This document shows positions 1 through 64,000 of a DNA stretch of 64,000 nt, one piece after another (position 1 is the first letter of the stretch; each line of letters begins with the position of its first letter). The DNA comes from Anaerolinea thermophila (GTDB lineage: Bacteria; Chloroflexota; Anaerolineae; Anaerolineales; Anaerolineaceae), in the NCBI RefSeq assembly GCF_020723905.1, contig NZ_DYHZ01000002.1, forward strand, positions 248,001 through 312,000. Reading direction: 5' to 3'. The translations under genes were made by a program, and so were the position numbers. The notes beneath the pieces are model-generated. The model was not told the origin of the DNA, ran no database searches, and saw only the letters and a list, made by a program, of their open reading frames with translations.

Positions 1-353
1 AAGTTGCGGCGCTTTCCACAGTGTTGATGGGCGTACCGCTTACCCCGCAGGAAGTGGATCGTACCGGTATCCGCGGCATCACGCCGCAGATGATTGCCGA
101 AGCCCGCGCTGCAGGGGAGCGCTGGAAACTGGTGTGCACCGCCCGCCGCGATGGCGACCGCGTGGTCGGGAAGGTTGCTCCCCAGCGCGTTTCTCCTGAC
201 TCACCTCTGTACAGTATCAGCGGCTCGAGTTCGTTTGTGCAATTCGAGATGGATGTTCTACCCGGATTGGGCATTGTGGAGAGTGATCCCGGACCCGAGA
301 CTACCGCGTATGGCTTGCTGGCGGATTTCATCAATGCCCTGCGGGGAGCCTGA
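1..353 (+). CDS. hom: Homoserine dehydrogenase, C-terminal part (5' truncated by window)
   Basis: The reading frame is open from base 3 and runs to a TGA at 351-353, so the gene starts before the window. The visible ~116 residues match the end of homoserine dehydrogenase: a VPLTPQEVDRTGI segment followed by a domain with LVCTARR, SPLYSISGSSSFVQF and a terminal TTAYGLLADFINAL helix. The family reduces aspartate semialdehyde to homoserine with NAD(P)H, at the branch point to threonine and methionine. There is no sign of a C-terminal ACT domain: the protein ends soon after the catalytic C-terminal region, so feedback control by ACT binding is not expected. Only the tail is visible, so catalytic residues cannot be checked. 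The next gene starts 6 bases downstream, which suggests co-transcription. Confidence 0.85.
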   Translation, partial: VAALSTVLMGVPLTPQEVDRTGIRGITPQMIAEARAAGERWKLVCTARRDGDRVVGKVAPQRVSPDSPLYSISGSSSFVQFEMDVLPGLGIVESDPGPETTAYGLLADFINALRGA

Positions 354-359
354 TCGACA

Positions 360-932
360 ATGAGCGAAGCCTATGGGTTCGGATGGGCGCAGGCGGAGAC
401 GCCCCGACTGGCTTGGGAAGGGGCTTTGAAGCAAGCCTTTGCCCGCTCCGCCTGGCTTCAGTCCGTGCACTGGCTGGGAACCCCCGCCCCTGAGGGTCTG
501 GAGGCAGTTCCGCACTTCACCTGGGGCGGGGAACTGCAACAGGCGCATCTTGCCCTGCATGCCGTTCTGCGTTCTCTACGTGAGGGGGAGGTGGATTTCT
601 GTCTTTTGATGGAATTGACTTCCGGGGGAATGGTGGCGATGGCGCTGGGATCCCCTCAGGCGGTGGGACGCTGGAATTTGCCCCCTCATGCCCGCCTGAC
701 CCCCCTGGGCGGTGGCTTACCTGAGGTTGTAGAAAAGATTGCCCGCCAGCGGGCGCAGGCGGTTCTGGGAGAGGAGGCCTCTGCAGGTGAGGGGGTCTTC
801 CTTTCTCCTGAAGAAGGATTGCTCCGGGGTGTATGGCGCGGTCTGGAGCAGGCCCGCCAGTTGTCTCAGCCGGTTATTTTGCTCTCCCGGGATACCTGGA
901 GCGGACTGGCAACCCTGATAGAGGTGGTGTAA
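360..932 (+). CDS. Uncharacterised 190-aa protein, possibly thiolase-fold-like
   Basis: This is an ATG start 6 bases after hom. I do not recognise the family with confidence. Residues ~60-115 (helix LALHAVLRSLREGEVDFCLL, then GGMVAMALGSPQAVGRWNLPP) are reminiscent of the thiolase core, where a helix, an AGG-type strand and an 'ALLLMS...A...GL.P.ARI' strand follow one another. The nucleophilic Cys and catalytic His/Cys motifs of true thiolases are absent, so if related it is a degenerate, non-catalytic relative. No signal peptide or membrane segment is seen; the protein is probably cytoplasmic. Its tight linkage to hom and to the following membrane protein (1 base gap) suggests one transcript. 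The function is unknown. Confidence 0.6.
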   Translation: MSEAYGFGWAQAETPRLAWEGALKQAFARSAWLQSVHWLGTPAPEGLEAVPHFTWGGELQQAHLALHAVLRSLREGEVDFCLLMELTSGGMVAMALGSPQAVGRWNLPPHARLTPLGGGLPEVVEKIARQRAQAVLGEEASAGEGVFLSPEEGLLRGVWRGLEQARQLSQPVILLSRDTWSGLATLIEVV

Positions 933-933
933 G

Positions 934-1320
934 GTGAGCGCAAAATTTTCAGGAAACGTTCTCTTAGCGGCATTTGGAGCACTGGTTGTGCTTCATCTTC
1001 TCATCTTGCTGGGGGTCGTACCAGCCGGTATTGTCTGGGGTGGACAAATTGGCACCTCCACAGAAAGATTGTTCACGCTGGAAATCATTGCTCTGGTTCT
1101 CACCCTTCTCTTTATGGGCATTGTGGCGGTCAAGATGGAATACGTCCGGGCAGGCGGTTTCAGGAAGGCGGCAAATGTGGGGGTCTGGGTGATTTTTGCC
1201 TACCTTGTGCTGAACACCGTGGGAAATCTTGCCTCGGGTGTTTCCTTTGAAAACCTGATTTTTGCTCCGGTGACTGTGTTTCTGGCAGTCTGTGCATGGC
1301 GATTAGCCATTGAAAAATAA
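934..1320 (+). CDS. Small four-helix membrane protein of unknown function
   Basis: A GTG start lies one base after the previous stop codon, arguing for translational coupling. The 128-residue product is almost entirely hydrophobic, with four predicted transmembrane segments at about residues 8-30, 46-67, 78-98 and 105-124. The loops are short and the only clearly charged stretch is VKMEYVRAGGFRKA between helices 2 and 3. I recognise no catalytic or transport motif. The composition resembles small inner-membrane proteins of the DUF type that are common in Chloroflexota. It is the last gene of the hom cluster: the next gene has its own promoter-like sequence. Confidence 0.7.
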   Translation: MSAKFSGNVLLAAFGALVVLHLLILLGVVPAGIVWGGQIGTSTERLFTLEIIALVLTLLFMGIVAVKMEYVRAGGFRKAANVGVWVIFAYLVLNTVGNLASGVSFENLIFAPVTVFLAVCAWRLAIEK

Positions 1321-1406
1321 AGCAGGTTCTGCAGTGGTACATTTTGGTTCGAATGCCATGACCCAACAGGGCTGTGCTTTCGTTTTGCGCTGTGCGAAAA
1401 ATGTGA

Positions 1407-1412
1407 GAGAAT
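1407..1412 (+). promoter_or_regulatory. Putative -10 element giving a leaderless TPR mRNA
   Basis: GAGAAT at 1407-1412 matches four of six bases of TATAAT. The ATG of the TPR gene is 7 bases after it (1419), where transcription would be expected to begin. No Shine-Dalgarno sequence precedes the ATG. The same arrangement recurs at other genes in this window. Confidence 0.4.
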
Positions 1413-1418
1413 ACCTGT

Positions 1419-3344
1419 ATGGACGCACATGCGCGGGAAATGTTGCATGCCCTGTTAATAGGCACCCTTGCCTCCTCTGATCAGCAGGCGCTGGCAGATC
1501 AACTCTCCCTGCCGTGGGAAGAACCTGCCGGGAAAATGCGCTGGCTCCTTGTTGCCGCACTGGTGCGCCAGTTGCTCGATTCTCAACCTCCTGCTACCCT
1601 GTGTGAAGATGTTGCCCGGCTGGAGGATGCCGCCGAGAGCCTGGAAACCAGCGATCCATCTCTGGCGGGTGCCCTGTGGATGAGCGTGGGCTTGCTCTTC
1701 CAGGCTTGCGCTGCTTTTGACCCCGCCCGCACCGCTCTGGAACGCGCTCTGGATCTGGCTCCTTCGGCAGAGGCGCGCTTTCTGCTGGGCAATCTCCTGC
1801 GCGAACTGGGACTGTTTGAGGATGCCCATCTGTTGCTGGAGCAGGCTCTTGCTGAAGATCGTCAAACCGGAACTCCCCGTGCGGTAGTTCGCGACCTGGA
1901 CGGGCTGGCACTGCTGGCGCTGGAGCGCGGCAGACGGGAAGACGCCCTGTCGTGGTCTCAGCAAGCCCTGTCTGCGGCGCAGGACGTTTTGCCCGAAGAG
2001 GATGCCCTGCTGGCAGCCGTGTGGCTGAATCATGGCACGGCGCTTCGCGAGATGGAGCGCCTTGCCGATGCCGAACAGGCTCACCGTCGAGCGCTGGCGC
2101 TGGATGAGCGCTGGCGCGGCATGGAGCATCCTGCCACTGCCCGCGATGCTGTTGAACTTTCTGGCACGCTTTTACAACTGGGACAGATTCACGAAGCCCG
2201 CGACCTTGTCGAGCGCGCTTTACAGATAGACCGCGCCTGCTTTGGCGAGCGTCACCCGGCGGTAGGACGTGACCTTGCCCACCTGGGAGAGGTCTTCCGC
2301 GCCCGCAATGCACTCATCGAGGCGCATCAGGCAACCCGACAGGCACTGGAGATTTTTGTCGATGCCTTTGGGAAGCATCATCCGCTGGTGGGGGCAATGT
2401 GGAACAACCTGGGGCACATTCTGCACCGCATGAACCGCCTGGATGATGCCCTGAACGCCTTTCAGCAAGCCATGACCAATCTGCAAAAGAACTTCGGCGC
2501 CAGCGATGTGCGTGTGGGGATGGTCTATGGCAATATGGGCGCGATTATGCAAATGCAGGGGAAATGGATGGCGGCGCGCCTTTCTCTGGATCACGCCGTG
2601 CGGGTGGTGGAGCAAGCCCTTGGGCATGAGCATCCCACGGTGGCGGTGCTGGTGCATAATCTGGGTGAAGTGCTCCGCCAGAGTGGTGACCTGGACGGCG
2701 CCCGCATGGCAGTGGAGCGCGCTTTGACCATTGACCGCAAGACGCTGGGAGAGAATCACCCCAACATTGCCCTGCGCTATGCCAGCCTTGCCCGCATTGA
2801 TTCTGCCCGCGGCGATTTGCCGCAAGCCGAAGCCATGCTCCGCCGGGCGCTGGAAATTGAACGCAATGCCCTTCCCTCACCGGATGCCCGTCTTGCCAGC
2901 CGACTGAACAGCCTGGGGCTGGTGCTGTATCAGCAGGGCAAACTGGAAGAAGCCCGTCAGACCCTCGAAGAAGCCCTCTATCTCGCCGCCATGACCATGC
3001 AGGATCAGCCCACTGAACTGGCAAACGTGCAGACCAATCTGGGTATTGTCCTGCAAGCGCTGGGTGAAACGCACAGGGCGCTGGAAGCCTATCATCAAGC
3101 CGTGCGCATTGAAGAGCAGGGCTGGGGTCCTGACCATGCCCGGGTGGGTTCGCGGTTGGCGGTGGTGGCGGCACGATACCGCGCCATGGGCGAAATGGAA
3201 CGCGCCCGCTCTGCTTATCTGCGCGCGCTGTCCATCCTTCAGCAGTTCCTTCCGCCGCATCATCCCCGCATTCAGTCCATTCGCAACGAACTCGCTGACC
3301 TTTCCAGCGGGTCGAATCCCGAATCGGGTGTAAAGTTAAGTTAA
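1419..3344 (+). CDS. Kinesin-light-chain-type tetratricopeptide repeat protein
   Basis: The 641-residue protein is built of tandem ~42-residue TPR units of the kinesin-light-chain subtype, recognisable by repeated pairs such as HPAVGRDLAHLGEV, HPLVGAMWNNLGHI, HPTVAVLVHNLGEV and HPNIALRYASLARI. About ten units cover residues ~90-630. The N-terminal ~80 residues are helical but not clearly repeated. There is no signal peptide, so it is a cytoplasmic scaffold by inference. No enzymatic domain (kinase, NB-ARC, CHAT) is fused, although in this phylum such repeats often accompany one. The stop codon overlaps the start of the helicase gene (TAATG), so the two are probably co-translated. The start was chosen because the first ATG sits 7 bases behind a -10-like hexamer. 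Confidence 0.9.
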   Translation: MDAHAREMLHALLIGTLASSDQQALADQLSLPWEEPAGKMRWLLVAALVRQLLDSQPPATLCEDVARLEDAAESLETSDPSLAGALWMSVGLLFQACAAFDPARTALERALDLAPSAEARFLLGNLLRELGLFEDAHLLLEQALAEDRQTGTPRAVVRDLDGLALLALERGRREDALSWSQQALSAAQDVLPEEDALLAAVWLNHGTALREMERLADAEQAHRRALALDERWRGMEHPATARDAVELSGTLLQLGQIHEARDLVERALQIDRACFGERHPAVGRDLAHLGEVFRARNALIEAHQATRQALEIFVDAFGKHHPLVGAMWNNLGHILHRMNRLDDALNAFQQAMTNLQKNFGASDVRVGMVYGNMGAIMQMQGKWMAARLSLDHAVRVVEQALGHEHPTVAVLVHNLGEVLRQSGDLDGARMAVERALTIDRKTLGENHPNIALRYASLARIDSARGDLPQAEAMLRRALEIERNALPSPDARLASRLNSLGLVLYQQGKLEEARQTLEEALYLAAMTMQDQPTELANVQTNLGIVLQALGETHRALEAYHQAVRIEEQGWGPDHARVGSRLAVVAARYRAMGEMERARSAYLRALSILQQFLPPHHPRIQSIRNELADLSSGSNPESGVKLS

Positions 3345-6160
3345 TGGAGAATCTGGACTTCTTTACCCAAAACGGTTGGGAGATTCATCATCGTCTGGAA
3401 GTGCCGGGGCGGGAAGCACAGCGCCTGCCTTTCGATGACCTGGAATTTGCCCCCACTGTGCTGACTTTTCTGCGCCGTGCCTATCCTCAGGGGATTTTTC
3501 AGCATCAAAAAGTCGCCCTGAATGCCTATCTGAAGGGCGAATCGGTGTGCCTGACCACGGGGACTGCCTCGGGCAAGAGCCTGGTGTTTCAGAGCGCCGC
3601 GCTGGACTGTCTGACCCGCGACTCGGCGGCGTGTGTGATGGCAATCTACCCGATGAAGGCGCTGGGCACCGAGCAGAAAGACCGCTGGGAGCAAGCCTTT
3701 CAACTGGCGGGGATGGATGTCTCCGTGGGGCGCATTGATGGGAATGTTGCCCCCGCTCTCCGGCTGGGCATCCTGGAAAAATCTCGCTTGCTCATCTTCA
3801 CCCCCGATATTCTCCATGCGTGGTTACTCTCCAATCTCAACCAGCCAGCAGTTATCCGTTTTCTGCGGCGTGTCCGCCTGATGGTGGTGGATGAGGTGCA
3901 TACCTACTCGGGGGTGTTTGGCTCGAACAGTGCGTTCCTGTTCCGTCGTCTGCGCCACCTGATGGGCTTGCTGGATGCTCATCCACGCTTTATTGCTGCT
4001 TCGGCGACCATCGCACGCCCTCAGGAACATCTCCAGGCGTTGTTTGGCGTGCCGTTTCAGGTGGTGGGTCCTGAACTGGATACCTCGCCGCGCTTTCCTC
4101 TGGAAGTGCTGTTTACCCGTCCGCCCATGATGCGCTCCCTGGATCCTGTGGTGAGCCTTCTTCATCATCTGGCACAGGAAACCGATTCCCGCTTCATTGC
4201 TTTTGTCAACAGCCGGAAACAGGTGGAATTGATTTCCTCCCTGCTTTCCCGCATGCACCGTGAGGAAAACAAGCCAGCCAGAGAAAGCAAGGAAAAAGCC
4301 AGAGAAGAAGTGGAAGAGGAGGATGATGAAAGCGTCAGCGCAGCGCGGGCGGTGCTGGAACAGTTGCAGGTGTTGCCTTACCGCGCGGGGTATGAAGAGC
4401 ACGACCGCGCTTTCATTCAGGAACGCCTGTCTTCTGGAAACCTTAAAGGAGTAATCAGTACCAGTGCGCTGGAACTGGGGCTGGACATTCCCCATCTGGA
4501 TTTGTGCGTCCTGATTGGCGTCCCTGACTCGGCAACCAGTTTACAACAGCGGATTGGGCGCATCGGGCGCCACAAACCTGGCACGGTCATTCTGGTGCAC
4601 GGCGGGGATGTGGTGGATCATCTGGTATTTGCCGATCCGCCCTCGCTGTTTCACCGTCCTTTTGCCGAAAGCACCCTGTATCTGGAAAATCCCTACATGC
4701 AGTACATTCACGCGCTGTGTCTGGCGCGTCCCGGCGGTGAGCATACCCAGGTGCTGATGGCGACCCACCGCACCTCCGATACCTTCAACAGCGTGATTGA
4801 ATGGCCCCCCGGCTTCATGGAACTGTGCCGCGCAGAATATACCGGCAATACCCCCCGCGAACTGCTCAGCATGAAGAACGAAGCCAGAGACCGTCCCAAT
4901 TACGTCTTCCCATTGCGGGAAGTGGGCAGTCAATTTAAAGTGGAGCGCGCTCAGGGTCCCACTTCAGCCTCGCTGGGCTCGCTCTCTTTCAGCCAGTTGA
5001 TGCGCGAAGCCTATCCGGGTGCGGTGTACTATTACGCTTCGGTGCCATACCGCGTGGTGCGTGTCAACATCAAACAGCACACTGTACAGGTGCGCCGCGA
5101 AAAGCACTACACCACCCGGCCCGGACGCCTGCCCGAAACGCTCTTTCCCCGTCTCACGGCGGAAGGGGTTTTGCAGGTTCAACAGCGCGGTGGGTTGATT
5201 GCCCTTGAAACCCAGACGATGGTGCGCGAGTCCATTAATGGACTGTACGAACAGCGCGGCGGCAAAGAGACCTTTTACTCCTATCCCCTGCCGCGCGAGT
5301 TGGGGTTCAGCCACGATCAGCCCTTCTTCAGCCACAATTACTTTACCAGCGGGGTGTTGCTTACCCATCCCCTGCTCCAGCAGGAAGGCGTGAATCATCA
5401 GGCTCTGGCGGGCTGGCTTTATGAAGCCTTCTTTGTGATTTTGCCGATGGAGCGCCAGGAAATCGGCTTTAGCGCCGACACGTTCCGCCATGCTTTGAAG
5501 CCCTTCATTCAACCGGGGCAGCCTTTCCTGGCGGTATATGATCAGGTGTACGGCAGTTTACGCCTTTCCTCGCGCCTGCTTGCTCCGGAAGTGCTCCCGC
5601 GGGTCCTGCTGGAAGCCTGCCTGTTGACGGCAGAAGACGCCCTCCCTGAGGACTTGCTTGCCACCCGCAAGGTGCTGGCGCATATCACTGCTGAAGCATG
5701 GCTTACCCCTCTGCAATGGCTCCGTCTGATTCGACGGGAGACACCAACCCCTGCCGGTAAAGAGCGCATCATTTTGCCGGGGAGCAAAGGCCTGCTCATG
5801 CGCACCCATGAGGAATTTCTGGTTCAGCGTCTGGTGACCTTTGGGGGGAATTTATGTTACGAAGGCGTACCGGCATCCATGGCGGCGAGCGCCGCTTCGA
5901 GCATGCCGCAGGTGATTGACGTGGCGGAAATTCCCGGGGAATCGCAGATTGGCTGGTACGATCCGGTCACTCAGACGATTGAACCCGCCCCGGTGGAGAT
6001 GGTGGAACTGTCGGCAGAAGAAGGGATGTTGTTGCCCCCGCCCGATGTTTCTCTACTGCTTCAGCGTCTATCGGTAGGGCAGACTGCCCCACCGCCCGAT
6101 TCATCCTTGCTGACCGGCGTGGATTCCCTGCGGGATTACCTCTTCTCTCTCTCTGGATAA
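3344..6160 (+). CDS. Superfamily 2 DEAD/DEAH helicase, MrfA/YprA-like
   Basis: This 938-residue ATP-dependent helicase has motif I TGTASGKS at ~residue 72, motif II DEVH at ~183, motif III SATIA at ~222 and the arginine finger motif RIGRIGRH at ~404, followed by a long C-terminal region. The order and the STSALELGLDIPHLDLCVL segment place it with the YprA/MrfA and Lhr-like group. MrfA of Bacillus is a DNA-repair helicase whose C-terminal DUF1998 module carries four cysteines. Here the corresponding region (YDQVYGSLRLSSRLL) lacks the Cys cluster, so metal binding appears lost. A strongly acidic/basic insertion (residues ~305-335) interrupts the second RecA lobe. The gene overlaps the TPR gene by one base. 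Confidence 0.85.
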   Translation: MENLDFFTQNGWEIHHRLEVPGREAQRLPFDDLEFAPTVLTFLRRAYPQGIFQHQKVALNAYLKGESVCLTTGTASGKSLVFQSAALDCLTRDSAACVMAIYPMKALGTEQKDRWEQAFQLAGMDVSVGRIDGNVAPALRLGILEKSRLLIFTPDILHAWLLSNLNQPAVIRFLRRVRLMVVDEVHTYSGVFGSNSAFLFRRLRHLMGLLDAHPRFIAASATIARPQEHLQALFGVPFQVVGPELDTSPRFPLEVLFTRPPMMRSLDPVVSLLHHLAQETDSRFIAFVNSRKQVELISSLLSRMHREENKPARESKEKAREEVEEEDDESVSAARAVLEQLQVLPYRAGYEEHDRAFIQERLSSGNLKGVISTSALELGLDIPHLDLCVLIGVPDSATSLQQRIGRIGRHKPGTVILVHGGDVVDHLVFADPPSLFHRPFAESTLYLENPYMQYIHALCLARPGGEHTQVLMATHRTSDTFNSVIEWPPGFMELCRAEYTGNTPRELLSMKNEARDRPNYVFPLREVGSQFKVERAQGPTSASLGSLSFSQLMREAYPGAVYYYASVPYRVVRVNIKQHTVQVRREKHYTTRPGRLPETLFPRLTAEGVLQVQQRGGLIALETQTMVRESINGLYEQRGGKETFYSYPLPRELGFSHDQPFFSHNYFTSGVLLTHPLLQQEGVNHQALAGWLYEAFFVILPMERQEIGFSADTFRHALKPFIQPGQPFLAVYDQVYGSLRLSSRLLAPEVLPRVLLEACLLTAEDALPEDLLATRKVLAHITAEAWLTPLQWLRLIRRETPTPAGKERIILPGSKGLLMRTHEEFLVQRLVTFGGNLCYEGVPASMAASAASSMPQVIDVAEIPGESQIGWYDPVTQTIEPAPVEMVELSAEEGMLLPPPDVSLLLQRLSVGQTAPPPDSSLLTGVDSLRDYLFSLSG

Positions 6161-6217
6161 GGGTCGAGGGTGTTCCCTCGGGTTTGCTGAGCCAAACAAT
6201 CTGCCGGGAGGTGTGCG

Positions 6218-7429
6218 GTGCGAGCACGCTTTCTTTTCGTGATCCTGTCTTTGGGAATTGTGTTGGGCATGGGCGATCTCCCTGTGCGGGCAGAGCCATC
6301 TGCGTCGCTGATCTTACGCGCCGCTCCCCAGGCGCGCTTCCCCCAGCGGGGAAGTGTCCCGTCCTTCACCTTTCGGGTGGAAAATCCGTCCTCCGCCAGT
6401 GTGACCTTTCGCAATCCCTCTGTGCTGTTGCCTGAGGGAATGACCCTGGTGGGGTCTGGCGGATTTTTATCGGGGAGTCCTCAGTCCAGTCAGGAAAACG
6501 GGCGCACGCGCCTGCTCTGGCTTATGACCCGCACCCTCAACCCGGGCGCGTCTGTCAGTGCCACCCTGTGGTTGCAGGTGGATGCAAATCATCGCGGGGG
6601 AATTTACAGTAGCGAGTGGCGTGTAGAGGAACAGACTTCTTCCGGTTTCCTGCCGGTGGTGCTGGAAGAAGCCGCGCCTGTGATTTTCAACGATGCCAGT
6701 CTGCCGGTGGAGTGGCAGGTCAGCGCGGCGTATGCCCCTGTGGGAACCGAACCGCCCTCGTTGCCGCTTTTGCCATCCGAAGACAGTGTGCCGGTACAGG
6801 TACGGGTGCAGTGTCCTGAGGGCAGGCAGTGTCTGGGGGTGGATTTGCTCCAGGGCGGGCAGACGTTTCCACTGACTCCCCTGGGAGAGAATAGATTTGA
6901 GGGCATCCTTTCTCCCATCCATTTGCGTTCCCCTTATACCTGGGCGTACAACTGCGTGCAGGCAGATGTGATTCTGGATGGAGGGGAACGTGCCCGCAGG
7001 GTGCTGTTTTGCATGTACCGCCATCAGCCTGCCCTGCAGGTGAGGGATGCTTCCAGCCAGCCGGTGCCGTCTGCGCAGGTGACGCTGTATCGGGTGGCGA
7101 ATCGATACCCCGATGGAGCGCCGGGCTGTGACACCACCGGATGGGCGAATTTACCGCCGGTTGCGGAAGATATCCGTCAGGTGGCGGTGCAGGAAACCTC
7201 TTTGCTCGCGCCGGGATATGCCGAACCGCCCTTTTTCGATCCCGGGATCACCGCGCAGGATGGGACGTTTTCACTGCAGTTGGAGCGGGGGTGTTATTTT
7301 GTGCGCGTGGAAAAAGAGGATTGCGAAGTGTGGTACTCGCCGTTGTATGGCGCGCCGCCCACATGGCAGGACTTACCGGTTACCCTTTCCTGTACGAAAC
7401 GGGTATTTTTGCCTTTCATTCAGCGGTGA
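6218..7429 (+). CDS. Secreted protein with a carboxypeptidase-regulatory-like domain
   Basis: The GTG start is preceded by a good ribosome binding site (GGGAGGTG, 6206-6212). Residues 1-25 form a signal peptide (RFLFVILSLGIVLGMG, then VRAEP), so the protein is exported. Residues ~30-125 look like an immunoglobulin-like or DUF11-type domain on surface proteins (FRVENPSSASVTFRNPS). Residues ~270-390 resemble a regulatory-like beta-sandwich (QPVPSAQVTLYR ... DGTFSLQLERGCYFVRVEK). Several cysteines (CPEGRQC, YNC, CMYR, C.TT) could form disulfides. The last residues, KRVFLPFIQR, resemble a C-terminal tail I associate with exported proteins of Chloroflexota (x-x-LPLV/I-x-R). The substrate and role are unknown. 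The gene converges on, and overlaps by 14 bases, the GGDEF/EAL gene. Confidence 0.75.
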   Translation: MRARFLFVILSLGIVLGMGDLPVRAEPSASLILRAAPQARFPQRGSVPSFTFRVENPSSASVTFRNPSVLLPEGMTLVGSGGFLSGSPQSSQENGRTRLLWLMTRTLNPGASVSATLWLQVDANHRGGIYSSEWRVEEQTSSGFLPVVLEEAAPVIFNDASLPVEWQVSAAYAPVGTEPPSLPLLPSEDSVPVQVRVQCPEGRQCLGVDLLQGGQTFPLTPLGENRFEGILSPIHLRSPYTWAYNCVQADVILDGGERARRVLFCMYRHQPALQVRDASSQPVPSAQVTLYRVANRYPDGAPGCDTTGWANLPPVAEDIRQVAVQETSLLAPGYAEPPFFDPGITAQDGTFSLQLERGCYFVRVEKEDCEVWYSPLYGAPPTWQDLPVTLSCTKRVFLPFIQR

Positions 7430-9878
7430 GGAAGTGGTTCTGGCTGTTCAGAAAATCCTCCAGTTGCTGGATGGTCAATGGCATTGAAAGGAAATAGCCC
7501 TGCCCGAGTTCGCATGCCATTTGTCGCAGGAAAAGATACTGCTGTTGCGATTCAATGCCTTCGGCGACGGTTTTAATCCCCAGGCTGCGCGCCATCTGCA
7601 GAATTGAGCGGGTGATTTCCACACTTTGCTCATCCTCGCCCAGTTTCTGAATGAAAGCCTGGTCAATCTTAATCAAATCCACCGGCAGGCGGTGAATGTA
7701 ACTGAGCGAGGAATAGCCGGTACCGAAATCGTCCACGTGAATGTCCACGCCCATCTGCCGCAATTGATGGAAGACGTGGCGCGCAATGTCCACCGATTCG
7801 ATCAGCGCGCTCTCGGTGATCTCCAGTTTCAAACAGGTGGGGGGCAGGCGGTAACTCTCCAGCGTTTCGCGGATGTTCTCCACAAAGCCGTTTTCGGTAA
7901 TCTGACGGCTGGATACGTTGACGCTGAGCACCAGCGGCTGGGTGGTTTTCATACGGAAATAAATGGGCGCAAATTCACGGCAGGCTTCCCGAAGAACCCA
8001 CTTGCCCAGTTCACGGATTAAACTGGTTTCCTCGGCAATGGGGATGAAATCGGAGGGGAGAATTACCCCGTGCTCGGGGTGTTGCCAGCGTGCCAGCGCC
8101 TCAAACCCCACCAGCGTATGGGTTTCCAGGTTCATGATGGGTTGATACACCAGAAAAAGATGGTTTTGCTCGATGGCGTGGCGCAAGTCCATTTCCAGCG
8201 AAAGACGATTAACGGCGCGTTTGCGCATGGTGGCATCGAAGATGACATATCGGGCTTTACCGGCAGATTTGGCGCGGTACATGGCGATATCGGCGTCCTG
8301 CAGGACTTCTTCGCGGTTGCTGTACTGCTTCAACCCGATCACAATGCCCATGCTGACGGTGGTGAACACCTTCCTGCCGGCAATCTCGAAGGGTTCGCTG
8401 AGAGCATGCTGTACCCGGTCGGCGACCTGGACCACATCGCGGCGGGAAGAAACGCTTTCCAGCAGGATGACGAACTCATCGCCGCCAAAACGCGCCAGGG
8501 TGTCGCTGGAGCGCAGGCATTTCAATAAACGTTGTCCGACCTGAATCAGCATCTCATCTCCGGCAGGATGCCCCAGGCTATCGTTGATTACTTTGAATTG
8601 ATCCAGATCAAGGAAGATGACTGCGCCCATAAAATTGCTGGCGCGGCGGCTGCGTTCAATTGCCATGCCCAGCCGGTCGAGCAGCAGGGTACGGTTGGGA
8701 AGACCGGTCAATGTATCGTAAAGCGCCGCGCGGATCAACTGCTCCATGGCTTGTTTGCGTTCGGTAATGTCGGACATTGAACCGGCAATGCGGTGGGCTT
8801 CACCCTCACGGTTGCGCATGGCAAGCCCGCGGACCAGAACCCACACGATACCGCCATTCTTGTGCACCATGCGGAATTCGCACTCCAGCCGCGAGGTTGC
8901 CCCGCTCAGGTGAGAATGAAGGGCGCTCTGGAAACTATCCAGATCTTCCGGCAGGATGTGCGCAAACCAGTCCTCCATACGGTTACCGATTTCTCCCTCG
9001 GTAAAGCCAAGAATCTCTTTCCAGCGTGGGGAGTAGTACACCCGTCCCGATTGCAGGTTCCAGTCCCAGATGCCGTCGTTTGCCGCCAGCGTTGCCAGCA
9101 TGAAGCGCTCCTGACTTTCACGCAGGGCATTATAGACCAGTTGCTGTTCGGTGATGTCGCGGGAGTTGAGGATGATGCCGCGAACCTGCTCATCCTGCAG
9201 GCGGCTCTTGCCAAAGACTTCAAAGATATGCCACGAGCCATCCAGATGCTGAAGACGCACCCGAAAAGCCTGGATGGATTCGGGATGATCCACCGCCCAC
9301 TGCAGGGTATCTTTTGCCTGGGCGGCATCTTCGGGATGAAGCCATTCCAGAAAATTACGCTCGATGACCTGATCGGGGGGATAACCCAGCGCTGTGCGCA
9401 GCGAGGGGCTGGCAAAGCGGATGCGGTAGTCGGCATCCAGCACGAAGATCACTTCCAGTGAGTTTTCCAGTAAAAGGCGGAAGGTGATATCACTCTGACG
9501 TTGTTGATGCAGAATTTCGTGACGGCTCAGCAGGTTTTCGATATGCGCTACCAATTGCACGGTAGAAACGGGAACTTCCACTCCCCGCAGTCCCTGCGCC
9601 ACCAGAATGCCTTCCAGACTCTCACTGTGAGGCTTTTCCAGTAAAACCAGAATGGGCACGCGAATGCTCTCTTTGAGCCGGTGGCTGATCAGGGCTATCG
9701 GGTCGGCGGGAGTTGCCTTCCACAGCACCAGCGCCGGGGAAACCGTTCGGGCGATGCGCAGGGCTTCTTGAAGCGAATGCACCGGATGCAACTCGTACAG
9801 TTTCGTCCGACTCAACTGGCGTTGAATCGCTCCAGCGAGCGGGCTGGTATCCTTGAGATAGAGCAGGTGGGTTGGCAT
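7416..9878 (-). CDS. PAS-PAS-GGDEF-EAL cyclic-di-GMP signalling protein
   Basis: This 820-residue protein starts with a receiver-like domain (~1-120) that lacks the usual paired acidic pocket and may be a pseudo-receiver. Two PAS/PAC domains follow (~130-250 and 255-380; the second contains GIWDWNLQSG). The GGDEF domain has an intact FGGDEF at ~465 with an RSSD inhibitory I-site five residues upstream. The EAL domain has FEALARW at ~592, LEITES, DDFGTGYSS and AEGIES. All catalytic landmarks for both cyclase and phosphodiesterase are present, so the protein could make or break c-di-GMP. No membrane segments are seen, so sensing is presumably cytoplasmic through the PAS domains. It is transcribed alone; the start has no obvious Shine-Dalgarno. 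Confidence 0.93.
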   Translation of the reverse strand: MPTHLLYLKDTSPLAGAIQRQLSRTKLYELHPVHSLQEALRIARTVSPALVLWKATPADPIALISHRLKESIRVPILVLLEKPHSESLEGILVAQGLRGVEVPVSTVQLVAHIENLLSRHEILHQQRQSDITFRLLLENSLEVIFVLDADYRIRFASPSLRTALGYPPDQVIERNFLEWLHPEDAAQAKDTLQWAVDHPESIQAFRVRLQHLDGSWHIFEVFGKSRLQDEQVRGIILNSRDITEQQLVYNALRESQERFMLATLAANDGIWDWNLQSGRVYYSPRWKEILGFTEGEIGNRMEDWFAHILPEDLDSFQSALHSHLSGATSRLECEFRMVHKNGGIVWVLVRGLAMRNREGEAHRIAGSMSDITERKQAMEQLIRAALYDTLTGLPNRTLLLDRLGMAIERSRRASNFMGAVIFLDLDQFKVINDSLGHPAGDEMLIQVGQRLLKCLRSSDTLARFGGDEFVILLESVSSRRDVVQVADRVQHALSEPFEIAGRKVFTTVSMGIVIGLKQYSNREEVLQDADIAMYRAKSAGKARYVIFDATMRKRAVNRLSLEMDLRHAIEQNHLFLVYQPIMNLETHTLVGFEALARWQHPEHGVILPSDFIPIAEETSLIRELGKWVLREACREFAPIYFRMKTTQPLVLSVNVSSRQITENGFVENIRETLESYRLPPTCLKLEITESALIESVDIARHVFHQLRQMGVDIHVDDFGTGYSSLSYIHRLPVDLIKIDQAFIQKLGEDEQSVEITRSILQMARSLGIKTVAEGIESQQQYLFLRQMACELGQGYFLSMPLTIQQLEDFLNSQNHFLTAE

Positions 9879-10169
9879 GTGTGGCTCGAATGTCCCCGAT
9901 GAATGAGCACTGTATTCTGTAATTCATTTTATCAGGGTTTCTGTATATCCTCTCCTAACAGTTTCATTACAACTTGGGTAATGGCATCATTAGCGTGTGG
10001 AAAAGCAGGAGCCGCCGGGCGAAAATTTTCACCCCCGGACTCCTGTGGTGATGCATACTCCACGCGCGGGGCAAAACGCATCTGCCTGGTGGGTTGTTCA
10101 CGTCATTCATTTGATACCCCCGGGTTGCCGCCTGGAATCCCGGGTCCAATCAAGAAGCGCGCGCCTTCC
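9879..10169. other. Gene-free stretch with two inverted repeats
   Basis: About 290 bases between the GGDEF/EAL start and the tRNA-Leu promoter carry no credible gene. Two palindromic elements stand out. At ~10007-10046, CAGGAG...CTCCTG encloses CCGGG...CCCGG and a central GAAAATTTTC. At ~10118-10145, ACCCCCGGGTT is mirrored by AATCCCGGGT. Neither is followed by a T-tract, so they are not typical terminators. Their role is unknown. Confidence 0.5.
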
Positions 10170-10197
10170 TTGACAAATCATCAGTTTGGGATAAAAT
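10170..10197 (+). promoter_or_regulatory. Promoter of tRNA-Leu
   Basis: A perfect TTGACA (10170-10175) is separated by 16 bases from TAAAAT (10192-10197). The tRNA begins 14 bases after the -10 element. Confidence 0.8.
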
Positions 10198-10210
10198 ACA
10201 AAGCAGGTAA

Positions 10211-10294
<84 letters not shown>

Positions 10295-10299
10295 CTCGA

Positions 10300-10323
10300 C
10301 CCCCGAAAGTTCGGGGGTTTTTT
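10300..10323 (+). terminator. Intrinsic terminator of tRNA-Leu
   Basis: CCCCCGA and TCGGGGG form a 7-bp stem with loop AAGT, followed by six T residues. It sits 6 bases after the tRNA. Confidence 0.9.
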
Positions 10324-10345
10324 CGTTCCTGTTTTCATTACGGGT

Positions 10346-10351
10346 TATAAT
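10346..10351 (+). promoter_or_regulatory. -10 element for a leaderless DivIC-like mRNA
   Basis: A perfect TATAAT ends 7 bases before the ATG at 10358, so transcription should start at or next to the start codon. No ribosome binding site is present. The -35 region is weak (TCGTTC-like). Confidence 0.6.
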
Positions 10352-10357
10352 AAAGTC

Positions 10358-10822
10358 ATGCCCGAACGGAAAAAACGCGCGCGTATTTCCCTCCCCCGCT
10401 TGAATCTTTCTTTCCTTCAGCGCAAATCCTCTGATGGAAAGCCCCGCCCGCGGGTGGATTCTCGTTTGCGACAGCAAGTCATTCTGGTTGTCGTGCTTCT
10501 CCTGCTGGCACTGGTCTTTGCCAGCCTCAATCAGCGCATCAGCCAGAATATCCGCCTGACCACTCAACGCGATCAACTCAGCACGGAGGTGATGCAACTG
10601 ACCGCTACGGTGCAGGCGCTGGAAACCCGCAAAGCCTATATCACCTCAGAAGCCGCTGTGGAAGAGTTCGCCCGCGAGCGCCGCATGATTCGAGAAGGTG
10701 AGGTGCTGGTTGTCCCTCTTACGCCGCCGGGCAATCCTACCCCTACGCCGTCGGGTTTTCCCACCCCGCACCCTACCCCTCAAAACTGGGAAGTCTGGTG
10801 GGCGTTGTTTTTCGGGGACTGA
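10358..10822 (+). CDS. Septum formation initiator (DivIC/FtsB-like) membrane protein
   Basis: This 154-residue bitopic protein has a basic cytoplasmic N-terminus (PERKKRARI), one transmembrane helix at ~43-61 (VILVVVLLLLALVFASL) and then a heptad-rich coiled coil (~65-100). A short globular segment with AAVEEFARERRMIREGEVLVV follows. That last segment is the hallmark of the DivIC/FtsB family, which joins FtsL and FtsQ/DivIB at the division site. The C-terminus is an exported Pro/Thr-rich tail ending WWALFFGD. A longer frame open upstream would begin inside the tRNA gene, so the ATG at 10358 was chosen; it follows a perfect -10 element by 7 bases. Confidence 0.8.
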   Translation: MPERKKRARISLPRLNLSFLQRKSSDGKPRPRVDSRLRQQVILVVVLLLLALVFASLNQRISQNIRLTTQRDQLSTEVMQLTATVQALETRKAYITSEAAVEEFARERRMIREGEVLVVPLTPPGNPTPTPSGFPTPHPTPQNWEVWWALFFGD

Positions 10823-10847
10823 TTTCCCGAACCAGATAAACTGTGGA

Positions 10848-13800
10848 TTATTCCTGTGGGGTTCGGCGCACCACCAGCAAGGTGATGTCGTCGCTGAGCG
10901 GTGTGCCCTGACGGAAATCCATCAGGGCGCGGTCCACCAGCGCCAGAATGCCAATGGCAGGCAGGTTCCCGGCATTGCGGAAGGCTTCGCGCAGGCGTTC
11001 TTCGCCAAAGTCCTCCCCGGTGGGGGAGAGCGTATCGAAAGCACCGTCGGTGAACATCAACATGGCATCACCGGGGTCAAGTTTCAGGGTGTGATTTTCC
11101 AGTTCCAGATCGGGTAAAACGCCCAGCGCCATTCCCCCTTTGGCAGATTCCTCAACTTCGCGCGTGGCTTGACGGTATACCAGCGGGCGGTTGTGCCCTG
11201 CGTTTGCGTATACCACTTCGCCGCTTGCCGTGTCCAGAATGGCGTACACTGCTGTGATGAACATGGACTCGGGGGATTCGCTGAATAACAGCGCATTGAC
11301 CTGCTTCAGCACTCTGGCAGGATCTTCGTGTTCGTCCAGATGGGAGCGAATCAGCGTGCGTGTTACCGTCATGTACAGCGCCGCAGGCAAGCCCTTGTCG
11401 GAGACATCTGCCACGACCAGCCCGATGCGATTCTCCCCTAACATGAAACAGTCGTAAAAATCGCCGCCCACAGTCCGCGCGGTTTCCCAGCGAACATCTA
11501 TTTCCCAGCCCTCCGGTGAGGGCAGATTGCCGGGCAGGAAGGTCTCCTGAATCTGGCGCGCCAGGCGGATTTCCTGCTCCATGCGTTCATTTTGCACCAT
11601 CTCCCGCCGCAGGATCTCATTGTGAATGGCAAGGCTGGTCTGGCGGGCAATTCCATGGATGATTTCCAGCCGTCTTTCCCGCAACCGCAGTGAGGTACGG
11701 CGCTCCCGTGCCAGTAAAGCGCCCAGCACCCTTCCCTGCACGATCAGGGGAAAACCCAGCAGCCAGTCGCCCTGCGGAAGGTCGGCGATCGAAGCACCCG
11801 GCTCCAGCGGATATGCCCGCAGGAGCGCCCAGTCTTCCGCTTCCACAATCTCATCGGAAGGGATGGGCACAACATGCACCATGCCGGTCACCAGCAGGGC
11901 ATCCAGCAAGCGGTGCTCACCATAGGGGTAATGCTCACTGCGCAGAGAACGTTCCTGAGCCCGATTTTCGCCATGCACTGCGGCGGGACGGAAGGTTTGC
12001 CCTTCACTGTCCCAGAGGTAGATGACGCACACATCAATGCCTACCAGTACCGGCAGCAGATGGACTACCGAGTCCAGCAATTCATCCAGCGAACTTGCCG
12101 AAACCACCGCCTGCGCCGCCTGCAACAGTACTGCCGTCACGTAAGCCTCTTCCTGACGGGCTTCCAGCAGGCGCAAATTTTCGACTGTGATGGAGGTCTG
12201 ATGGGCAATGCCCTGCAGAATTGCCAGCGATTTGGGGTCGAAAGCGCGTTCTCCCAGCGCGCTGCGCTGGGTTTGCAGCGTGACCAGATAGATGCCAAGC
12301 AACTCGCCGCGTACCAGTAAAGGGAGCATGAGAAGTGCGCCGTTGCCCTCGGGAAGCCCGGCTTCGGGCAGTCCCAGGTCTTTTGCCGGGTCGGTGAGGA
12401 ACATGGGAGCGCGGCTTTCATTCAACTGCATCAACGCCGGCTGGCTGGCAGGAATGCGCACAGTCGTTCCTGCGGGGATATCAAATCCGTGCCAGGCGCG
12501 CAGGTTGAAGAAAGACTCATCTTCATCCTTGAACAGGAAAGCGCACTTGCGCACTCCCACCAGCAGGCGCGTTAACCTCAGCATGGTTTCGAGCAACTCA
12601 TCCATGGAGAGGATGCTCTGGCTGGCTTCCGCAATCTGCAACAGCATGGTGGAGATCAGCGCTTCCTGCTGGGCTTCCAGATACAGGCGGGAGTTTTGAA
12701 TGGCAACTGCCGCATACCCGGCAAAAGTGGCGGTCATACTGCGGGCTTCGCTCCCGTAGCGTCCATAGGTGCCGTGCACGAGGATGAGCAATCCCAGTGG
12801 GGTGTTGCCTGCGCGCAGGGGTGCCACAATGGAGGAGTAATCTTCCGGCAGGTTGAGTGCGTATCCCAGGGGACCGTAGGGCTCACCCGGAGTGCGGATG
12901 TAGGGTTCGGGGTGTTCCAGCAGGGCTTTCAACCGTTCCTGCACTTCCGGGTGCTCCCGAAGCACCTCTTCAATGCGTTCCGGTTCTGTGCCGTGCAGCG
13001 CCGCCAGCCTCAAAGGGTGATTCGCCGTTCCGATGGAGTCTTCCATTTCATCTTCGATGAGAAAGATGGCTGAAGCATCACAGGGCAGGTTTTGTTCCAG
13101 ACGGGTCAGGATGTTATCGAGCAATTCCGGCAAACTGACATCGCTGGAAATTTGATAGGCAATATCGCGGAAACTTTCTGCCACCTGGCGCCGCCATTTT
13201 TCCGAGCGGTACAGGATGGCGTTGCGGTAGGCAATGGCGAGGCTGGCGGCAATTGCCTCAAACAGATGGACATGCTGTTCGCTGAAGGCGTTTGGTTCGT
13301 CGCTTTGCAGGTCCAGCACCGCCAGCACTTCCTCTCCAAGACACACCGGGATCGCCAGTTCGGAGCCAGTATTTTCCGGGGGGAGAGGAGAAGGCAGGTA
13401 GAGGGGCTCCCGGTTGACGTCGTTTGCCAGCAGGGTTTTGCCGTTGCGCGCTACCCAGGGAATGATGCCCTTTTCGGCATCCAGCGGGTAGGCAAAACCC
13501 TGTTCGCGCATTATGGCGCTGCGTTCGCCGCTTCCGGCTTGAAAGATCACCAGTCTTCTTCCCGGATGAACGGTAAAAATGGATATGTGCGGATAGCCGA
13601 AACGCCGCTGAATCAGATGAACCACTTCATCCAGTAATTCATCCAGTTCCAGAATGGAGTTCAGCGCATGACTGATCTCGAACACCGAGGAAATTTCCTG
13701 CACCCGCTGTTCCAGTCCGGAATACAGGCGCGCCGCCTGCATGGCGATGGCAATGTTATCGGCAAGCGCGTTCAGCACCAGTATGTCGGTCTCGCTGAAC

Positions 13801-14711
13801 GCCTCATACACATCGCTTTGCACATCCATCACACCCAGCAGTTCCCCTTCAACTTTGAGCGGGAAACAGGCTTCGGAGAGCGTTTCGGGGAGCAGGTCAA
13901 TCGGGCGGTAATGAGGGCTGGAAAACACATCCGGAACGATAATTTGCTCGCGTTTGAGTGCACAGGTGCCGATTAACCCTTCTCCTGGGGAGATGGTGTA
14001 TCCGGTTGTGAATGGATGGGTATCGTACAGGGATGAATCAGCCCGGAAATACAGGGTTTGCTGAGAAGGCTCGTAACTGAAAAGCGCCACGTAGTAGTAA
14101 TTGAAGGTCTCGCGGATCAGGCGGGTGACCCGCTGGCACAATTCATCCAGATTGAGCACGCTGGCAACCTGTGCGCTGACCTGACGCACCAGTTCCAGTT
14201 GCTGAAGCCTCCAGGCTTTCAGGCGTTCCTGCCGGGAGATTTCCAGTGCCGCGGCAATGTGCGCAGCGCAGTCTTCCATGAGGGCTTGTTCTTCCGGAGA
14301 GAAGGGTTCGCCTTCACTTCGTTCGATTTGAAGCACCCCCAGCAGGGTCTTGTTGGTGATGAGCGGAATTGCCGCCGCGTGAGCGGTGTTCTCTGCAGCA
14401 GGGCATTCTGCACAGGTGTCTTCCCCATAGAGAATAGTCCGCTCCAGATGCGCTCGTTGAACCAGATCGGGGGCGGGTGCGTCGGGCAGGGTGGGAATTT
14501 CCCGCTCTCCCGGCAGTGGATAGGCGTGGGATGACAGCCACAGCGTGGCACGGGCGTGGAAAAATGCCGCCGCGGCGCGTTCGATATGCGGGCGCTGGGT
14601 TTCAATTTCTTTCAGCGCAATGATCTCTTCGCCGAGTTCGGAAAAGGCTTTCCAGTGGGGTGTCTTCACCGTCATGGCATCCATATCCATTTGCGGGTTC
14701 ATGGGGCTCAT
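10848..14711 (-). CDS. Multi-GAF PP2C-type phosphatase, RsbU/SpoIIE-like
   Basis: The 1287-residue protein strings together about six GAF domains (~20-160, 175-330, 340-505, 515-670, 685-850, 860-1020). They are separated by similar amphipathic helices containing the recurring S-x-x-ELLD motif. It ends in a SpoIIE/PP2C phosphatase domain (~1040-1285) with the metal-binding GGDFYDCF and VVADVSDKGLPAAL motifs and a late MLMFTDGAFD. RsbU-type enzymes dephosphorylate an antagonist of an anti-sigma factor (STAS protein) in response to signals. Here the signals would be small ligands or redox cues bound by GAF domains. No transmembrane helix is present. The start codon overlaps the stop of the RsbW-like gene (ATGA), and the STAS gene lies further upstream, giving a complete partner-switching operon. 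Confidence 0.92.
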   Translation of the reverse strand: MSPMNPQMDMDAMTVKTPHWKAFSELGEEIIALKEIETQRPHIERAAAAFFHARATLWLSSHAYPLPGEREIPTLPDAPAPDLVQRAHLERTILYGEDTCAECPAAENTAHAAAIPLITNKTLLGVLQIERSEGEPFSPEEQALMEDCAAHIAAALEISRQERLKAWRLQQLELVRQVSAQVASVLNLDELCQRVTRLIRETFNYYYVALFSYEPSQQTLYFRADSSLYDTHPFTTGYTISPGEGLIGTCALKREQIIVPDVFSSPHYRPIDLLPETLSEACFPLKVEGELLGVMDVQSDVYEAFSETDILVLNALADNIAIAMQAARLYSGLEQRVQEISSVFEISHALNSILELDELLDEVVHLIQRRFGYPHISIFTVHPGRRLVIFQAGSGERSAIMREQGFAYPLDAEKGIIPWVARNGKTLLANDVNREPLYLPSPLPPENTGSELAIPVCLGEEVLAVLDLQSDEPNAFSEQHVHLFEAIAASLAIAYRNAILYRSEKWRRQVAESFRDIAYQISSDVSLPELLDNILTRLEQNLPCDASAIFLIEDEMEDSIGTANHPLRLAALHGTEPERIEEVLREHPEVQERLKALLEHPEPYIRTPGEPYGPLGYALNLPEDYSSIVAPLRAGNTPLGLLILVHGTYGRYGSEARSMTATFAGYAAVAIQNSRLYLEAQQEALISTMLLQIAEASQSILSMDELLETMLRLTRLLVGVRKCAFLFKDEDESFFNLRAWHGFDIPAGTTVRIPASQPALMQLNESRAPMFLTDPAKDLGLPEAGLPEGNGALLMLPLLVRGELLGIYLVTLQTQRSALGERAFDPKSLAILQGIAHQTSITVENLRLLEARQEEAYVTAVLLQAAQAVVSASSLDELLDSVVHLLPVLVGIDVCVIYLWDSEGQTFRPAAVHGENRAQERSLRSEHYPYGEHRLLDALLVTGMVHVVPIPSDEIVEAEDWALLRAYPLEPGASIADLPQGDWLLGFPLIVQGRVLGALLARERRTSLRLRERRLEIIHGIARQTSLAIHNEILRREMVQNERMEQEIRLARQIQETFLPGNLPSPEGWEIDVRWETARTVGGDFYDCFMLGENRIGLVVADVSDKGLPAALYMTVTRTLIRSHLDEHEDPARVLKQVNALLFSESPESMFITAVYAILDTASGEVVYANAGHNRPLVYRQATREVEESAKGGMALGVLPDLELENHTLKLDPGDAMLMFTDGAFDTLSPTGEDFGEERLREAFRNAGNLPAIGILALVDRALMDFRQGTPLSDDITLLVVRRTPQE

Positions 14712-15148
14712 CTGTCATCCCGCGTGGGGGTGTGGCGATATTTGACCAGCCTTAACCGGTTGCCAGTGGGAGTGAACTCAAAATGCACCTCATCCATCCA
14801 CTGTTGCATAAAGTACAGCCCCCAGCCGTGTTCTCGCTGTTCTTCCAGCGGTGCGTCAGGTCTGGGTGGGGGAATGGTGCGGGGATCAAAAGGCTGACCG
14901 TAATCTTCCAGCACTACGGTCAGCCCTTTCTCGTCGGTATGGACGCTCAGGAGAATCTCGCCTTTATCTTCACCCTGATAGGCATGTTCAATAATATTGG
15001 AACAGGCTTCATCTACTGCCATTTCAATGGTGTAAATGTTGAAATCGCTGAAGCCTGCTTTCTGGGCTTCCCTGCGGATGAACTCTCCAATTTCCGCAAG
15101 GCTGGCATAACGCCCTGCAAACCGACGTTTTATCGAATGGTCGGACAC
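14708..15148 (-). CDS. Anti-sigma factor serine kinase, RsbW/SpoIIAB-like
   Basis: This 146-residue GHKL ATPase has the N box EMAVDEACSNIIEHAY (~43-58), DYGQPFD (G1, ~83) and EHGWGLYFMQQWMDE (G2, ~107-120). RsbW-type proteins bind a sigma factor or another target and phosphorylate a STAS antagonist on serine. The gene starts 6 bases after the STAS gene and overlaps the phosphatase gene by 4 bases, so all three are presumably translated in coupled fashion. No partner sigma factor is encoded next door, so the output of the switch is unknown; it need not be a sigma factor. Confidence 0.9.
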   Translation of the reverse strand: MSDHSIKRRFAGRYASLAEIGEFIRREAQKAGFSDFNIYTIEMAVDEACSNIIEHAYQGEDKGEILLSVHTDEKGLTVVLEDYGQPFDPRTIPPPRPDAPLEEQREHGWGLYFMQQWMDEVHFEFTPTGNRLRLVKYRHTPTRDDR

Positions 15149-15154
15149 AGGTGA

Positions 15155-15490
15155 TTAGAGATTCCCAATCGCGGCAACCACGTCGTCGTAGATTTTGAAC
15201 AGGGGAATGAACCCGGCCAGGTCCAGCGCGGCGCGGATGTTTTCCGGAACGTTGACCAGCACCAGTTCACCGCGATTGTATCGTTTGCATACTTTCTGAG
15301 TGTTGATCAGCGCGCGCAAACCGGCGCTGGACATGAATTCCACCCCGCTCAAATCCAGAGCGATTTTGTATCGCCCACTCTCGGTAATCTTGTTCAGGGC
15401 TTCGCTCAATTGCGGCGCGGTGTAACTATCAATGCGCCCTTTGGCTTTCACCAGATCGCAGTGCTTGTACTGAATGTGCTCGATTTCCAT
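15155..15490 (-). CDS. STAS-domain anti-sigma factor antagonist
   Basis: The 111-residue single-domain protein is of the RsbV/SpoIIAA family. The segment LDLSGVEFMSSAGLRALI (~46-63) carries the conserved serine pair that the RsbW-type kinase phosphorylates. It begins with MEIEHIQYKHCDLVKAKGRIDSY, typical of the family. A strong ribosome binding site (GGAGG, ~15496-15500) precedes the ATG. In the partner-switching scheme, unphosphorylated STAS sequesters the kinase and frees its target. It is the first gene of the operon. Confidence 0.93.
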   Translation of the reverse strand: MEIEHIQYKHCDLVKAKGRIDSYTAPQLSEALNKITESGRYKIALDLSGVEFMSSAGLRALINTQKVCKRYNRGELVLVNVPENIRAALDLAGFIPLFKIYDDVVAAIGNL

Positions 15491-15526
15491 GAAAACCTCC
15501 GTTCCACTATGGACGTGATACCCTCA

Positions 15527-15532
15527 ATTATA
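15527..15532 (-). promoter_or_regulatory. -10 element of the partner-switch operon
   Basis: TATAAT on the minus strand lies 37 bases upstream of the STAS start codon. The -35 region is not consensus-like. Confidence 0.45.
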
Positions 15533-15643
15533 AATCAAAAGGCTCTCAAATCCTTCATCCGATGAAGATCGTTCAGTTTTGCGAAGGAAGATAAAGGTGT
15601 GGCGGTTTACGCCCACATTGCCTGTGATTGAAGACAATCTGGA

Positions 15644-16564
15644 TTAACTTTCTTCCGGTAAGGGAACTTTCCACGGCACCAGTAACAGAATCAGCCCTGC
15701 CACCAGGAAGCCTGCACCGCCCACCACGCCTGCCACAGTCGGTCCAAGCACGGGGTTGGGTTCTCCGGTGCTTAAGATGATGCCCAGACCGGCAATCCCG
15801 TTGATGGCGGCATGTCCAATGACGGCGGGCCAGACACTGCCTGCTTTCAGGGTAGCCCATCCCAGAAAAGTGCCTGCTCCGATGGTGAAAATGGTCATGG
15901 CGAGAATGCCCAGCCATGGATAACCGGGGTACTGGGTGCCATAATTGTGTCCCTGAGCAATGATGGGCGCGTGCCAGATGCCCCAGATAACTCCCAGCAA
16001 AAGCAATGCGCGGCGCTTGCCCAGTGGGAGAAGTTTCTGGAGCAGGTAAGCGCGCCAGCCAAATTCCTCCCCAAAGGTGAACAGGCTGTTAATCAACGGG
16101 GCAATCAGGATGGCTTGGACAGTTTGCAGCCAGAACAATGCCCAGGTGGAGAAAGGCAGGGTAACGCCGGATTTCTGCAGTTGTTCCTGCACGAAGGGCA
16201 TGCTGGGGTCGTAGTACCGGGGGAAGAGCAGGAAGAATGCCGCTACCCCCGCCAGCGTGAGCAATCCCGGCGCTACCCAGGCGATGACCCAGTACACCCA
16301 GCCCTGCTTCAGGCGCGGTGCCAGCCATAAGTTTCCCCACCCTTCGCGGGTAATGATGCGGGTGAGCACATTTGCCAGCGCGGGGGCACCCATGTATCCC
16401 ACCGTCAGGAAGATTAAACTCAGGGTTTGCTGTACGGGGGTCAGCGCCTGTCCACCGGAAGGGCGAGTGACCAGCAGGTAGAGAAGCCCGCCAAAAAACC
16501 AGGCAATGCCAAAGGCAAAAGCCAGAAAGATGCTAATTCGTTTGCGATCTACAGAAGTGTTCAT
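15644..16564 (-). CDS. CPBP-family intramembrane metalloprotease (CAAX protease-like)
   Basis: This 306-residue polytopic membrane protein has about eight hydrophobic segments. The conserved motifs of the CPBP/Abi family are all present: EEFGWRAYL (~168), WGIWHAPI (~195) and GHAAINGIAG (~252). They supply the glutamates, His and His/Asn of the proposed metal site. Bacterial members have been linked to prenyl-protein-like cleavage, bacteriocin self-immunity or signalling, but no specific substrate can be read from the sequence. The ribosome binding site is strong (GGAGAGGAG). The gene is monocistronic between the partner-switch operon and valS. Confidence 0.85.
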   Translation of the reverse strand: MNTSVDRKRISIFLAFAFGIAWFFGGLLYLLVTRPSGGQALTPVQQTLSLIFLTVGYMGAPALANVLTRIITREGWGNLWLAPRLKQGWVYWVIAWVAPGLLTLAGVAAFFLLFPRYYDPSMPFVQEQLQKSGVTLPFSTWALFWLQTVQAILIAPLINSLFTFGEEFGWRAYLLQKLLPLGKRRALLLLGVIWGIWHAPIIAQGHNYGTQYPGYPWLGILAMTIFTIGAGTFLGWATLKAGSVWPAVIGHAAINGIAGLGIILSTGEPNPVLGPTVAGVVGGAGFLVAGLILLLVPWKVPLPEES

Positions 16565-16724
16565 TGTATTCTCCTCTCCGTCAATATTGTATCATTGTAT
16601 CATCACGGATGTAAGGATACTGATGGGAAGAGAATGGGTTTTCTCAGTGTTAAAAAGCCGTCTCTACGCTGTGATTGCTTCCGGGATGAGAGGAAAAGAG
16701 GCAAACACGCCGGATATAACAATG

Positions 16725-16757
16725 AAAAAAAAACAGGGGGCGCCGACCGGCGCCCCC
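16725..16757 (-). terminator. Intrinsic terminator of valS
   Basis: On the minus strand, GGGGGCGCC and GGCGCCCCC form a 9-bp stem around a 4-base loop (16736-16757). A T-rich run follows (complement of 16725-16733). It lies 24 bases after the valS stop codon. Confidence 0.9.
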
Positions 16758-16780
16758 GGGCTGATGAGACGTTCGTGTGG

Positions 16781-19489
<2,709 letters not shown>

Positions 19490-19553
19490 AGTATTACCCT
19501 TTCCTGTAGAGATGAGGGCGGGAACGCCCTGAGATTGAACATGAACAAAATAG

Positions 19554-19828
19554 AAAAAACCTTTCGTCTTGCTTGAGGACGAAAGGCATCTTCCGCGGTA
19601 CCACCTCGCTTCGCCCCGTTTGAAGCGGGACGCACTTCCCGGACCAACATCCGGTTGGGCTGTAACGGGCTTTCCCGCACCGGTCTACTCCTCGCAGAAG
19701 GCGAGTTTCTTCGGCGTTCTTGCCGGACGACTTCAGTTCGGACAATCTGCGGAGGCTCGCACCTTCTCCTCCTTCTCTGTCAGACGCTCCCGAACCTACT
19801 CCTTCCGGCGGCTCGGCTATCCAGTTGT
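19554..19828 (-). promoter_or_regulatory. T-box leader of valS, candidate specifier GUC
   Basis: On the minus strand the leader contains, in order: a stem I with the paired arms GTTCGG/CCGAAC and GGAGG/CCTCC, the T-loop motifs AGAGA and GGTGCGAG (complement of 19756-19763), and a specifier-region GTC (complement of 19741-19743) encoding valine. It then has the antiterminator core AGGTGGTACCGCGG (complement of 19593-19606) and a terminator hairpin CCTTTCGTC/GACGAAAGG (19560-19586) with a T-run at 19554-19559. T-box RNAs bind uncharged tRNA and then allow read-through. The specifier assignment is inferred from its place in stem I; its 3' neighbour is C rather than the usual A. Confidence 0.92.
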
Positions 19829-19834
19829 GATTTG

Positions 19835-19840
19835 ATTATA
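19835..19840 (-). promoter_or_regulatory. -10 element of the valS T-box transcript
   Basis: TATAAT on the minus strand just upstream of the T-box stem I; the start of transcription would be near 19828. The -35 is weak. Confidence 0.6.
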
Positions 19841-19908
19841 TCCGGGTTACAGGCGAAAGAAAAGGGGGAATCTGGCTTAAAAATTTTCTAAAAAAACGCC
19901 GCAGTACC

Positions 19909-19937
19909 TTGACCAGTATGGGACACTTGACTATAAT
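19909..19937 (+). promoter_or_regulatory. Promoter of tRNA-Asn
   Basis: TTGACC (19909-19914), a 17-base spacer and TATAAT (19932-19937). The tRNA begins 11 bases downstream. Confidence 0.85.
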
Positions 19938-19947
19938 ATAAGCGCAT

Positions 19948-20020
19948 TCCTCGTTAGCTCAATCGGCAGAGCGGGCGGCTGTTAACCGCTAGGTTCGAGG
20001 TTCGAGTCCTCGACGAGGAG
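19948..20020 (+). tRNA. tRNA-Asn (GTT anticodon)
   Basis: The 73-nt cloverleaf has acceptor TCCTCGT paired with ACGAGGA and discriminator G. The D arm is GCTCAATCGGCAGAGC, and the anticodon stem-loop GCGGC TGTTAAC CGC carries anticodon GTT. The T arm is CGAGG TTCGAGT CCTCG. It reads AAC and AAU. CCA is not encoded. A T-rich tract follows within a few bases. Confidence 0.95.
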
Positions 20021-20023
20021 CCT

Positions 20024-20283
20024 TTTTATTTAAGTCTCCCTGAAGGTTCTCGGTCCCCATTGAGGGGATACCATTCGAGTCCTCGGTTGATCGTCATCCT
20101 GTGATAACACTACAGCAGGATCAATCCACGACTTAACTGTACAAATCAGAGAGTTGACCTCCGGGTACCGTGTCTGGTGAAGATTGGACTGCGGTTGCGG
20201 CGGCACTCTCTACCGACCACAGAAAAACCGTGGTACCCCGATAACAACTCGCCTTTTCGGTCATAAACCTCCACCGATTAAGC
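20024..20283 (+). other. Gene-free stretch with T-box-like remnants or a structured RNA
   Basis: These 260 bases between tRNA-Asn and the rplI promoter hold no gene. They contain AGAGA at 20148, GGTGAAGA at 20177 and GTGGTACCCCGATAACAACTC from ~20230. Their order and wording recall T-box stem I T-loops and an antiterminator, but no terminator follows. Two potential helices cross each other: AGAGAGT (20148-20154) with ACTCTCT (20205-20211), and GGGTACC (20163-20169) with GGTACCC (20232-20238). They would form a pseudoknot or alternative folds. The identity is uncertain. Confidence 0.3.
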
Positions 20284-20290
20284 AAATTCG

Positions 20291-20319
20291 TTGACGGAAA
20301 CGCGCTTCGCTGGTATACT
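20291..20319 (+). promoter_or_regulatory. Promoter of rplI
   Basis: TTGACG (20291-20296), a 17-base spacer and TATACT (20314-20319). It leaves a leader of ~58 bases before the rplI ATG. Confidence 0.8.
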
Positions 20320-20383
20320 GGCTCGGCTCAGGGCGTTGTACCCTTCGCCCCGGGACACTTCAAAAACAGAAAGGGCTTGTGAG

Positions 20384-20884
20384 ATGAAGGTTTTACTGAT
20401 CAAAGATGTGTACAAGTTAGGTCGCGCTGGTGACGTGAAAAAGGTTGCCGATGGGTATGGACGCAACTACCTGATTCCGCAGGGACTGGCTGTGCTGGCT
20501 ACCCCTGGCGCGCTGAAGATGGCAGAAAGCATCCGCACCCGTGCCGCCAAACAGCGCGAAGCGCTCAATGAGGAAATGAGCGGTCTGGCTCAGCGCATTC
20601 AGGGGCAGTACCTCACCTTTGGCGCTCGCGCTGGCGAGACGGGTAAACTGTACGGCTCCATCACCCCTGCAATGATTGCCGAAGCGCTCTCCAAAAAACT
20701 GGGCGTTACCGTTGACCGCCATCAGATCGAAGCGCAGTCCATCCGCAATCTGGGCGAGTACAAAGCCCATGTGCGCCTGACGGTGGATCTTGTCCCCGAA
20801 ATCAACATCATCGTTCACCGCGAAGGCGAGACCCCCAACGTGCCGGTGGAAGAAACTCCTTCCGGTGAGGGCGAAACCGCCTGA
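20384..20884 (+). CDS. rplI: 50S ribosomal protein L9
   Basis: The N-terminal domain MKVLLIKDVYKLGRAGDVKKVADGYGRNYLIPQGLA (in part) is the L9 signature. It is followed by a long connecting helix (~40-75) and the C-terminal RNA-binding domain (~80-148, GKLYGSITPAMIAEAL and HQIEAQSIRNLGEYKAHVRL). At 166 residues it exceeds the usual ~149 through an acidic tail (TPNVPVEETPSGEGETA). L9 binds 23S rRNA near the L1 stalk and helps maintain reading frame. The frame is open upstream, but the ATG at 20384 matches the family N-terminus and follows a strong promoter. Unusually, rplI is not next to rpsF, ssb or rpsR. Confidence 0.97.
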   Translation: MKVLLIKDVYKLGRAGDVKKVADGYGRNYLIPQGLAVLATPGALKMAESIRTRAAKQREALNEEMSGLAQRIQGQYLTFGARAGETGKLYGSITPAMIAEALSKKLGVTVDRHQIEAQSIRNLGEYKAHVRLTVDLVPEINIIVHREGETPNVPVEETPSGEGETA

Positions 20885-20914
20885 TTTTCCGCTGCTCTTG
20901 CAGAAATGAACAGA

Positions 20915-20976
20915 CCGGCTGGGTGCGGTTCCCGCACTGCCCCATAAAAAGGGGGCGCAGAGGAACGCCCAGCCGG
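20915..20976. repeat. Long imperfect inverted repeat between rplI and the RodZ-like gene
   Basis: CCGGCTGGG (20915-20923) pairs with CCCAGCCGG (20968-20976). Inside it GTTCC pairs with GGAAC, and GCCCC with GGGGC around an ATAAAAA loop. No T-tract follows on the + strand; instead the TATAAT of the next gene (20978-20983) begins 2 bases later. It may act as the rplI terminator or as an operator overlapping the next promoter. Confidence 0.6.
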
Positions 20977-20977
20977 T

Positions 20978-20983
20978 TATAAT
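20978..20983 (+). promoter_or_regulatory. -10 element of the RodZ-like gene
   Basis: A perfect TATAAT immediately after a long inverted repeat. Transcription would start near 20990, after a possible TTG start at 20984, which supports the ATG at 21008 as the true start codon. Confidence 0.55.
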
Positions 20984-21007
20984 TTGAATGTTCAGGACGA
21001 TTTGGGT

Positions 21008-22372
21008 ATGATGCTTTCGGTTGGTGAACGACTCCGGCAAAACCGGCTGGAAAAGAACCTCACCCTCGAACAGGCTTCTCAGGCAACGCGTGTGCGCGTT
21101 CATTACCTCGAAGCCCTCGAACGGGATGACCTCGAAGCCCTCCCCTCTCGGGTGCAGGCTAAGGGCTTTTTACGCCTCTATGCCGATTTCCTGGGCTTGC
21201 CCGTTGAGGAAGTGCTGGCGCAGTGGGAAGGAAAACCACTCCCCATGTCAGCCGAAGCGGTTCCTCCCCCAACCAAAGCTGAGCCGGTACAAGCCCCTGA
21301 GCCCATGCCTGCCCCTGTCGAACCGTCTCCACCGCACCTCGAGCCGGAACCGTCAGCGCCCACCGGGATCGCCCCTGCCGTCTCTTCTGCGGGTGCTTCC
21401 TCATCCGCCATTTTATTGAAAGAGATTGGTCAAGACCTGCGTCGCAAGCGGGAAATGCTGGGCTTTTCCATTGCCAATGTCGAGGAATTTACTCACATCC
21501 GCGCCCGTTACCTGGAAGCGCTGGAGAACGGACAACTGGAGCAGTTGCCTTCACCGGTGCAGGGACGGGGTATGCTTCAGAACTATGCTGAATTCCTGCG
21601 CCTCGATAGCGAAGATCTACTCAATCGCTTTGCTGAAGCCCTGCAGCAGCGGCGGATTGAGCAGACCATTCGCACCGCCAGTCCCAGTGCGCCACGTGCA
21701 AAACCCATCAGCAACGTCAAACGCTGGGTGACTCCCGATTTACTCATCGGCGGCGGTTTGATTCTGGCGCTCTTCTTTTTTGTGGCATGGACGGCAAGTC
21801 GGATCACTGCTGAGCGCACCCGCACAGCGCAAGCCACTCTGCCATCCATCAGCGAGGTTTTGCTTACCACTCCCAGCCCCACGCCAGGCGCGCCTGCCCT
21901 TCCCGCTACGCCTGTCCCGCAGGAGACCCTTGGTGAGGGCGAAAGCACTCCTATCCCGGAGCCGGTGAATGCCCCTGCCGGTACATCCAACCCTACGGTC
22001 GCGCCCATCAGCAATGCACCGGTGCAGGTGTACCTGATTGCGCGCCAGCGGGCATTTTTGCGGGTTATTGTGGACGGAAAAGTGACATTCAACGGCAGAA
22101 CCATCCCCGGTAACGCCTATCCCTTTTCTGCTGAGAAGAGCATTGAAGTCATTTGCGGAAACGCCGCCGCACTTCAGATCTTCTACAACCAGCAGGACCT
22201 GGGCGTTTTGGGCGAGAGAGGTCAGCCTTTGCGTCTTTCTTTCACCCAGCAGGGCATCCTTACTCCCACGCCTTTGCCCACCGCTACTCCCACCGCCACG
22301 CCACAGGTCACGCCGACACCCACGCCTACCCCTATGCTGGCAACGCCCACCATTACACCGTTCATCCCATAA
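21008..22372 (+). CDS. RodZ-like membrane protein with two HTH domains
   Basis: The 454-residue protein carries two HTH_25-type helix-turn-helix domains (~2-70, GERLRQNRLEKNLTLEQASQ; and ~135-205, GQDLRRKREMLGFSIANVEE), separated by a Pro/Glu-rich linker. A membrane helix at ~243-263 follows (LLIGGGLILALFFFVAW). After an exported Thr/Pro linker comes a DUF4115/RodZ C-terminal beta domain (~335-415, VYLIARQRAFLRVIVDG) and a Thr/Pro tail. RodZ links MreB to the cell-wall elongation machinery, but most members have one HTH, so the duplication is unusual. A TTG at 20984 gives an alternative start, less likely given the -10 position. Confidence 0.85.
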   Translation: MMLSVGERLRQNRLEKNLTLEQASQATRVRVHYLEALERDDLEALPSRVQAKGFLRLYADFLGLPVEEVLAQWEGKPLPMSAEAVPPPTKAEPVQAPEPMPAPVEPSPPHLEPEPSAPTGIAPAVSSAGASSSAILLKEIGQDLRRKREMLGFSIANVEEFTHIRARYLEALENGQLEQLPSPVQGRGMLQNYAEFLRLDSEDLLNRFAEALQQRRIEQTIRTASPSAPRAKPISNVKRWVTPDLLIGGGLILALFFFVAWTASRITAERTRTAQATLPSISEVLLTTPSPTPGAPALPATPVPQETLGEGESTPIPEPVNAPAGTSNPTVAPISNAPVQVYLIARQRAFLRVIVDGKVTFNGRTIPGNAYPFSAEKSIEVICGNAAALQIFYNQQDLGVLGERGQPLRLSFTQQGILTPTPLPTATPTATPQVTPTPTPTPMLATPTITPFIP

Positions 22373-22388
22373 GACTTACAGGTATGTT

Positions 22389-23723
22389 ATGAGCAAACGT
22401 TTTTATCTCATCTCTTTAGGTTGTGCCAAAAACACGGTTGATTCAGAATCCATGGCGAGTTTGCTGGAGCAGGCAGGCTTTGAGCCAACGGATCGGCAAA
22501 AAGAAGCCGATTTGCTGATCGTCAATACCTGCGGGTTTATCGGTCCTGCCCGGCAGGAGTCGCTGGAAACTCTCAAGGATCTGGCGCGGCACAAAAAGAA
22601 GCATCAACTGCTGGTGGCGGCAGGATGTCTGACCGAACGCTACCGTCAGCAGGTGGCGCAGGAAGTACCGGGCATTGACGGCATTCTGGGCACGCGCCGC
22701 TGGATGGACATTGTCGATCTGGTTCAGCAGTTACGCCCCGGACGGAAATATCCCGAGCCGCTGTACCATCTGCCCGATGTCCCCACCGTCGGCACAGACG
22801 AGAAGGGCGTCCTGCGCGCCGCCATTCAGGGCGCCAGCGCGTACCTGAAAATTGCCGATGGATGCCGGCGTCCCTGTGCCTTTTGCGCCATCCCGCTCAT
22901 CAAAGGTACAGCCGTCAGCCGTCCCCCTGAGGTTATTCTGGGAGAAGCCCGCATGTTGCAGGAACTGGGCGTCAAAGAACTTTTGCTGATTGCTCAGGAC
23001 ACCACCGATTATGGGCACGACCTGGGTATGAAAGACGGGCTGGCAACCCTGCTGGAAGGCATTCTGCGAGAAGCCCCGGAAATTCCCTGGATCCGCATCC
23101 TCTACGCCTATCCCGGTTATGTCACCGACCGCCTGATCGAGGTGATGGCAACACACCCGCAAATTGTGCCGTATCTGGATATGCCGCTCCAGCATGCTCA
23201 CCCGCAAACCCTGCGGCGTATGCGCCGTCCTGCTAACATGGAATGGGTGTATCAGACGCTGGCAAAGATGCGCGCCGCCATCCCTCAACTGGCACTGCGC
23301 ACCACCTTTATCGTCGGTTACCCCGGCGAAACCGAAGAGGAATTTCAAACCCTGCTGGATTTCGTTCAGGAAATCCAGTTTGATCATGTAGGCATCTTCA
23401 CCTTCTCCTTTGAAAAAGGCACTGCCAGCGAGCCACTGGGCGACCCCATCCCTGCCGAGGTTAAGCAGGAACGGCTTGCCCGTCTGGCTGAGGTGCAGGA
23501 ACGCATCTCGCTGGCGCGCAACCAGTCTTACGTGGGACAGATTCAACCGGTGCTGATCGAAGGTTTTGACAGAGGCATTGCCATCGGACGGGCGCCGCAC
23601 GATGCCCCCGAGATTGACGGGCTGGTTTTTTTGGAAGGTGAAGCCCCTGTCGGCGAGATTGTACCGGTGCGCATCACCGGCGCAATGACTCACGATTTGA
23701 CGGGAGTACTGGTGCGATCTTAA
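22389..23723 (+). CDS. rimO: Ribosomal protein S12 methylthiotransferase RimO
   Basis: The 444-residue radical-SAM methylthiotransferase has an N-terminal UPF0004 domain with three cysteines (SLGCAKN, NTCGFI, AAGCLTER) binding one Fe-S cluster. Its radical SAM motif is CRRPCAFC (~158), and a C-terminal TRAM domain spans ~375-440. The QDTTDYG and YAYPGYVTD segments are typical of RimO rather than MiaB. It methylthiolates an aspartate of ribosomal protein S12. The frame is open far upstream through the RodZ-like gene; the ATG at 22389, 16 bases after that gene's stop codon, fits the family N-terminus. It is probably co-transcribed with its neighbours. Confidence 0.96.
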   Translation: MSKRFYLISLGCAKNTVDSESMASLLEQAGFEPTDRQKEADLLIVNTCGFIGPARQESLETLKDLARHKKKHQLLVAAGCLTERYRQQVAQEVPGIDGILGTRRWMDIVDLVQQLRPGRKYPEPLYHLPDVPTVGTDEKGVLRAAIQGASAYLKIADGCRRPCAFCAIPLIKGTAVSRPPEVILGEARMLQELGVKELLLIAQDTTDYGHDLGMKDGLATLLEGILREAPEIPWIRILYAYPGYVTDRLIEVMATHPQIVPYLDMPLQHAHPQTLRRMRRPANMEWVYQTLAKMRAAIPQLALRTTFIVGYPGETEEEFQTLLDFVQEIQFDHVGIFTFSFEKGTASEPLGDPIPAEVKQERLARLAEVQERISLARNQSYVGQIQPVLIEGFDRGIAIGRAPHDAPEIDGLVFLEGEAPVGEIVPVRITGAMTHDLTGVLVRS

Positions 23724-23735
23724 TCCAAAAGTCTT

Positions 23736-25274
23736 ATGAGTACATCCTCTCTTCGCCGCGAACTTCTCTGGGATGGATTAGCCCTTTTCCTGGCGCTGGC
23801 AGGATTTTTCGCCAGTTCGCAGGTCACTTTTCGCATTTTTGAAGCCATTCCACACATTGAAGATGAGATGGCGTACACCTGGCAGGCCCGTCTGATTGCC
23901 CGTGGATTCACGCTGACCACGCCCACCCCGCCCTGCCCCACCTGCTTTCTGGTTCCTTTTGTGGTAGACGCGCACGGTCAGCGTTCCAGCAAGTATCCAC
24001 CGGCGTGGTCGGTGGTGCTGGCGCTGGGCGAACGGATGAATGCCCGGGCATGGGTCAACCCGTTTCTGGCAGGGTTGAGTGTGTGGCTCATCTACCGTCT
24101 GGGAAAGCGCCTGGCAGGCGCGCCCGTGGGCGTGTTGGCGGCGCTTTTCACGGTCATTTCGCCTTTCTTCCTGATGAACAGCGGTTCTCTGCTCAACCAC
24201 CCCTGGTCGCTCTTTTTGACTCTGGCGTTCACGCATGCCTGGCTGGATGCGTTTTTTCCTTCGCGCATCCCCGCGTGGCTCTCTCTGCCTGTTGCCGGGT
24301 TGAGCATGGGACTGCTGGCGCTCACCCGCCCGTTGACCGCGGTGGGCGTGGCTCTGCCGTTTGGGGTGCATGCCCTGATGGTGCTGTGGCGCGGCGGAGC
24401 GCGGTTGCGCTGGCGCCTGCTGATCTTTGGCATGATTGCCGGTGTAGTCTCTCTGCTCTACTTCGTCTGGCAGTACGCAGTGACCGGCGATCCCTTCCTG
24501 AATCCTTACCTGCTCTGGTGGGAGTATGACAAAATCGGCTTTGGTCCCGGTGTTGGCGTGAAGGAAGGCGGTCATACCCTGGCGCAGGCATGGTTCCATA
24601 CCCGCTTCAGCGTGGGTGTGGGCAGTCATGACCTGATGGGCTGGCCCTACCTCTCATACCTGTTCTTCCCCTTTGGGCTGATTGCCCTGCGCAAACGCCC
24701 ACAGGCATTTCTGCCGGTAGGGGTTCTGCTGGCGCTGGTGGGGGTGTACAACCTGTACTGGACTCCTGCCTGGCTGTACGGACCGCGCTATTATTACGAG
24801 GGACTGCCAGCAGCCATGCTGTTAAACGCTTCCGGGGTGTGCTGGTTGATCGGTCGGGCAGGTGGAATTGGACGTGCCGTTCGCCGGCGGTGGCGGAATC
24901 GACTGGGGTTATTTGCGGTGACGTTTGCCGTGCTGTTCCTGTGCGCCGCCAACGTGACCCTCTACCTGCCCATCCGTCTGTCCATGCTGGTGGGACTGTA
25001 CGATGTTCATGCCTCCGATTTAGCCCCTTTCCTTTCTCCCGAGGCGCAAAAGTTACCGCCTGCGCTGGTGATTGTTTACCCCCAAAAGAAATGGATTGAG
25101 TACGGGCGCCTGCTGGATTTGAGCAGTCCCCTGTTCGATTCGCAGTTTATTTTCATCATTGACCGCGGGGAAATCCTTAACCGGGAGGTGATGCAGTTCT
25201 TCCCCGGCAGGCTGGTGTGGCATTACATCCCCGGAGAAACCACCCTTGTGCCTGTCCCTGAAGAGACGCCCTGA
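23736..25274 (+). CDS. GT-C fold membrane glycosyltransferase (GT39/ArnT-like)
   Basis: This 512-residue integral membrane protein has about ten to eleven hydrophobic helices. The first extracytoplasmic loop contains HIEDEMAYTWQA (~45-56), the acidic motif that defines GT-C transferases using lipid-linked sugars. QRSSKYPPAWSVVLALG (~82-98) matches the P-P-[GL] region of the PMT_2 family. The last ~90 residues form a soluble, exported domain. Acceptor and donor cannot be read from the sequence. It follows rimO by 12 bases but has no clear ribosome binding site. It ends one base before the convergent CopD-like gene. Confidence 0.75.
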   Translation: MSTSSLRRELLWDGLALFLALAGFFASSQVTFRIFEAIPHIEDEMAYTWQARLIARGFTLTTPTPPCPTCFLVPFVVDAHGQRSSKYPPAWSVVLALGERMNARAWVNPFLAGLSVWLIYRLGKRLAGAPVGVLAALFTVISPFFLMNSGSLLNHPWSLFLTLAFTHAWLDAFFPSRIPAWLSLPVAGLSMGLLALTRPLTAVGVALPFGVHALMVLWRGGARLRWRLLIFGMIAGVVSLLYFVWQYAVTGDPFLNPYLLWWEYDKIGFGPGVGVKEGGHTLAQAWFHTRFSVGVGSHDLMGWPYLSYLFFPFGLIALRKRPQAFLPVGVLLALVGVYNLYWTPAWLYGPRYYYEGLPAAMLLNASGVCWLIGRAGGIGRAVRRRWRNRLGLFAVTFAVLFLCAANVTLYLPIRLSMLVGLYDVHASDLAPFLSPEAQKLPPALVIVYPQKKWIEYGRLLDLSSPLFDSQFIFIIDRGEILNREVMQFFPGRLVWHYIPGETTLVPVPEETP

Positions 25275-25275
25275 T

Positions 25276-25791
25276 TCACGACACAGCCCGCGCCAGCGCC
25301 GTCAACGCCAGCACCAGCACCGAAAAAATCAGCAAAAGGGCGAGTAAAAGGCGTTCCTGCCGCTGAACCTGTGCCTGCTGTGCTTCATCGAGGGGTTTTC
25401 CCGAAGCGCGCAGGATTGCCATGCGGCGCAGGCGTGGAAGGAGTCCCCAGGTATTGTATGCGCTGAGCAGAACCATTCCCCCGATGACCAGATGCTTGAT
25501 GAGAATGGCAACCGCCCATGAGTTTTCGATGGCGAGAAAACCGGTGTAGCGCGGATGAGCGCTCATCTGAAACATGCCGGTGGCAATCAGCACCGCCAGC
25601 GAAAGCCATCCCAGCGGTTGCAGGCGTTCCTGCAAGGTACCCAGCAGGGCGGCATATGCAGACGCATCCAGTGTGCGCCGCGCCGCAGGGATGACCAGAA
25701 CCGCCAGCGCACTCAAACTGCCCAGCCAGAGCACCGTGGCGAGCATGTGCAACCAGTAAGCCAGAGCCAGGGCAAAGGTAGGCGTCTGCAT
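25276..25791 (-). CDS. CopD-family membrane protein
   Basis: The 171-residue protein has four hydrophobic helices (~3-25, 45-68, 78-103, 145-168). It matches the copper resistance D / DUF4149-like fold, with LAYWLHMLATVLWLGSL near the start and WAVAILIKHLVIGGMVLLSAYN later; the His residues in helices 1 and 3 are the family's potential metal or heme ligands. The reading frame is open ~50 codons upstream into the neighbouring gene. The ATG at 25791 is preferred because it begins the conserved first helix, follows an AGGA site and lies 14 bases past the upstream stop. It is likely co-transcribed with the TPR protein upstream. Confidence 0.75.
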   Translation of the reverse strand: MQTPTFALALAYWLHMLATVLWLGSLSALAVLVIPAARRTLDASAYAALLGTLQERLQPLGWLSLAVLIATGMFQMSAHPRYTGFLAIENSWAVAILIKHLVIGGMVLLSAYNTWGLLPRLRRMAILRASGKPLDEAQQAQVQRQERLLLALLLIFSVLVLALTALARAVS

Positions 25792-25805
25792 CCGTTCCTC
25801 TTCCG

Positions 25806-26987
25806 TCAGGGTGCAGGAGTGTCTGTGGGTGTCTCGGTGGGAGCCGGAGGCGTGGGAGTCTCGGTAGGCGGAAGAATCACGCCGGTCGTACTGGGAGTAG
25901 GCGTCAGAGTAAAGGGCAGGGTAGGCGTCTCGGTGGGCTGGACGTAGCACAGGTTGTACACAGCCGTCATGGTTGGTTCCAGCATACCATCCGGCGCCAC
26001 CTGCTGGGCGGCTTCATACTGTTTGAGAGCCTCGCAGTACTTGCCTTCAGTGGCAAGTTGATCGCCGTATTTAATCAATGCCATGCGGTAGCGCTCCAAT
26101 GCGGTTACGCCGTTGACATCGCGTAAACCGGGGTAGGCAGGAACGATTTGAGAAAAGTAGAAGATGACCTGATCCCAGCGTACCCCCCAGTATGCCGCGC
26201 CGGTGAGGTACAGGCGCGCCCAGTTGCGTACGCCCTGAGCATCCACATCCAGCGGGCCAAAGCGCTCTACCAGCGCCAGATCGTACAAACCGCCTTCCAG
26301 ATTGCCGTTGTTAATCTTCGCCAGCCCGCGGTTGCGCAGGGCAATGTAGTACATGCCATCCACTTCTACGGCGCGGTAGGTCAGGTTTTTATTGCGCAGG
26401 GCATCGAGCATATCCAGCACCGCAAACCATTCTTTTTGCGCCAGCAGTTGCCGGGCGTTATTGAAAATTTCTTCCTCGCCGCGGAAATCAGGCGTGGGGG
26501 TGGGTGTGCTGGTCGCCAGGGCAATCGTGGCAGTGGGGGTCAGCGAAAAGGCTTCCTGAATCATCACTTCCGCCAGTTTTTCCTGCACCCCGGGGAAGTT
26601 CGGGTCGAGCTGGATAACGTACTCCAGGCGTCGGCGGGCATTCTGAAAACGTCCCTGCTCGAGATCCTGCTGAGCCAGCATCATCTGCTCGGTCGCCAGG
26701 GTGACGATTTGTTCGCGCGACATTTGCGAACGGGCAGCCTGAGCGGCACGGTATCCCAGATAGGTTCCCAGACCACCCAGTAAGAGAATCAAAAGAATTC
26801 CTCCGGCAATCACCCACCCGCGCAGAGAGCGGCGGCGCGGCTGGGTTTCGGGTTCGTGTTGAGGCATGCCCTCTTCCTGCGGGGAAGCGGGCGATTCCGG
26901 CGCAACCGGAGGGCGATTCGGTTGTGTATCTTCCAGCGACTCGCGAGAGCGCGAGGGCTGAGTGTTCTCTAGATCCATTTCCGACAT
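25806..26987 (-). CDS. Membrane-anchored TPR protein with Thr/Pro-rich tail
   Basis: The 393-residue protein has an acidic/Pro-rich cytoplasmic N-terminus (~1-55) and one transmembrane helix (~57-80, VIAGGILLILLLGGLGTYLG). An exported part follows with weak TPR-like repeats (MMLAQQDLEQGRFQNARRRL; ARQLLAQKEWFAVLDMLDAL; CEALKQYEAAQQVAPDG). Two Thr/Pro linkers flank it, one mid-protein and one at the C-terminus. This looks like a surface or periplasm-facing scaffold of unknown partner. A start 9 bases further upstream (26996) would lie inside the TATAAT; the ATG at 26987 is 8 bases after that hexamer and would give a leaderless mRNA. Confidence 0.8.
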   Translation of the reverse strand: MSEMDLENTQPSRSRESLEDTQPNRPPVAPESPASPQEEGMPQHEPETQPRRRSLRGWVIAGGILLILLLGGLGTYLGYRAAQAARSQMSREQIVTLATEQMMLAQQDLEQGRFQNARRRLEYVIQLDPNFPGVQEKLAEVMIQEAFSLTPTATIALATSTPTPTPDFRGEEEIFNNARQLLAQKEWFAVLDMLDALRNKNLTYRAVEVDGMYYIALRNRGLAKINNGNLEGGLYDLALVERFGPLDVDAQGVRNWARLYLTGAAYWGVRWDQVIFYFSQIVPAYPGLRDVNGVTALERYRMALIKYGDQLATEGKYCEALKQYEAAQQVAPDGMLEPTMTAVYNLCYVQPTETPTLPFTLTPTPSTTGVILPPTETPTPPAPTETPTDTPAP

Positions 26988-26994
26988 GGGGTAC

Positions 26995-27000
26995 ATTATA
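26995..27000 (-). promoter_or_regulatory. -10 element for a leaderless TPR membrane protein mRNA
   Basis: A perfect TATAAT on the minus strand ends 8 bases before the ATG at 26987, so the transcript should begin at the start codon. Confidence 0.6.
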
Positions 27001-27113
27001 CCGCAGGAATCAGGTCAAAATCGGGGCTGGAGTTCTTCTGGTTTTGTATAAAGGTCAGGCGAATTGGATGACTGCAAACAAAAACCTCATCATCCTGCCT
27101 CTGCAGGTACGGT

Positions 27114-27971
27114 TCAATCTTCCAGTCCGTAGATTGCGGCGGCAATAGCGCCGTACAGTGCCGTATCATATCCTAATGGACTTAACTCCACCTGCGGGGC
27201 GGCGACGATCTTCAGGTGTTCCTGCATCACCTGTACTGCCTGTTCCAGGAAGGCTTGCCCGCCGCCCAGAGCCACTCCACCTCCCAGGCGGATCAGGTCA
27301 GGAGCAAGAATGGCGGCAAGATTGCGCAGCCCCATGCCCAGATTGTAAGCCACCTCCGACCACTCAGAAGGCGAAAGCGCTTCGGCAGGTTTGCCATAGA
27401 TGCGCCGAATGGCATTGCCGGAGATCAACCCTTCCAGACAGTCGGGCAAGCCGCACTCGCACTGCACCCCGGCAGGGTTGGAACAGCGATAGGGGATGGA
27501 TTGATGTGCCACTTCGGGATGAATCTCGTTTGCCCCGCGGTAGATTTTACCATCCACCAGAAAACCGCCCCCCATCCCTGTGCTTAACGTCAGGTAAAGG
27601 AAGCGGCTGGCGCGCACCCCGCCGAAGTGATATTCCCCCAGAGCGGCAATATTGGTATCCACATCCACCCGGAAAGGGCACTGCCAGCGCTCTTCCATGA
27701 TTGCCTTCAGTGGAACCTGACGCCATGCAGGTTGATGCAGCGGGGAAACAACTCCCGTGCGCCACTCCAGCGGTCCGCCGACAGCGGCGCCAATTGCCTG
27801 AATGGTTTCGCCGTTTGCCACCTCTGCCACCATGGCGTGAAGCAATTCCAGACCTTCTTCCAGTGCCGGGGGAGTATCGGCGCGCATCCGCCGGAGGATG
27901 CGTCCATCCCGGGTTGCCGAAGCCGCCATGAATTTTGTCCCGCCAACGTCCAGCCCGATATAAACGCCCAT
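27114..27971 (-). CDS. ROK-family sugar kinase
   Basis: The 285-residue ROK kinase has a phosphate loop DVGGTKFM (~8-15), the catalytic VDVDTNIAALGE (~100-111), and STGMGGGFLVDG (~130). The ROK zinc cluster is CSNPAGVQCECGLPDCLEG, with Cys residues at ~167-183. The usual HxxxGH His site is present as EVAHQ. Family members phosphorylate glucose or related hexoses and hexosamines using ATP. The substrate cannot be told from sequence, but this is the only free-sugar kinase near the galactosamine-type locus and so a candidate for the missing hexosamine kinase. The ATG at 27971 follows GAGAGG and begins at the conserved phosphate loop; upstream codons are not conserved. Confidence 0.87.
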   Translation of the reverse strand: MGVYIGLDVGGTKFMAASATRDGRILRRMRADTPPALEEGLELLHAMVAEVANGETIQAIGAAVGGPLEWRTGVVSPLHQPAWRQVPLKAIMEERWQCPFRVDVDTNIAALGEYHFGGVRASRFLYLTLSTGMGGGFLVDGKIYRGANEIHPEVAHQSIPYRCSNPAGVQCECGLPDCLEGLISGNAIRRIYGKPAEALSPSEWSEVAYNLGMGLRNLAAILAPDLIRLGGGVALGGGQAFLEQAVQVMQEHLKIVAAPQVELSPLGYDTALYGAIAAAIYGLED

Positions 27972-28002
27972 GTTGCCTCTCAAAAAGTCTAATGGTGCCG
28001 GT

Positions 28003-28395
28003 TTATACCGTTTCGGTTGCCTTTCCGGATTTTCCAAATGAGACCTGCTCACAGATGACTTCTCCGGCTATCCGGAACATGTCCATCCCACACAGGGTGT
28101 GTGTCCCGCCGTTTGGATCCTGCCACAGGCATTTCCAGCGCGCCACACTGTGCAACCCCATCCCAAAGGCTTCCTGCACCTCAAACCGTGCGCCAGGGTG
28201 AGTCATGAAAAATTCCCGCCAGTACGAGCCAATACTTTCCCGCCCGCACAGTACCTCTCCGCAAGGCGAAGTGGGGCTTTCAAAGCGGCAATCTTCACTC
28301 AAAAGTGCCGTGAGGTCTTCCACTGCCTGCCGGTTGCAGGCTTGAAAGAATGCCAGCGCCAGGCGCACCGGTGCTTCAATTTTTCCCAGTTTCAT
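28003..28395 (-). CDS. NTF2/SnoaL-like small protein
   Basis: The 130-residue protein matches the SnoaL-like/NTF2 cone fold: a helix with ALAFFQACNRQAVEDLTALLSEDC, followed by ESIGSYWREFFMTHPGARFEV and a beta-rich half (VARWKCLWQDPNGG, CGMDMFRIAGEVICEQVSF). Such proteins bind small hydrophobic ligands or act as isomerases, dehydratases or polyketide-like enzymes, and often have no known substrate. No signal peptide is present. It lies 31 bases upstream of the ROK kinase start in the same direction, so it may be co-transcribed. Confidence 0.7.
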   Translation of the reverse strand: MKLGKIEAPVRLALAFFQACNRQAVEDLTALLSEDCRFESPTSPCGEVLCGRESIGSYWREFFMTHPGARFEVQEAFGMGLHSVARWKCLWQDPNGGTHTLCGMDMFRIAGEVICEQVSFGKSGKATETV

Positions 28396-28473
28396 CGCTG
28401 CCCTCCCGGTGAATGTCCTCTCTCATTATAGGAAAATTTAGCATTTTTTCTTATACGAATCCAAAAAATTCCC

Positions 28474-28501
28474 TTGACAATCTCCCAAACCGTTCTATAA
28501 T
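28474..28501 (+). promoter_or_regulatory. Promoter of the cysK-cysE operon
   Basis: A perfect TTGACA (28474-28479) and a perfect TATAAT (28496-28501) with a 16-base spacer. Transcription would begin near 28508, leaving a leader of ~263 bases before cysK. Confidence 0.9.
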
Positions 28502-28531
28502 TCGAGTAAGATGGTCAATGAAGGTGGATTG

Positions 28532-28585
28532 ATGGTTCTGGCGTGCATGTGTCCGAGGCGGGGCGTGGGATCCCTGCCTCGCTAG
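28532..28585 (+). CDS. Putative Cys leader peptide of cysK-cysE
   Basis: A 17-codon open frame encodes MVLACMCPRRGVGSLPR and ends with TAG at 28583. AAGGTGG (28521-28527) gives it a ribosome binding site 4 bases before the ATG. The Cys codons TGC (28544) and TGT (28550) flank a Met codon. An in-frame ATG at 28511 would extend it by seven residues. It lies inside the leader of the cysteine biosynthesis operon, just upstream of mutually exclusive RNA hairpins. By analogy with trpL-type peptides, its role would be to report Cys-tRNA supply through ribosome stalling. This is inferred from layout only. Confidence 0.65.
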   Translation: MVLACMCPRRGVGSLPR

Positions 28586-28711
28586 AGCCGTTAATCCCTG
28601 AGAGACAGCCAGCAGAGCGAAGGCAGCGGAGAACAGCCCCGCATACGCAAGTATGTTTGAGCGGTTCTCCGCTGTCTTTTCGTTTTCTTTCTGCTGGCTG
28701 TCCATTTTTTT
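28555..28711 (+). promoter_or_regulatory. Transcription attenuator of cysK-cysE
   Basis: Segment 1 GAGGCGGG (28555-28562) can pair with segment 2 CCCTGCCTC (28572-28580). Segment 2, as CTGCCTCGCT (28574-28583), can instead pair with segment 3 AGCGAAGGCAG (28616-28626, one bulge). Segment 3, as GGCAGCGGAGAAC (28622-28634), can pair with segment 4 GTTCTCCGCTGTC (28664-28676), followed by T-rich DNA. An outer 13-bp stem (28604-28616 with 28690-28702) reinforces the terminator and is followed by a run of seven T residues (28705-28711). A ribosome stalled at the Cys codons would mask segment 1 and favour read-through. Confidence 0.7.
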
Positions 28712-28770
28712 ACAGGAATGTTATGAATACCGGAACAAACCAAACCACATTATCGAAGGAGTACTAAACC

Positions 28771-29709
28771 ATGCGCATTGCAAACGACGCAACCGAACTG
28801 ATCGGCAATACCCCGCTGGTGCGCCTGAACCGCATCGCTCAGGAAGCCGGTGCCGTCGCCACTGTGGTGGCAAAACTGGAGTACTACAACCCCGCCAAAA
28901 GCGTCAAAGACCGCATTGGCGTGGCAATGATTAACGCCGCCGAGCAGGCAGGGCTGATCAAGCCCGACACGATCATCATCGAGCCGACCAGCGGCAACAC
29001 GGGCATAGCGCTGGCATTCGTCTGCGCGGCGCGCGGCTATCGCTGTGTGCTGGTGATGCCCGAGACGATGAGCAAAGAACGCCGTATGCTTTTGCGCGCT
29101 TACGGCGCCGAACTCATCCTCACTCCCGGGAGTGAGGGGATGGCAGGTGCCATCCGCAAAGCCGAAGAGATTGCTGCCAGCGACCCGCGTTACTTTATGC
29201 CGCAACAGTTCAAGAATCCTGCCAACCCGGAGATTCACCGCAAAACCACCGCTGAGGAAATCTGGCGTGATACCGATGGTCAGGTGGATATGGTGGTGGC
29301 GGGTGTCGGCACAGGCGGAACCATCACCGGCGTGGGCGAGGTGCTCAAAGCGCGCAAGCCCTCAGTGCGCATGATTGCCGTTGAGCCTGATGCCAGTCCG
29401 GTGCTTTCCGGCGGGCAGAAGGGTCCGCATCCCATTCAGGGGATTGGCGCAGGGTTCATTCCTGACGTGCTGAACACGCAAATCTACGATGAAATTGTGC
29501 GCGTCAAAGCCGAAGATGCCTTTGCTACGGCGCGCAAGATGGCAAAGATGGAAGGTTTGCTGGTGGGCATTTCTTCGGGCGCGGCGACGTGGGCGGCGCT
29601 TCAGGTGGCGGCTCGTCCCGAGAACGCCGGTAAACTCATTGTGGTCATCATTCCTTCGTTCGGCGAACGCTATCTCAGTACAGCGCTGTTCGCCGATTTA
29701 GCGGATTAG
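28771..29709 (+). CDS. cysK: Cysteine synthase A (O-acetylserine sulfhydrylase)
   Basis: This 312-residue PLP enzyme has the Schiff-base lysine in [11 protein letters not shown] (~38-48), the phosphate/substrate loop [11 protein letters not shown] (~72-82), the GTGGTITG phosphate-binding loop (~178) and the C-terminal SSGAA. It converts O-acetylserine and sulfide into cysteine. It is directly followed by cysE, which supplies O-acetylserine and classically forms the cysteine synthase complex with CysK. The ribosome binding site (GAAGGAG) is strong. The long structured leader with a Cys-containing reading frame suggests attenuation by cysteine supply. Confidence 0.97.
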
Positions 29710-29730
29710 TTTGTTTTCAGAGGTGATTGT

Positions 29731-30561
29731 ATGGTGGGGAAATTTTTCCAGATGATGCGCGAGGATATTGCCTCGGTATTTGAGCGCGACCCCGCGGCGC
29801 GCAGTGTACTCGAGATTCTGGTGGCTTATCCGGGACTGCACGCCGTATGGGGACACCGTATTGCCCACTGGCTGTGGGGACGCGGGTTCAAGACGCTGGC
29901 GCGCTGGCTGTCGCACGTCATGCGTTTCCTGACCGGCATTGAAATTCACCCCGGAGCGACCATTGGACGGCGTTTCTTCATTGATCACGGAATGGGTGTA
30001 GTTATTGGCGAAACTGCCGAGATTGGTAACGATGTTACCCTGTATCATGGGGTCACGCTGGGCGGCACCAGTCTGCAGAAGGGCAAACGCCATCCCACCC
30101 TGGAAGACCATGTGGTGGTGGGGGCAGGGGCAAAGATTCTGGGAGCCATCACCGTGGGCACGGGAAGCCGCATCGGCGCCAATGCCGTGGTGGTGAAGAG
30201 CGTACCGCCCAACTCGGTGGTGGTAGGCGTTCCCGGTCAGGTGGTGGTGCGCAACCGCCCGCAGACCGCCGCTCCCGATTTGAATCACAACATCCTGCCT
30301 GATACCATCGGCACCACGGTGGCGGCGCTCATTGAGCGGGTTGAATCGCTGGAGAAACGTCTGGAAGAAGCCCGCCAGCAGGTTCAACCCGCGTTGATTG
30401 GCTCCAGCGACCGCCTGGAACGTCTCGAAGCCGTCCTGCGCTCCCATGTACTGGAGCACCCGCATCTGGTGCCGGGCAACGGCAAAGAGCACCTGCATCA
30501 CACTCGCCTGCCGCATCCGGATGCCTCCGGTGTGTGGCATGAGGAAGATTTCACTATCTGA
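29731..30561 (+). CDS. cysE: Serine O-acetyltransferase
   Basis: The 276-residue left-handed beta-helix acetyltransferase has an N-terminal helical domain (~1-70), then hexapeptide repeats ([42 protein letters not shown], ~70-170) with the catalytic His in HGVTLGG. It acetylates serine for CysK. The extra ~80 residues after the hexapeptide core include a coiled-coil-like stretch (~193-245) and a tail ending HEEDFTI. A C-terminal isoleucine is the typical CysE anchor for the CysK active site, so the complex probably forms. It follows cysK by 21 bases. Confidence 0.95.
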
Positions 30562-30583
30562 GTCCCCGCCATCCCTGAACATC

Positions 30584-30629
30584 AAACAGGGTAGAAGCGT
30601 TCTTTCCCGCGCTTCTACCCTGTTTTTTT
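30584..30629 (+). terminator. Intrinsic terminator of cysK-cysE
   Basis: AAACAGGGTAGAAGCG (30584-30599) pairs perfectly over 16 bases with 30610-30625, followed by a T-run. It lies between convergent cysE and icd and may also slow transcription from the icd side, where the T-tract is weaker. Confidence 0.92.
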
Positions 30630-30647
30630 GTCGAAATGGAAAGTGCA

Positions 30648-31928
30648 TTAATCCATGTGGCGAATGACCGCGTCGCCAAACTCGGAACATTTGAGCAGGC
30701 TGGCACCTTCCATCAGGCGGTGGAAGTCATAGGTCACCGTCTTGGCTGCAATTGCCCCTTCCATACCGCGGATGATCAGGTCGGCGGCTTCTGTCCAGCC
30801 CATGTAACGCAGCATCATCTCGCCGGAGAGGATGACTGAGCCGGGGTTGACCATGTCCTTATCGGCGTATTTGGGAGCCGTGCCGTGGGTGGCTTCAAAA
30901 ACGGCATGCCCGGTGACGTAGTTGATGTTGCCCCCCGGTGCGATGCCAATGCCCCCGACCTGCGCCGCCAGCGCATCAGACAGGTAATCGCCGTTCAGGT
31001 TCATGGTTGCCAGCACGTCAAACTCGCGCGGACGCAGGAGGGTCTGCTGGAAGACGATATCGGCAATTACATCTTTGACGAGCAGTTTGCCGGCTTTCAA
31101 AGCGGCTTCCTGCTCAGCATTGGCGGCTTCCTCGCCTTTTTCGGCTCTGGTGCGCTCCCACTGTGCCCATGTGTAGGTCTGATCGCCAAATTCCTGCTCC
31201 GCAACCTCATAGCCCCAGTTGCGGAAAGCGCCTTCGGTGTACTTCATGATGTTGCCCTTATGCACCAGGGTGACGCTGCGACGCCGGTTTTCCAGTGCGT
31301 AGCGAATCGCCGCCCGCACCAGCCGCGCCGTACCTTCCCGCGAAACCGGTTTGATGCCGATGCCCGCCGTCTCGGGGAAACGAATTTTGGCGTAATCTTT
31401 GGGAAAATGCTCTTTGAGCAGTTGCTTGAAGCGGACGTTTTCTTCCGTGCCGTATTCGTATTCAATGCCGGTGTAAATGTCCTCGGTGTTCTCGCGGAAG
31501 ATGACCATGTCCACCAGTTCGGGGTGTCGCACCGGACTGGGGACGCCCGAAAAGTAGCGCACAGGGCGCAGGCAGACGTATAAATCCAGTTCCTTGCGCA
31601 GGGCAACGTTGAGTGAGCGGATACCCCCGCCGATGGGCGTGGTCAGGGGACCTTTAATGCCCACCAGATATTCCCGAAATGCCTGCAGGGTTTCATCGGG
31701 AAGCCACGTACCCAGCGTGTTAAAGGCTTTCTCCCCTGCCAGTACTTCCTTCCAGACAATACGGCGTTCACCGCGGTAGGCTTTTTCCACCGCGGCATCA
31801 AAGACGCGCACCGCCGCGCGCCAGATGTCCGGTCCGGTGCCATCGCCGATGATAAAGGGAATGATGGGGTGAGACGGGACGTGCAGTTGTCCGTTTTGCA
31901 TGGTAATGCGTTCGCCAGTTTCGCTCAT
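30648..31928 (-). CDS. icd: Isocitrate dehydrogenase (NADP-type)
   Basis: The 426-residue enzyme belongs to the isocitrate/isopropylmalate dehydrogenase family and is of bacterial Icd type. It has [12 protein letters not shown] (~26), the substrate serine loop [25 protein letters not shown] in two parts (~108-130), [15 protein letters not shown] (~150), [17 protein letters not shown] (~315) and a coenzyme region [11 protein letters not shown] (~355). It oxidatively decarboxylates isocitrate to 2-oxoglutarate in the TCA cycle. NADP use is inferred from overall similarity to E. coli-type Icd rather than from a decisive residue. A strong AGGAGG lies 12 bases before the ATG. It is monocistronic and convergent to cysE. 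Confidence 0.95.
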
Positions 31929-32202
31929 ACGACTCCAGTACCTCCTGTTGTAGGGTTATTTTACCTTTTTTCATCTAAATGCGGGATAATGAGCGGTTGG
32001 GGAATATTTTTCTTGCCCTGCCAGAGAAAGGATAAGAACTGCCTTCGCACTGACTTCTTTTGCGAAGAGACAAAACCGGTTTTCTCCTTCACCTTCAGGG
32101 AGAAGGGGAGACTGAAGGAAGTCACCCAGAGGTCAACAGCCAGTTGAACTTGAGAAAGTCTCTAAAATTTCTGACTGGTTCCCCTTCACCCCTTGCGGGG
32201 TT
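31929..32202. other. Gene-free stretch with small inverted repeats
   Basis: This gap holds the icd promoter region (TAAAAT on the minus strand near 31963-31970) and the 3' flank of the sugar operon. CTTCGCA...TGCGAAG (~32043-32063) and CTTCAG...CTGAAG (~32093-32118) form small hairpins, and CCCC TTGC GGGG lies at ~32189-32200. No T-tract-backed terminator is obvious for gatZ. I see no gene. Confidence 0.5.
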
Positions 32203-33525
32203 TCAGAGCGGGGATAGGGGCAACCTGTTCTGAAGCGTTCCGCAGGCAGAGGCGTAATCTTCCAGCGTTTCCAGAATGCGCGCCCGAATCAGGTCCTGCG
32301 GGTGGCTGAAGATTTCCCCTGCGCGCACCCTGCGGTAGATGGATGGCAGATACTGGCTGAGCAGACTCAACGGGGGCGGGTATGCTTTCAGGTTGGCGAG
32401 CAGTCTCTGCACGGCTTCCTGCACGGCGGTCTGGTGCCAGTAGTAGCGGATGCGGTCGCTGAAACTGTAGCGGCGCGCCAGGACCTGTTCGGCAGGAGTG
32501 CCGGGGTAGTACCCCTGCCAGTGACGCGGATCGTTTGTCATGACCTGCTCAAGGACTTCTGTCAGGTGGGAAAGGGGCACGCCTTTTGCGCTCAGCGTTT
32601 CCCGTTCGATGTGTTCCAGCGCAAACAGGGCTTCGCGGTAGGCAAAAGTCAACGCCGGACCCACTTTGAGGATGGCAAAGTGATCTTCCACCAGCGCACG
32701 CAAAGAAGTACGGGTTTGATAATCGGTGGAGTGGGCTTCGTACACCATGCCGGGCACAGTTTCGATGAAGGATTTCAGCGGAAAAGCCGCTTCCCGCCGG
32801 TAATCGTGGATGCTGGCAACGCCGAATTCCACCCCCGGTTGTACCACCAGGGCGATAACGCGCTCCCAGGCAGAGGTAAGCCCTGCCTGCGCAAATGCCC
32901 GGCGGAAAGCCTCCAGGGTGGACTGTGCTTCCTGTGGGGAGGTTACGCGTACTTCCTCTTCCTGCACCTGCGTCCCGCCCGGTGCGGGTACTTCGCTGCC
33001 GATGACATACACGGGCTTGACCGCCCCGGCGGCGGCTTCGGCGGCGGCGCACAACTGCGCCGCCCGCCGGGCAATGCGTTCCAGCGGAAGCGGTTGACTG
33101 AGATCATCATCGGCGCAGGGCATGGAAGCGTCCAGATGGATCTTGGTGTAGCCTGCACGCACATACGCCTGCACCATCTCCACGGCTTTTGCCATGGCTT
33201 TTTCGGCGGGGTGTTCCCGCCACGGGTACGGTCCCAGATGATCGCCGCCCAGGATGACCTGCGCAGGGGACATACCTTCCTGCGCCAGCAGATTTTGCAG
33301 GAAGGCAACAAAGATGGCGGGGGTCATTCCGCTGTAACCGCCTTCCGGGTTGACCTGGTTGCAGGTGGTTTCCACCAGCAGGGGTACGCCGGTCTGGCGG
33401 GCAAGGTGGCAGGCGGCGCTCAGCACAACAGGATGGGCGGAGCAGATGGACGGCATTCCCCGCGCCTCTCCCTGTTTCTGAGCGGCAACCATCTCTTGAA
33501 GTGGTGCGGGCGTGCTGAAGATCAT
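32203..33525 (-). CDS. gatZ: GatZ/KbaZ-family protein, probable tagatose-6-phosphate 4-epimerase or aldolase subunit
   Basis: The 440-residue TIM-barrel protein matches GatZ/KbaZ throughout: ICSAHPVVLSAACHLA (~27), VETTCNQVNPEGGYSGMTP (~51-69), ILGGDHLGPYPW (~92) and KIHLDASMPCADDD (~125). In enterobacteria GatZ is described as the non-catalytic partner of the class II aldolase GatY. No GatY/KbaY is encoded here; the aldolase of this locus is LacD-like. From memory, thermophile GatZ proteins, including from Anaerolinea, are reported to interconvert fructose 6-phosphate and tagatose 6-phosphate. That would let tagatose 6-phosphate enter glycolysis directly. It is the last gene of the operon and overlaps pfkB by 4 bases. 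Confidence 0.88.
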   Translation of the reverse strand: MIFSTPAPLQEMVAAQKQGEARGMPSICSAHPVVLSAACHLARQTGVPLLVETTCNQVNPEGGYSGMTPAIFVAFLQNLLAQEGMSPAQVILGGDHLGPYPWREHPAEKAMAKAVEMVQAYVRAGYTKIHLDASMPCADDDLSQPLPLERIARRAAQLCAAAEAAAGAVKPVYVIGSEVPAPGGTQVQEEEVRVTSPQEAQSTLEAFRRAFAQAGLTSAWERVIALVVQPGVEFGVASIHDYRREAAFPLKSFIETVPGMVYEAHSTDYQTRTSLRALVEDHFAILKVGPALTFAYREALFALEHIERETLSAKGVPLSHLTEVLEQVMTNDPRHWQGYYPGTPAEQVLARRYSFSDRIRYYWHQTAVQEAVQRLLANLKAYPPPLSLLSQYLPSIYRRVRAGEIFSHPQDLIRARILETLEDYASACGTLQNRLPLSPL

Positions 33526-34472
33526 GCCTTCCCTCTTTGAAGAACATCCAGCGCCTCAGCAAGGGTGGGCTGAGCCCCCGTTCCCCCTGCTGCGCGGGTG
33601 GACAGACTTCCGCAAATCACGCCCATGCGCAGGCAGTCTTCCAGAGTCCAGCCGTGCAGGTACCCGTACAGGAATCCCGCGTCGAAGGAATCGCCCGCGC
33701 CAACGGTATCCACCACATCCACAGATAGCGCAGGCACCAGCACCATCTGCTCATGTTGTACACCAGCGGCTCCCTGCGCCCCCCATTTCATCGCCAGGGT
33801 ATGTACCTGTCTTCCCAGCGCCCGGGCGGCTTCTACAGGGTCGTTCATGCCGGTGAGCGAACAGGCTTCGGTTTGATTGGGCAGAAACACGTCTGTCCAT
33901 GCCAGCAACTCGCGGATACCCTGCCAGGATTGTCCGGGGTCATAGTTGGGGTCGAGCGAGGTGGTCAGCCCGAAGCGGCGGGCGCGGCGGAAGAGGTCGG
34001 GCAAGCCCGATTGCAGAGCGGTTTGCAGAAAATACGAGGCAATGTGCAGATGACGTGCCTGCTGGAGCAGGTCATCGGTGACATCCCCGGCGGTAAGAGC
34101 GGCAATTAATCCAGGAAAGGTGAGGATGGCGCGGTCGTTCCCACGGTTGAGGATGACGCTCAAACCGGTTTTTCCGCCTTGCATCATCTTTACGGCGCGG
34201 GTGTCAATACCGTATGCCTGCATGGCTTCCAGCATGAAGCGCCCAAACAGGTCGTCCCCGCACTTGCCCACAAAGGCTACCCGCAAGCCAAGGCGCGCCG
34301 CGCCGCAGGCGAAGATGACCGATGAAGAGCCGATGGTCAGGTGGGCGGACTCCACGCACTTTTCCACCTGTCCAAACACCGGTTCCACATTGCCGGTGAG
34401 AATCAGGTCGGGGTTGATCTCACCGGCAACCAGAAGGTCAAATGGTCTGGAAGATGCAGTTCCGTCAAGCAT
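33522..34472 (-). CDS. PfkB-family carbohydrate kinase
   Basis: This 316-residue ribokinase-fold protein has the N-terminal FVGKCGDDLFGRFM (~75-88) and the PfkB signature DVVDTVGAGDSFDAGFLYGYL (~250-270, in part), with the catalytic base in GAGDSF. Position between an aldolase and GatZ suggests tagatose 6-phosphate kinase (LacC-like), producing tagatose 1,6-bisphosphate. Ketohexose, deoxygluconate or hexosamine kinase activity cannot be excluded from sequence alone. The ATG lies 6 bases after the aldolase stop, and its stop overlaps gatZ, so the three are translationally coupled. Confidence 0.88.
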   Translation of the reverse strand: MLDGTASSRPFDLLVAGEINPDLILTGNVEPVFGQVEKCVESAHLTIGSSSVIFACGAARLGLRVAFVGKCGDDLFGRFMLEAMQAYGIDTRAVKMMQGGKTGLSVILNRGNDRAILTFPGLIAALTAGDVTDDLLQQARHLHIASYFLQTALQSGLPDLFRRARRFGLTTSLDPNYDPGQSWQGIRELLAWTDVFLPNQTEACSLTGMNDPVEAARALGRQVHTLAMKWGAQGAAGVQHEQMVLVPALSVDVVDTVGAGDSFDAGFLYGYLHGWTLEDCLRMGVICGSLSTRAAGGTGAQPTLAEALDVLQRGKA

Positions 34473-34478
34473 AGGCTT

Positions 34479-35426
34479 TCAGTAGTGGCGGTACCAGTCG
34501 AACGGCGCGCTGGAAGTGTACACTTCGGTAAATGGTCGTGCCAGTGCCAGGCACAGGGCGGTCAGGCGTTCCAGACGCGGGCGAGCCGTATGGCGCAAAA
34601 AATCCAGTCGCGCGCTTCCCTCAAGAGGGACGGCTTCCTGCCAGACGGCTCGTCCTACGGCAATGCCACTGGCTCCGGCGCGGCAGGCAACCTCTACCTG
34701 TTGCAGGTAGGTTTCAAAAGACACAGCAGCGGAGAGCAAAATCCACGGCGCCTGGCTTGCCTCATGCAGTTCGGCGCAGGCATCGGCAAGGCGAGCCATG
34801 TCGGCGTCATCGGTTGCCTGAGGCAGTTCGGCTTTGAGTAAATCCACCCCGGAAATGGCGGTGAGGCGGCGCGCCGTCTCAATGACCACCCGGCGCTTTT
34901 CCTCGCCGGAAAGGCGCTCCCCCTTTAAGGGGTAGGACAGGGGTTCGAGCATCAGCGCCAGGTCAACCTGCTGACATTCGGCGGCAACCTGCGCAACAAA
35001 GTCCTCAATTTCCCCGGACGTGGGCGCATCCGGATGGTAGTACACCAGCAGTTTTACCATGCTGGCGCCCATGCGTTTGGCTTTTTCCACGCTCCAGCCG
35101 GGCAGAATTTGAGAACGGCGCGCATGGGGATCGCCGGTGTAGCCGGTGGCTTCCAGTGCCACCACCAGACCGCGATTTCCAGGCAGGGCGCCGCTGGCTA
35201 TTGCCTGCGCCGCTGAGACTTCCGGGTCGAGCAGCACGCCGGTGGCATAGGGTGCCAGTTCGGTGGTCACATCCAGTTTGAAACGGCTCAGTTCGCCGTC
35301 ATCCTGAAAGCGTGGGTTGGCGCGGCGCAGATTCTGGCGGTGATCCAGTGCCAGAAAGGTAAACGTGCCGCGTGCAGAGGCACAGGTTTGGAAAGAACGG
35401 AATTTGGCAATACTCAATGCTTTCAT
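34479..35426 (-). CDS. lacD: LacD-like class I tagatose-1,6-bisphosphate aldolase
   Basis: The 315-residue class I aldolase has LALDHRQNLRR (~26-36), VKLLVYYHPDAP (~125) and LLKAELPQA (~203), where the lysine is the expected Schiff-base residue. ASGIAVGRAVWQEAV (~260) forms the phosphate-binding strand. LacD cleaves tagatose 1,6-bisphosphate to dihydroxyacetone phosphate and glyceraldehyde 3-phosphate. The related YihT cleaves sulfofructose 1-phosphate, so the exact substrate is inferred from context (AgaS-like isomerase, PfkB, GatZ). An upstream ATG at 35441 exists, but GGAAAGGA between the two suits the ATG at 35426. Confidence 0.82.
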   Translation of the reverse strand: MKALSIAKFRSFQTCASARGTFTFLALDHRQNLRRANPRFQDDGELSRFKLDVTTELAPYATGVLLDPEVSAAQAIASGALPGNRGLVVALEATGYTGDPHARRSQILPGWSVEKAKRMGASMVKLLVYYHPDAPTSGEIEDFVAQVAAECQQVDLALMLEPLSYPLKGERLSGEEKRRVVIETARRLTAISGVDLLKAELPQATDDADMARLADACAELHEASQAPWILLSAAVSFETYLQQVEVACRAGASGIAVGRAVWQEAVPLEGSARLDFLRHTARPRLERLTALCLALARPFTEVYTSSAPFDWYRHY

Positions 35427-35452
35427 AAAAATCCTTTCCATGACGTGCAGGA

Positions 35453-36325
35453 CTAAGGACAGAACTTTACCCAGGCATCCAGTTCCCGGTGCTTCAGAAT
35501 GGTGCTGAAGCCCAGTTGTCTGGACTGGCGGCAGAAAGAATCAAAATCGCCGGGCAGGTCGGTGTACTCGGCTGCAAATACCGGTTTTCCCGCCTGAATA
35601 TAGGGGAGCATGGTTTCGGCAATGCCGTAGTAAAAGTAATCCTCGGTGATGGCAAAATCAAAGGCGTTCACCAGATCCCCTACCATGTCGGCGGCGTTCT
35701 TCTGTCCAATGGCAAGCCCGCGTTTATGGGCTTCTTCGGCAAGCCACAGGGCAAACTTTAACTGATCGGCGTAAGTCAGCGGGAAACCGGTGTCGTTGGT
35801 GTATATTTCCATGTTATCGGGTTCGACCGCATCGAATCCTTTGGCTTTGCACAGATCCAGTCGGGCGCGCAAAATCGGCGCCAGTTTGTCCATCTGGCGA
35901 ATGTCCAGCCATTTTTCACCCTGCCAGCCCTCGTAATCCTTCCCCAGTACTTCTGGAGGAAAGCGGTCTCTGTCGGGTCTCCAGTCTTCCCACGAGCCCA
36001 CGCTGATGTAACAGATGACCTTCCGCCCTCTGGCGTGCAGTTCGTCAATGATGACTTGATCCACATACAGGTCAATGTCATACACATCGGCTTCGATGGT
36101 GGTATCAATGTCGTTATTCCCGATTTGCCACTGCCAGGTCAACCCTGCGGTGGGATGCCACCAGTCGGTAGAGGGAGCGCTGTTTTCGGATCGGGTAGAG
36201 GATGCCATGTCTGGTATCTCCGTTAAGTCAGGGCTGGCAGGATGGGGGAAAGCCAGCGCGCATCCAGCCAGAAGAAAGCAGAGGCTCAATCCCCATATGG
36301 CGGGGTGGAAGATGCCCTTACACAC
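35453..36325 (-). CDS. GH114 endo-alpha-1,4-polygalactosaminidase-family lipoprotein
   Basis: From a GTG at 36325 the 290-residue product begins with a lipoprotein signal peptide ([17 protein letters not shown]), so it is anchored outside the membrane. The mature part is a TIM barrel of the TM1410/GH114 family: [12 protein letters not shown] (~65), [26 protein letters not shown] (~100, in part), [20 protein letters not shown] (~155) and [10 protein letters not shown] (~215). GH114 enzymes cleave alpha-1,4-linked galactosamine polymers. The acidic residues in AVEPDN and TEDYF are plausible catalytic groups. An ATG at 36376 lies inside the GH4 gene and would put extra residues before the signal peptide; the GTG overlaps the GH4 stop by only 8 bases. 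It is the committed extracellular enzyme of this locus. Confidence 0.85.
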
Positions 36326-37649
36326 GATGAACTTTGAACTGCGGCAGGTAGTCCTTATGTACGGCAAACAGTTCATTGGTCATTGCGCGGATTTCCGCCA
36401 GAGAAAGCACCGATGCCGTCAGCGGGTCGTGACAGATAGCGCGGTACACCATGGTGGGATCCCCGGCGATGGACGCCTGAACTGCCATTTCTTCGATACC
36501 GCTGGAGAGTTGAGTAAGCAGGGCACATTCGGGCGGGAGCGCCCCCACGTGGATGGGATGGAAGCCGGCGCGATCCACATACACCGGCACTTCCACACAG
36601 GCGCCTTCGGGCAGGTTGGTGATGAGGTGGGTGTTACGCACATTGCCGTTGAACTTGAACGGCTCGCCGCCTTTCAGCGCGTTAATTATGTACGCCGCAT
36701 ATTCCTCGCCGCGTTTCAAATCTTCGGGGGTGAGCGGGGTTTCCAGACGCTGGCGCACCTGATCCTGCCAGGTGGCTTCGTTGCGCTGGTATTCTTTGAG
36801 GATGTAGGCATACTCGCCCGGGTTCCAGCCGGTGCCGTGCGTGCAGTACTTCTCGATCAGGTCGGGGCGTTTGCGGAACCACCAGTTGTATTCTGAGTTG
36901 TGTCCGCTGGATTCGGTCACGTAATAGCCCAGTGCCAGGAACATCTCGTTGCGCACAATTTCTTCGTTGTACACTTCGGGGCGTTCGGTCACGGCTTTAC
37001 GGATGAGCGGATAGGCGTCCTGTCCGTTCCATTTAAACTCCAGATACCACGCCTGATGGTTGATGCCCGCGCACAGGTAATCAATTTCTTCGTAAGGGGC
37101 GCCAATCCAGCGCGCCAGCATCATGGCAGTGCCCTGCACCGAATGGCACAGGCCGGTGACGGTAATGAAAGACTGCTTTTGAATGGCAGAGACCAGCATT
37201 GCCATGGGGTTCGTGTAGTTGAGCAAGACGGCATTGGGGCAGTACTTTTCCATGTCGCGGACGATGTCCATCATCGGGTTGATGGTGCGCAGGAAGCGGA
37301 AAATGCCGCTGGGTCCGCGGGTATCGCCCACATTGATATCTACGCCGTATTTCTTGGGGATTTCAATATCGTGCCGCCAGACCTCGGTACTGCCTGCCAG
37401 GATGGTTGTCAGCACCACGTCGGCGCCTTTCAGGGCTTCGGCGCGGTCAAGGGTGGCAGAGACGGTGGCAGGGCGGTTGCCTGCGGCGATGAGTTTTTCC
37501 ACCTGTCGCTTTGCCCATTCCAGCCGTTCGGGGTGAATGTCCATCAGGGCGATGTGGGCATCTTCCAGCAGGGGGAAGGTGAGGATGTCGCGCACCAGTT
37601 CACTGGTAAATCCCAGACTGCCTGCGCCAATAAAGGTGATCTTGGTCAT
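36318..37649 (-). CDS. GH4 family alpha-galactosidase-like glycosidase
   Basis: This 443-residue NAD- and metal-dependent glycosidase has an N-terminal Rossmann fold ([20 protein letters not shown]), an NYTNPMAM substrate-binding segment (~150), the metal Cys/His motif [10 protein letters not shown] (~170) and GINHQAWYL (~198). Lack of obvious phosphate-binding signatures and similarity to MelA-type sequences suggest an alpha-galactosidase or related alpha-galactosaminide-cleaving enzyme. GH4 enzymes work by oxidation at C3, elimination and readdition, so they need NAD. It is cytoplasmic and placed between the importer and GH114, suggesting it trims imported oligosaccharides. The ribosome binding site is AGGAGAGG. 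Confidence 0.9.
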
Positions 37650-37674
37650 AACCTCTCCTGTGATGAAAATGAAT

Positions 37675-38517
37675 TTAGCGTTTGACGCCGGTCAGGGCAA
37701 TGCCCTCGATGAAGAAGCGCTGTGCAAAGAAGAAGACGATGAGCAGAGGCAGGATGCTGATCAGCGCGCCTGCCATCAGCACGGTAAAGTTGCCGCCGCG
37801 GGTCATCTGAGTCTGGAACAACGCCAGCCCAACGGTCAGGGTGGTGTTGGGAGCAGCGGGCATGTACACCAGAGGTCTTAACAGATCGTTCCACGCCCCC
37901 TGAAAGGAAAAGATTGCCAGCGCCGCCAGGGCGGGTTTGGCAAGCGGCAGGTACACCTGCCAGTAGATTTGCGGCAGGGTGGCACCATCTACCCGCGCCG
38001 CATCCACCAGATCCCGTGGGATGGTGAGGAAGTACTGCCGTAAAAGGAAGGTACCGAAGGCACCTCCCCAGAAAGCAGGCAACCACAGCGGTACGCTGGT
38101 TCCTACCAGTCCCAGCCATGAGAAAATGATGAAGTTGGGAATCAGGGTGACATGAAACGGAATCAGCAGGGTGAGCAAAAGCAGGGTGAAAAGCACTTCC
38201 CTGCCTTTAAAGCGCACCACGGCAAAGCAAAATGCCGCCATAGAGCAGGTGAGCAGTTGCCCGATGGTGGTAAGGAGAGCAATCACTGTGCTGTTGAGGA
38301 ACAACAGCGGGAAACTGATGTCGCGGTAAGCAAAGAGCGCCTGAAAATTTTTGAGGGTAAAGGTGGGCGGAATAAACGTTTTCGTGAACTGATCGGCGGG
38401 CAGTTTAAAGGACGTGGAGACCATCCACAGGAAGGGGGTGACCATACCTACCGCGCCGATGAGCAGAATGAGGTAGGTCAGGGCGTCTATCATTCGGGTT
38501 TGTGCGCGTTTTCCCAT
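37675..38517 (-). CDS. Sugar ABC transporter permease, MalG-like
   Basis: The 280-residue membrane protein has six predicted helices. The EAA loop near ~190 ([30 protein letters not shown], in part) is the ATPase contact typical of MalG-type permeases. It forms the inner-membrane channel together with the next gene upstream and the lipoprotein receptor. An upstream frame extension is possible, but the ATG at 38517 follows GGAGGAG at a proper distance. No ABC ATPase gene is present in this operon. Confidence 0.9.
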
Positions 38518-38530
38518 AAAGGTCTCCTCC

Positions 38531-39418
38531 CTACTCATACACCACAAAACGCTTTTCCAGCCACAGATACAGTCCCATCAAGACTGCCACAATGAGGGTC
38601 AGTTCGATGGCTTGGGCGCTGGCGCCGCCGTAATTGGAAAAATGCCAGGCATTGCGGTAGATGGAAAACACCACCACCGGCACAGAACTATCGCCCTGAC
38701 CGCGGCGGGTGAGCATATAAATATAGTCGTACGCCTGAAAGGCGTTGATGGTCGAGATGAGGGTCTGAAAGAAAATACTTGGCGTGATCAACGGCAGGGT
38801 AATGCGAAAGAATTTTTGAATGCCCTTTGCGCCATCCATTTCGGCGGCTTCATAGTACTCTTTGGGGATGGCCGTCAGACCCGCCAGAAAGATGATCATA
38901 CCCTCACCGATGGCACCCCAGATATTCACGATGGTGACCGAGTACAGCGCCATATCGGTGCATAACCAGCACACCGGTTGCAGTCCCATGCTTTCTAGAA
39001 GATAGTTGAGTATACCGGTATCCTTGCCGTAAATCATCTGCCAGACCAGTGCGGTGGCGACTGCCGAGGTTACCGCGGGCAAATAGTAAGCCGTGCGGAA
39101 AAAAGAAATGCCCTTCAGTCCACGGTTCATCAGCACTGCCACCAGCAGGGAGACGATCACCACTCCCGGAACGTACATGGCGGTAAACCGCACCGTGTTG
39201 ATCAGCGCTGTAAGGTACTTGGGATCCTTGAACAGGGCTACGTAGTTGGCAAAGCCAGCCCATTGCGGTGGGGTGAGCAAATCCCAACGGGTAAAGGAGA
39301 GCGCAAGCGTTGCCAGCAGCGATCCAAAAGCGCTGAAAAAGAGCCCAAACAGTGTGGGGGTGAGCATTGCCCACAGCCAGAATTTTTCCCGACCCAGAGG
39401 TTTGAGACCGGCTTCCAT
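38531..39418 (-). CDS. Sugar ABC transporter permease, MalF/UgpA-like
   Basis: The 295-residue polytopic protein has six helices and an EAA loop (YYEAAEMDGAKGIQKFFRITLPLITP, ~195, in part) that identifies the CUT1 permease family. It pairs with the MalG-like permease, 13 bases downstream, and with the substrate-binding lipoprotein upstream. CUT1 systems import oligosaccharides, in line with the extracellular GH114. Confidence 0.92.
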   Translation of the reverse strand: MEAGLKPLGREKFWLWAMLTPTLFGLFFSAFGSLLATLALSFTRWDLLTPPQWAGFANYVALFKDPKYLTALINTVRFTAMYVPGVVIVSLLVAVLMNRGLKGISFFRTAYYLPAVTSAVATALVWQMIYGKDTGILNYLLESMGLQPVCWLCTDMALYSVTIVNIWGAIGEGMIIFLAGLTAIPKEYYEAAEMDGAKGIQKFFRITLPLITPSIFFQTLISTINAFQAYDYIYMLTRRGQGDSSVPVVVFSIYRNAWHFSNYGGASAQAIELTLIVAVLMGLYLWLEKRFVVYE

Positions 39419-39489
39419 AAAAGTTGCTCCAAGCCTGCCCCCCGCAGGCTCAGGTGCGCCAGTGCGGGGGGCAGGGAAACTGGAAAGGG

Positions 39490-40770
39490 TTACTTGTTCT
39501 TCGCCAGCACTTCGTCAGCCTGTTTGACGACTTCATCCAGCGTGGCGTCCAGGTCGGCTTCGCCGGTCCATACCACGCTCATCCCGTCGCCGATCACCGA
39601 GGACCATTCCTCGTAGCCCTTGAAGGATGGCTTCATGCGGGCGAACGCCAGCGAATCCAGGAAGACCTGATGGTTCACCTTAACTTCCTGCTCGAGGAAG
39701 GCGGGGCTTTCGGCAACCGATTTAAGCACCGGGCAGGCAAACCCCAGTTCCGCCAGGCGGGTCTGACCCTTCTCGCTCAACACAAACTTGATGAAGTTGA
39801 AACTTTCCTGCGGGTATTTGGTGGCTTTGGCAACCACAAATCCGGCGCTGTTGACGCTGGTGGCTTGTCCGGCAGGTCCGGCAGGCATGGGCGCCACATC
39901 CCACTTGAAGGACGCTTCCGCATATCCTGGAATTGCCCAGTGACCGATGGTGGTCATGGCGGCAACGCCAGCCAGGAAGGGATCACCGCCGTACTGCGCA
40001 GCCGTATTGGCATCGGGCCAGGAACCATCCACGAAAATCATGTCATGGAAGAGTTTCCAGGCTTTGCGGGCTTCCGGCGTGCCGATGAGGGTCCTGGTAG
40101 CGTCCGCATTGATTACATCACCGCCATATGCCCAGATGCCTTCGCTCCAGATCAATTCCATGTCCCACAGGTCGGCATAGAAGCCGTACTGATCCACTTT
40201 GCCATCGCCATTGGTGTCTCTGGTCAGTTTCCTGGCAATTTCGCGCAGGTCGTCATATGTCCAGCCCTGTTGTGGGTATGGGACGCCGGCGGCGTCGAAC
40301 ATATCCTTGTTGTAGAAGACCACGATGGTCTGAAAGTCACGCGGCAAGCCGAAGTAGCCTTCGGGGGTTTCGTAGGCTTTCAAGGTGACGGGATACAGCC
40401 CATCCAGCAAGCCGGGGTTGGCATCGAGGTAGGGTTTGAGGTTGAGCAGGACGCCGCGAGCCTGGTAATCCTTATAGAGCGGGGCGTCAATGGCAAAGAT
40501 ATCCGGCGGGGTATTGGCGGCAAGCAGGGTTTTCAGTTTCGTCCAGTACGAATCCCAGTCCGAAACTTCCACACTGACCTTAACATTGGCATTTTCCTTT
40601 TCGAAATCTGCCACGATTTGTTTCCACACTTCCAGTTCTGCCGGGTCTCCCCATGCCATGAATCGAATCTCCACGGGTCCTCCGGAGGCTGCCGGTTTTC
40701 CGCCTGCCTGGGCGCAGGCGGTCAGGGCAAGGATGAGGACCAGAATCAGGGAAAACAGGGTGCGCTTCAT
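39490..40770 (-). CDS. Sugar ABC transporter substrate-binding lipoprotein
   Basis: The 426-residue family 1 solute-binding protein has a lipoprotein signal (MKRTLFSLILVLILALTAC). The mature lobes contain IRFMAWGDPAELEVWKQI (~35), PPDIFAIDAPLYKDY (~92), the central VFYNKDMFDAAGVPYPQQGWTYDD (~150, in part) and AVAKATKYPQESFNFIKFVLSEKGQ-like C-terminal helices (~310). Fold and motif order match CUT1 receptors for oligosaccharides. GAAAGGAG precedes the ATG. Substrate is inferred to be a product of GH114 action. Confidence 0.93.
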   Translation of the reverse strand: MKRTLFSLILVLILALTACAQAGGKPAASGGPVEIRFMAWGDPAELEVWKQIVADFEKENANVKVSVEVSDWDSYWTKLKTLLAANTPPDIFAIDAPLYKDYQARGVLLNLKPYLDANPGLLDGLYPVTLKAYETPEGYFGLPRDFQTIVVFYNKDMFDAAGVPYPQQGWTYDDLREIARKLTRDTNGDGKVDQYGFYADLWDMELIWSEGIWAYGGDVINADATRTLIGTPEARKAWKLFHDMIFVDGSWPDANTAAQYGGDPFLAGVAAMTTIGHWAIPGYAEASFKWDVAPMPAGPAGQATSVNSAGFVVAKATKYPQESFNFIKFVLSEKGQTRLAELGFACPVLKSVAESPAFLEQEVKVNHQVFLDSLAFARMKPSFKGYEEWSSVIGDGMSVVWTGEADLDATLDEVVKQADEVLAKNK

Positions 40771-40795
40771 AATTACATACTCCTTTCTCGAAATG

Positions 40796-41848
40796 TTACA
40801 ACTTGACCACGGTATCCAGATGCGTGGGACGATCTGGATTCAACCCTTTAGAAAGTGCCCGTTCGAAGGCAATGCGCTGACCAACGGGCAGGTAGAGAAT
40901 GTTTCGAATTTCCTCCGCCAGCAAAGAAGGTAGCGTGAGGCGATGGGTGGGTGTTTTCGGGGAGAGAGGCGCATTGGCAAAAGATAAATCCACCACCCTG
41001 CCGCCCAGATCGAGCATATCTTCCAGTACCGCTCCTTCCATTTGCCCGTTGCGGCTGGAGCGTAAGCCAATGATGACGGCAGAGTCGGCAACCATGCTCT
41101 TGGGACCGTGGCGAAACTCAAGAAAATGGAAGGGTTCGCTGTGGCTCAGACTCATCTCTTTCATCTTCAGGCTCAGTTCACATGCCAGTCCATAGCGTAT
41201 TCCCGAGCCCAGCCAGTAAAAGCGGTCAATAGTGGTATCCTGTCCCAGTTGACCTGCCAGCCCGGCGGCGCTTTCCAGAACCCGTGCGCCCGCTTCGGGC
41301 AGGTTGTTAAGAGCCTCGAAGAGGTGATTGTGCCCTGACCACAGGGTGGCCAGCGCCATGGTGCCGAGGTACAGGGTGGAGAAGGCGCGCGTCTGGGCTA
41401 CCGATTGTTCCTGCCCGGATGGCAGGATGATATTCAAAGCGCCCATCTCTGCCAGCGGCATTTCGGGGTAGCAGGAGAGGGTAATCAGGTCGCCGCGTTG
41501 CTGTTCCAGGAAGGAGCGGCAGGCGTGCAGGGTTTCGCTGGTTTCCCCCGAACGGGATACCGCAATCAGCAGGGTTTTCCCCCGGGGATAAACCAACTCT
41601 GGATTTAACCACAGTTCTGAAGCGGGGAAAGCCCGCGCCAGTGCACCGGTCAATTCCTGTGTGAGCGCGGCGGCAGAGAGGGCAAGGTAGTAGGTGGAAC
41701 CACAGCCGGTAAAGAGAATCTGTGTATACCCTTCGGGTTGAAAGTGCAGAATGTCCTGCCGGAGCGGTTTCAAGACCTCCAGCGTGCCTGCCCATGCCTG
41801 CGGTTGAGAGAGAATTTCCTGAAATGTAAACGTTCCCTGTTCCATCAT
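40796..41848 (-). CDS. SIS-domain sugar isomerase/deaminase (AgaS/GlmS-C-like)
   Basis: The 350-residue protein has two SIS domains, the first with LFTGCGSTYYLALSAA (~50) and SRSGETSETL (~103), the second with FYWLGSGIRYGLACELSLKMKE (~205) and FLEFRHGPKS (~240). This is the isomerase half of glucosamine-6-phosphate synthase without the glutaminase domain, as in AgaS and FrlB. AgaS deaminates galactosamine 6-phosphate to tagatose 6-phosphate. Given the GatZ, PfkB and LacD genes, that is the likely reaction. A longer frame runs into the upstream gene; the ATG at 41848 is 1 base past... the upstream stop region (overlap-free) and matches the family start. Confidence 0.85.
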   Translation of the reverse strand: MMEQGTFTFQEILSQPQAWAGTLEVLKPLRQDILHFQPEGYTQILFTGCGSTYYLALSAAALTQELTGALARAFPASELWLNPELVYPRGKTLLIAVSRSGETSETLHACRSFLEQQRGDLITLSCYPEMPLAEMGALNIILPSGQEQSVAQTRAFSTLYLGTMALATLWSGHNHLFEALNNLPEAGARVLESAAGLAGQLGQDTTIDRFYWLGSGIRYGLACELSLKMKEMSLSHSEPFHFLEFRHGPKSMVADSAVIIGLRSSRNGQMEGAVLEDMLDLGGRVVDLSFANAPLSPKTPTHRLTLPSLLAEEIRNILYLPVGQRIAFERALSKGLNPDRPTHLDTVVKL

Positions 41849-41849
41849 G

Positions 41850-42887
41850 TCATCCCTGAATGCGAAGAATTCGCCGGGCATTGCCTGCGTACACCTTTTC
41901 CAGCACCTCATCGGGCAGGAAAATGCCGTAGATGTACCAGCGCCCCTGCCAGGGGATTTCGCCCGGATTGTAGTTAAAGTATTCATCATCGGTTTCGAGG
42001 AATCGGTAGTAAATGCGGTAGGTTTCCAGGTCAGGACCGACATCTGTGCCGAAGAGGATGCGATCGGCGTATTTCAGGAAGAAGCGCCGCGCCGTGTAGG
42101 GCTGCCGTCCCAGTTCTCCCAGTCGTGCGGCAATATCCACGTAAAAATTGGGGCAGTCGTCAAGCACCTTACCTACCCAGGCGAGGTTTTCGGCATAACA
42201 TCCCACATGCGCTCCTATGAATGTCACCTGCGGGTGGCGTTTGACCAGCCGATGAAGCGCGTTGACAATATCGAGAAACGGGGGGAAGGGCGGGCTGGGG
42301 AATGACCAGTCCGGGTGTTTGCCCAGTTCTTCCCAGCGTTCGTTGGTTTCATCAATCGGGTCGAAGAAAGCCACCGGATCTGCCACGTGAATCAGCACCG
42401 GCATCCCCAGTTCTCCCGCTGTCTGCCATACAGGGTCCAGACGGGGATCGTCCACTGACACCCGCGCTCCGGTGTGGTCGCGCACATGCAAGCCAAAATT
42501 TTTCCAGATTTTCACCCCATCTGCGCCGCGTTCCTTTTGAATGCGCAGGCGCTGAGCCGCCCATTCCGGGAAGCGGTTGCCCAGATGTTCCCACTGGCTC
42601 CAGTCCACCCCGCCAAACACCGAAAAGCGGTCCGGGGCGCGGGCTTTGAAGAGATTCAGGTGCCGGTCGAGAATGTCTTCTCCCCAACCGCCATCCAGGT
42701 CCACGTAGTGAATCACGCCCGCGGCGTCCATGCGTTCCAGCAGGGCGCTGATGGGTTTCTCTTCCCAATCTCCGCCAAAGGGAGGCGCCAGATGGTTATG
42801 AGCATCAATGACCGGAAAGCGGGGGCTTTCCACTTGATGTTGTGGGGTGACCAGTTTGGGGCGAGGACGGTACTGTGAAAGAAGCAT
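41850..42887 (-). CDS. Amidohydrolase family 2 (TIM-barrel metal hydrolase)
   Basis: The 345-residue protein belongs to the Amidohydrolase_2 group: an N-terminal PVIDAHNHLAPPFGG with the HxH metal pair (~26), GVKIWKNFGLHV (~125), MPVLIHVADPVAF (~165), VTFIGAHVGC (~230) and ILFGTDVGPD (~295) with the metal Asp. Members act as lactonases, decarboxylases or deacetylase-like hydrolases. The precise reaction is not clear. In this operon a role in removing an acyl group or opening a sugar lactone is possible but not shown. It starts after a GGAG site and lies between deoR and the AgaS-like gene. Confidence 0.82.
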   Translation of the reverse strand: MLLSQYRPRPKLVTPQHQVESPRFPVIDAHNHLAPPFGGDWEEKPISALLERMDAAGVIHYVDLDGGWGEDILDRHLNLFKARAPDRFSVFGGVDWSQWEHLGNRFPEWAAQRLRIQKERGADGVKIWKNFGLHVRDHTGARVSVDDPRLDPVWQTAGELGMPVLIHVADPVAFFDPIDETNERWEELGKHPDWSFPSPPFPPFLDIVNALHRLVKRHPQVTFIGAHVGCYAENLAWVGKVLDDCPNFYVDIAARLGELGRQPYTARRFFLKYADRILFGTDVGPDLETYRIYYRFLETDDEYFNYNPGEIPWQGRWYIYGIFLPDEVLEKVYAGNARRILRIQG

Positions 42888-42912
42888 ATGAACTCCAGAT
42901 AATCAAAATCGC

Positions 42913-43686
42913 TCAGGCAAGGAGTACTTGAATACCCAGTTCTCTAAGGGCGGCGATAAAACTCTCGTCGGCTTCCCGGGTGGTGATGAAGGTGTGCATG
43001 CTGGTCAGGGGGGCGAGGAAGGCAGTGGAAACGCGGCAGGTTTTGGTATGGTCGGCAACCACGATTACCTCGCGCCCGATTTTGAGGATGGCGCGGTCGG
43101 TCATGGTTTCGGGCAGGTAGTCATTGGTCAAGCCATGTTCGAGATCCACTGCGCGCACGCCCAGAAAGACCCTGTCGGCGCGCACTTCACTGAGGGCTTG
43201 CTCGGTGATGTGTCCAATGAAGGACAGTTCGCTGTTGCGTAAAATCCCGCCCAGACAGACTACCTGAATGGTTTCCAGCCCCGCAAACAGGTTGATGACC
43301 GGCAGGGAATTGGTGATGATGGTCAGTCCCTTGCGGTCACGCAGGTTTTTTGCCACTTCCAGGACGGTTGTTCCTGAACCGAGAAACACCGTTTCGCCGT
43401 CCTGCACCAGTCCGGCGGCAAGTTTGCCAATGCGGGCTTTCTCGTCCGCCTGTTCCTGACTGCGTTCCAGTAAAGGCGGTTCCGGGGTGGCGTGTTGCAG
43501 GGGGATTGCGCCGCCATGCACGCGTTGAATCAAGCCCTGGGCGGCAAGCGCTTCCAGGTCGCGGCGGGCGGTGGCTTCGCTGATGGAAAATTCTTCGCAA
43601 ATTTGCGCAATTTTCAAACGCTGCTGTCGCTGGAGCAGGGAGAGAATGGCTTGCTGACGTTCAATGTTGGAGAGGGAGGTTTCCAT
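42913..43686 (-). CDS. DeoR-family transcriptional regulator (AgaR/GlpR-like)
   Basis: The 257-residue repressor has an N-terminal DeoR winged helix (~4-58, RQQAILSLLQRQQRLKIAQI, SISEATARRDLEAL) and a C-terminal DeoRC sugar-phosphate sensor of the ISOCOT fold (~75-235, with FLGSGTTVLEVA and ITNSLPVI). Such regulators bind a phosphorylated sugar intermediate and then leave DNA. It is the first gene of the operon. Immediately upstream are a promoter and three CAATCA repeats exactly 10 bases apart, most likely its operator. A TTG start at 43695 would overlap the operator; ATG at 43686 is preferred, though no Shine-Dalgarno is evident. Confidence 0.92.
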   Translation of the reverse strand: METSLSNIERQQAILSLLQRQQRLKIAQICEEFSISEATARRDLEALAAQGLIQRVHGGAIPLQHATPEPPLLERSQEQADEKARIGKLAAGLVQDGETVFLGSGTTVLEVAKNLRDRKGLTIITNSLPVINLFAGLETIQVVCLGGILRNSELSFIGHITEQALSEVRADRVFLGVRAVDLEHGLTNDYLPETMTDRAILKIGREVIVVADHTKTCRVSTAFLAPLTSMHTFITTREADESFIAALRELGIQVLLA

Positions 43687-43692
43687 AAAATT

Positions 43693-43718
43693 CAATCACA
43701 AACAATCAAAATCAATCA
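43693..43718 (-). promoter_or_regulatory. Candidate DeoR operator: three repeats at 10-bp spacing
   Basis: CAATCA occurs on the + strand at 43693-43698, 43703-43708 and 43713-43718 (TGATTG on the minus strand), exactly one helical turn apart. The repeats lie between the promoter and the deoR start codon, roughly +7 to +32, where a bound repressor would block transcription. Confidence 0.65.
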
Positions 43719-43731
43719 ATTTCTTTCAAAC

Positions 43732-43760
43732 ATTATGGAATATTTTGCGCGAAAATTCAA
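43732..43760 (-). promoter_or_regulatory. Promoter of the DeoR-controlled sugar operon
   Basis: On the minus strand TTGAAT (43760-43755), a 17-base spacer and CATAAT (43737-43732). Transcription would start near 43725 and enter the CAATCA repeat array. Confidence 0.7.
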
Positions 43761-43780
43761 GCCCTTCAGGGGGTGATTTT

Positions 43781-43815
43781 AAAAAAAACGGCGGAGCCGT
43801 TGATGGACTCCGCCG
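43781..43815 (-). terminator. Intrinsic terminator of metG
   Basis: On the minus strand CGGCGGAG and CTCCGCCG-type arms (43808-43815 with 43789-43796) form an 8-bp stem, followed by eight T residues (complement of 43781-43788). It ends the metG transcript before the sugar operon promoter. Confidence 0.92.
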
Positions 43816-43835
43816 GATCAATCCTTGCGGGTTGG

Positions 43836-45632
43836 TTATGATTTGCGCTGTGCGTGCAGACGGGCGCGTTCTTCCTCAACAATGCTGGCATCCAGTTTCT
43901 TGAAGAGCGGTTGCGGCGCCTGCAGGGGTTGCCCTGCCTGCAACTGGCTGGGCTCCCACCTGCCGGAAGCATCGTCGGGGTCGTAAAGCAACACGGTATG
44001 CTCGCCCAGGCTGTCCTGCACCGTTCGGGTGGCCTGTTTGCCGAACAGCGGCTTCTCATACCCGAAGTACTGATGCAGTTTCTCACTGCTGAAGGGCAGG
44101 AAAGGCGACAGCAGGATGGAAAGGCTGTCAATACAGCGCAGGGCGGTGTAGATAGCGCGCGCCGCCGCCTGCCGATCGGTCTTGATTTCCTTCCACGGCG
44201 CGGTCTGATCCAGATAGCGGTTGACCTCCGTTGCCAGCGCCATGGCAGTGCCCAGGGCATTGCGCAGATGCACGGCTTCCAGTTCCGCGCTCACGCTCTC
44301 AAAACCGGCTTCCACCCTGCGCAGTATGTCCTCATCCAGAGCGGTCAGAGGACCGGGGTCAGGCACCTTGCCCTCGAAGTGCTTGACAGCAAACGAGAGC
44401 ACCCGGTTTGCCAGATTGCCCCATGTAGCCACCAGTTCATCGTTGTTGCGCTTGTAAAAATCTTCCCAGTCCCAGTCGGTATCGCGCATCTCCGGCATGT
44501 TGACGGTGAGGTAGTAGCGCAGAGGATCCGGATCGTAACGGGAGAGGAAATCGTGTCCCCACACCGCCCAGTTTCGGCTGCCGGAGATTTTATCGCCTTC
44601 CAGATTCATGAACTGGTTGGCGGGCACATCGTAGGGCAGGACCAGTTTCTGTCCTTTCTCTCCGGTGAAAATTTCCATGAAGGTTTCGCCCATTCCAAGC
44701 AGTTGTGCGGGCCACCAGGCGGCATGGAAGAAGATGTTGTCTTTCCCGATAAAGTAAATGGTGCGCGATTCGGGGTTGACCCACCAGTCTTTCCAGACAT
44801 CGCCCAGTCCGTGCAGGTTTGCCCATTCCACGGGAGCAGAGAGGTAGCCGATGACCGCCTCGAACCACACGTAGAGGCATTTCCCTTCCCAGCCTTGCAC
44901 CGGCACCGGAATGCCCCAGTCCAGATCGCGGGTGATGGGGCGGCTCTTCAGCCCCTCGCTTTCAATCTGCCCCAGCGTCTGGCGGCTGACGGTTTCCCGC
45001 CAGTAGTGCTGGCGTTCGCGCAGGAAACGGGCAACCTCCGGCTCCAGTTTGGAGAGGTCCAGGTAGTAATGCTCGGTTTCGCGCAGTTCCGGGGTGGAGC
45101 CGTCCACTTTGGAGCGCGGGTTGAGCAGTTTTTCCGGCTCCAGCACGTTTCCGCATTTATCGCACTGATCGCTGCGAGCGTGTTCATAGCCGCAAAGGTA
45201 GCAGGTGCCTTCGATATAACGGTCGGGCAGGAAACGGTTCAGTGCGGGTGAGTACCACTGCGGGCGGGTTTCGGTGTACAGGTAACCGTTCTTCAGCAGG
45301 GCAAGGAAGACGCTCTGTGCTACCTTGAAGTGATTTTCAGTGTGCGTGGTGGTAAAGAGGTCGTAGGTCAACCCGCATTTCTGGAATAAATCCAGGAAGG
45401 ATTCGTGGAAGCGTTTATAAACTTCTTCGACGGGTTTCCCCTCGGCATCGGCGCGCAGGGTGACCGGAGTGCCGTGCGAGTCGGTGCCAGAGACCATCAG
45501 CACACGATTGCCTTTGAGGCGGTGGTAACGGGCGACGATATCCGCCGGCAGGTACGCGCCGGTGATGTTACCAACGTGAATTTCCGCGTTGGCATAGGGC
45601 CAGGCAACAGCAACCAGAACAGGAGTGGACAT
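43836..45632 (-). CDS. metG: Methionyl-tRNA synthetase
   Basis: The 598-residue class I synthetase has AWPYANAEIHVGNI (HIGH region, ~9-22), a zinc knuckle with CYLCGYEHARSDQCDKCG (~143-160) and the Trp/Tyr methionine pocket. Its catalytic loop near ~347 reads DKISGSRN rather than the usual KMSKS. The anticodon-binding helical bundle follows (~400-540). No C-terminal EMAP/tRBD dimerisation domain is present. It charges initiator and elongator tRNA-Met. The ATG is preceded by GAGG at 8 bases. The leader upstream carries a Met-rich reading frame and a terminator, suggesting attenuation control. Loss of the second lysine of KMSKS is odd but the rest of the enzyme looks intact. Confidence 0.96.
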   Translation of the reverse strand: MSTPVLVAVAWPYANAEIHVGNITGAYLPADIVARYHRLKGNRVLMVSGTDSHGTPVTLRADAEGKPVEEVYKRFHESFLDLFQKCGLTYDLFTTTHTENHFKVAQSVFLALLKNGYLYTETRPQWYSPALNRFLPDRYIEGTCYLCGYEHARSDQCDKCGNVLEPEKLLNPRSKVDGSTPELRETEHYYLDLSKLEPEVARFLRERQHYWRETVSRQTLGQIESEGLKSRPITRDLDWGIPVPVQGWEGKCLYVWFEAVIGYLSAPVEWANLHGLGDVWKDWWVNPESRTIYFIGKDNIFFHAAWWPAQLLGMGETFMEIFTGEKGQKLVLPYDVPANQFMNLEGDKISGSRNWAVWGHDFLSRYDPDPLRYYLTVNMPEMRDTDWDWEDFYKRNNDELVATWGNLANRVLSFAVKHFEGKVPDPGPLTALDEDILRRVEAGFESVSAELEAVHLRNALGTAMALATEVNRYLDQTAPWKEIKTDRQAAARAIYTALRCIDSLSILLSPFLPFSSEKLHQYFGYEKPLFGKQATRTVQDSLGEHTVLLYDPDDASGRWEPSQLQAGQPLQAPQPLFKKLDASIVEEERARLHAQRKS

Positions 45633-45669
45633 AAGGCAACCTCGACAAAGACGTAAATTTTTAGAAATG

Positions 45670-45739
45670 AAAACCCGGCGGGCACCGCCAGCCGGGCTGC
45701 AGGTTCGTTTCGAGGGCTACGCAGCCAGAACCGGCGGTG
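45670..45739 (-). promoter_or_regulatory. Transcription attenuator of metG
   Basis: On the minus strand the antiterminator arms CACCGCC (45739-45733) and GGCTGC (45726-45721) can pair with GGCGGTG (45689-45683) and GCAGCC (45700-45695): 13 base pairs with one internal loop. The competing terminator uses CCCGGC (45696-45691) with GCCGGG (45679-45674), an inner GGC/GCC, and a TTTT tail (45673-45670). The 5' antiterminator arm lies within the last codons of the leader peptide, so ribosome position decides which fold forms. Confidence 0.72.
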
Positions 45740-45794
45740 AGATTCGTCTCCCGCGCATCATCATGCCGCGCATGCCCATGAGCAACGTTTCCAT
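45717..45794 (-). CDS. Putative Met leader peptide of metG
   Basis: A 25-codon open frame reads METLLMGMRGMMMRGRR then ISPPVLAA and stops at TAG (45719-45717). Six of 25 residues are Met, with three in a row at codons 11-13. GAGG (45806-45803) lies 8 bases before the ATG. The promoter places the transcription start only ~14 bases upstream. Stalling at codons 11-13 would leave codons 19 onward free, which is where the antiterminator arm begins. Translation to the stop codon would cover that arm. This matches the logic of trp-type attenuation, here keyed to charged Met-tRNA. It is inferred from sequence only. Confidence 0.75.
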   Translation of the reverse strand: METLLMGMRGMMMRGRRISPPVLAA

Positions 45795-45814
45795 TGGTTC
45801 AACCTCGTGCGCGT

Positions 45815-45843
45815 ATGATAGCATAAAATTGAACTTCGGGCAA
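45815..45843 (-). promoter_or_regulatory. Promoter of the metG leader
   Basis: On the minus strand TTGCCC (45843-45838), a 17-base spacer and TATCAT (45820-45815). Expected start near 45808, directly upstream of the leader peptide's ribosome binding site. Confidence 0.7.
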
Positions 45844-45872
45844 TGAAAAAGAACTCCGATATTCTGTGCAGG

Positions 45873-46481
45873 TTATGGAGATCCCAGGGGGAGGCCCAGA
45901 CTCTGCAGCCAATCCAGAAGCGGATTGAACGCCTCGGGTCCAAAAATCAGCAGAATTGCCATGATAGCGATGAAGAGAAGTACCAGAACGATCAGGGTGT
46001 AGAAGATGAAATCGTTGTCAAAGAAGCCCTTTTCCTCTTTTTCGGCAGGTCTGGGTTCGGTGTTGCGTTCCAGGTAGGCAAATTCATCGCCTTTCTTTGG
46101 AGGAACCGGGCGGGTGGCTTCGGTAGCAATGCGGTATTCCAGCGAAGGAGAGGTTTCTTCCTCAAACACCGGCATATCCCCTCTCTCCAGGACTTGCATA
46201 TCTTCTTCCGGGAAGGGCGGTGGGGTGCCTTCGGTGATAAACGTTACCGACTGGGTTTCCATGGCTTTAAGCGCAGCGATGGCTTCCGGATCTCTGGGGT
46301 TCAGGCGCAGAACGTTATCCCAGCACTCGCGGATTTCATCCGGACTGGTGAGTACATGCGCCAGTAACCGCCAGGCATGGATGTTGTCCATATCCACGCT
46401 GAGGATGCGTTCCAGTTCACGGGCAGCGTTTTCACGGTCACCCTGTTCCAGATACATATTTGCCAGATACAGATCGCTCAT
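45873..46481 (-). CDS. TPR protein with C-terminal membrane anchor
   Basis: The 202-residue protein opens with two to three TPR-like units (LYLANMYLEQGDRENAARELERIL, in part; AWRLLAHVLTSPDEIRECWDNVLRLNPRDPEAI). A long acidic Pro-rich middle (~75-145) follows, then one transmembrane helix near ~158-182 (FYTLIVLVLLFIAIMAILLIFG). A short tail is ~20 residues. This topology suggests a cytoplasmic TPR scaffold tethered to the membrane. The partner is unknown. GGGAGGGGG precedes the ATG. It lies 38 bases downstream of the sigma factor gene and may be read from that transcript. Confidence 0.75.
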   Translation of the reverse strand: MSDLYLANMYLEQGDRENAARELERILSVDMDNIHAWRLLAHVLTSPDEIRECWDNVLRLNPRDPEAIAALKAMETQSVTFITEGTPPPFPEEDMQVLERGDMPVFEEETSPSLEYRIATEATRPVPPKKGDEFAYLERNTEPRPAEKEEKGFFDNDFIFYTLIVLVLLFIAIMAILLIFGPEAFNPLLDWLQSLGLPLGSP

Positions 46482-46519
46482 TCCCCCTCCCGGTAGTTCA
46501 GGATTTTTTGCTACCTCTA

Positions 46520-47710
46520 TTATAGATAATCTTTCAACTGTCGTGCCCGGCGTGGATGGCGTAATCTCCGCAGGGCTTTGTTTTCAATCTGGCGGATGCG
46601 TTCGCGGGTCAATCCAAATTTTTGTCCCACTTCCTCCAGGGTATAGGTGCGCCCGTTCTCCAGTCCAAAGCGCAGGCGCAGGATGCGCGCCTCGCGGGCG
46701 GGCAGGGTGTCGAGCACTTCCTGAATCTTTTCACGCAACAGGTTGGTATAGGTGGTTTGCATGGGTGAGGGTGTGACCTGATCCTCAATGAACTGTCCCA
46801 GTTCCGAATCTTCCTCGTCTTCGTTGATGGGACTTTCCAGAGAGAGCGGCAACCACGAGACGCGCATCATCCAGTCCACTTTGGAGGCTTTGACGCCAAT
46901 AGCATCAGCCAGTTCTTCGCTGGTGGGGGAGCGTCCCAGTTTTTGTTCCATCTCGTGGGTGGTGCGGTACAGGCGGCGGATGCGATCCACCATGTGCACG
47001 GGCACACGGATGGTGCGCCCCTGGTCGGCGATGGAACGGGTGATGGTCTGGCGAATCCACCAGGTGGCGTAGGTAGAAAAGCGAAAGCCGCGTTGATACT
47101 CGTATTTCTCCACGGCTTTCATCAACCCTAAATTGCCCTCCTGAATCAGGTCCAGGAATGGTACCCCTCTGCCGATGTAGCGCTTGGCGATGGAGACGAC
47201 CAGACGGGTGTTGGCTTTAATGAGGTGTTCCCGGGCGCTTTCCCCATCCTGAATCTGTGCTTCCAGTTCACTGCGGCGTTGAGGGGAGAGACGCGAACCG
47301 TTGCGGTTCAGTTCTTTCTTTGCCGCACGTCCGCGCTCGATGCGCTTTGCCAGTTCCACTTCCTCTTCGCTGGAAAGCAGCGGCACCCGCGACATCTCTT
47401 TCAGATACAGCCCTACGGTATCATCGCTGGATATACGGTTGAGGTCGAAAGTCTGCACGGGGTCTTCTTCAATGAAAGCGCCGTCAAATTCGTCTTCGGG
47501 AAAAGGGTATTCTGTTTCTTCGGTGTCGTAAATATCCACACCGTGGCGGCGCAGTGCCAGAAGGATGGCTTCAAAGCGCTCGTGATCTTCGCTGACCTTG
47601 GGATACGCTTCCATCAGATCTTCTGTGGTCAGGTATCCCTGAACGTCGGCTTTTTCTAGCAGCATTTTGAGGATCTCATTCCCCCGTTTGTTGCTTCCCG
47701 GACTTGCCAT
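46520..47710 (-). CDS. rpoD: RNA polymerase primary-type sigma factor
   Basis: The 396-residue sigma-70 factor shows region 1.2 ([18 protein letters not shown], ~95), region 2 ([31 protein letters not shown], in part; [17 protein letters not shown], ~220), region 3 (~250-310) and region 4.2 ([22 protein letters not shown], ~365, in part). A small acidic N-terminal domain (~1-90) resembles region 1.1. These features indicate a primary or closely related group 2 factor. It recognises the TTGACA/TATAAT elements found across this window. AAGGAGGG precedes the ATG. Confidence 0.93.
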
Positions 47711-47821
47711 AATCCAGACCCTCCTTGCGATGACAACCCCCGGTAATCCTTGGATGTCATTCTTCCGTGATCGGTAACGATTCGCAGACTAAACGATGTT
47801 CATGGCTTTGGGTTGCATGAA

Positions 47822-48301
47822 TCAGACCTGTGATGGAAGAATCGAGTGCTCGCAGAGGCGGAGATTGAGGTTCTCTCCACACACCGGACATAACCCCTTA
47901 CAATCAGGACGACACACCGGCGAGATCGGAATCTCCAGAATCAGATACTCCCTTACCAGAGGCTCCAGTTCGATGTTGCCATTTTCAGGAAACAGCAGGT
48001 TGGATTCGGTAAGGGAACGGCGACTGAAGGCATACAGTTCACTGAACACCGTATGCAAAAACTGCGGAAATGGAGAGAGACAGCGCACACACTCCACTTC
48101 TGTGTATCCATTGAAATCGCACTGTGCCAGAATGCCCTGCGGCGTGCGGCTTACCCGTAACAAACCGTTGAACTCGGTGACCAGAAAATCCTGTTCCAGT
48201 TGTACAATGGGAAATTCGAAGTGAATATCCCGGCTGTAACCAACAGGGGCATTGAGCAGGAAACCAACATTAACGCGGAGTGGGTGTCTAGGAAGATTCA
48301 C
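47822..48301 (-). CDS. YceD-family (DUF177) protein
   Basis: The 159-residue protein starts at a GTG and has the DUF177 features: a beta-rich first half and ECVRCLSPFPQFLHTVFSELYAFSRR (~72, in part). The C-terminal motif ISPVCRPDCKGLCPVCGENLN (~128-148, in part) has four cysteines that probably bind zinc. In many bacteria yceD precedes rpmF (L32) and links to 23S rRNA metabolism. Here no L32 gene follows; the primary sigma factor gene does instead, 111 bases downstream. It is probably the first gene of a yceD-rpoD-TPR transcript. Confidence 0.82.
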   Translation of the reverse strand: MNLPRHPLRVNVGFLLNAPVGYSRDIHFEFPIVQLEQDFLVTEFNGLLRVSRTPQGILAQCDFNGYTEVECVRCLSPFPQFLHTVFSELYAFSRRSLTESNLLFPENGNIELEPLVREYLILEIPISPVCRPDCKGLCPVCGENLNLRLCEHSILPSQV

Positions 48302-48339
48302 AGGTGGCGATTAGGTAGAGGTTATAATAATACAAAAGC

Positions 48340-48368
48340 ATTATAGCATGTACGTATAGCCAAGTCAA
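48340..48368 (-). promoter_or_regulatory. Strong promoter of the yceD-rpoD transcript
   Basis: On the minus strand TTGACT (48368-48363), a 17-base spacer and a perfect TATAAT (48345-48340). Confidence 0.85.
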
Positions 48369-48369
48369 G

Positions 48370-48393
48370 TTTTTATGATTTTTATCATAAAAA
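48370..48393. repeat. AT-rich perfect inverted repeat at the yceD/rdgB divergence
   Basis: TTTTTATGAT (48370-48379) and ATCATAAAAA (48384-48393) are perfect inverted repeats around TTTT. The element abuts the -35 box of the yceD promoter and lies just upstream of the rdgB ribosome binding site. It could be an operator or an mRNA hairpin. Confidence 0.55.
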
Positions 48394-48405
48394 ATCGAGG
48401 TTCAT

Positions 48406-49008
48406 GTGACAAAACTGCTCATTGCTTCAACCAATCGTGGAAAACTGCGCGAATTTCAAGAGATCCTTTCCGGAGAGCCGTATGATCTGTTTTTGCCTGC
48501 GGATCTGGGGATTGCCTTAACGGTTGAGGAAACCGGCACGACCTATCGGGAAAACGCTGCGTTGAAAGCCCGTGCCTATGCACAGGCAAGCGGCTTAATC
48601 ACCCTGAGCGACGATTCCGGGCTGGAGGTGCAGGCTCTGGGCGGTGCCCCTGGTCTGCATTCGGCGCGTTACGCTCCCCAAACAGGCGCAACCGATGCCG
48701 ATCGCCGCGCTTACCTGCTGGAGAATTTGCGTGGGAAGCCTCGTCCATGGCTGGCGCGCTTTGTCTGTACCGTTGCCATTGCCACCCCGCAGGGTGAGAT
48801 TTTCTTCACCGAGGGGGAATGCCCGGGGGAGATCATCCCTGAGGAACGTGGCACTCATGGCTTTGGCTATGACCCCATTTTCTATTTCCCTGAACGGGGT
48901 ATGACCATGGCAGAACTGCCTCCGGAAGAGAAAAATCGCATCAGCCACCGTGCGCGGGCGGTGATGGCGGCTGTACCCATCCTTCGGCAATTGCTGGCAA
49001 AGGGTTAA
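48406..49008 (+). CDS. rdgB: Non-canonical purine NTP pyrophosphatase (RdgB/HAM1)
   Basis: The 200-residue protein has the family landmarks: IASTNRGKLREFQEIL (~4-19), SDDSGLEVQALGGAPGLHSARY (~65-86, in part), GECPGEIIPEERGTHGFGYDPIF (~140-160, in part) and the C-terminal ISHRARAVM. It hydrolyses dITP, XTP and similar NTPs to keep them out of DNA. The GTG start follows GAGG at 5 bases. An ATG two bases before it is followed at once by TGA, a start-stop pair that overlaps the GTG and may affect initiation. The gene is divergent from yceD. Confidence 0.95.
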   Translation: MTKLLIASTNRGKLREFQEILSGEPYDLFLPADLGIALTVEETGTTYRENAALKARAYAQASGLITLSDDSGLEVQALGGAPGLHSARYAPQTGATDADRRAYLLENLRGKPRPWLARFVCTVAIATPQGEIFFTEGECPGEIIPEERGTHGFGYDPIFYFPERGMTMAELPPEEKNRISHRARAVMAAVPILRQLLAKG

Positions 49009-50768
49009 GCCCGCACCCGTCCGTGCAGGCGATCCATGGCTTCTTCAGTGAGGGGGATGAAGACGCGAATGCGCGTGCCTTTTCCGGGAGCCGAGTCGAC
49101 CCGCAGGAGCCCGTTTACCAGATCGGCGCGTTCACGGAGATTGATCATGCCCAGACTGCCGCGCCGTTCGTACGAGCCCATCACTTCGTTAACGTTGAAG
49201 CCTTTGCCGTTGTCGCTGATTTCCAGGCCGATGATATCGGTGTAGTTGGTCACGAATTTCAGCCGCACGGTGATTTGACTGGCTTCAGCATGTTTACGGG
49301 CATTGTTGACGGCTTCCTCGCAGAGATAAAACACAACCGTTTGCTGGGTGGAATCCAGCGCAGAGATGGCGGCAGAGTCCACATCCAGCACCACATTCTG
49401 CTGGTACAGGTCGCGCATCTTTTCTGCCATGGCTTTAAGGGCAGATTCCAGCCCTTCGCTTTCCAGCACCAGTGGGCGCAGGGTGAAGAGCATATGGCGA
49501 ATCTCCTGCGTGGTGCGCCGCGCCAGATCTTCGATTTTTGCCAGTTCTTCTTCGGCGGCGGCAGGGTTCTGGCGCAGTAACCTTCGGGCGATGTTCAGTC
49601 GCATGGCAATCGAAGAGATGGACTGGGTGGGTCCATCGTGCAAATCGCGCGCCAGTTTGCGCTGGGCTTCTTCCTGTGTTTGCACGATGCGCTCTTTTTC
49701 TTCCTGCAGGTCGGCAAACAAACGGGCATTTTGAATGGCAATGACCGCCTGGTGCCCCACGATCATCAGGTATTCTACCCGTTCGGGGGTGAAGAAGTGG
49801 CTCTCCGGGTGGGCAAAGAGCAGAATACCGTACACGTTCATGCCCCGCAACAGGGGGATGATCAGGAAAGACTGACAGGCATGCAGGGCAACCAGTTCGC
49901 ACAGTTCCGGGTCTTCGCAGGGACCGTTATGAATTTGCGGTTCACCGCTCTGAAGTGCCTCCCGAAGCATGCCTTCCCGGGCGGCAAGGGGGAGATTCTG
50001 GTCGCGCAGGGGAAAGCCCTGCCCGACCACGTAGCGCAGGGTATGATCCTCGAACAGGAAGAAAGCCGCCAGCAAGCGGGTTCCCTCGGCTTCGCTGAGC
50101 CCCATTGCCTTGATGCCTGCCTGGATACCTACCTCCAGTACCGTTTTGTAGTTGAAAGTGGAACTGAAGGTTTCAATCATGTCAAAAAAGGCTTTCAGGC
50201 GTTCGCGTTCCTGCCGCTGGATGGCTGTTTCGCTGTCCCGCTGTTTGCGCACCAGTTCGCGGTAGGTGGTGCGCAGTCGTTTCATGAGGGGCAAACTCAA
50301 GACGCCAAAAACCAGCCCAATGGCAAGATTCAACCCTGCCAGAAGTTCGACTACCAGCGGGTTGAACTGACTGGGAAAGAGGAAGTACAGGAAGCCCGTT
50401 TCCAGCCCCGCCGTTAAAATGGCGATCAGCAATGCGCCGCGCAGTTCGAAATACATGGCAGAAGGGGCAATTGCCAGTACGCCCACCCACTGAATGGGAG
50501 TGGTGGCTGAACCGGTTAGCCCAAAGAGCGCCATGCTGATAACCAGATCTACCAGGGTGTTCAGGGTACGGTGAGCGGGCAGACGCTGGTTGAATACCGC
50601 CAGCACGGTCATCACCAGATTCCACAACAGCGATCCTGCCAGCAATGCCAGCGGAAGCCACTGTCCATCCATGTGCAGGATGAGCGAGAATGCCAGAGCG
50701 ACAATTGCCATCCAGCGGAAGGTAATGGCAAACCAGTCGGCAAGATAGGGAAAATCTGCCCGTTTCAT
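49005..50768 (-). CDS. GAF-domain sensor histidine kinase, NarL-type
   Basis: This 587-residue kinase has five to six hydrophobic helices (~15-165), a coiled linker and a GAF domain (~205-355). A HisKA_3 dimerisation helix follows with RKLARDLHDGPTQSISSIAMRL (~370-391, in part; phospho-His in LHDG). It ends with an HATPase_c domain (FYLCEEAVNNARKHAEA, ~480; LEISDNGKGFNV, ~515; GMINLRERADL). Such kinases normally pair with a LuxR/NarL response regulator, but none is adjacent, so it is an orphan here. The ATG lies 10 bases after TATGAT, giving at most a 3-base leader. Its stop overlaps rdgB by 4 bases in a convergent arrangement. Confidence 0.93.
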   Translation of the reverse strand: MKRADFPYLADWFAITFRWMAIVALAFSLILHMDGQWLPLALLAGSLLWNLVMTVLAVFNQRLPAHRTLNTLVDLVISMALFGLTGSATTPIQWVGVLAIAPSAMYFELRGALLIAILTAGLETGFLYFLFPSQFNPLVVELLAGLNLAIGLVFGVLSLPLMKRLRTTYRELVRKQRDSETAIQRQERERLKAFFDMIETFSSTFNYKTVLEVGIQAGIKAMGLSEAEGTRLLAAFFLFEDHTLRYVVGQGFPLRDQNLPLAAREGMLREALQSGEPQIHNGPCEDPELCELVALHACQSFLIIPLLRGMNVYGILLFAHPESHFFTPERVEYLMIVGHQAVIAIQNARLFADLQEEKERIVQTQEEAQRKLARDLHDGPTQSISSIAMRLNIARRLLRQNPAAAEEELAKIEDLARRTTQEIRHMLFTLRPLVLESEGLESALKAMAEKMRDLYQQNVVLDVDSAAISALDSTQQTVVFYLCEEAVNNARKHAEASQITVRLKFVTNYTDIIGLEISDNGKGFNVNEVMGSYERRGSLGMINLRERADLVNGLLRVDSAPGKGTRIRVFIPLTEEAMDRLHGRVRA

Positions 50769-50777
50769 ACCGATTCA

Positions 50778-50783
50778 ATCATA
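50778..50783 (-). promoter_or_regulatory. -10 element of the histidine kinase gene
   Basis: TATGAT on the minus strand ends 10 bases before the ATG at 50768, giving a nearly leaderless mRNA. Confidence 0.4.
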
Positions 50784-50850
50784 CCCCGAAAATGGCAGCA
50801 GGAATACCAGAATCTTAACAATTGCCTTTCAATTTCCTAACAGGATAGAG

Positions 50851-50880
50851 AAGCCCTGCGGATTGAGGTACGCAGGGCTT
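50851..50880 (-). terminator. Hairpin after clpC
   Basis: AAGCCCTGCG (50851-50860) and CGCAGGGCTT (50871-50880) form a perfect 10-bp stem 25 bases after the clpC stop. The minus-strand tail is only moderately T-rich (CTCTATCC), so termination may be incomplete. Confidence 0.65.
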
Positions 50881-50904
50881 TTAAAAACAACCGTTTTTTC
50901 TATT

Positions 50905-53349
50905 TTAAGCCGTGACAGGTTCTTCCAGTTTCCGGAACACCGGACGGTTGTTCTCAATTTCCACCAGCACGCGGTCGCCTTGCCTGAATTCACCGGAAAG
51001 CAGGCTGACCGACAGCGGGCTTTCCACGTATTTCTGCAGGGCGCGCCGCAATGGACGGGCGCCAAAGTTGGGGTCGAAGCCCACCTGTGCCAGCCAGTTG
51101 CGTGCCTCCGGCGAGAGTTCTACATCCAGACCATGTTCCTGCAGGCGGTTTTTGATTTCCTGCATCTGCAAATCCACAATCTGAAGCATGTGTTCCATGC
51201 TGAGCGGCGAGAAGATGATGATCTCGTCAATGCGGTTGAGGAACTCGGGACGGAAGGTGGACTTGAGGGCTTTTTCGATTTTGTCATGCGCCTGCCGGTC
51301 TTCGTTGTTCTCGGATGGCAGGAAGCCCAGTGTGCCGCCGCGGCGCACAAATTCTGTGCCGAGGTTGCTGGTCATGATCAGTACGGTGTTGCGGAAGTCC
51401 ACCACATGGCCCTGTCCGTCGGTGAGACGACCGTCGTCCAGAATCTGGAGCAGGGCATTCCACACTTCGGGGTGGGCTTTCTCGATTTCATCAAACAGAA
51501 TCACCCGATAGGGGCGGCGGCGTACCGCTTCCGTCAATTGACCGCCCTCTTCGTATCCCACGTATCCGGGCGGGGCGCCGAACAGCCGCGAGACGGTATG
51601 CTGTTCGCGGTATTCGCTCATGTCCAGACGCACCAGCGCATCTTCATCGCCAAACAGAAATTCTGCCAGAGCGCGCGCCAGTTCGGTCTTACCTACGCCG
51701 GAAGGACCAATGAAAATGAACGAGCCAATGGGACGGCGTGGGTCTTTCAACCCGGAGCGTGCCCGGCGGATGGCGTCGGCAATGGCGTGTACGGCTTCGT
51801 CCTGACCGATGATGCGCTCATGCAGGCGTTCTTCCATCTTCAACAGTTTCTCCGCCTCGCTCTCCATCATCTGGCTCACGGGGATGCCCGTCCACTGGGC
51901 AATCACCTCGGCGATGTCGTTCCCGTCCACCTGCCCATCCAGCTGGTGTTCGGTCTCCCAGCGGGTGCGCAATTCGTTGTACTGATTTTCCAGACGCAGA
52001 CGTTCGGCTTTTTTGATGGCGGCGCGTTCGTAATCCCGCTCCTGCCCCGCCTGCTCTTCCTCGGCTTTCAGACGGTCAAGTTCGCTCTTCATTTGCTTCA
52101 GTTCAGGCGGCAGGGAGTACAGCGCCACGCGCAGTTTGGCGGCAGCCTCGTCAATCAGGTCAATGGCTTTGTCCGGCAGGTGCCGGTCGGGGACGTACTG
52201 CGCGCTCAGCCGTGCCGCCGCCACAATGGCTTCATCGGAAATTTTGACCTTGTGATGGGCTTCATAGCGGTCGCGCAGACCTCTCAGCATTTGAATGGTG
52301 TCCTCAACCGAGGGCTCATCTACAAACACTGGGGCAAAGCGTCGCTCCAGCGCGGCATCCTTTTCGATGTACTTCTGGTATTCATCCAGGGTGGTGGCGC
52401 CAATGCACTGCAGTTCCCCGCGGGCAAGCGAGGGCTTGAGCATGTTGCTGGCGTCCATGGCGCCCTGCGCTGCACCTGCCCCCACCACTGTGTGCAGTTC
52501 GTCAATAAAAAGAATAATTTCGCCTTCGGAGCGTTGCACTTCTTCGATGGCGGCTTTCAGGCGTTCCTCAAACTCACCGCGGAAGCGTGAGCCTGCAATC
52601 ATTGCGCCAAGATCCAGCGCAATGACTCGTTTACCTGCCAGGATCTCGGGCACGTCGTTGTTGGCAATTTTTTGCGCCAGCCCTTCGACAATGGCGGTTT
52701 TGCCCACCCCGGCTTCGCCAATCAGCACGGGATTGTTCTTGGTGCGGCGGGAGAGAATCTGCATGACCCGTAAAATTTCCTTATCCCGTCCGATGACCGG
52801 ATCCAGTTTACCCTCGCGGGCTTGCTGGGTCAGGTCGCGGGAGTATTTTTCCAGTGTACGGTAACGGGTTTCGGCTTGTGGGTCGGAGACGCGCTGACCG
52901 CCGCGCAGGATTTGAATGGCTTCGTACACTCGTTCTCGAGTCACCCCGGAGCCTTCCAGCAGGCGTGCCGCCGGAGTGCTGCGCTCGGAGAGAATCGCCA
53001 GGAAAATGTGCTCGGTGGAGATGTACTCATCCTTCATGCGGTTGGCTTCTTCGTTGGCAATGTCAATAATGCGCTTTACCCGCGGGGTGATGAAAATTTG
53101 CCCCGCACCTCCGCCAAAGATGCTGGCTTTGGGGCTGGTGCGCAAAATGTAATCCAGGCGTTCGGCAAGGGCATTGGTATCCACCTTTAACATTTCCAGT
53201 AATTGCGGTACGGCACCCTGCGGCTGTTCGATCATTGCCAGCAGGATATGCTCGGTGTCAATCTGGTTGTGCCCATACCGCTGGATGATCTCCGCGGCGC
53301 GCTGAGCGGCTTCCTGTGCTCGTTCGGTAAATCGGTCAAATCGCATCAT
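50905..53349 (-). CDS. clpC: Hsp100 ATPase ClpC
   Basis: The 814-residue protein has two N-terminal Clp repeats (~1-145) and a first AAA module with [15 protein letters not shown] (~212) and [19 protein letters not shown] (~280). A short middle domain with a UVR-like helix ([16 protein letters not shown], ~430) follows, then a second AAA module with [15 protein letters not shown] (~545) and [10 protein letters not shown] (~620). The short M domain and UVR-like helix indicate ClpC rather than ClpB. It unfolds substrates for ClpP, although the clpP gene is not here. No CtsR/McsAB genes accompany it, unlike in Firmicutes. Start codons ATGATG follow GAGG; a TATAAT lies upstream near 53420. Confidence 0.95.
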
Positions 53350-53546
53350 ATCGGTTTATCCTCGATGGTTGTTTGCGCCATCTTTTCCAGTTTCTTAAAA
53401 TAATCGTAGCCAGTTTGATTATAGCATTACGGATATTAGAAAAACAAAGAACGTGTATAAGAGAAATATAAGAACGCCCGCACGGTTCCCTGTTGGAGCG
53501 TGCAAAAAACATGCCCATTTTCTCCTGTCATTTCCAACCCCTGGAC

Positions 53547-53552
53547 TACAAT
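53547..53552 (+). promoter_or_regulatory. -10 element for a leaderless GNAT mRNA
   Basis: TACAAT ends 8 bases before the GTG at 53560. No ribosome binding site is visible, so the transcript probably begins at the start codon. Confidence 0.5.
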
Positions 53553-53559
53553 TAATCCT

Positions 53560-54543
53560 GTGAAGGTCTTCATTCCCGTCAAAGTTGCCCATATCCGCCC
53601 CCTGGATATCAACCGCGATATGCTTGCCGTTGCCGCGCTGATCGAGGAATGTTTTGCTTCGACCCTCGACCCCGATGGACGGGAGTACCTGTACCACATC
53701 CGCCGTGCCGTGGAGGATCCTTCGCTTATCCGCTGGACGTGGACAACCGATGAAGAGGTGTCTTCTCCATTGTTTGGCTATGTGTGGGAAGAAGACGACC
53801 GCATTGTGGGCAATCTCACCCTCATCCCCGCCCGGAAGGGCAATGAGTGGGTATATATTATCGCCAATGTTGCCGTTCATCCCGACTACCGCCGGAGGGG
53901 TATTGCCCGTCAGTTGACCTTGCGCGCGCTGGATCATCTCCGTGAGCATCATATTTCATCTGCCTGGCTGCAGGTGCGTGAGGATAACCCCGCCGCCCAT
54001 CATCTCTATCTCTCGGTCGGGTTTGTGGAACGCTCCCGGCGGGCATTATGGCTTTCTTCCCACCCAATGGTACGTCCACCCACCGTTACCGGCGTCAGGG
54101 TCACCGGGCGCCGATGGCGGGACTGGAAATTTCAACGGGAGTGGCTTCAGCGCACGTATCCTCCGGATGTGCGCTGGAATCTCTCGCTGAGCATTTCCCG
54201 TTTCAATGCCAATCCGTTTTACCAGTTCCTGCAGTGGATGATGGGGGGGGATCAGCGCCACTGGGTGGCGCGGAGTAAATCTTCTGACCCCAGGCCGTGG
54301 GGCTTTCTCTCATGGGAGCATCTTACCTCCTATACCCAGATGCTCTGGGTGGCGGCAAACCCTGCCCATGAAGAAGAGGCTTTAATGGCTTTGCTCCCCC
54401 GTGCGCAGGAGGAACTGGTGCATTTCCATCTTCCCCTGGGCGTCAACTATCCTGCAGGCAAAGCCGAAGACGCCTTTCGGGCTTGCGGATTTCATCAGCA
54501 CAGCGTGCTGATCTGGATGGAACAACGCCTGGAAAACGGGTGA
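53560..54543 (+). CDS. GNAT-family N-acetyltransferase with extra C-terminal half
   Basis: The 327-residue protein carries a GNAT domain at ~10-170, with VYIIANVAVHPDYRRRGIARQLTLRAL (~100-125, in part) forming the acetyl-CoA binding motif A and DNPAAHHLYLSVGFVERSRR (~145) the motif B. The C-terminal ~150 residues look like a second, degenerate GNAT-like lobe (ALLPRAQEELVHFHLPLGVNYPA; DAFRACGFHQHSVLIWM), a tandem arrangement seen in this superfamily. The acceptor is unknown. The start at GTG 53560 is supported by a -10 element 8 bases upstream; a longer frame starting at 53500 lies upstream of that promoter. Confidence 0.82.
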   Translation: MKVFIPVKVAHIRPLDINRDMLAVAALIEECFASTLDPDGREYLYHIRRAVEDPSLIRWTWTTDEEVSSPLFGYVWEEDDRIVGNLTLIPARKGNEWVYIIANVAVHPDYRRRGIARQLTLRALDHLREHHISSAWLQVREDNPAAHHLYLSVGFVERSRRALWLSSHPMVRPPTVTGVRVTGRRWRDWKFQREWLQRTYPPDVRWNLSLSISRFNANPFYQFLQWMMGGDQRHWVARSKSSDPRPWGFLSWEHLTSYTQMLWVAANPAHEEEALMALLPRAQEELVHFHLPLGVNYPAGKAEDAFRACGFHQHSVLIWMEQRLENG

Positions 54544-54647
54544 GCCTGTGCAACTTTTCTTTCAACCTTGCGTAGAAAGAATGACAAAATATGGCTGATT
54601 GGATTGTTTTTGGCGATTCAGAAGTCTGATGACGAGGAGAAAGAACC

Positions 54648-55049
54648 ATGCAAAAACTCTTGATTCGTTTAGGTATCAATGCGGTTGCCCTGTATACTGC
54701 CATTTATCTGTTGAGCGGGCGCGGCATTACCCATCAATTTGAAAACTGGTGGGAGATTCTCTGGCTGGCGTTGATTTTCGGTCTGGTCAATGCGCTCGTC
54801 CGTCCGTTTGTGATTGCCATGTCCTGCCCGTTGCTGATCCTCACCCTGGGGCTGGGTACCCTGCTCGTCAACACCCTTATGTTCGTGATGGCAGGCTGGA
54901 TTGGCACGCAGTTCGGTGTGGGGTTTGAGGTGGACGGCTTCCTGCCCGCCTTCCTTGGCGCGCTGATTGTCTCGGTGGTGAGCGCTCTGCTCAGTTTGTT
55001 CTTCCACGATGAGCCGCGCAAGCATCGCCCACGTCCCCGGCGGGATTGA
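54648..55049 (+). CDS. YvlD-type (phage holin family 4) small membrane protein
   Basis: The 133-residue protein has four transmembrane helices and the family motif LALIFGLVNALVRPFVIAMSCPLLILTLGLGTLLVNTLMF (~38-78, in part), including the NxxVRP segment. Although the family name mentions phage holins, members such as Bacillus YvlD are ordinary chromosomal proteins tied to envelope stress. A charged tail (HDEPRKHRPRPRRD) ends the protein. GAGGAG precedes the ATG. No phage genes are nearby. Confidence 0.85.
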   Translation: MQKLLIRLGINAVALYTAIYLLSGRGITHQFENWWEILWLALIFGLVNALVRPFVIAMSCPLLILTLGLGTLLVNTLMFVMAGWIGTQFGVGFEVDGFLPAFLGALIVSVVSALLSLFFHDEPRKHRPRPRRD

Positions 55050-55073
55050 AGTCTCATTTCAGTCGTTTGGGAA

Positions 55074-55547
55074 TTACAGGTGGAGCCGCATCTCGCCGGT
55101 GGGCTGAAACCCCAGCGCACGGTAGAGCGGCTCGCCTGCCTTGCTGGCGTGTAAATCTACCGCCGAAAATCCACGCTGGCGGCACCACTCCAGCGCCTGT
55201 TCCACCAGTCGGCGGGCATACCCTTTGCGGCGGTATTCAGGCAGGGTAAAGACGCTGTGAAGCAGGGGGTATTCCATGTCCAGCCTGCCGGGTGCGGGCA
55301 CACAGGGCAGGATGGAAACCGCCGCGCAGGCAACAGGTTGCTGGTTTTCCAGCAAAATCCATGCCACGGCTTTGTCCTGTGCCATCCGCGTTGCCAGATA
55401 CTGCCGGGTGATGGCGTCCAGGACCGCCATCTCCTGTGGGTGAATTTCCCGCCCTTCTTCTTCCAGTAACTCCACAAACATGCGCACGTGCCACCCGGCA
55501 AGCAGAGGGGCATCTTCGTGGGTGGCGGGGCGAATCGTGATATTCAT
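55074..55547 (-). CDS. GNAT-family N-acetyltransferase
   Basis: The 157-residue single-domain GNAT begins MNITIRPATHEDAPLLAGWH. Motif A is FTLPEYRRKGYARRLVEQAL (~95-114), and motif B is AVDLHASKAGEPLYRALGFQPTGEM (~128, in part). The acceptor substrate is unknown; the wide active-site family includes aminoglycoside, peptide and polyamine acetyltransferases. AAGGAG precedes the ATG. It converges with the YvlD-like gene 24 bases away. Confidence 0.88.
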   Translation of the reverse strand: MNITIRPATHEDAPLLAGWHVRMFVELLEEEGREIHPQEMAVLDAITRQYLATRMAQDKAVAWILLENQQPVACAAVSILPCVPAPGRLDMEYPLLHSVFTLPEYRRKGYARRLVEQALEWCRQRGFSAVDLHASKAGEPLYRALGFQPTGEMRLHL

Positions 55548-55605
55548 GGTAACGGTTTCTCCTTAGTAAGAAGAGGGCTGTCCTTGCGACAGCCCTGAAT
55601 GGGTT

Positions 55606-56334
55606 TTACATGACTTTGCTCAGGAAGAGTTTGGTGCGTTCCTGAGTGGGGTTGGTGAAGATGACGCTTGGGGGACCTTCCTCAACGATGACTCCGCCAT
55701 CCATGAAGATCACCCGGTCGGCGGCATTACGCGAAAAGCCCATTTCGTGCGAGACCACCACCATGGTCATGCCTTCGCGCGCCAGTTGCAGCATCACGTC
55801 CAGCACTTCCTGAATCATCTCAGGGTCCAGCGCGCTGGTCGGCTCATCGAACAGCATGATTTTCGGATTCATCGCCAGCGCGCGGGCAATGGCGACCCGT
55901 TGCTGTTGTCCGCCGGAGAGTTGCGCGGGGTAAGCATGGGCTTTCTCCGGGATGCCCACCTTTTCCAGCAAGTTCATGGCAATCCTGACGGCTTCGCTCT
56001 CTGAGCGCTTGCGCACAATCTTTTGCGCCAGGGTGATGTTTTCCAGCACGCTCAGGTGTGGGAAGAGGTTGAACTGTTGAAAAACCATGCCCACTTCGGT
56101 ACGCACAGCGTTGATGTTCTCTGCGCTGTCCAGCGGAATGCCATCTACGATGATGCGCCCTTTGTCGAACTCTTCCAGCCGGTTGATGCACCGAAGCAGG
56201 GTAGATTTCCCCGAGCCAGATGGTCCAATGATGACCACCACCTCGCCTTTTTGAATATCCAGGCTGACCCCGCGCAGGGCATGCACCTTTCCAAAGTACT
56301 TGTGGACGTTTTCAATGTGAATGATGGGTTCCAT
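55606..56334 (-). CDS. Polar amino-acid ABC transporter ATPase (GlnQ-like)
   Basis: The 242-residue ATPase has Walker [19 protein letters not shown] (~37), the Q loop FQQFNLFPH (~85), signature [15 protein letters not shown] (~138), Walker [15 protein letters not shown] (~160) and switch His SHEMGF (~197). CINRLE after Walker A is characteristic of the polar amino-acid group (GlnQ, HisP, ArtP). It starts one base after the permease stop. Confidence 0.95.
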
Positions 56335-56335
56335 T

Positions 56336-57160
56336 TTAGCGCTCCTTGCTCATGCGCGCTTCAATCATGGCAACGACCCGCGCGCTCAACAGGGTCATGA
56401 TCAGGTACATCAACCCGATCATCAGGTAAATGTGCAGAGGCAGAGGGGTGATTGCCTGAAATTCGCGCCCGCGGCGGGTCAAATCGGCGACGGCAACGGC
56501 GCTGACCAGCGAGGAATCTTTCAGCAGGGTGATAAATTCGTTACCGACCGGCGGAAGGATCACGCGGATGGCTTGCGGGAGGATGATATAGCGCATTGCC
56601 TGCACGTAAGTCATCCCCAGACTCCGGGCTGCTTCCATCTGTCCTTTCGGGATGCTCTGGATGCCTGCCCGATACACTTCGGTCATGTAAGCACCGTAGC
56701 ACAGCGTCAGCCCGGCAATTGCCATCACGTACGGGTTGGCGACGAAGTTCTTCATGCTCTCGATGTTCCACCGGGCTCCCAGATCGCGAACAATGGATGG
56801 GAATGCGTAGTACCAGAAGTACAACTGCACCAGCAGTGGGATGCCGCGTACCACTTCCACGTACAGCGTGGCAATTCCACGCAGGGGGATGGCGGTGCTC
56901 AGCCGTCCCAGAGCGCCAAAAATACCCACGACCAGCACAAGCCCAAAGGTGACCAGTGTGACTGTCACGGTCACCCGCAGACCATCCAGCACAAAGCGGA
57001 AGATGCGGTCGAAGGGGTTGCCAACCACCAGCACAAGGATGGCGAGCAGAGCCGAAGCCGCCAGGACTAACAGCCAGCCCGCATCCCAGCGGAAGACGTT
57101 TTCGTTTCCGCGAATGGTGGGAAGATGGGGATCAACTTCAGCAGGGGTTGAGGTGCTCAT
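56336..57160 (-). CDS. Polar amino-acid ABC transporter permease
   Basis: The 274-residue HisM/GlnP-type permease has an N-terminal cytoplasmic extension, then five to six helices. The family motif [17 protein letters not shown] (~103-119) is present, with the EAA-type loop [27 protein letters not shown] (~170-196, in part). Only one permease gene is present, so it would act as a homodimer. It is separated from the receptor gene upstream by a terminator hairpin. Confidence 0.93.
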
Positions 57161-57208
57161 GAGGTTTCAGGTTGCTCCAAACGGGGGGATATCTTGACTT
57201 TATTATAA

Positions 57209-57236
57209 CAAAAGGTCGGTGTTTCCCGACCTTTTG
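57209..57236 (-). terminator. Hairpin terminator between receptor and permease genes
   Basis: CAAAAGGTCGG (57209-57219) and CCGACCTTTTG (57226-57236) form an 11-bp stem. The minus-strand sequence after it (TTATAATAAAG) is AT-rich and contains a TATAAT (57207-57202). The element probably ends most receptor transcripts, keeping receptor in excess over permease and ATPase. Confidence 0.75.
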
Positions 57237-57258
57237 TTGACGTTCGCGGTGATGGGGG

Positions 57259-58017
57259 CTATTTCCCTGCCAGCCACTTCTCTTCCAGTTTTTTGATGGT
57301 GCCGTCTTCTTTGAGGGCTTTGATGGCGGCATTTACCTGCGGGATGAGATCGGCTTTCTTCTTGCAGAAGGCAACTCCGTAGTTTTCATCGGTGAAGACA
57401 TCGCCCACCGTCTTGAGTTTATCGGGATTGGTGGCGAGGAACGCCAGTGTGGTGGGGTAGTCGGCAATCACGGCGTCAATCTGCCCGTTTGCCAGGTCAA
57501 GGAACGCCTGATCGTAGGAATCGTAGGACTTTACCTCTGCGCCGGCAATCTTTGCGGCTTCAATGGCGCCCGTGGTGCCTAACTGTGCGCCGATTTTCTT
57601 GCCCTTCAAATCATCCTTCCCGCCAATATCGGTGGTTTCTTTACGCACGGTGACAATCTGTCCGGCGTTGATGTAAGGGTCAGAGAAGTCCATTGAGGCT
57701 TTGCGCTCCTCGGTGATGGTAATGGCGGCAATGGCCATGTCATACTGACATTCGGCGATGCCCGCCAGCATGGGGTCGAATCCTACGTTGACCCATTCCA
57801 CCTCGAAACCGGCTTTCTGAGCAATGGCATTCATTAACTCCACGTCAAAGCCTGTCAGTTCCTTGGTGTTCTCATCCACCATTTCAAAAGGCGGAAAAGT
57901 GGCATCGGTAGCCACACGCACTTTGGTTTTTTCGCTTGGCTGGGCGGGGGTAGCGCAGGCTGAAAGCGCCAGCGCGACGATCAGTATTGCCCAAATAACA
58001 ACAGAAAAGCGCTTCAT
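57259..58017 (-). CDS. Amino-acid ABC transporter substrate-binding lipoprotein
   Basis: The 252-residue family 3 solute-binding protein has a lipoprotein signal peptide (VIWAILIVALALSAC). The mature protein shows VRVATDATFPPFEMVDENTKELTGFDVELMNAIA (~34-67, in part), the SBP_bac_3 signature, and the substrate-contact MAIAAITITEERKASMDFSDPY (~100, in part). The Asp and Arg positions expected to hold an amino-acid backbone are present, but the side chain specificity is not clear. GGAAGGAG precedes the ATG, and a TATAAT at 58074-58069 (minus) is the likely -10. Confidence 0.93.
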   Translation of the reverse strand: MKRFSVVIWAILIVALALSACATPAQPSEKTKVRVATDATFPPFEMVDENTKELTGFDVELMNAIAQKAGFEVEWVNVGFDPMLAGIAECQYDMAIAAITITEERKASMDFSDPYINAGQIVTVRKETTDIGGKDDLKGKKIGAQLGTTGAIEAAKIAGAEVKSYDSYDQAFLDLANGQIDAVIADYPTTLAFLATNPDKLKTVGDVFTDENYGVAFCKKKADLIPQVNAAIKALKEDGTIKKLEEKWLAGK

Positions 58018-58150
58018 CTTTTGTCTCCTTCCAACTGGCTGAAAAAAATCAGACGAACTTCGAAAATGATTATAGCAGAGAATGAAAGAATCTTATGCCA
58101 TGCGGCTGGGTGACTTGCGCTGCTCTGGCGAGCAACAAGATAAACCATGT

Positions 58151-58156
58151 TAGAAT
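58151..58156 (+). promoter_or_regulatory. -10 element for a leaderless proline dehydrogenase mRNA
   Basis: TAGAAT ends 7 bases before the ATG at 58163; no ribosome binding site is present. Confidence 0.5.
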
Positions 58157-58162
58157 AAAAAC

Positions 58163-59125
58163 ATGTTCAGGGCATTCTTTGTGTCTCTCTCGCGAGCCAC
58201 ATGGGCTCAAAAGTGGATTACCCGTATGCCGATGGCGCGTCAAGCCGCGGCGCGCTTTGTTGCCGGAGAAACGCAGGCGCAAGCCTTGCAGGTGGTGGAG
58301 CAACTCAATCAGCGCGGTATCCTCGCCACACTCGATCATCTGGGTGAATCTACCACCCGTCCCGGCGATGCGGAACAGGCGACCGCCGAGATTCTCTCCC
58401 TGCTGGATGCCATTCAATCGGCGGGCGTACAGGCAAATGTGTCCATCAAACTCAGTCAGATTGGACTGGTGGTGGATCCGGCATTGTGTGAAGCCAACCT
58501 GTGGAAAATCCTTACCAGAGCCAGAGAACTGGGGAATTTTGTGCGCATTGACATGGAAGATTCTTCTCTCACCCAGCGCACGCTTGACCTGTACTTTAAA
58601 GCGCTGACCGGTGGTTTTGCCCAGCATGTTGGCATTGTCCTGCAAGCCTACCTCTACCGCACTGAGGCAGATTTGACCCGGGTACTGACGGCTGGCGGAC
58701 GGGTGCGCCTGTGTAAGGGTGCGTACAAAGAGCCGCCCTCGCGGGCATTTTCCCGTAAATCGGATGTCAATTTGAATTTTGATCAACTTGCCCTGCAAAT
58801 GCTCCGGTACACCCTGCGTCACGGCGCGCCGCAGGTATCATCGGATGGGCGCACACCGCCCATCCCGGCGCTGGCAACCCATGACCCTCAACGCATCCGT
58901 TTTGTCCGTCAGGCGGTGGAGGAACTGTACCTGTCCAGGCGGGCGGTGGAATTTCAGATGTTATACGGCATCCGCCGCGATCTGCAGGAAAGCCTTACCG
59001 CCGAGGGCTTCCCGGTGCGGGTGTATGTGCCTTATGGAACGCACTGGTATCCCTATTTCATGCGGCGGCTGGGCGAGCGCCCTGCCAACCTGTGGTTTTT
59101 CCTGAAGAATTTCTTCCAGCACTGA
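58163..59125 (+). CDS. Proline dehydrogenase
   Basis: The 320-residue monofunctional PRODH is an FAD-binding beta/alpha barrel. It has TLDHLGEST (~54), VSIKLSQIGL (~93), VRIDMEDSSLT (~128), VGIVLQAYLYRTEADL (~154), RLCKGAYKEPP (~183) and LATHDPQ (~235), with RRAVEFQMLYGIR (~257) near the C-terminus. It oxidises proline to pyrroline-5-carboxylate and feeds electrons to quinone. No fused or adjacent P5C dehydrogenase is present in this window. The stop codon overlaps the next start (TGATG). Confidence 0.92.
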   Translation: MFRAFFVSLSRATWAQKWITRMPMARQAAARFVAGETQAQALQVVEQLNQRGILATLDHLGESTTRPGDAEQATAEILSLLDAIQSAGVQANVSIKLSQIGLVVDPALCEANLWKILTRARELGNFVRIDMEDSSLTQRTLDLYFKALTGGFAQHVGIVLQAYLYRTEADLTRVLTAGGRVRLCKGAYKEPPSRAFSRKSDVNLNFDQLALQMLRYTLRHGAPQVSSDGRTPPIPALATHDPQRIRFVRQAVEELYLSRRAVEFQMLYGIRRDLQESLTAEGFPVRVYVPYGTHWYPYFMRRLGERPANLWFFLKNFFQH

Positions 59126-60024
59126 TGGAACCCTCCGAATCTCCCACCCTCATTCAGCACATCCTGCGCATTTCGCGTCCATGGGCGCTGGGTCTTTCCC
59201 TGTTGACCTACGCACTGGGCGGAGGTGTGGCGCATTATCTGGGCACATCTCTGGACTGGGGGCGTTATCTGGGTGGACAATTGCTGGTGTTCATCCTTTT
59301 GCTGTGCGGCTTTTTTCTTTTTGAGACCTTTGAACTCCCTCCGGAGTCCGTTTCTTCTGCCGATGGGGAAAAGCCGCGTCGTTTAACCCGCTCTCAGGCG
59401 CTCCGCATCAGCCTGATTTTGCTCACCGGCGGGGCAGCCTGTACGGCTTTATGGATTGCCCAGCGGTCGTTGACCATTGTTGCGCTGTTGATTCTGGGGC
59501 TCAGTGTGCTGGTGATGCTGGCGCTGAGCGTTCCTCCGTTCAGGCTGGCAAATTCAGCCTACCGCGATTTGCTGTGGGGCATTCTCTTCGTTAACCTCAT
59601 CCCTGCGTTTGCTTTTGCCCTGCAAAGCGGGGAACTGCACACCCTGCTGGGGTACCTCACCCTGCCGCTAATTTTCCTGTACCTTTCCTGTTCGCTGGCG
59701 CTTTCGCTGGAACACTACGCCAGCGACTTGAAGCAGGGGAGGCGCAACATGCTCAACCGGCTGGGATGGGAACGGGCGGTAGGTCTGCATCATTATCTCC
59801 TGCTGGTGGGTTTTCTGCTCTTCCCCCTGGGGAGTTTGATGGGCATCCCCCGCAGTTTGCTGTTTCCCGGGTTGCTGGGGTTGCCGGTTGGCTTATTCCA
59901 GATCTGGCAGTTGATGCGCATTGTCAGCGGGGCGCCGCCGCGCTGGCGCCTGTTGATGATTACCGCCGCGGCGACGCTGGTGGTGACGCTTTATGATTTA
60001 AATCTGGCTCTCTGGACGGATTGA
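59125..60024 (+). CDS. UbiA-like prenyltransferase-fold membrane protein
   Basis: The 299-residue protein has eight to nine helices and follows the UbiA/MenA pattern. It starts LRISRPWALGLSLLTYALGGGVAHYLG, and the second Asp-rich region reads HYASDLKQGRRNMLNRLGWERA (~200-221, in part), close to the family D-x-x-x-G-R-x-T-x-x-x-x-L-G. The first Asp-rich motif (NDxxDxxxD) is missing: the loop reads ETFELPPESVSSADGEKPRRL instead. Prenyl diphosphate binding is therefore doubtful, or the protein has changed its role. The ATG at 59125 overlaps the PRODH stop; a longer frame starts inside PRODH. Confidence 0.72.
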   Translation: MEPSESPTLIQHILRISRPWALGLSLLTYALGGGVAHYLGTSLDWGRYLGGQLLVFILLLCGFFLFETFELPPESVSSADGEKPRRLTRSQALRISLILLTGGAACTALWIAQRSLTIVALLILGLSVLVMLALSVPPFRLANSAYRDLLWGILFVNLIPAFAFALQSGELHTLLGYLTLPLIFLYLSCSLALSLEHYASDLKQGRRNMLNRLGWERAVGLHHYLLLVGFLLFPLGSLMGIPRSLLFPGLLGLPVGLFQIWQLMRIVSGAPPRWRLLMITAAATLVVTLYDLNLALWTD

Positions 60025-60027
60025 CCT

Positions 60028-61263
60028 ATGCCTGAATTTCTCGAATTGCTTCCTCCCCAACAGGCCTGGGAGGTTTTCAGAAGGGCTTTACCTCCAGAAT
60101 CGCTTCCTGGAGAGCGTGTTCCAACAGTGCAGGCGCGTGGACGGGTCACCGCTGTACCGGTGACGGCAGGGGAGAATCTGCCTGCTTTTTCCCGCTCTAC
60201 TGTGGATGGCTATGCTGTGCAGGCGCGCGATACCTTCGGCGCTTCTGAAAGTTTGCCCGCATACCTGAAATGCACTGGAGAGGTGCCGATGGGCGCGGCG
60301 CCTGCGTTCTCGATTGGACGGGGAGAGTGCGCGCTGATTCATACCGGAGGAATGCTCCCGGATGGGGCAGACGCCGTGGTGATGCTGGAGCATACGCAGA
60401 CCTCCCGTCCGGGCGAGGTGGAAATTCTTCGGGCGGTGCCAGAAGGCGAAAATGTCCTGCTTGCCGGGGAGGATGTGCGTGCGGGCGAGGTGGTTTTGCC
60501 TGCCGGGATGCGTCTGGAGGATGCTCAGATTGGTGGTTTGATGGCGCTGGGCATTCTGGAGGTGGACGTTGTCCGCCAGCCGCGGGTGGGCATCCTTTCC
60601 AGCGGGGATGAGGTCATCCCGCCGGAACAATCGCCTCTCTCCGGTCAGGTGCGCGATGTCAACAGTTATTCGTTGAGCGCACTGGTGGAGCGTCATGGCG
60701 GACTGGCTCACCGGTATGGCATTGTTCCCGACCGTCCCGATGCCCTGCGGGAGTTCCTGCGTCGGGCGCTGGATGAGTGCGATGCCGTGATCATTACTGC
60801 TGGCTCTTCGGCTTCGACGCGTGACTTCACCGCCAGCGTCATTAACGAGATGGGCGCGCCCGGGGTGCTGGTGCATGGCGTCAATGTCAAACCGGGAAAA
60901 CCCACTATTCTCGGCGTTTGTGAGGGAAAGCCCGTCATTGGCTTGCCGGGTAACCCGGTCAGCGCGCTGGTGATCGCCCGTCTGTTTGTCGTTCCGGTCC
61001 TGCATCATCTGTTGGGATATTCCGGTGGAAGGTGGCAACCGGCGGTACGTGCAATCCTGACCGTCAACCTGGCTTCGCAGGCGGGACGTGAGGATTACGT
61101 TCCCGTGCAACTCATCCAGAAAGACGGACGGGTGTTCGCTGAACCTGTTTTTTACAAGAGCAACCTGATCTTCACCCTTGCCCGCGCCGATGGTCTGGTC
61201 AAAATTCCCTCCAGCGCCACCGGTCTGGGAGTGGGCGAAGAGGTGGAGGTTCAGTTGCTTTGA
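60028..61263 (+). CDS. moeA: Molybdopterin molybdenumtransferase MoeA
   Basis: The 411-residue MoeA has an N-terminal domain with FSRSTVDGYAVQARD (~50), GECALIHTGGMLPDGADAVVMLEH (~92, in part) and the central MoCF domain with VGILSSGDEVI (~190), QVRDVNSYSLSAL (~210) and AVIITAGSSAS (~250). GKPVIGLPGNPVSALV (~298) completes the active site, and domain IV ends the protein. It inserts molybdate into molybdopterin-AMP. A second MoeA-like gene lies 1 kb downstream. It follows the UbiA-like gene by 3 bases. Confidence 0.95.
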   Translation: MPEFLELLPPQQAWEVFRRALPPESLPGERVPTVQARGRVTAVPVTAGENLPAFSRSTVDGYAVQARDTFGASESLPAYLKCTGEVPMGAAPAFSIGRGECALIHTGGMLPDGADAVVMLEHTQTSRPGEVEILRAVPEGENVLLAGEDVRAGEVVLPAGMRLEDAQIGGLMALGILEVDVVRQPRVGILSSGDEVIPPEQSPLSGQVRDVNSYSLSALVERHGGLAHRYGIVPDRPDALREFLRRALDECDAVIITAGSSASTRDFTASVINEMGAPGVLVHGVNVKPGKPTILGVCEGKPVIGLPGNPVSALVIARLFVVPVLHHLLGYSGGRWQPAVRAILTVNLASQAGREDYVPVQLIQKDGRVFAEPVFYKSNLIFTLARADGLVKIPSSATGLGVGEEVEVQLL

Positions 61264-61270
61264 GGCGGTC

Positions 61271-62223
61271 ATGAGACGCGTACTCCTTTTGGTCATGGTT
61301 GTGGCACTTTGGGGATTATCCGGATGCACCACCCTGGTTACGCTGCTCCATTAAACGAGGTGGATCAAACGGATGTGGCGGTGCGGGTAGAAACCCTGCT
61401 CGCAGGAGATGTTTCCCGCACACAAACGCCTTCTCCAGTACCTTCGGCAACTGCCTCCCCTGCGACAACCCTTACCCTGATCCCTACCCTGACCCCTTCT
61501 CCATCCCCAACCCCTACTCTGACCCCGTCCCCCACCTGGCAAAGCGTATTTGCGGGCGAGGTGTATGTGCCGATTCTGCTTTATCACCGTGTGGTGGAAG
61601 GACAGGAGAATAACCGTTATGCGGTTTCCCCCGAAGCCTTTGAGGAGCAAATGCGCTATCTGGCGGAGAATGGTTACACCACCATTACCCCGGTGCACCT
61701 TGCCAGGGTAATCCTCAACGGTGGGGAACTGCCGGAACGTCCGGTGATCATTACCTTCGATGATGGGTATGCCGATACATATACGACGGCTTTCCCAATT
61801 ATGGAAAAATATCATTTGCGGGGGGCGTTGTATGTGATTACCTCGTATGTGGGGATTTCAGGGCGGGTTGATCTGGAGCAACTGCGCGATCTGGCGGCGC
61901 ACGGTTGGGAAATTGGCACCCATACCCTCACCCATACCGATCTCACTCAGCATCATGAGCGGATCGGCATAGAGTTATCCCAGTCTCGTCAAATCCTTGA
62001 AGAATGGCTGGGAAGTCCCATCTTGACAGTAGCCTATCCCTATGGACGGGTGGATGAATATGTACTCAACCGCACCAGACGCTACGGCTTCACTGCCGGT
62101 ATGGGGCTGGGTATTCTTAACCGGCATACACCGGGAACTCTGTATTATCTAAGCCGCCGTGAGGTCAGGGCGGATTATGATTTGGATCAATTCATTGACC
62201 TGTTGAGCGTTCCACAACCCTGA
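61271..62223 (+). pseudogene. Polysaccharide deacetylase lipoprotein with an apparent frameshift
   Basis: The C-terminal part, readable in one frame from ~61324, is a NodB-like deacetylase. It contains VPILLYHRVV (~95 counting from 61309), PVIITFDDGYADTY with the catalytic Asp-Asp (~148), WEIGTHTLTHTDL with the metal His pair (~202) and VAYPYGR (~240). A Pro/Thr/Ser linker precedes it. No signal peptide is in that frame. In another frame, an ATG at 61271 encodes a perfect lipoprotein signal (VLLLVMVVALWGLSGCTT) that stops at 61352. The two pieces overlap and appear to be one gene separated by a frameshift near 61330-61352. A sequencing error, real mutation or recoding are all possible. Confidence 0.7.
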
Positions 62224-62239
62224 AGGGGAGGAGATCTCT

Positions 62240-64000
62240 ATGTCCGTTTATCTTCACGATATTCCCCTGCCTGAAGCACAACAGCGTTTCACACAGGCGC
62301 TCGCCGGGGCAGGAATGGACGGCTTTTTAGGGAAGGAGGAGATTCCTCTGGATGAGCAGGCTCTGGGGCGTGTGCTGGCAGAGCCGGTCTGGGCGCGTCT
62401 CTCTTCCCCTCACTATCATGCCGCGGCGATGGACGGCTTTGCCTTGCGTGCCGAAGCCACCGCGGGGGCTTCTCCCACCCGTCCGGTTACCCTGCAGGTG
62501 AGCGAACAAGCCGTCTATGTGGATACCGGTGATCCGCTCCCCGACTGGGCAAACGCGGTTGTGCCCATTGAGAACGTGGAAGCCCTGGACGATCACGGGA
62601 TGCCTGCATCCGATCCCCGTCACCCGCTGAGTATTCGCCTGCGCGAGGCGCTCCCGCCGTGGACGCACGTGCGTCCCATGGGCGAGGATATCGTCGCTAC
62701 TGAACTGGTGTTGCCTGCCGGTCACATCCTGCGTCCGGTGGATCTGGGAGCGATTGCCGCCAGCGGTCACACCAGCGTTTGGGTTGCCCGTTTGCCGCGG
62801 GTGGCAATTCTACCCACCGGAACAGAACTGATTCCCATCGGTCAGCCGGTCAGGCGTGGGGATATCATCGAGTACAACTCGCTGGTGCTGGCGGCGCAGG
62901 TGCGCAGTTGGGGCGGTGAGGCAGTGCGTTTCCCCATCACCCCCGATAACTTTGAACAAATTTGCCAGCAGGTGCAAAAAGCCGCTGATACCTGCGATCT
63001 GGTACTGTTAAATGCGGGTTCCTCCGCCGGTTCTGAGGATTTCTCTGCCCGCGTGGTGGAACAACTGGGAACACTGCTGGTGCATGGTGTGGCGGTGCGC
63101 CCGGGACATCCCGTCATTCTGGGGCTGATTCGTCGTTCTCAGGGCGGCTGGACGCCCATGATCGGCGTGCCGGGGTATCCCGTCTCGGCGGCGCTGACTG
63201 GCGAGATTTTCGTAGAGCCGCTCCTTGCCCGCTGGCTTGGCAGGCGTCCGGCTGAACCTCTGGAAATCGAAGCCCGAATCACCCGCAAGGTGACTTCTCC
63301 GGCAGGAGATGACGATTACATGCGGGTGGTGGTGGGCAAAGTGGGTGACCGTGTGCTGGCGGCGCCTCTTTCCCGCGGGGCAGGTGTGATTACTTCGCTG
63401 GTGCGTGCAGATGGCATTGTCATTCTGCCGCGCGGTGTTCAGGGCGTGGAGGCAGGAACGCCGGTGAAGGTGCGCCTGTACCGCTCTCCCGCAGAGGTGG
63501 AACAGACCATCTTTGCCATTGGCTCGCACGATTTGACGCTGGATGTGCTGGCGCAGGCGCTTGCCTCCCGTAAGCGGCGGCTGGTCTCTGCCAATGTGGG
63601 CAGCCTTGGCGGGCTGGTAGCACTGCGCCGCGGTGAAGCCCATCTGGCGGGTTCTCATTTGCTTGACCCGCAGACGGGGGAATTTAACCTGCCCTATATT
63701 CGTCAATACCTGCCCGAAACACCCGTTACCCTGGTGGAATGGGTGGGGCGCATTCAGGGCTTGCTGGTGAAGAAGGGCAACCCGCTCCAGATTCACGGTC
63801 TGGAAGACCTGACCCGTCCTGAAGTGCGTTTTGTCAACCGTCAGCGCGGGGCGGGCACGCGCGTGCTGCTGGATTACCATCTGGAACGGCTGGGTATCGA
63901 TCCGGCTCAGGTACAGGGGTATGATCAGGAAGAGTACACCCATCTGGCGGTGGCGGCGGCAGTGGCTTCGGGGCGCGCAGATTGCGGACTGGGGGTGATG
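62240..64000 (+). CDS. MoeA-like protein fused to a periplasmic-binding-like domain (3' truncated by window)
   Basis: The frame opens at an ATG after AAGGGGAGGAG and runs past base 64000. Residues ~1-410 are MoeA-like: AAAMDGFALRAE (~62), VAILPTGTELIPIG (~192), LVLLNAGSSAGSEDFSARV (~253) and GVPGYPVSAAL (~310). The part after ~415 is a type 2 periplasmic-binding-like domain (IFAIGSHDLTLDVLA, VSANVGSLGGLVALRRGEAHLAGSHL, RQRGAGTRVLLDYHLERLGI, in parts), as in the PF12727 fusions of Moco proteins. The appended domain may bind molybdate, tungstate or a pterin, but this is not established. It would follow moeA and the deacetylase in one transcript. Confidence 0.88.
   Translation, partial: MSVYLHDIPLPEAQQRFTQALAGAGMDGFLGKEEIPLDEQALGRVLAEPVWARLSSPHYHAAAMDGFALRAEATAGASPTRPVTLQVSEQAVYVDTGDPLPDWANAVVPIENVEALDDHGMPASDPRHPLSIRLREALPPWTHVRPMGEDIVATELVLPAGHILRPVDLGAIAASGHTSVWVARLPRVAILPTGTELIPIGQPVRRGDIIEYNSLVLAAQVRSWGGEAVRFPITPDNFEQICQQVQKAADTCDLVLLNAGSSAGSEDFSARVVEQLGTLLVHGVAVRPGHPVILGLIRRSQGGWTPMIGVPGYPVSAALTGEIFVEPLLARWLGRRPAEPLEIEARITRKVTSPAGDDDYMRVVVGKVGDRVLAAPLSRGAGVITSLVRADGIVILPRGVQGVEAGTPVKVRLYRSPAEVEQTIFAIGSHDLTLDVLAQALASRKRRLVSANVGSLGGLVALRRGEAHLAGSHLLDPQTGEFNLPYIRQYLPETPVTLVEWVGRIQGLLVKKGNPLQIHGLEDLTRPEVRFVNRQRGAGTRVLLDYHLERLGIDPAQVQGYDQEEYTHLAVAAAVASGRADCGLGVM

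Follow-up and report, generated by a model that had tools for sequence, protein, structure and literature searches.

The region in front of the cysK and cysE genes of Anaerolinea thermophila contains a well-supported candidate for a cysteine attenuator of the leader-peptide type, in which a long conserved antiterminator replaces a conserved 1:2 protector. The leader lies on the forward strand of the window, the whole stretch of 64,000 nucleotides that was analysed, and was compared with the upstream regions of cysK in other members of the family. The original prediction of a Cys-codon leader peptide ahead of a predicted terminator in front of cysK-cysE was borne out by both the sequence and this comparison.

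Architecture of the cysK-cysE leader

The features of the leader and the genes behind it are as follows (window positions; arms, stems and hairpins are predicted):

28474-28501, forward: sigma-70-type promoter with TTGACA (28474-28479), a 16-nt spacer and TATAAT (28496-28501), 12 of 12 consensus positions
28511-28585, forward: uORF, starting at ATG 28532 (17 codons, 28532-28582, after AAGGTGG) or at ATG 28511 (24 codons) and stopping at TAG 28583-28585
28544-28546, forward: first Cys codon, TGC
28550-28552, forward: second Cys codon, TGT
28558-28564, forward: segment 1, GCGGGGC, 5' base of the antiterminator, with its first base 14 nt past that of the first Cys codon
28571-28583, forward: segment 2, upper 5' arm of the antiterminator, overlapping the uORF end
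28604-28616, forward: outer terminator stem, 5' arm, located in the antiterminator loop
28616-28630, forward: segment 3, upper 3' arm of the antiterminator, overlapping the 5' arm of the inner terminator hairpin
28621-28677, forward: inner terminator hairpin (28621-28634 with 28664-28677)
28634-28642, forward: segment 4, 3' base of the antiterminator
28690-28711, forward: outer terminator stem, 3' arm (28690-28702), and T-run (28705-28711)
28771-29709, forward: cysK, cysteine synthase A (NCBIfam TIGR01139, 481 bits against a cut-off of 351)
29731-30561, forward: cysE, serine O-acetyltransferase (NCBIfam TIGR01172, 255 bits against a cut-off of 211)

Promoter-like sites numbered 0.4 on average in shuffled versions of the leader region, and a promoter match of at least 10 of 12 positions was present upstream of the Cys pair in 73 of 74 leaders, including that of the window. 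The in-frame ATG at 28511, only 3 nt from the predicted transcript start, is absent from the original prediction. All the pieces named there, i.e., the promoter, the uORF, the Cys codons, three pairings and the T-run, were recovered in their places.

The folding energy of 28508-28715 is far below that of shuffled sequences (z -9.4, reached by 0 of 200 shuffles); for the terminator part alone (28602-28712), z is -9.9. Segment 1 can pair with segment 2 (28554-28563/28572-28581) and segment 2 with segment 3 (28571-28583/28616-28630, which includes the arms proposed earlier). The arms 1:2, 2:3 and 3-4 of the proposed pairing scheme were thus found, but the scheme overlooked helix 1:4, a perfect 7-bp match of GCGGGGC (28558-28564) with GCCCCGC (28636-28642) that is picked out by the family alignment. 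Together, 1:4 and 2:3 form a single predicted hairpin of -43 kcal/mol (z -3.8). Segment 3 is predicted to pair with either segment 2 or the inner terminator arm, two mutually exclusive states. The terminator also had to be redrawn: the inner (3-4) hairpin and the T-run exist, but this hairpin stops approximately 28 nt short of the T-run, and the stem that adjoins the latter is the outer one (28604-28616/28690-28702), which had been missed. By sequence and prediction, the leader of the window ends in a 13-bp stem followed by seven T.

Around the start of the uORF (approximately 28525-28600, forward), a long stem is predicted between GGATTGATGGTTCTGGCG and CGCTAGAGCCGTTAATCC, the letters of which are not common to the four relatives from the same genus. 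Judged from these folds, the stem may hide the start or serve as a protector in this species.

Conservation of the reading frame and the predicted antiterminator

A cysK search over 121 genomes of the family, that of the window included, had a match in every genome; some of these matches are not orthologues. Ninety upstream regions (L002-L091) were drawn from the best-placed 96 among the cysK matches listed; G096, G110, G116, G118, G119 and the second copy in G050 were left out of these 96. The element was present in 79 of the 90 regions and missing in 11. An exact TGC-x-TGT with GCGGG close behind it was seen in 71 of the 90, 136-320 nt upstream of cysK, and eight further elements have an altered segment 1 or codon (L023, L025, L035, L037, L042, L044, L057 and L073). 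In 77 of the 79, the arm behind the Cys pair has a complementary downstream arm, segment 4; L025 and L029 have no clear one. Removal of L023 and L035, in which segment 1 is shifted to +23 (pair GGGAGCA/TGCTCCC) while TGCATGTGT is unchanged, left the 75 leaders used for pairs 7-10 of helix 1:4 and for the frame, masking and terminator counts. Promoters and ribosome-free folds were examined in 74 of these, as the upstream sequence of L063 is too short. Alignment A1 and the covariance model R1 made from it hold 68 of the 79 elements, picked by hand, without L015, L016, L023, L025, L026, L029, L035, L041, L052, L061 and L074. Two of the 11 regions lacking the element, L089 and L091, carry a different kind of short Cys-rich frame with a terminator-like hairpin behind it, as judged by eye.

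The leader frame is under selection, as judged from the sequences. In the Cys frame, 74 of 75 leaders (that of the window included) have an ATG within 75 nt from which the frame runs open to the Cys pair, and the other two frames have one in 2 and 13; when a Shine-Dalgarno-like match was also demanded, the numbers were 42 against 0 and 1. Relatives could have kept the hairpins and lost the frame or its Cys codons; the opposite was observed, both Cys codons being present in all 79 elements. The start itself varies. A nearly leaderless start, with the ATG at the predicted transcript start, is seen in 26 of the 74 leaders and a Shine-Dalgarno start in 40; four (the window's among them) show both types, and 12 show neither by these criteria. 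The stop lies 21-27 nt past the first Cys codon in 64 of the 79 elements and at 39 nt in nine, including that of the window. The trpL-like placement of the stop at the end of segment 2 that had been pointed out for the window, 39 nt past the first Cys codon, recurs in its genus relatives L003, L004 and L009. The middle codon of the pair, over 75 leaders, is TTG (31), ATG (30), ATC (4), ATA (4), GTG (2), GCG (2), ACC (1) or TTA (1).

The Cys codons themselves are frozen down to their third positions. Although the family search admitted TGC or TGT at both places, the second codon is TGT in 79 of 79 elements and the first is TGC in 78, with TGT once. Elsewhere in the class, TGT was second in 55 of 55 rows and TGC first in 51 of 55, many of these rows having been found with the covariance model, which favours those letters. 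In 45 long reading frames of the window, Cys is encoded 116 times by TGC and 64 times by TGT, so codon preference alone does not explain the pattern. In family and class sets alike, the base following TGT is never G. In L089, outside the conserved layout, the last Cys codon is TGC.

Given the MAFFT alignment of the 68 sequences, RNAalifold reported, unprompted, helix 1:4 as the sole helix, with six pairs, two of which show compensatory, two-sided changes. Segment 1 begins at the identical offset from the first Cys codon in the 75 leaders. Because segment 4 was located through its best match to segment 1, pairs 1-6 are favoured; the RNAalifold result and pairs 7-9 are freer of that bias. Anchored on pairs 1-6 only, pairs 7, 8 and 9 were formed in 51, 44 and 33 of 75 leaders, compared to 38.8, 31.0 and 26.6 with permuted partners. 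Their sum was reached by 0 of 5000 permutations, and the same held for 33 less similar sequences; pair 10 showed no excess (19 of 75 against 24.7 under permuted partners). Compensated variants of the helix are GCGGAGATA/TATCTCCGC in L037 and L042 and GCGGAATAG/CTATTCCGC in L073 and, at class level, GCGAGG/CCTCGC in four and GCGGAG/CTCCGC in two distinct sequences. The comparative alignment of cysK leaders that had been suggested as a check has given both conserved Cys codons and covariation, the latter in helix 1:4. Helix 2:3 belongs to the stretch enclosed by segments 1 and 4, for which the mean folding z against shuffles is -2.6, with 71 of 75 leaders below -1. Columns conserved to at least 90 % in the 68-sequence alignment comprise the Cys codons, the U of the middle codon, the 1:4 arms and a single A, and no others. 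This A (column 91 of A1, 63 of 68 sequences) falls, in the leader of the window, within the 5' arm of the outer terminator stem.

A terminator-like end is a feature of most relatives. Of the 75 leaders, 43 have a best helix between the interior of the antiterminator and the 110 nt after segment 4, made with an outer or inner terminator arm, that exceeds the 95th percentile obtained with mismatched partners, and 32 do not. A T-rich tail, taken as five or more T in 7 nt no further than 13 nt past the best downstream arm, follows in 57 of 75, with none clear in 18. When the leaders are folded at full length, the 3' arm of the antiterminator is predicted to lose at least 5 bases to downstream sequence in 57 of 75, and 15 show no such competition.

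In leaders folded from the predicted transcript start without a ribosome, helix 1:4 is predicted in 65 of 74, the window being one of the nine exceptions, and the 1:2 protector in seven, among them the window and two of its four genus relatives (L004 and L007). In L003 and L009, of the same genus, 1:4 is favoured over 1:2. The four-segment geometry of trpL, which had been claimed for this leader, thus fits the predicted 1:2 protector of the window itself but not the design of the family. As modelled, the conserved switch would be one long antiterminator, 1:4 with 2:3 nested in it, the 5' arm of which consists of the end of the uORF and the bases that follow, with no conserved 1:2 protector. 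As the antiterminator is predicted in most ribosome-free leaders but not in that of the window, the behaviour of untranslated leaders may differ between species.

Proposed attenuation by a waiting ribosome and other explanations

The leader is very probably a ribosome-mediated transcription attenuator that senses charged tRNA-Cys. By sequence and comparison, this reading rests on the frame, the Cys codons, the spacing, the predicted helices, the terminator-like end in most relatives and the sulfur gene context; from these we infer translation of the frame, ribosome stalling, co-transcriptional folding, termination and a response to cysteine. A ribosome would begin the short uORF while RNA polymerase enters the leader. 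When charged tRNA-Cys is scarce, it would wait at the Cys-x-Cys pair; with its A site on the first of the two codons, it would reach up to segment 1 without covering it, which would let the RNA behind the polymerase fold into the long antiterminator (1:4 and 2:3). The latter would take the strand needed for the inner hairpin and enclose the 5' arm of the outer stem, and transcription would therefore continue into cysK-cysE. When cysteine is plentiful, the ribosome would reach the stop codon and cover segments 1 and 2, the terminator would fold and transcription would end at the T-run.

With a footprint that reaches 12 nt past the first base of the A-site codon, simplified masks were applied to the 75 leaders, the stop-codon mask being limited to 35 nt before the end of segment 4. 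When the mask sets the A site on the first Cys codon, all 75 form 1:4. On the second Cys codon, none forms 1:4 and 2:3 persists in all 75; at the stop codon, 1:4 is likewise absent and 2:3 is left in 16. The idea that the stalled ribosome sits on segment 1, part of the original prediction, is unnecessary when its front edge, given this footprint, comes to lie just before that segment. In the complete leader at equilibrium under the first-Cys-codon mask, 1:4 has a probability above 0.5 in only 17 of 75 leaders and near 0 in the window; the switch must consequently be kinetic, acting during transcription.

Leader-peptide attenuators of the trp, his and leu type in Proteobacteria follow the four-segment trpL model. 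They share with the present leader a short frame with codons for the amino acid that is the product of the pathway, alternative antiterminator and terminator structures, and biosynthetic genes downstream. The present leader differs in having Cys codons, a basal 1:4 helix that extends 2:3 and a 1:2 protector that is not conserved and, in the window, in carrying the 5' arm of the outer terminator stem inside the antiterminator loop. An outright copy of trpL, with 1:2 as protector, 2:3 as antiterminator, 3:4 as terminator and termination when the leader is untranslated, overlaps with the attenuator reading and departs from it in the protector only. Such a copy would agree with the 1:2 hairpin predicted for the ribosome-free leaders of the window, L004 and L007, and with the stop codon that falls where segment 2 ends in the window, L003, L004 and L009; the rarity of 1:2 next to 1:4 over the family, and the preference of L003 and L009 for 1:4, make it distinctly unlikely. 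It is very unlikely that the long hairpin is instead a riboswitch for a sulfur metabolite or the binding site of a regulatory protein, the short frame being incidental. The frozen third positions of the Cys codons are what an RNA motif might look like, and the sequence of segments 1 and 4 is strongly conserved. However, 74 of 75 leaders keep an open Cys frame with an ATG while the position of the start, the 5' region and the middle codon all vary, a single column beyond the codons, the middle-codon U and the 1:4 arms reaches 90 % conservation (an A, in 63 of 68), and no Rfam family rises above noise. The search of the leader against Rfam gave no match at gathering, only three microRNA matches far below their gathering scores. 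T-box, SAM and other known riboswitches, which share with this leader the control of amino acid or sulfur genes by leader RNA, were rejected, no T-box or SAM match being found in it down to E 10. Most improbable of all is arrest by the nascent peptide, in which the stall would come not from codon hunger but from the Cys-x-Cys peptide itself, as a metal ligand or as a reaction partner of a sulfur compound. The pair is kept in 79 of 79 elements at constant spacing, as such a peptide would be. Against this stand the cysteine and sulfur genes downstream, the residues after the pair, which change along with segment 1 (L023, L035, L037, L042, L044 and L073), and the in-frame ATG just 1-5 codons ahead of the pair in 55 of 79 elements, in which there may be little chain in the tunnel.

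Simple sensing of tRNA-Cys by the proposed attenuator does not account for the frozen third positions. Intramolecular pairing looks a doubtful cause, as the 68-sequence alignment shows no invariant partner column outside the 1:4 arms, but it may still play a part: in the ribosome-free leader, the Cys codons are predicted to be paired, with a mean probability per base of 0.56-0.78. A speculative and rather unlikely alternative is that the codons form a two-position ruler, TGC being read exactly and TGT by wobble if one tRNA-Cys, assumed to have the anticodon GCA, serves both. Waiting at the first codon would leave segment 1 free for the full 1:4 plus 2:3 structure, while waiting at the second would cover segment 1 and allow only 2:3. 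If true, this would provide a graded reading of tRNA-Cys charging, or a report on wobble decoding alone, e.g., on the modification of tRNA-Cys.

No account of a cysteine attenuator in Chloroflexota was found in the literature searched; as the search was limited to open-licence papers, this absence is weak evidence. The general mechanism of leader-peptide attenuation is described in PMC3766115, where T-box and SAM riboswitches are reported in Chloroflexi as well. In the ilvB1 attenuator of M. tuberculosis, as described in PMC13236596, a ribosome at the stop codon masks the antiterminator and the terminator forms, while a stalled ribosome leaves the antiterminator free. The two-state logic is the same as that proposed here; the codons are branched-chain ones and the phylum is a different one. 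That paper places mycobacterial cysteine genes under translation attenuation by polycysteine leaderless uORFs, citing Canestrari 2020, and PMC1262725 presents actinobacterial cys leader peptides with runs of Cys codons near the stop and without obvious terminators. Shared with both is a Cys-rich frame before cysteine genes and, for part of the Anaerolineae family, a near-leaderless start. The Anaerolineae leader differs from them in its Cys-x-Cys pair, which is not polycysteine, its terminator-like ends and its conserved antiterminator.

Occurrence beyond cysK and other leaders in the window

In its own genome, model R1 found one credible site, the next matches having E values of 0.86 and worse. 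A repeated element was rejected, as this genome gives one DNA match and one credible model match. At E of at most 0.01, a threshold at which a few chance matches are expected, R1 had matches in 35 of 400 genomes of the phylum and 83 of 396 of the class, its own genome included in each. The only out-of-class match in the phylum scan (L136 in G395) was rejected for having no such frame, and the weak model matches L126 and L134 look spurious. The class tally assigned 56 of 65 loci; the mis-assigned L127 was dropped, leaving 55 rows, some of which represent the same place twice (51 distinct places with L127). Genes other than cysK preceded by the element are:

L125, L127, L129: CysM-like synthase (L127, 344 bits, below the CysM cut-off of 394), followed, as judged by eye, by a JAMM protein, DUF4395 and a thioredoxin-like protein
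L128, L132: rhodaneses like 3-mercaptopyruvate sulfurtransferase, below cut-off
L186: O-acetylhomoserine sulfhydrylase, above cut-off
L200: cystathionine gamma-synthase, above cut-off
L192: nitrite/sulfite reductase, by Pfam
L161: cystathionine beta-synthase, above cut-off
L151: DUF4395, by Pfam
L166: MetA-like homoserine acyltransferase (Pfam HTS; NCBIfam below cut-off), behind an element with Cys-Met-Cys-Met-Cys

The L166 element suggests a tie to methionine synthesis, and the position of DUF4395 proteins would suggest, if the attenuator reading is true, that they belong with sulfur assimilation. The exact pattern, run over the genome collection with ATG as the only middle codon, gave 42 matches in 41 stretches, 25 of the 42 in front of a CysK-like start as judged by eye; since it covers this one middle codon, other forms may exist elsewhere. 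By name, forty of the 41 stretches are of Chloroflexota or Anaerolineae type, one of them called Chloroflexus (L161). Spread to other phyla was rejected: the sole outsider, from Sphingomonas (L183), has no in-frame ATG and, by eye, no sulfur gene.

If the reading is true, many members of the class Anaerolineae, poorly studied hosts represented mostly by metagenome-assembled genomes, would use a family of cysteine-specific transcription attenuators. These would define a cysteine and sulfur regulon of cysK-cysE, the CysM-type operon, rhodanese, O-acetylhomoserine sulfhydrylase, sulfite-reductase-like and metA-like genes, and DUF4395. The family would also offer a natural test of how codon choice and the ribosome footprint set an attenuator.

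Two other leaders were seen on the reverse strand of the window. A T-box (RF00230, 78.4 bits, E 2e-17, below the gathering score of 93) at 19572-19815 precedes valS (16781-19489), the reading frame of which looks, by eye, like a valyl-tRNA synthetase; leader control in this window is therefore not of one type. Upstream of metG (match at approximately 44397-45620), a Met-rich short frame, METLLMGMRGMMMRGRRISPPVLAA, occupies 45717-45794 and is probably the other example of attenuation that the original prediction had mentioned. It is followed, as seen by eye, by a C+G-rich hairpin and a short T-rich stretch.
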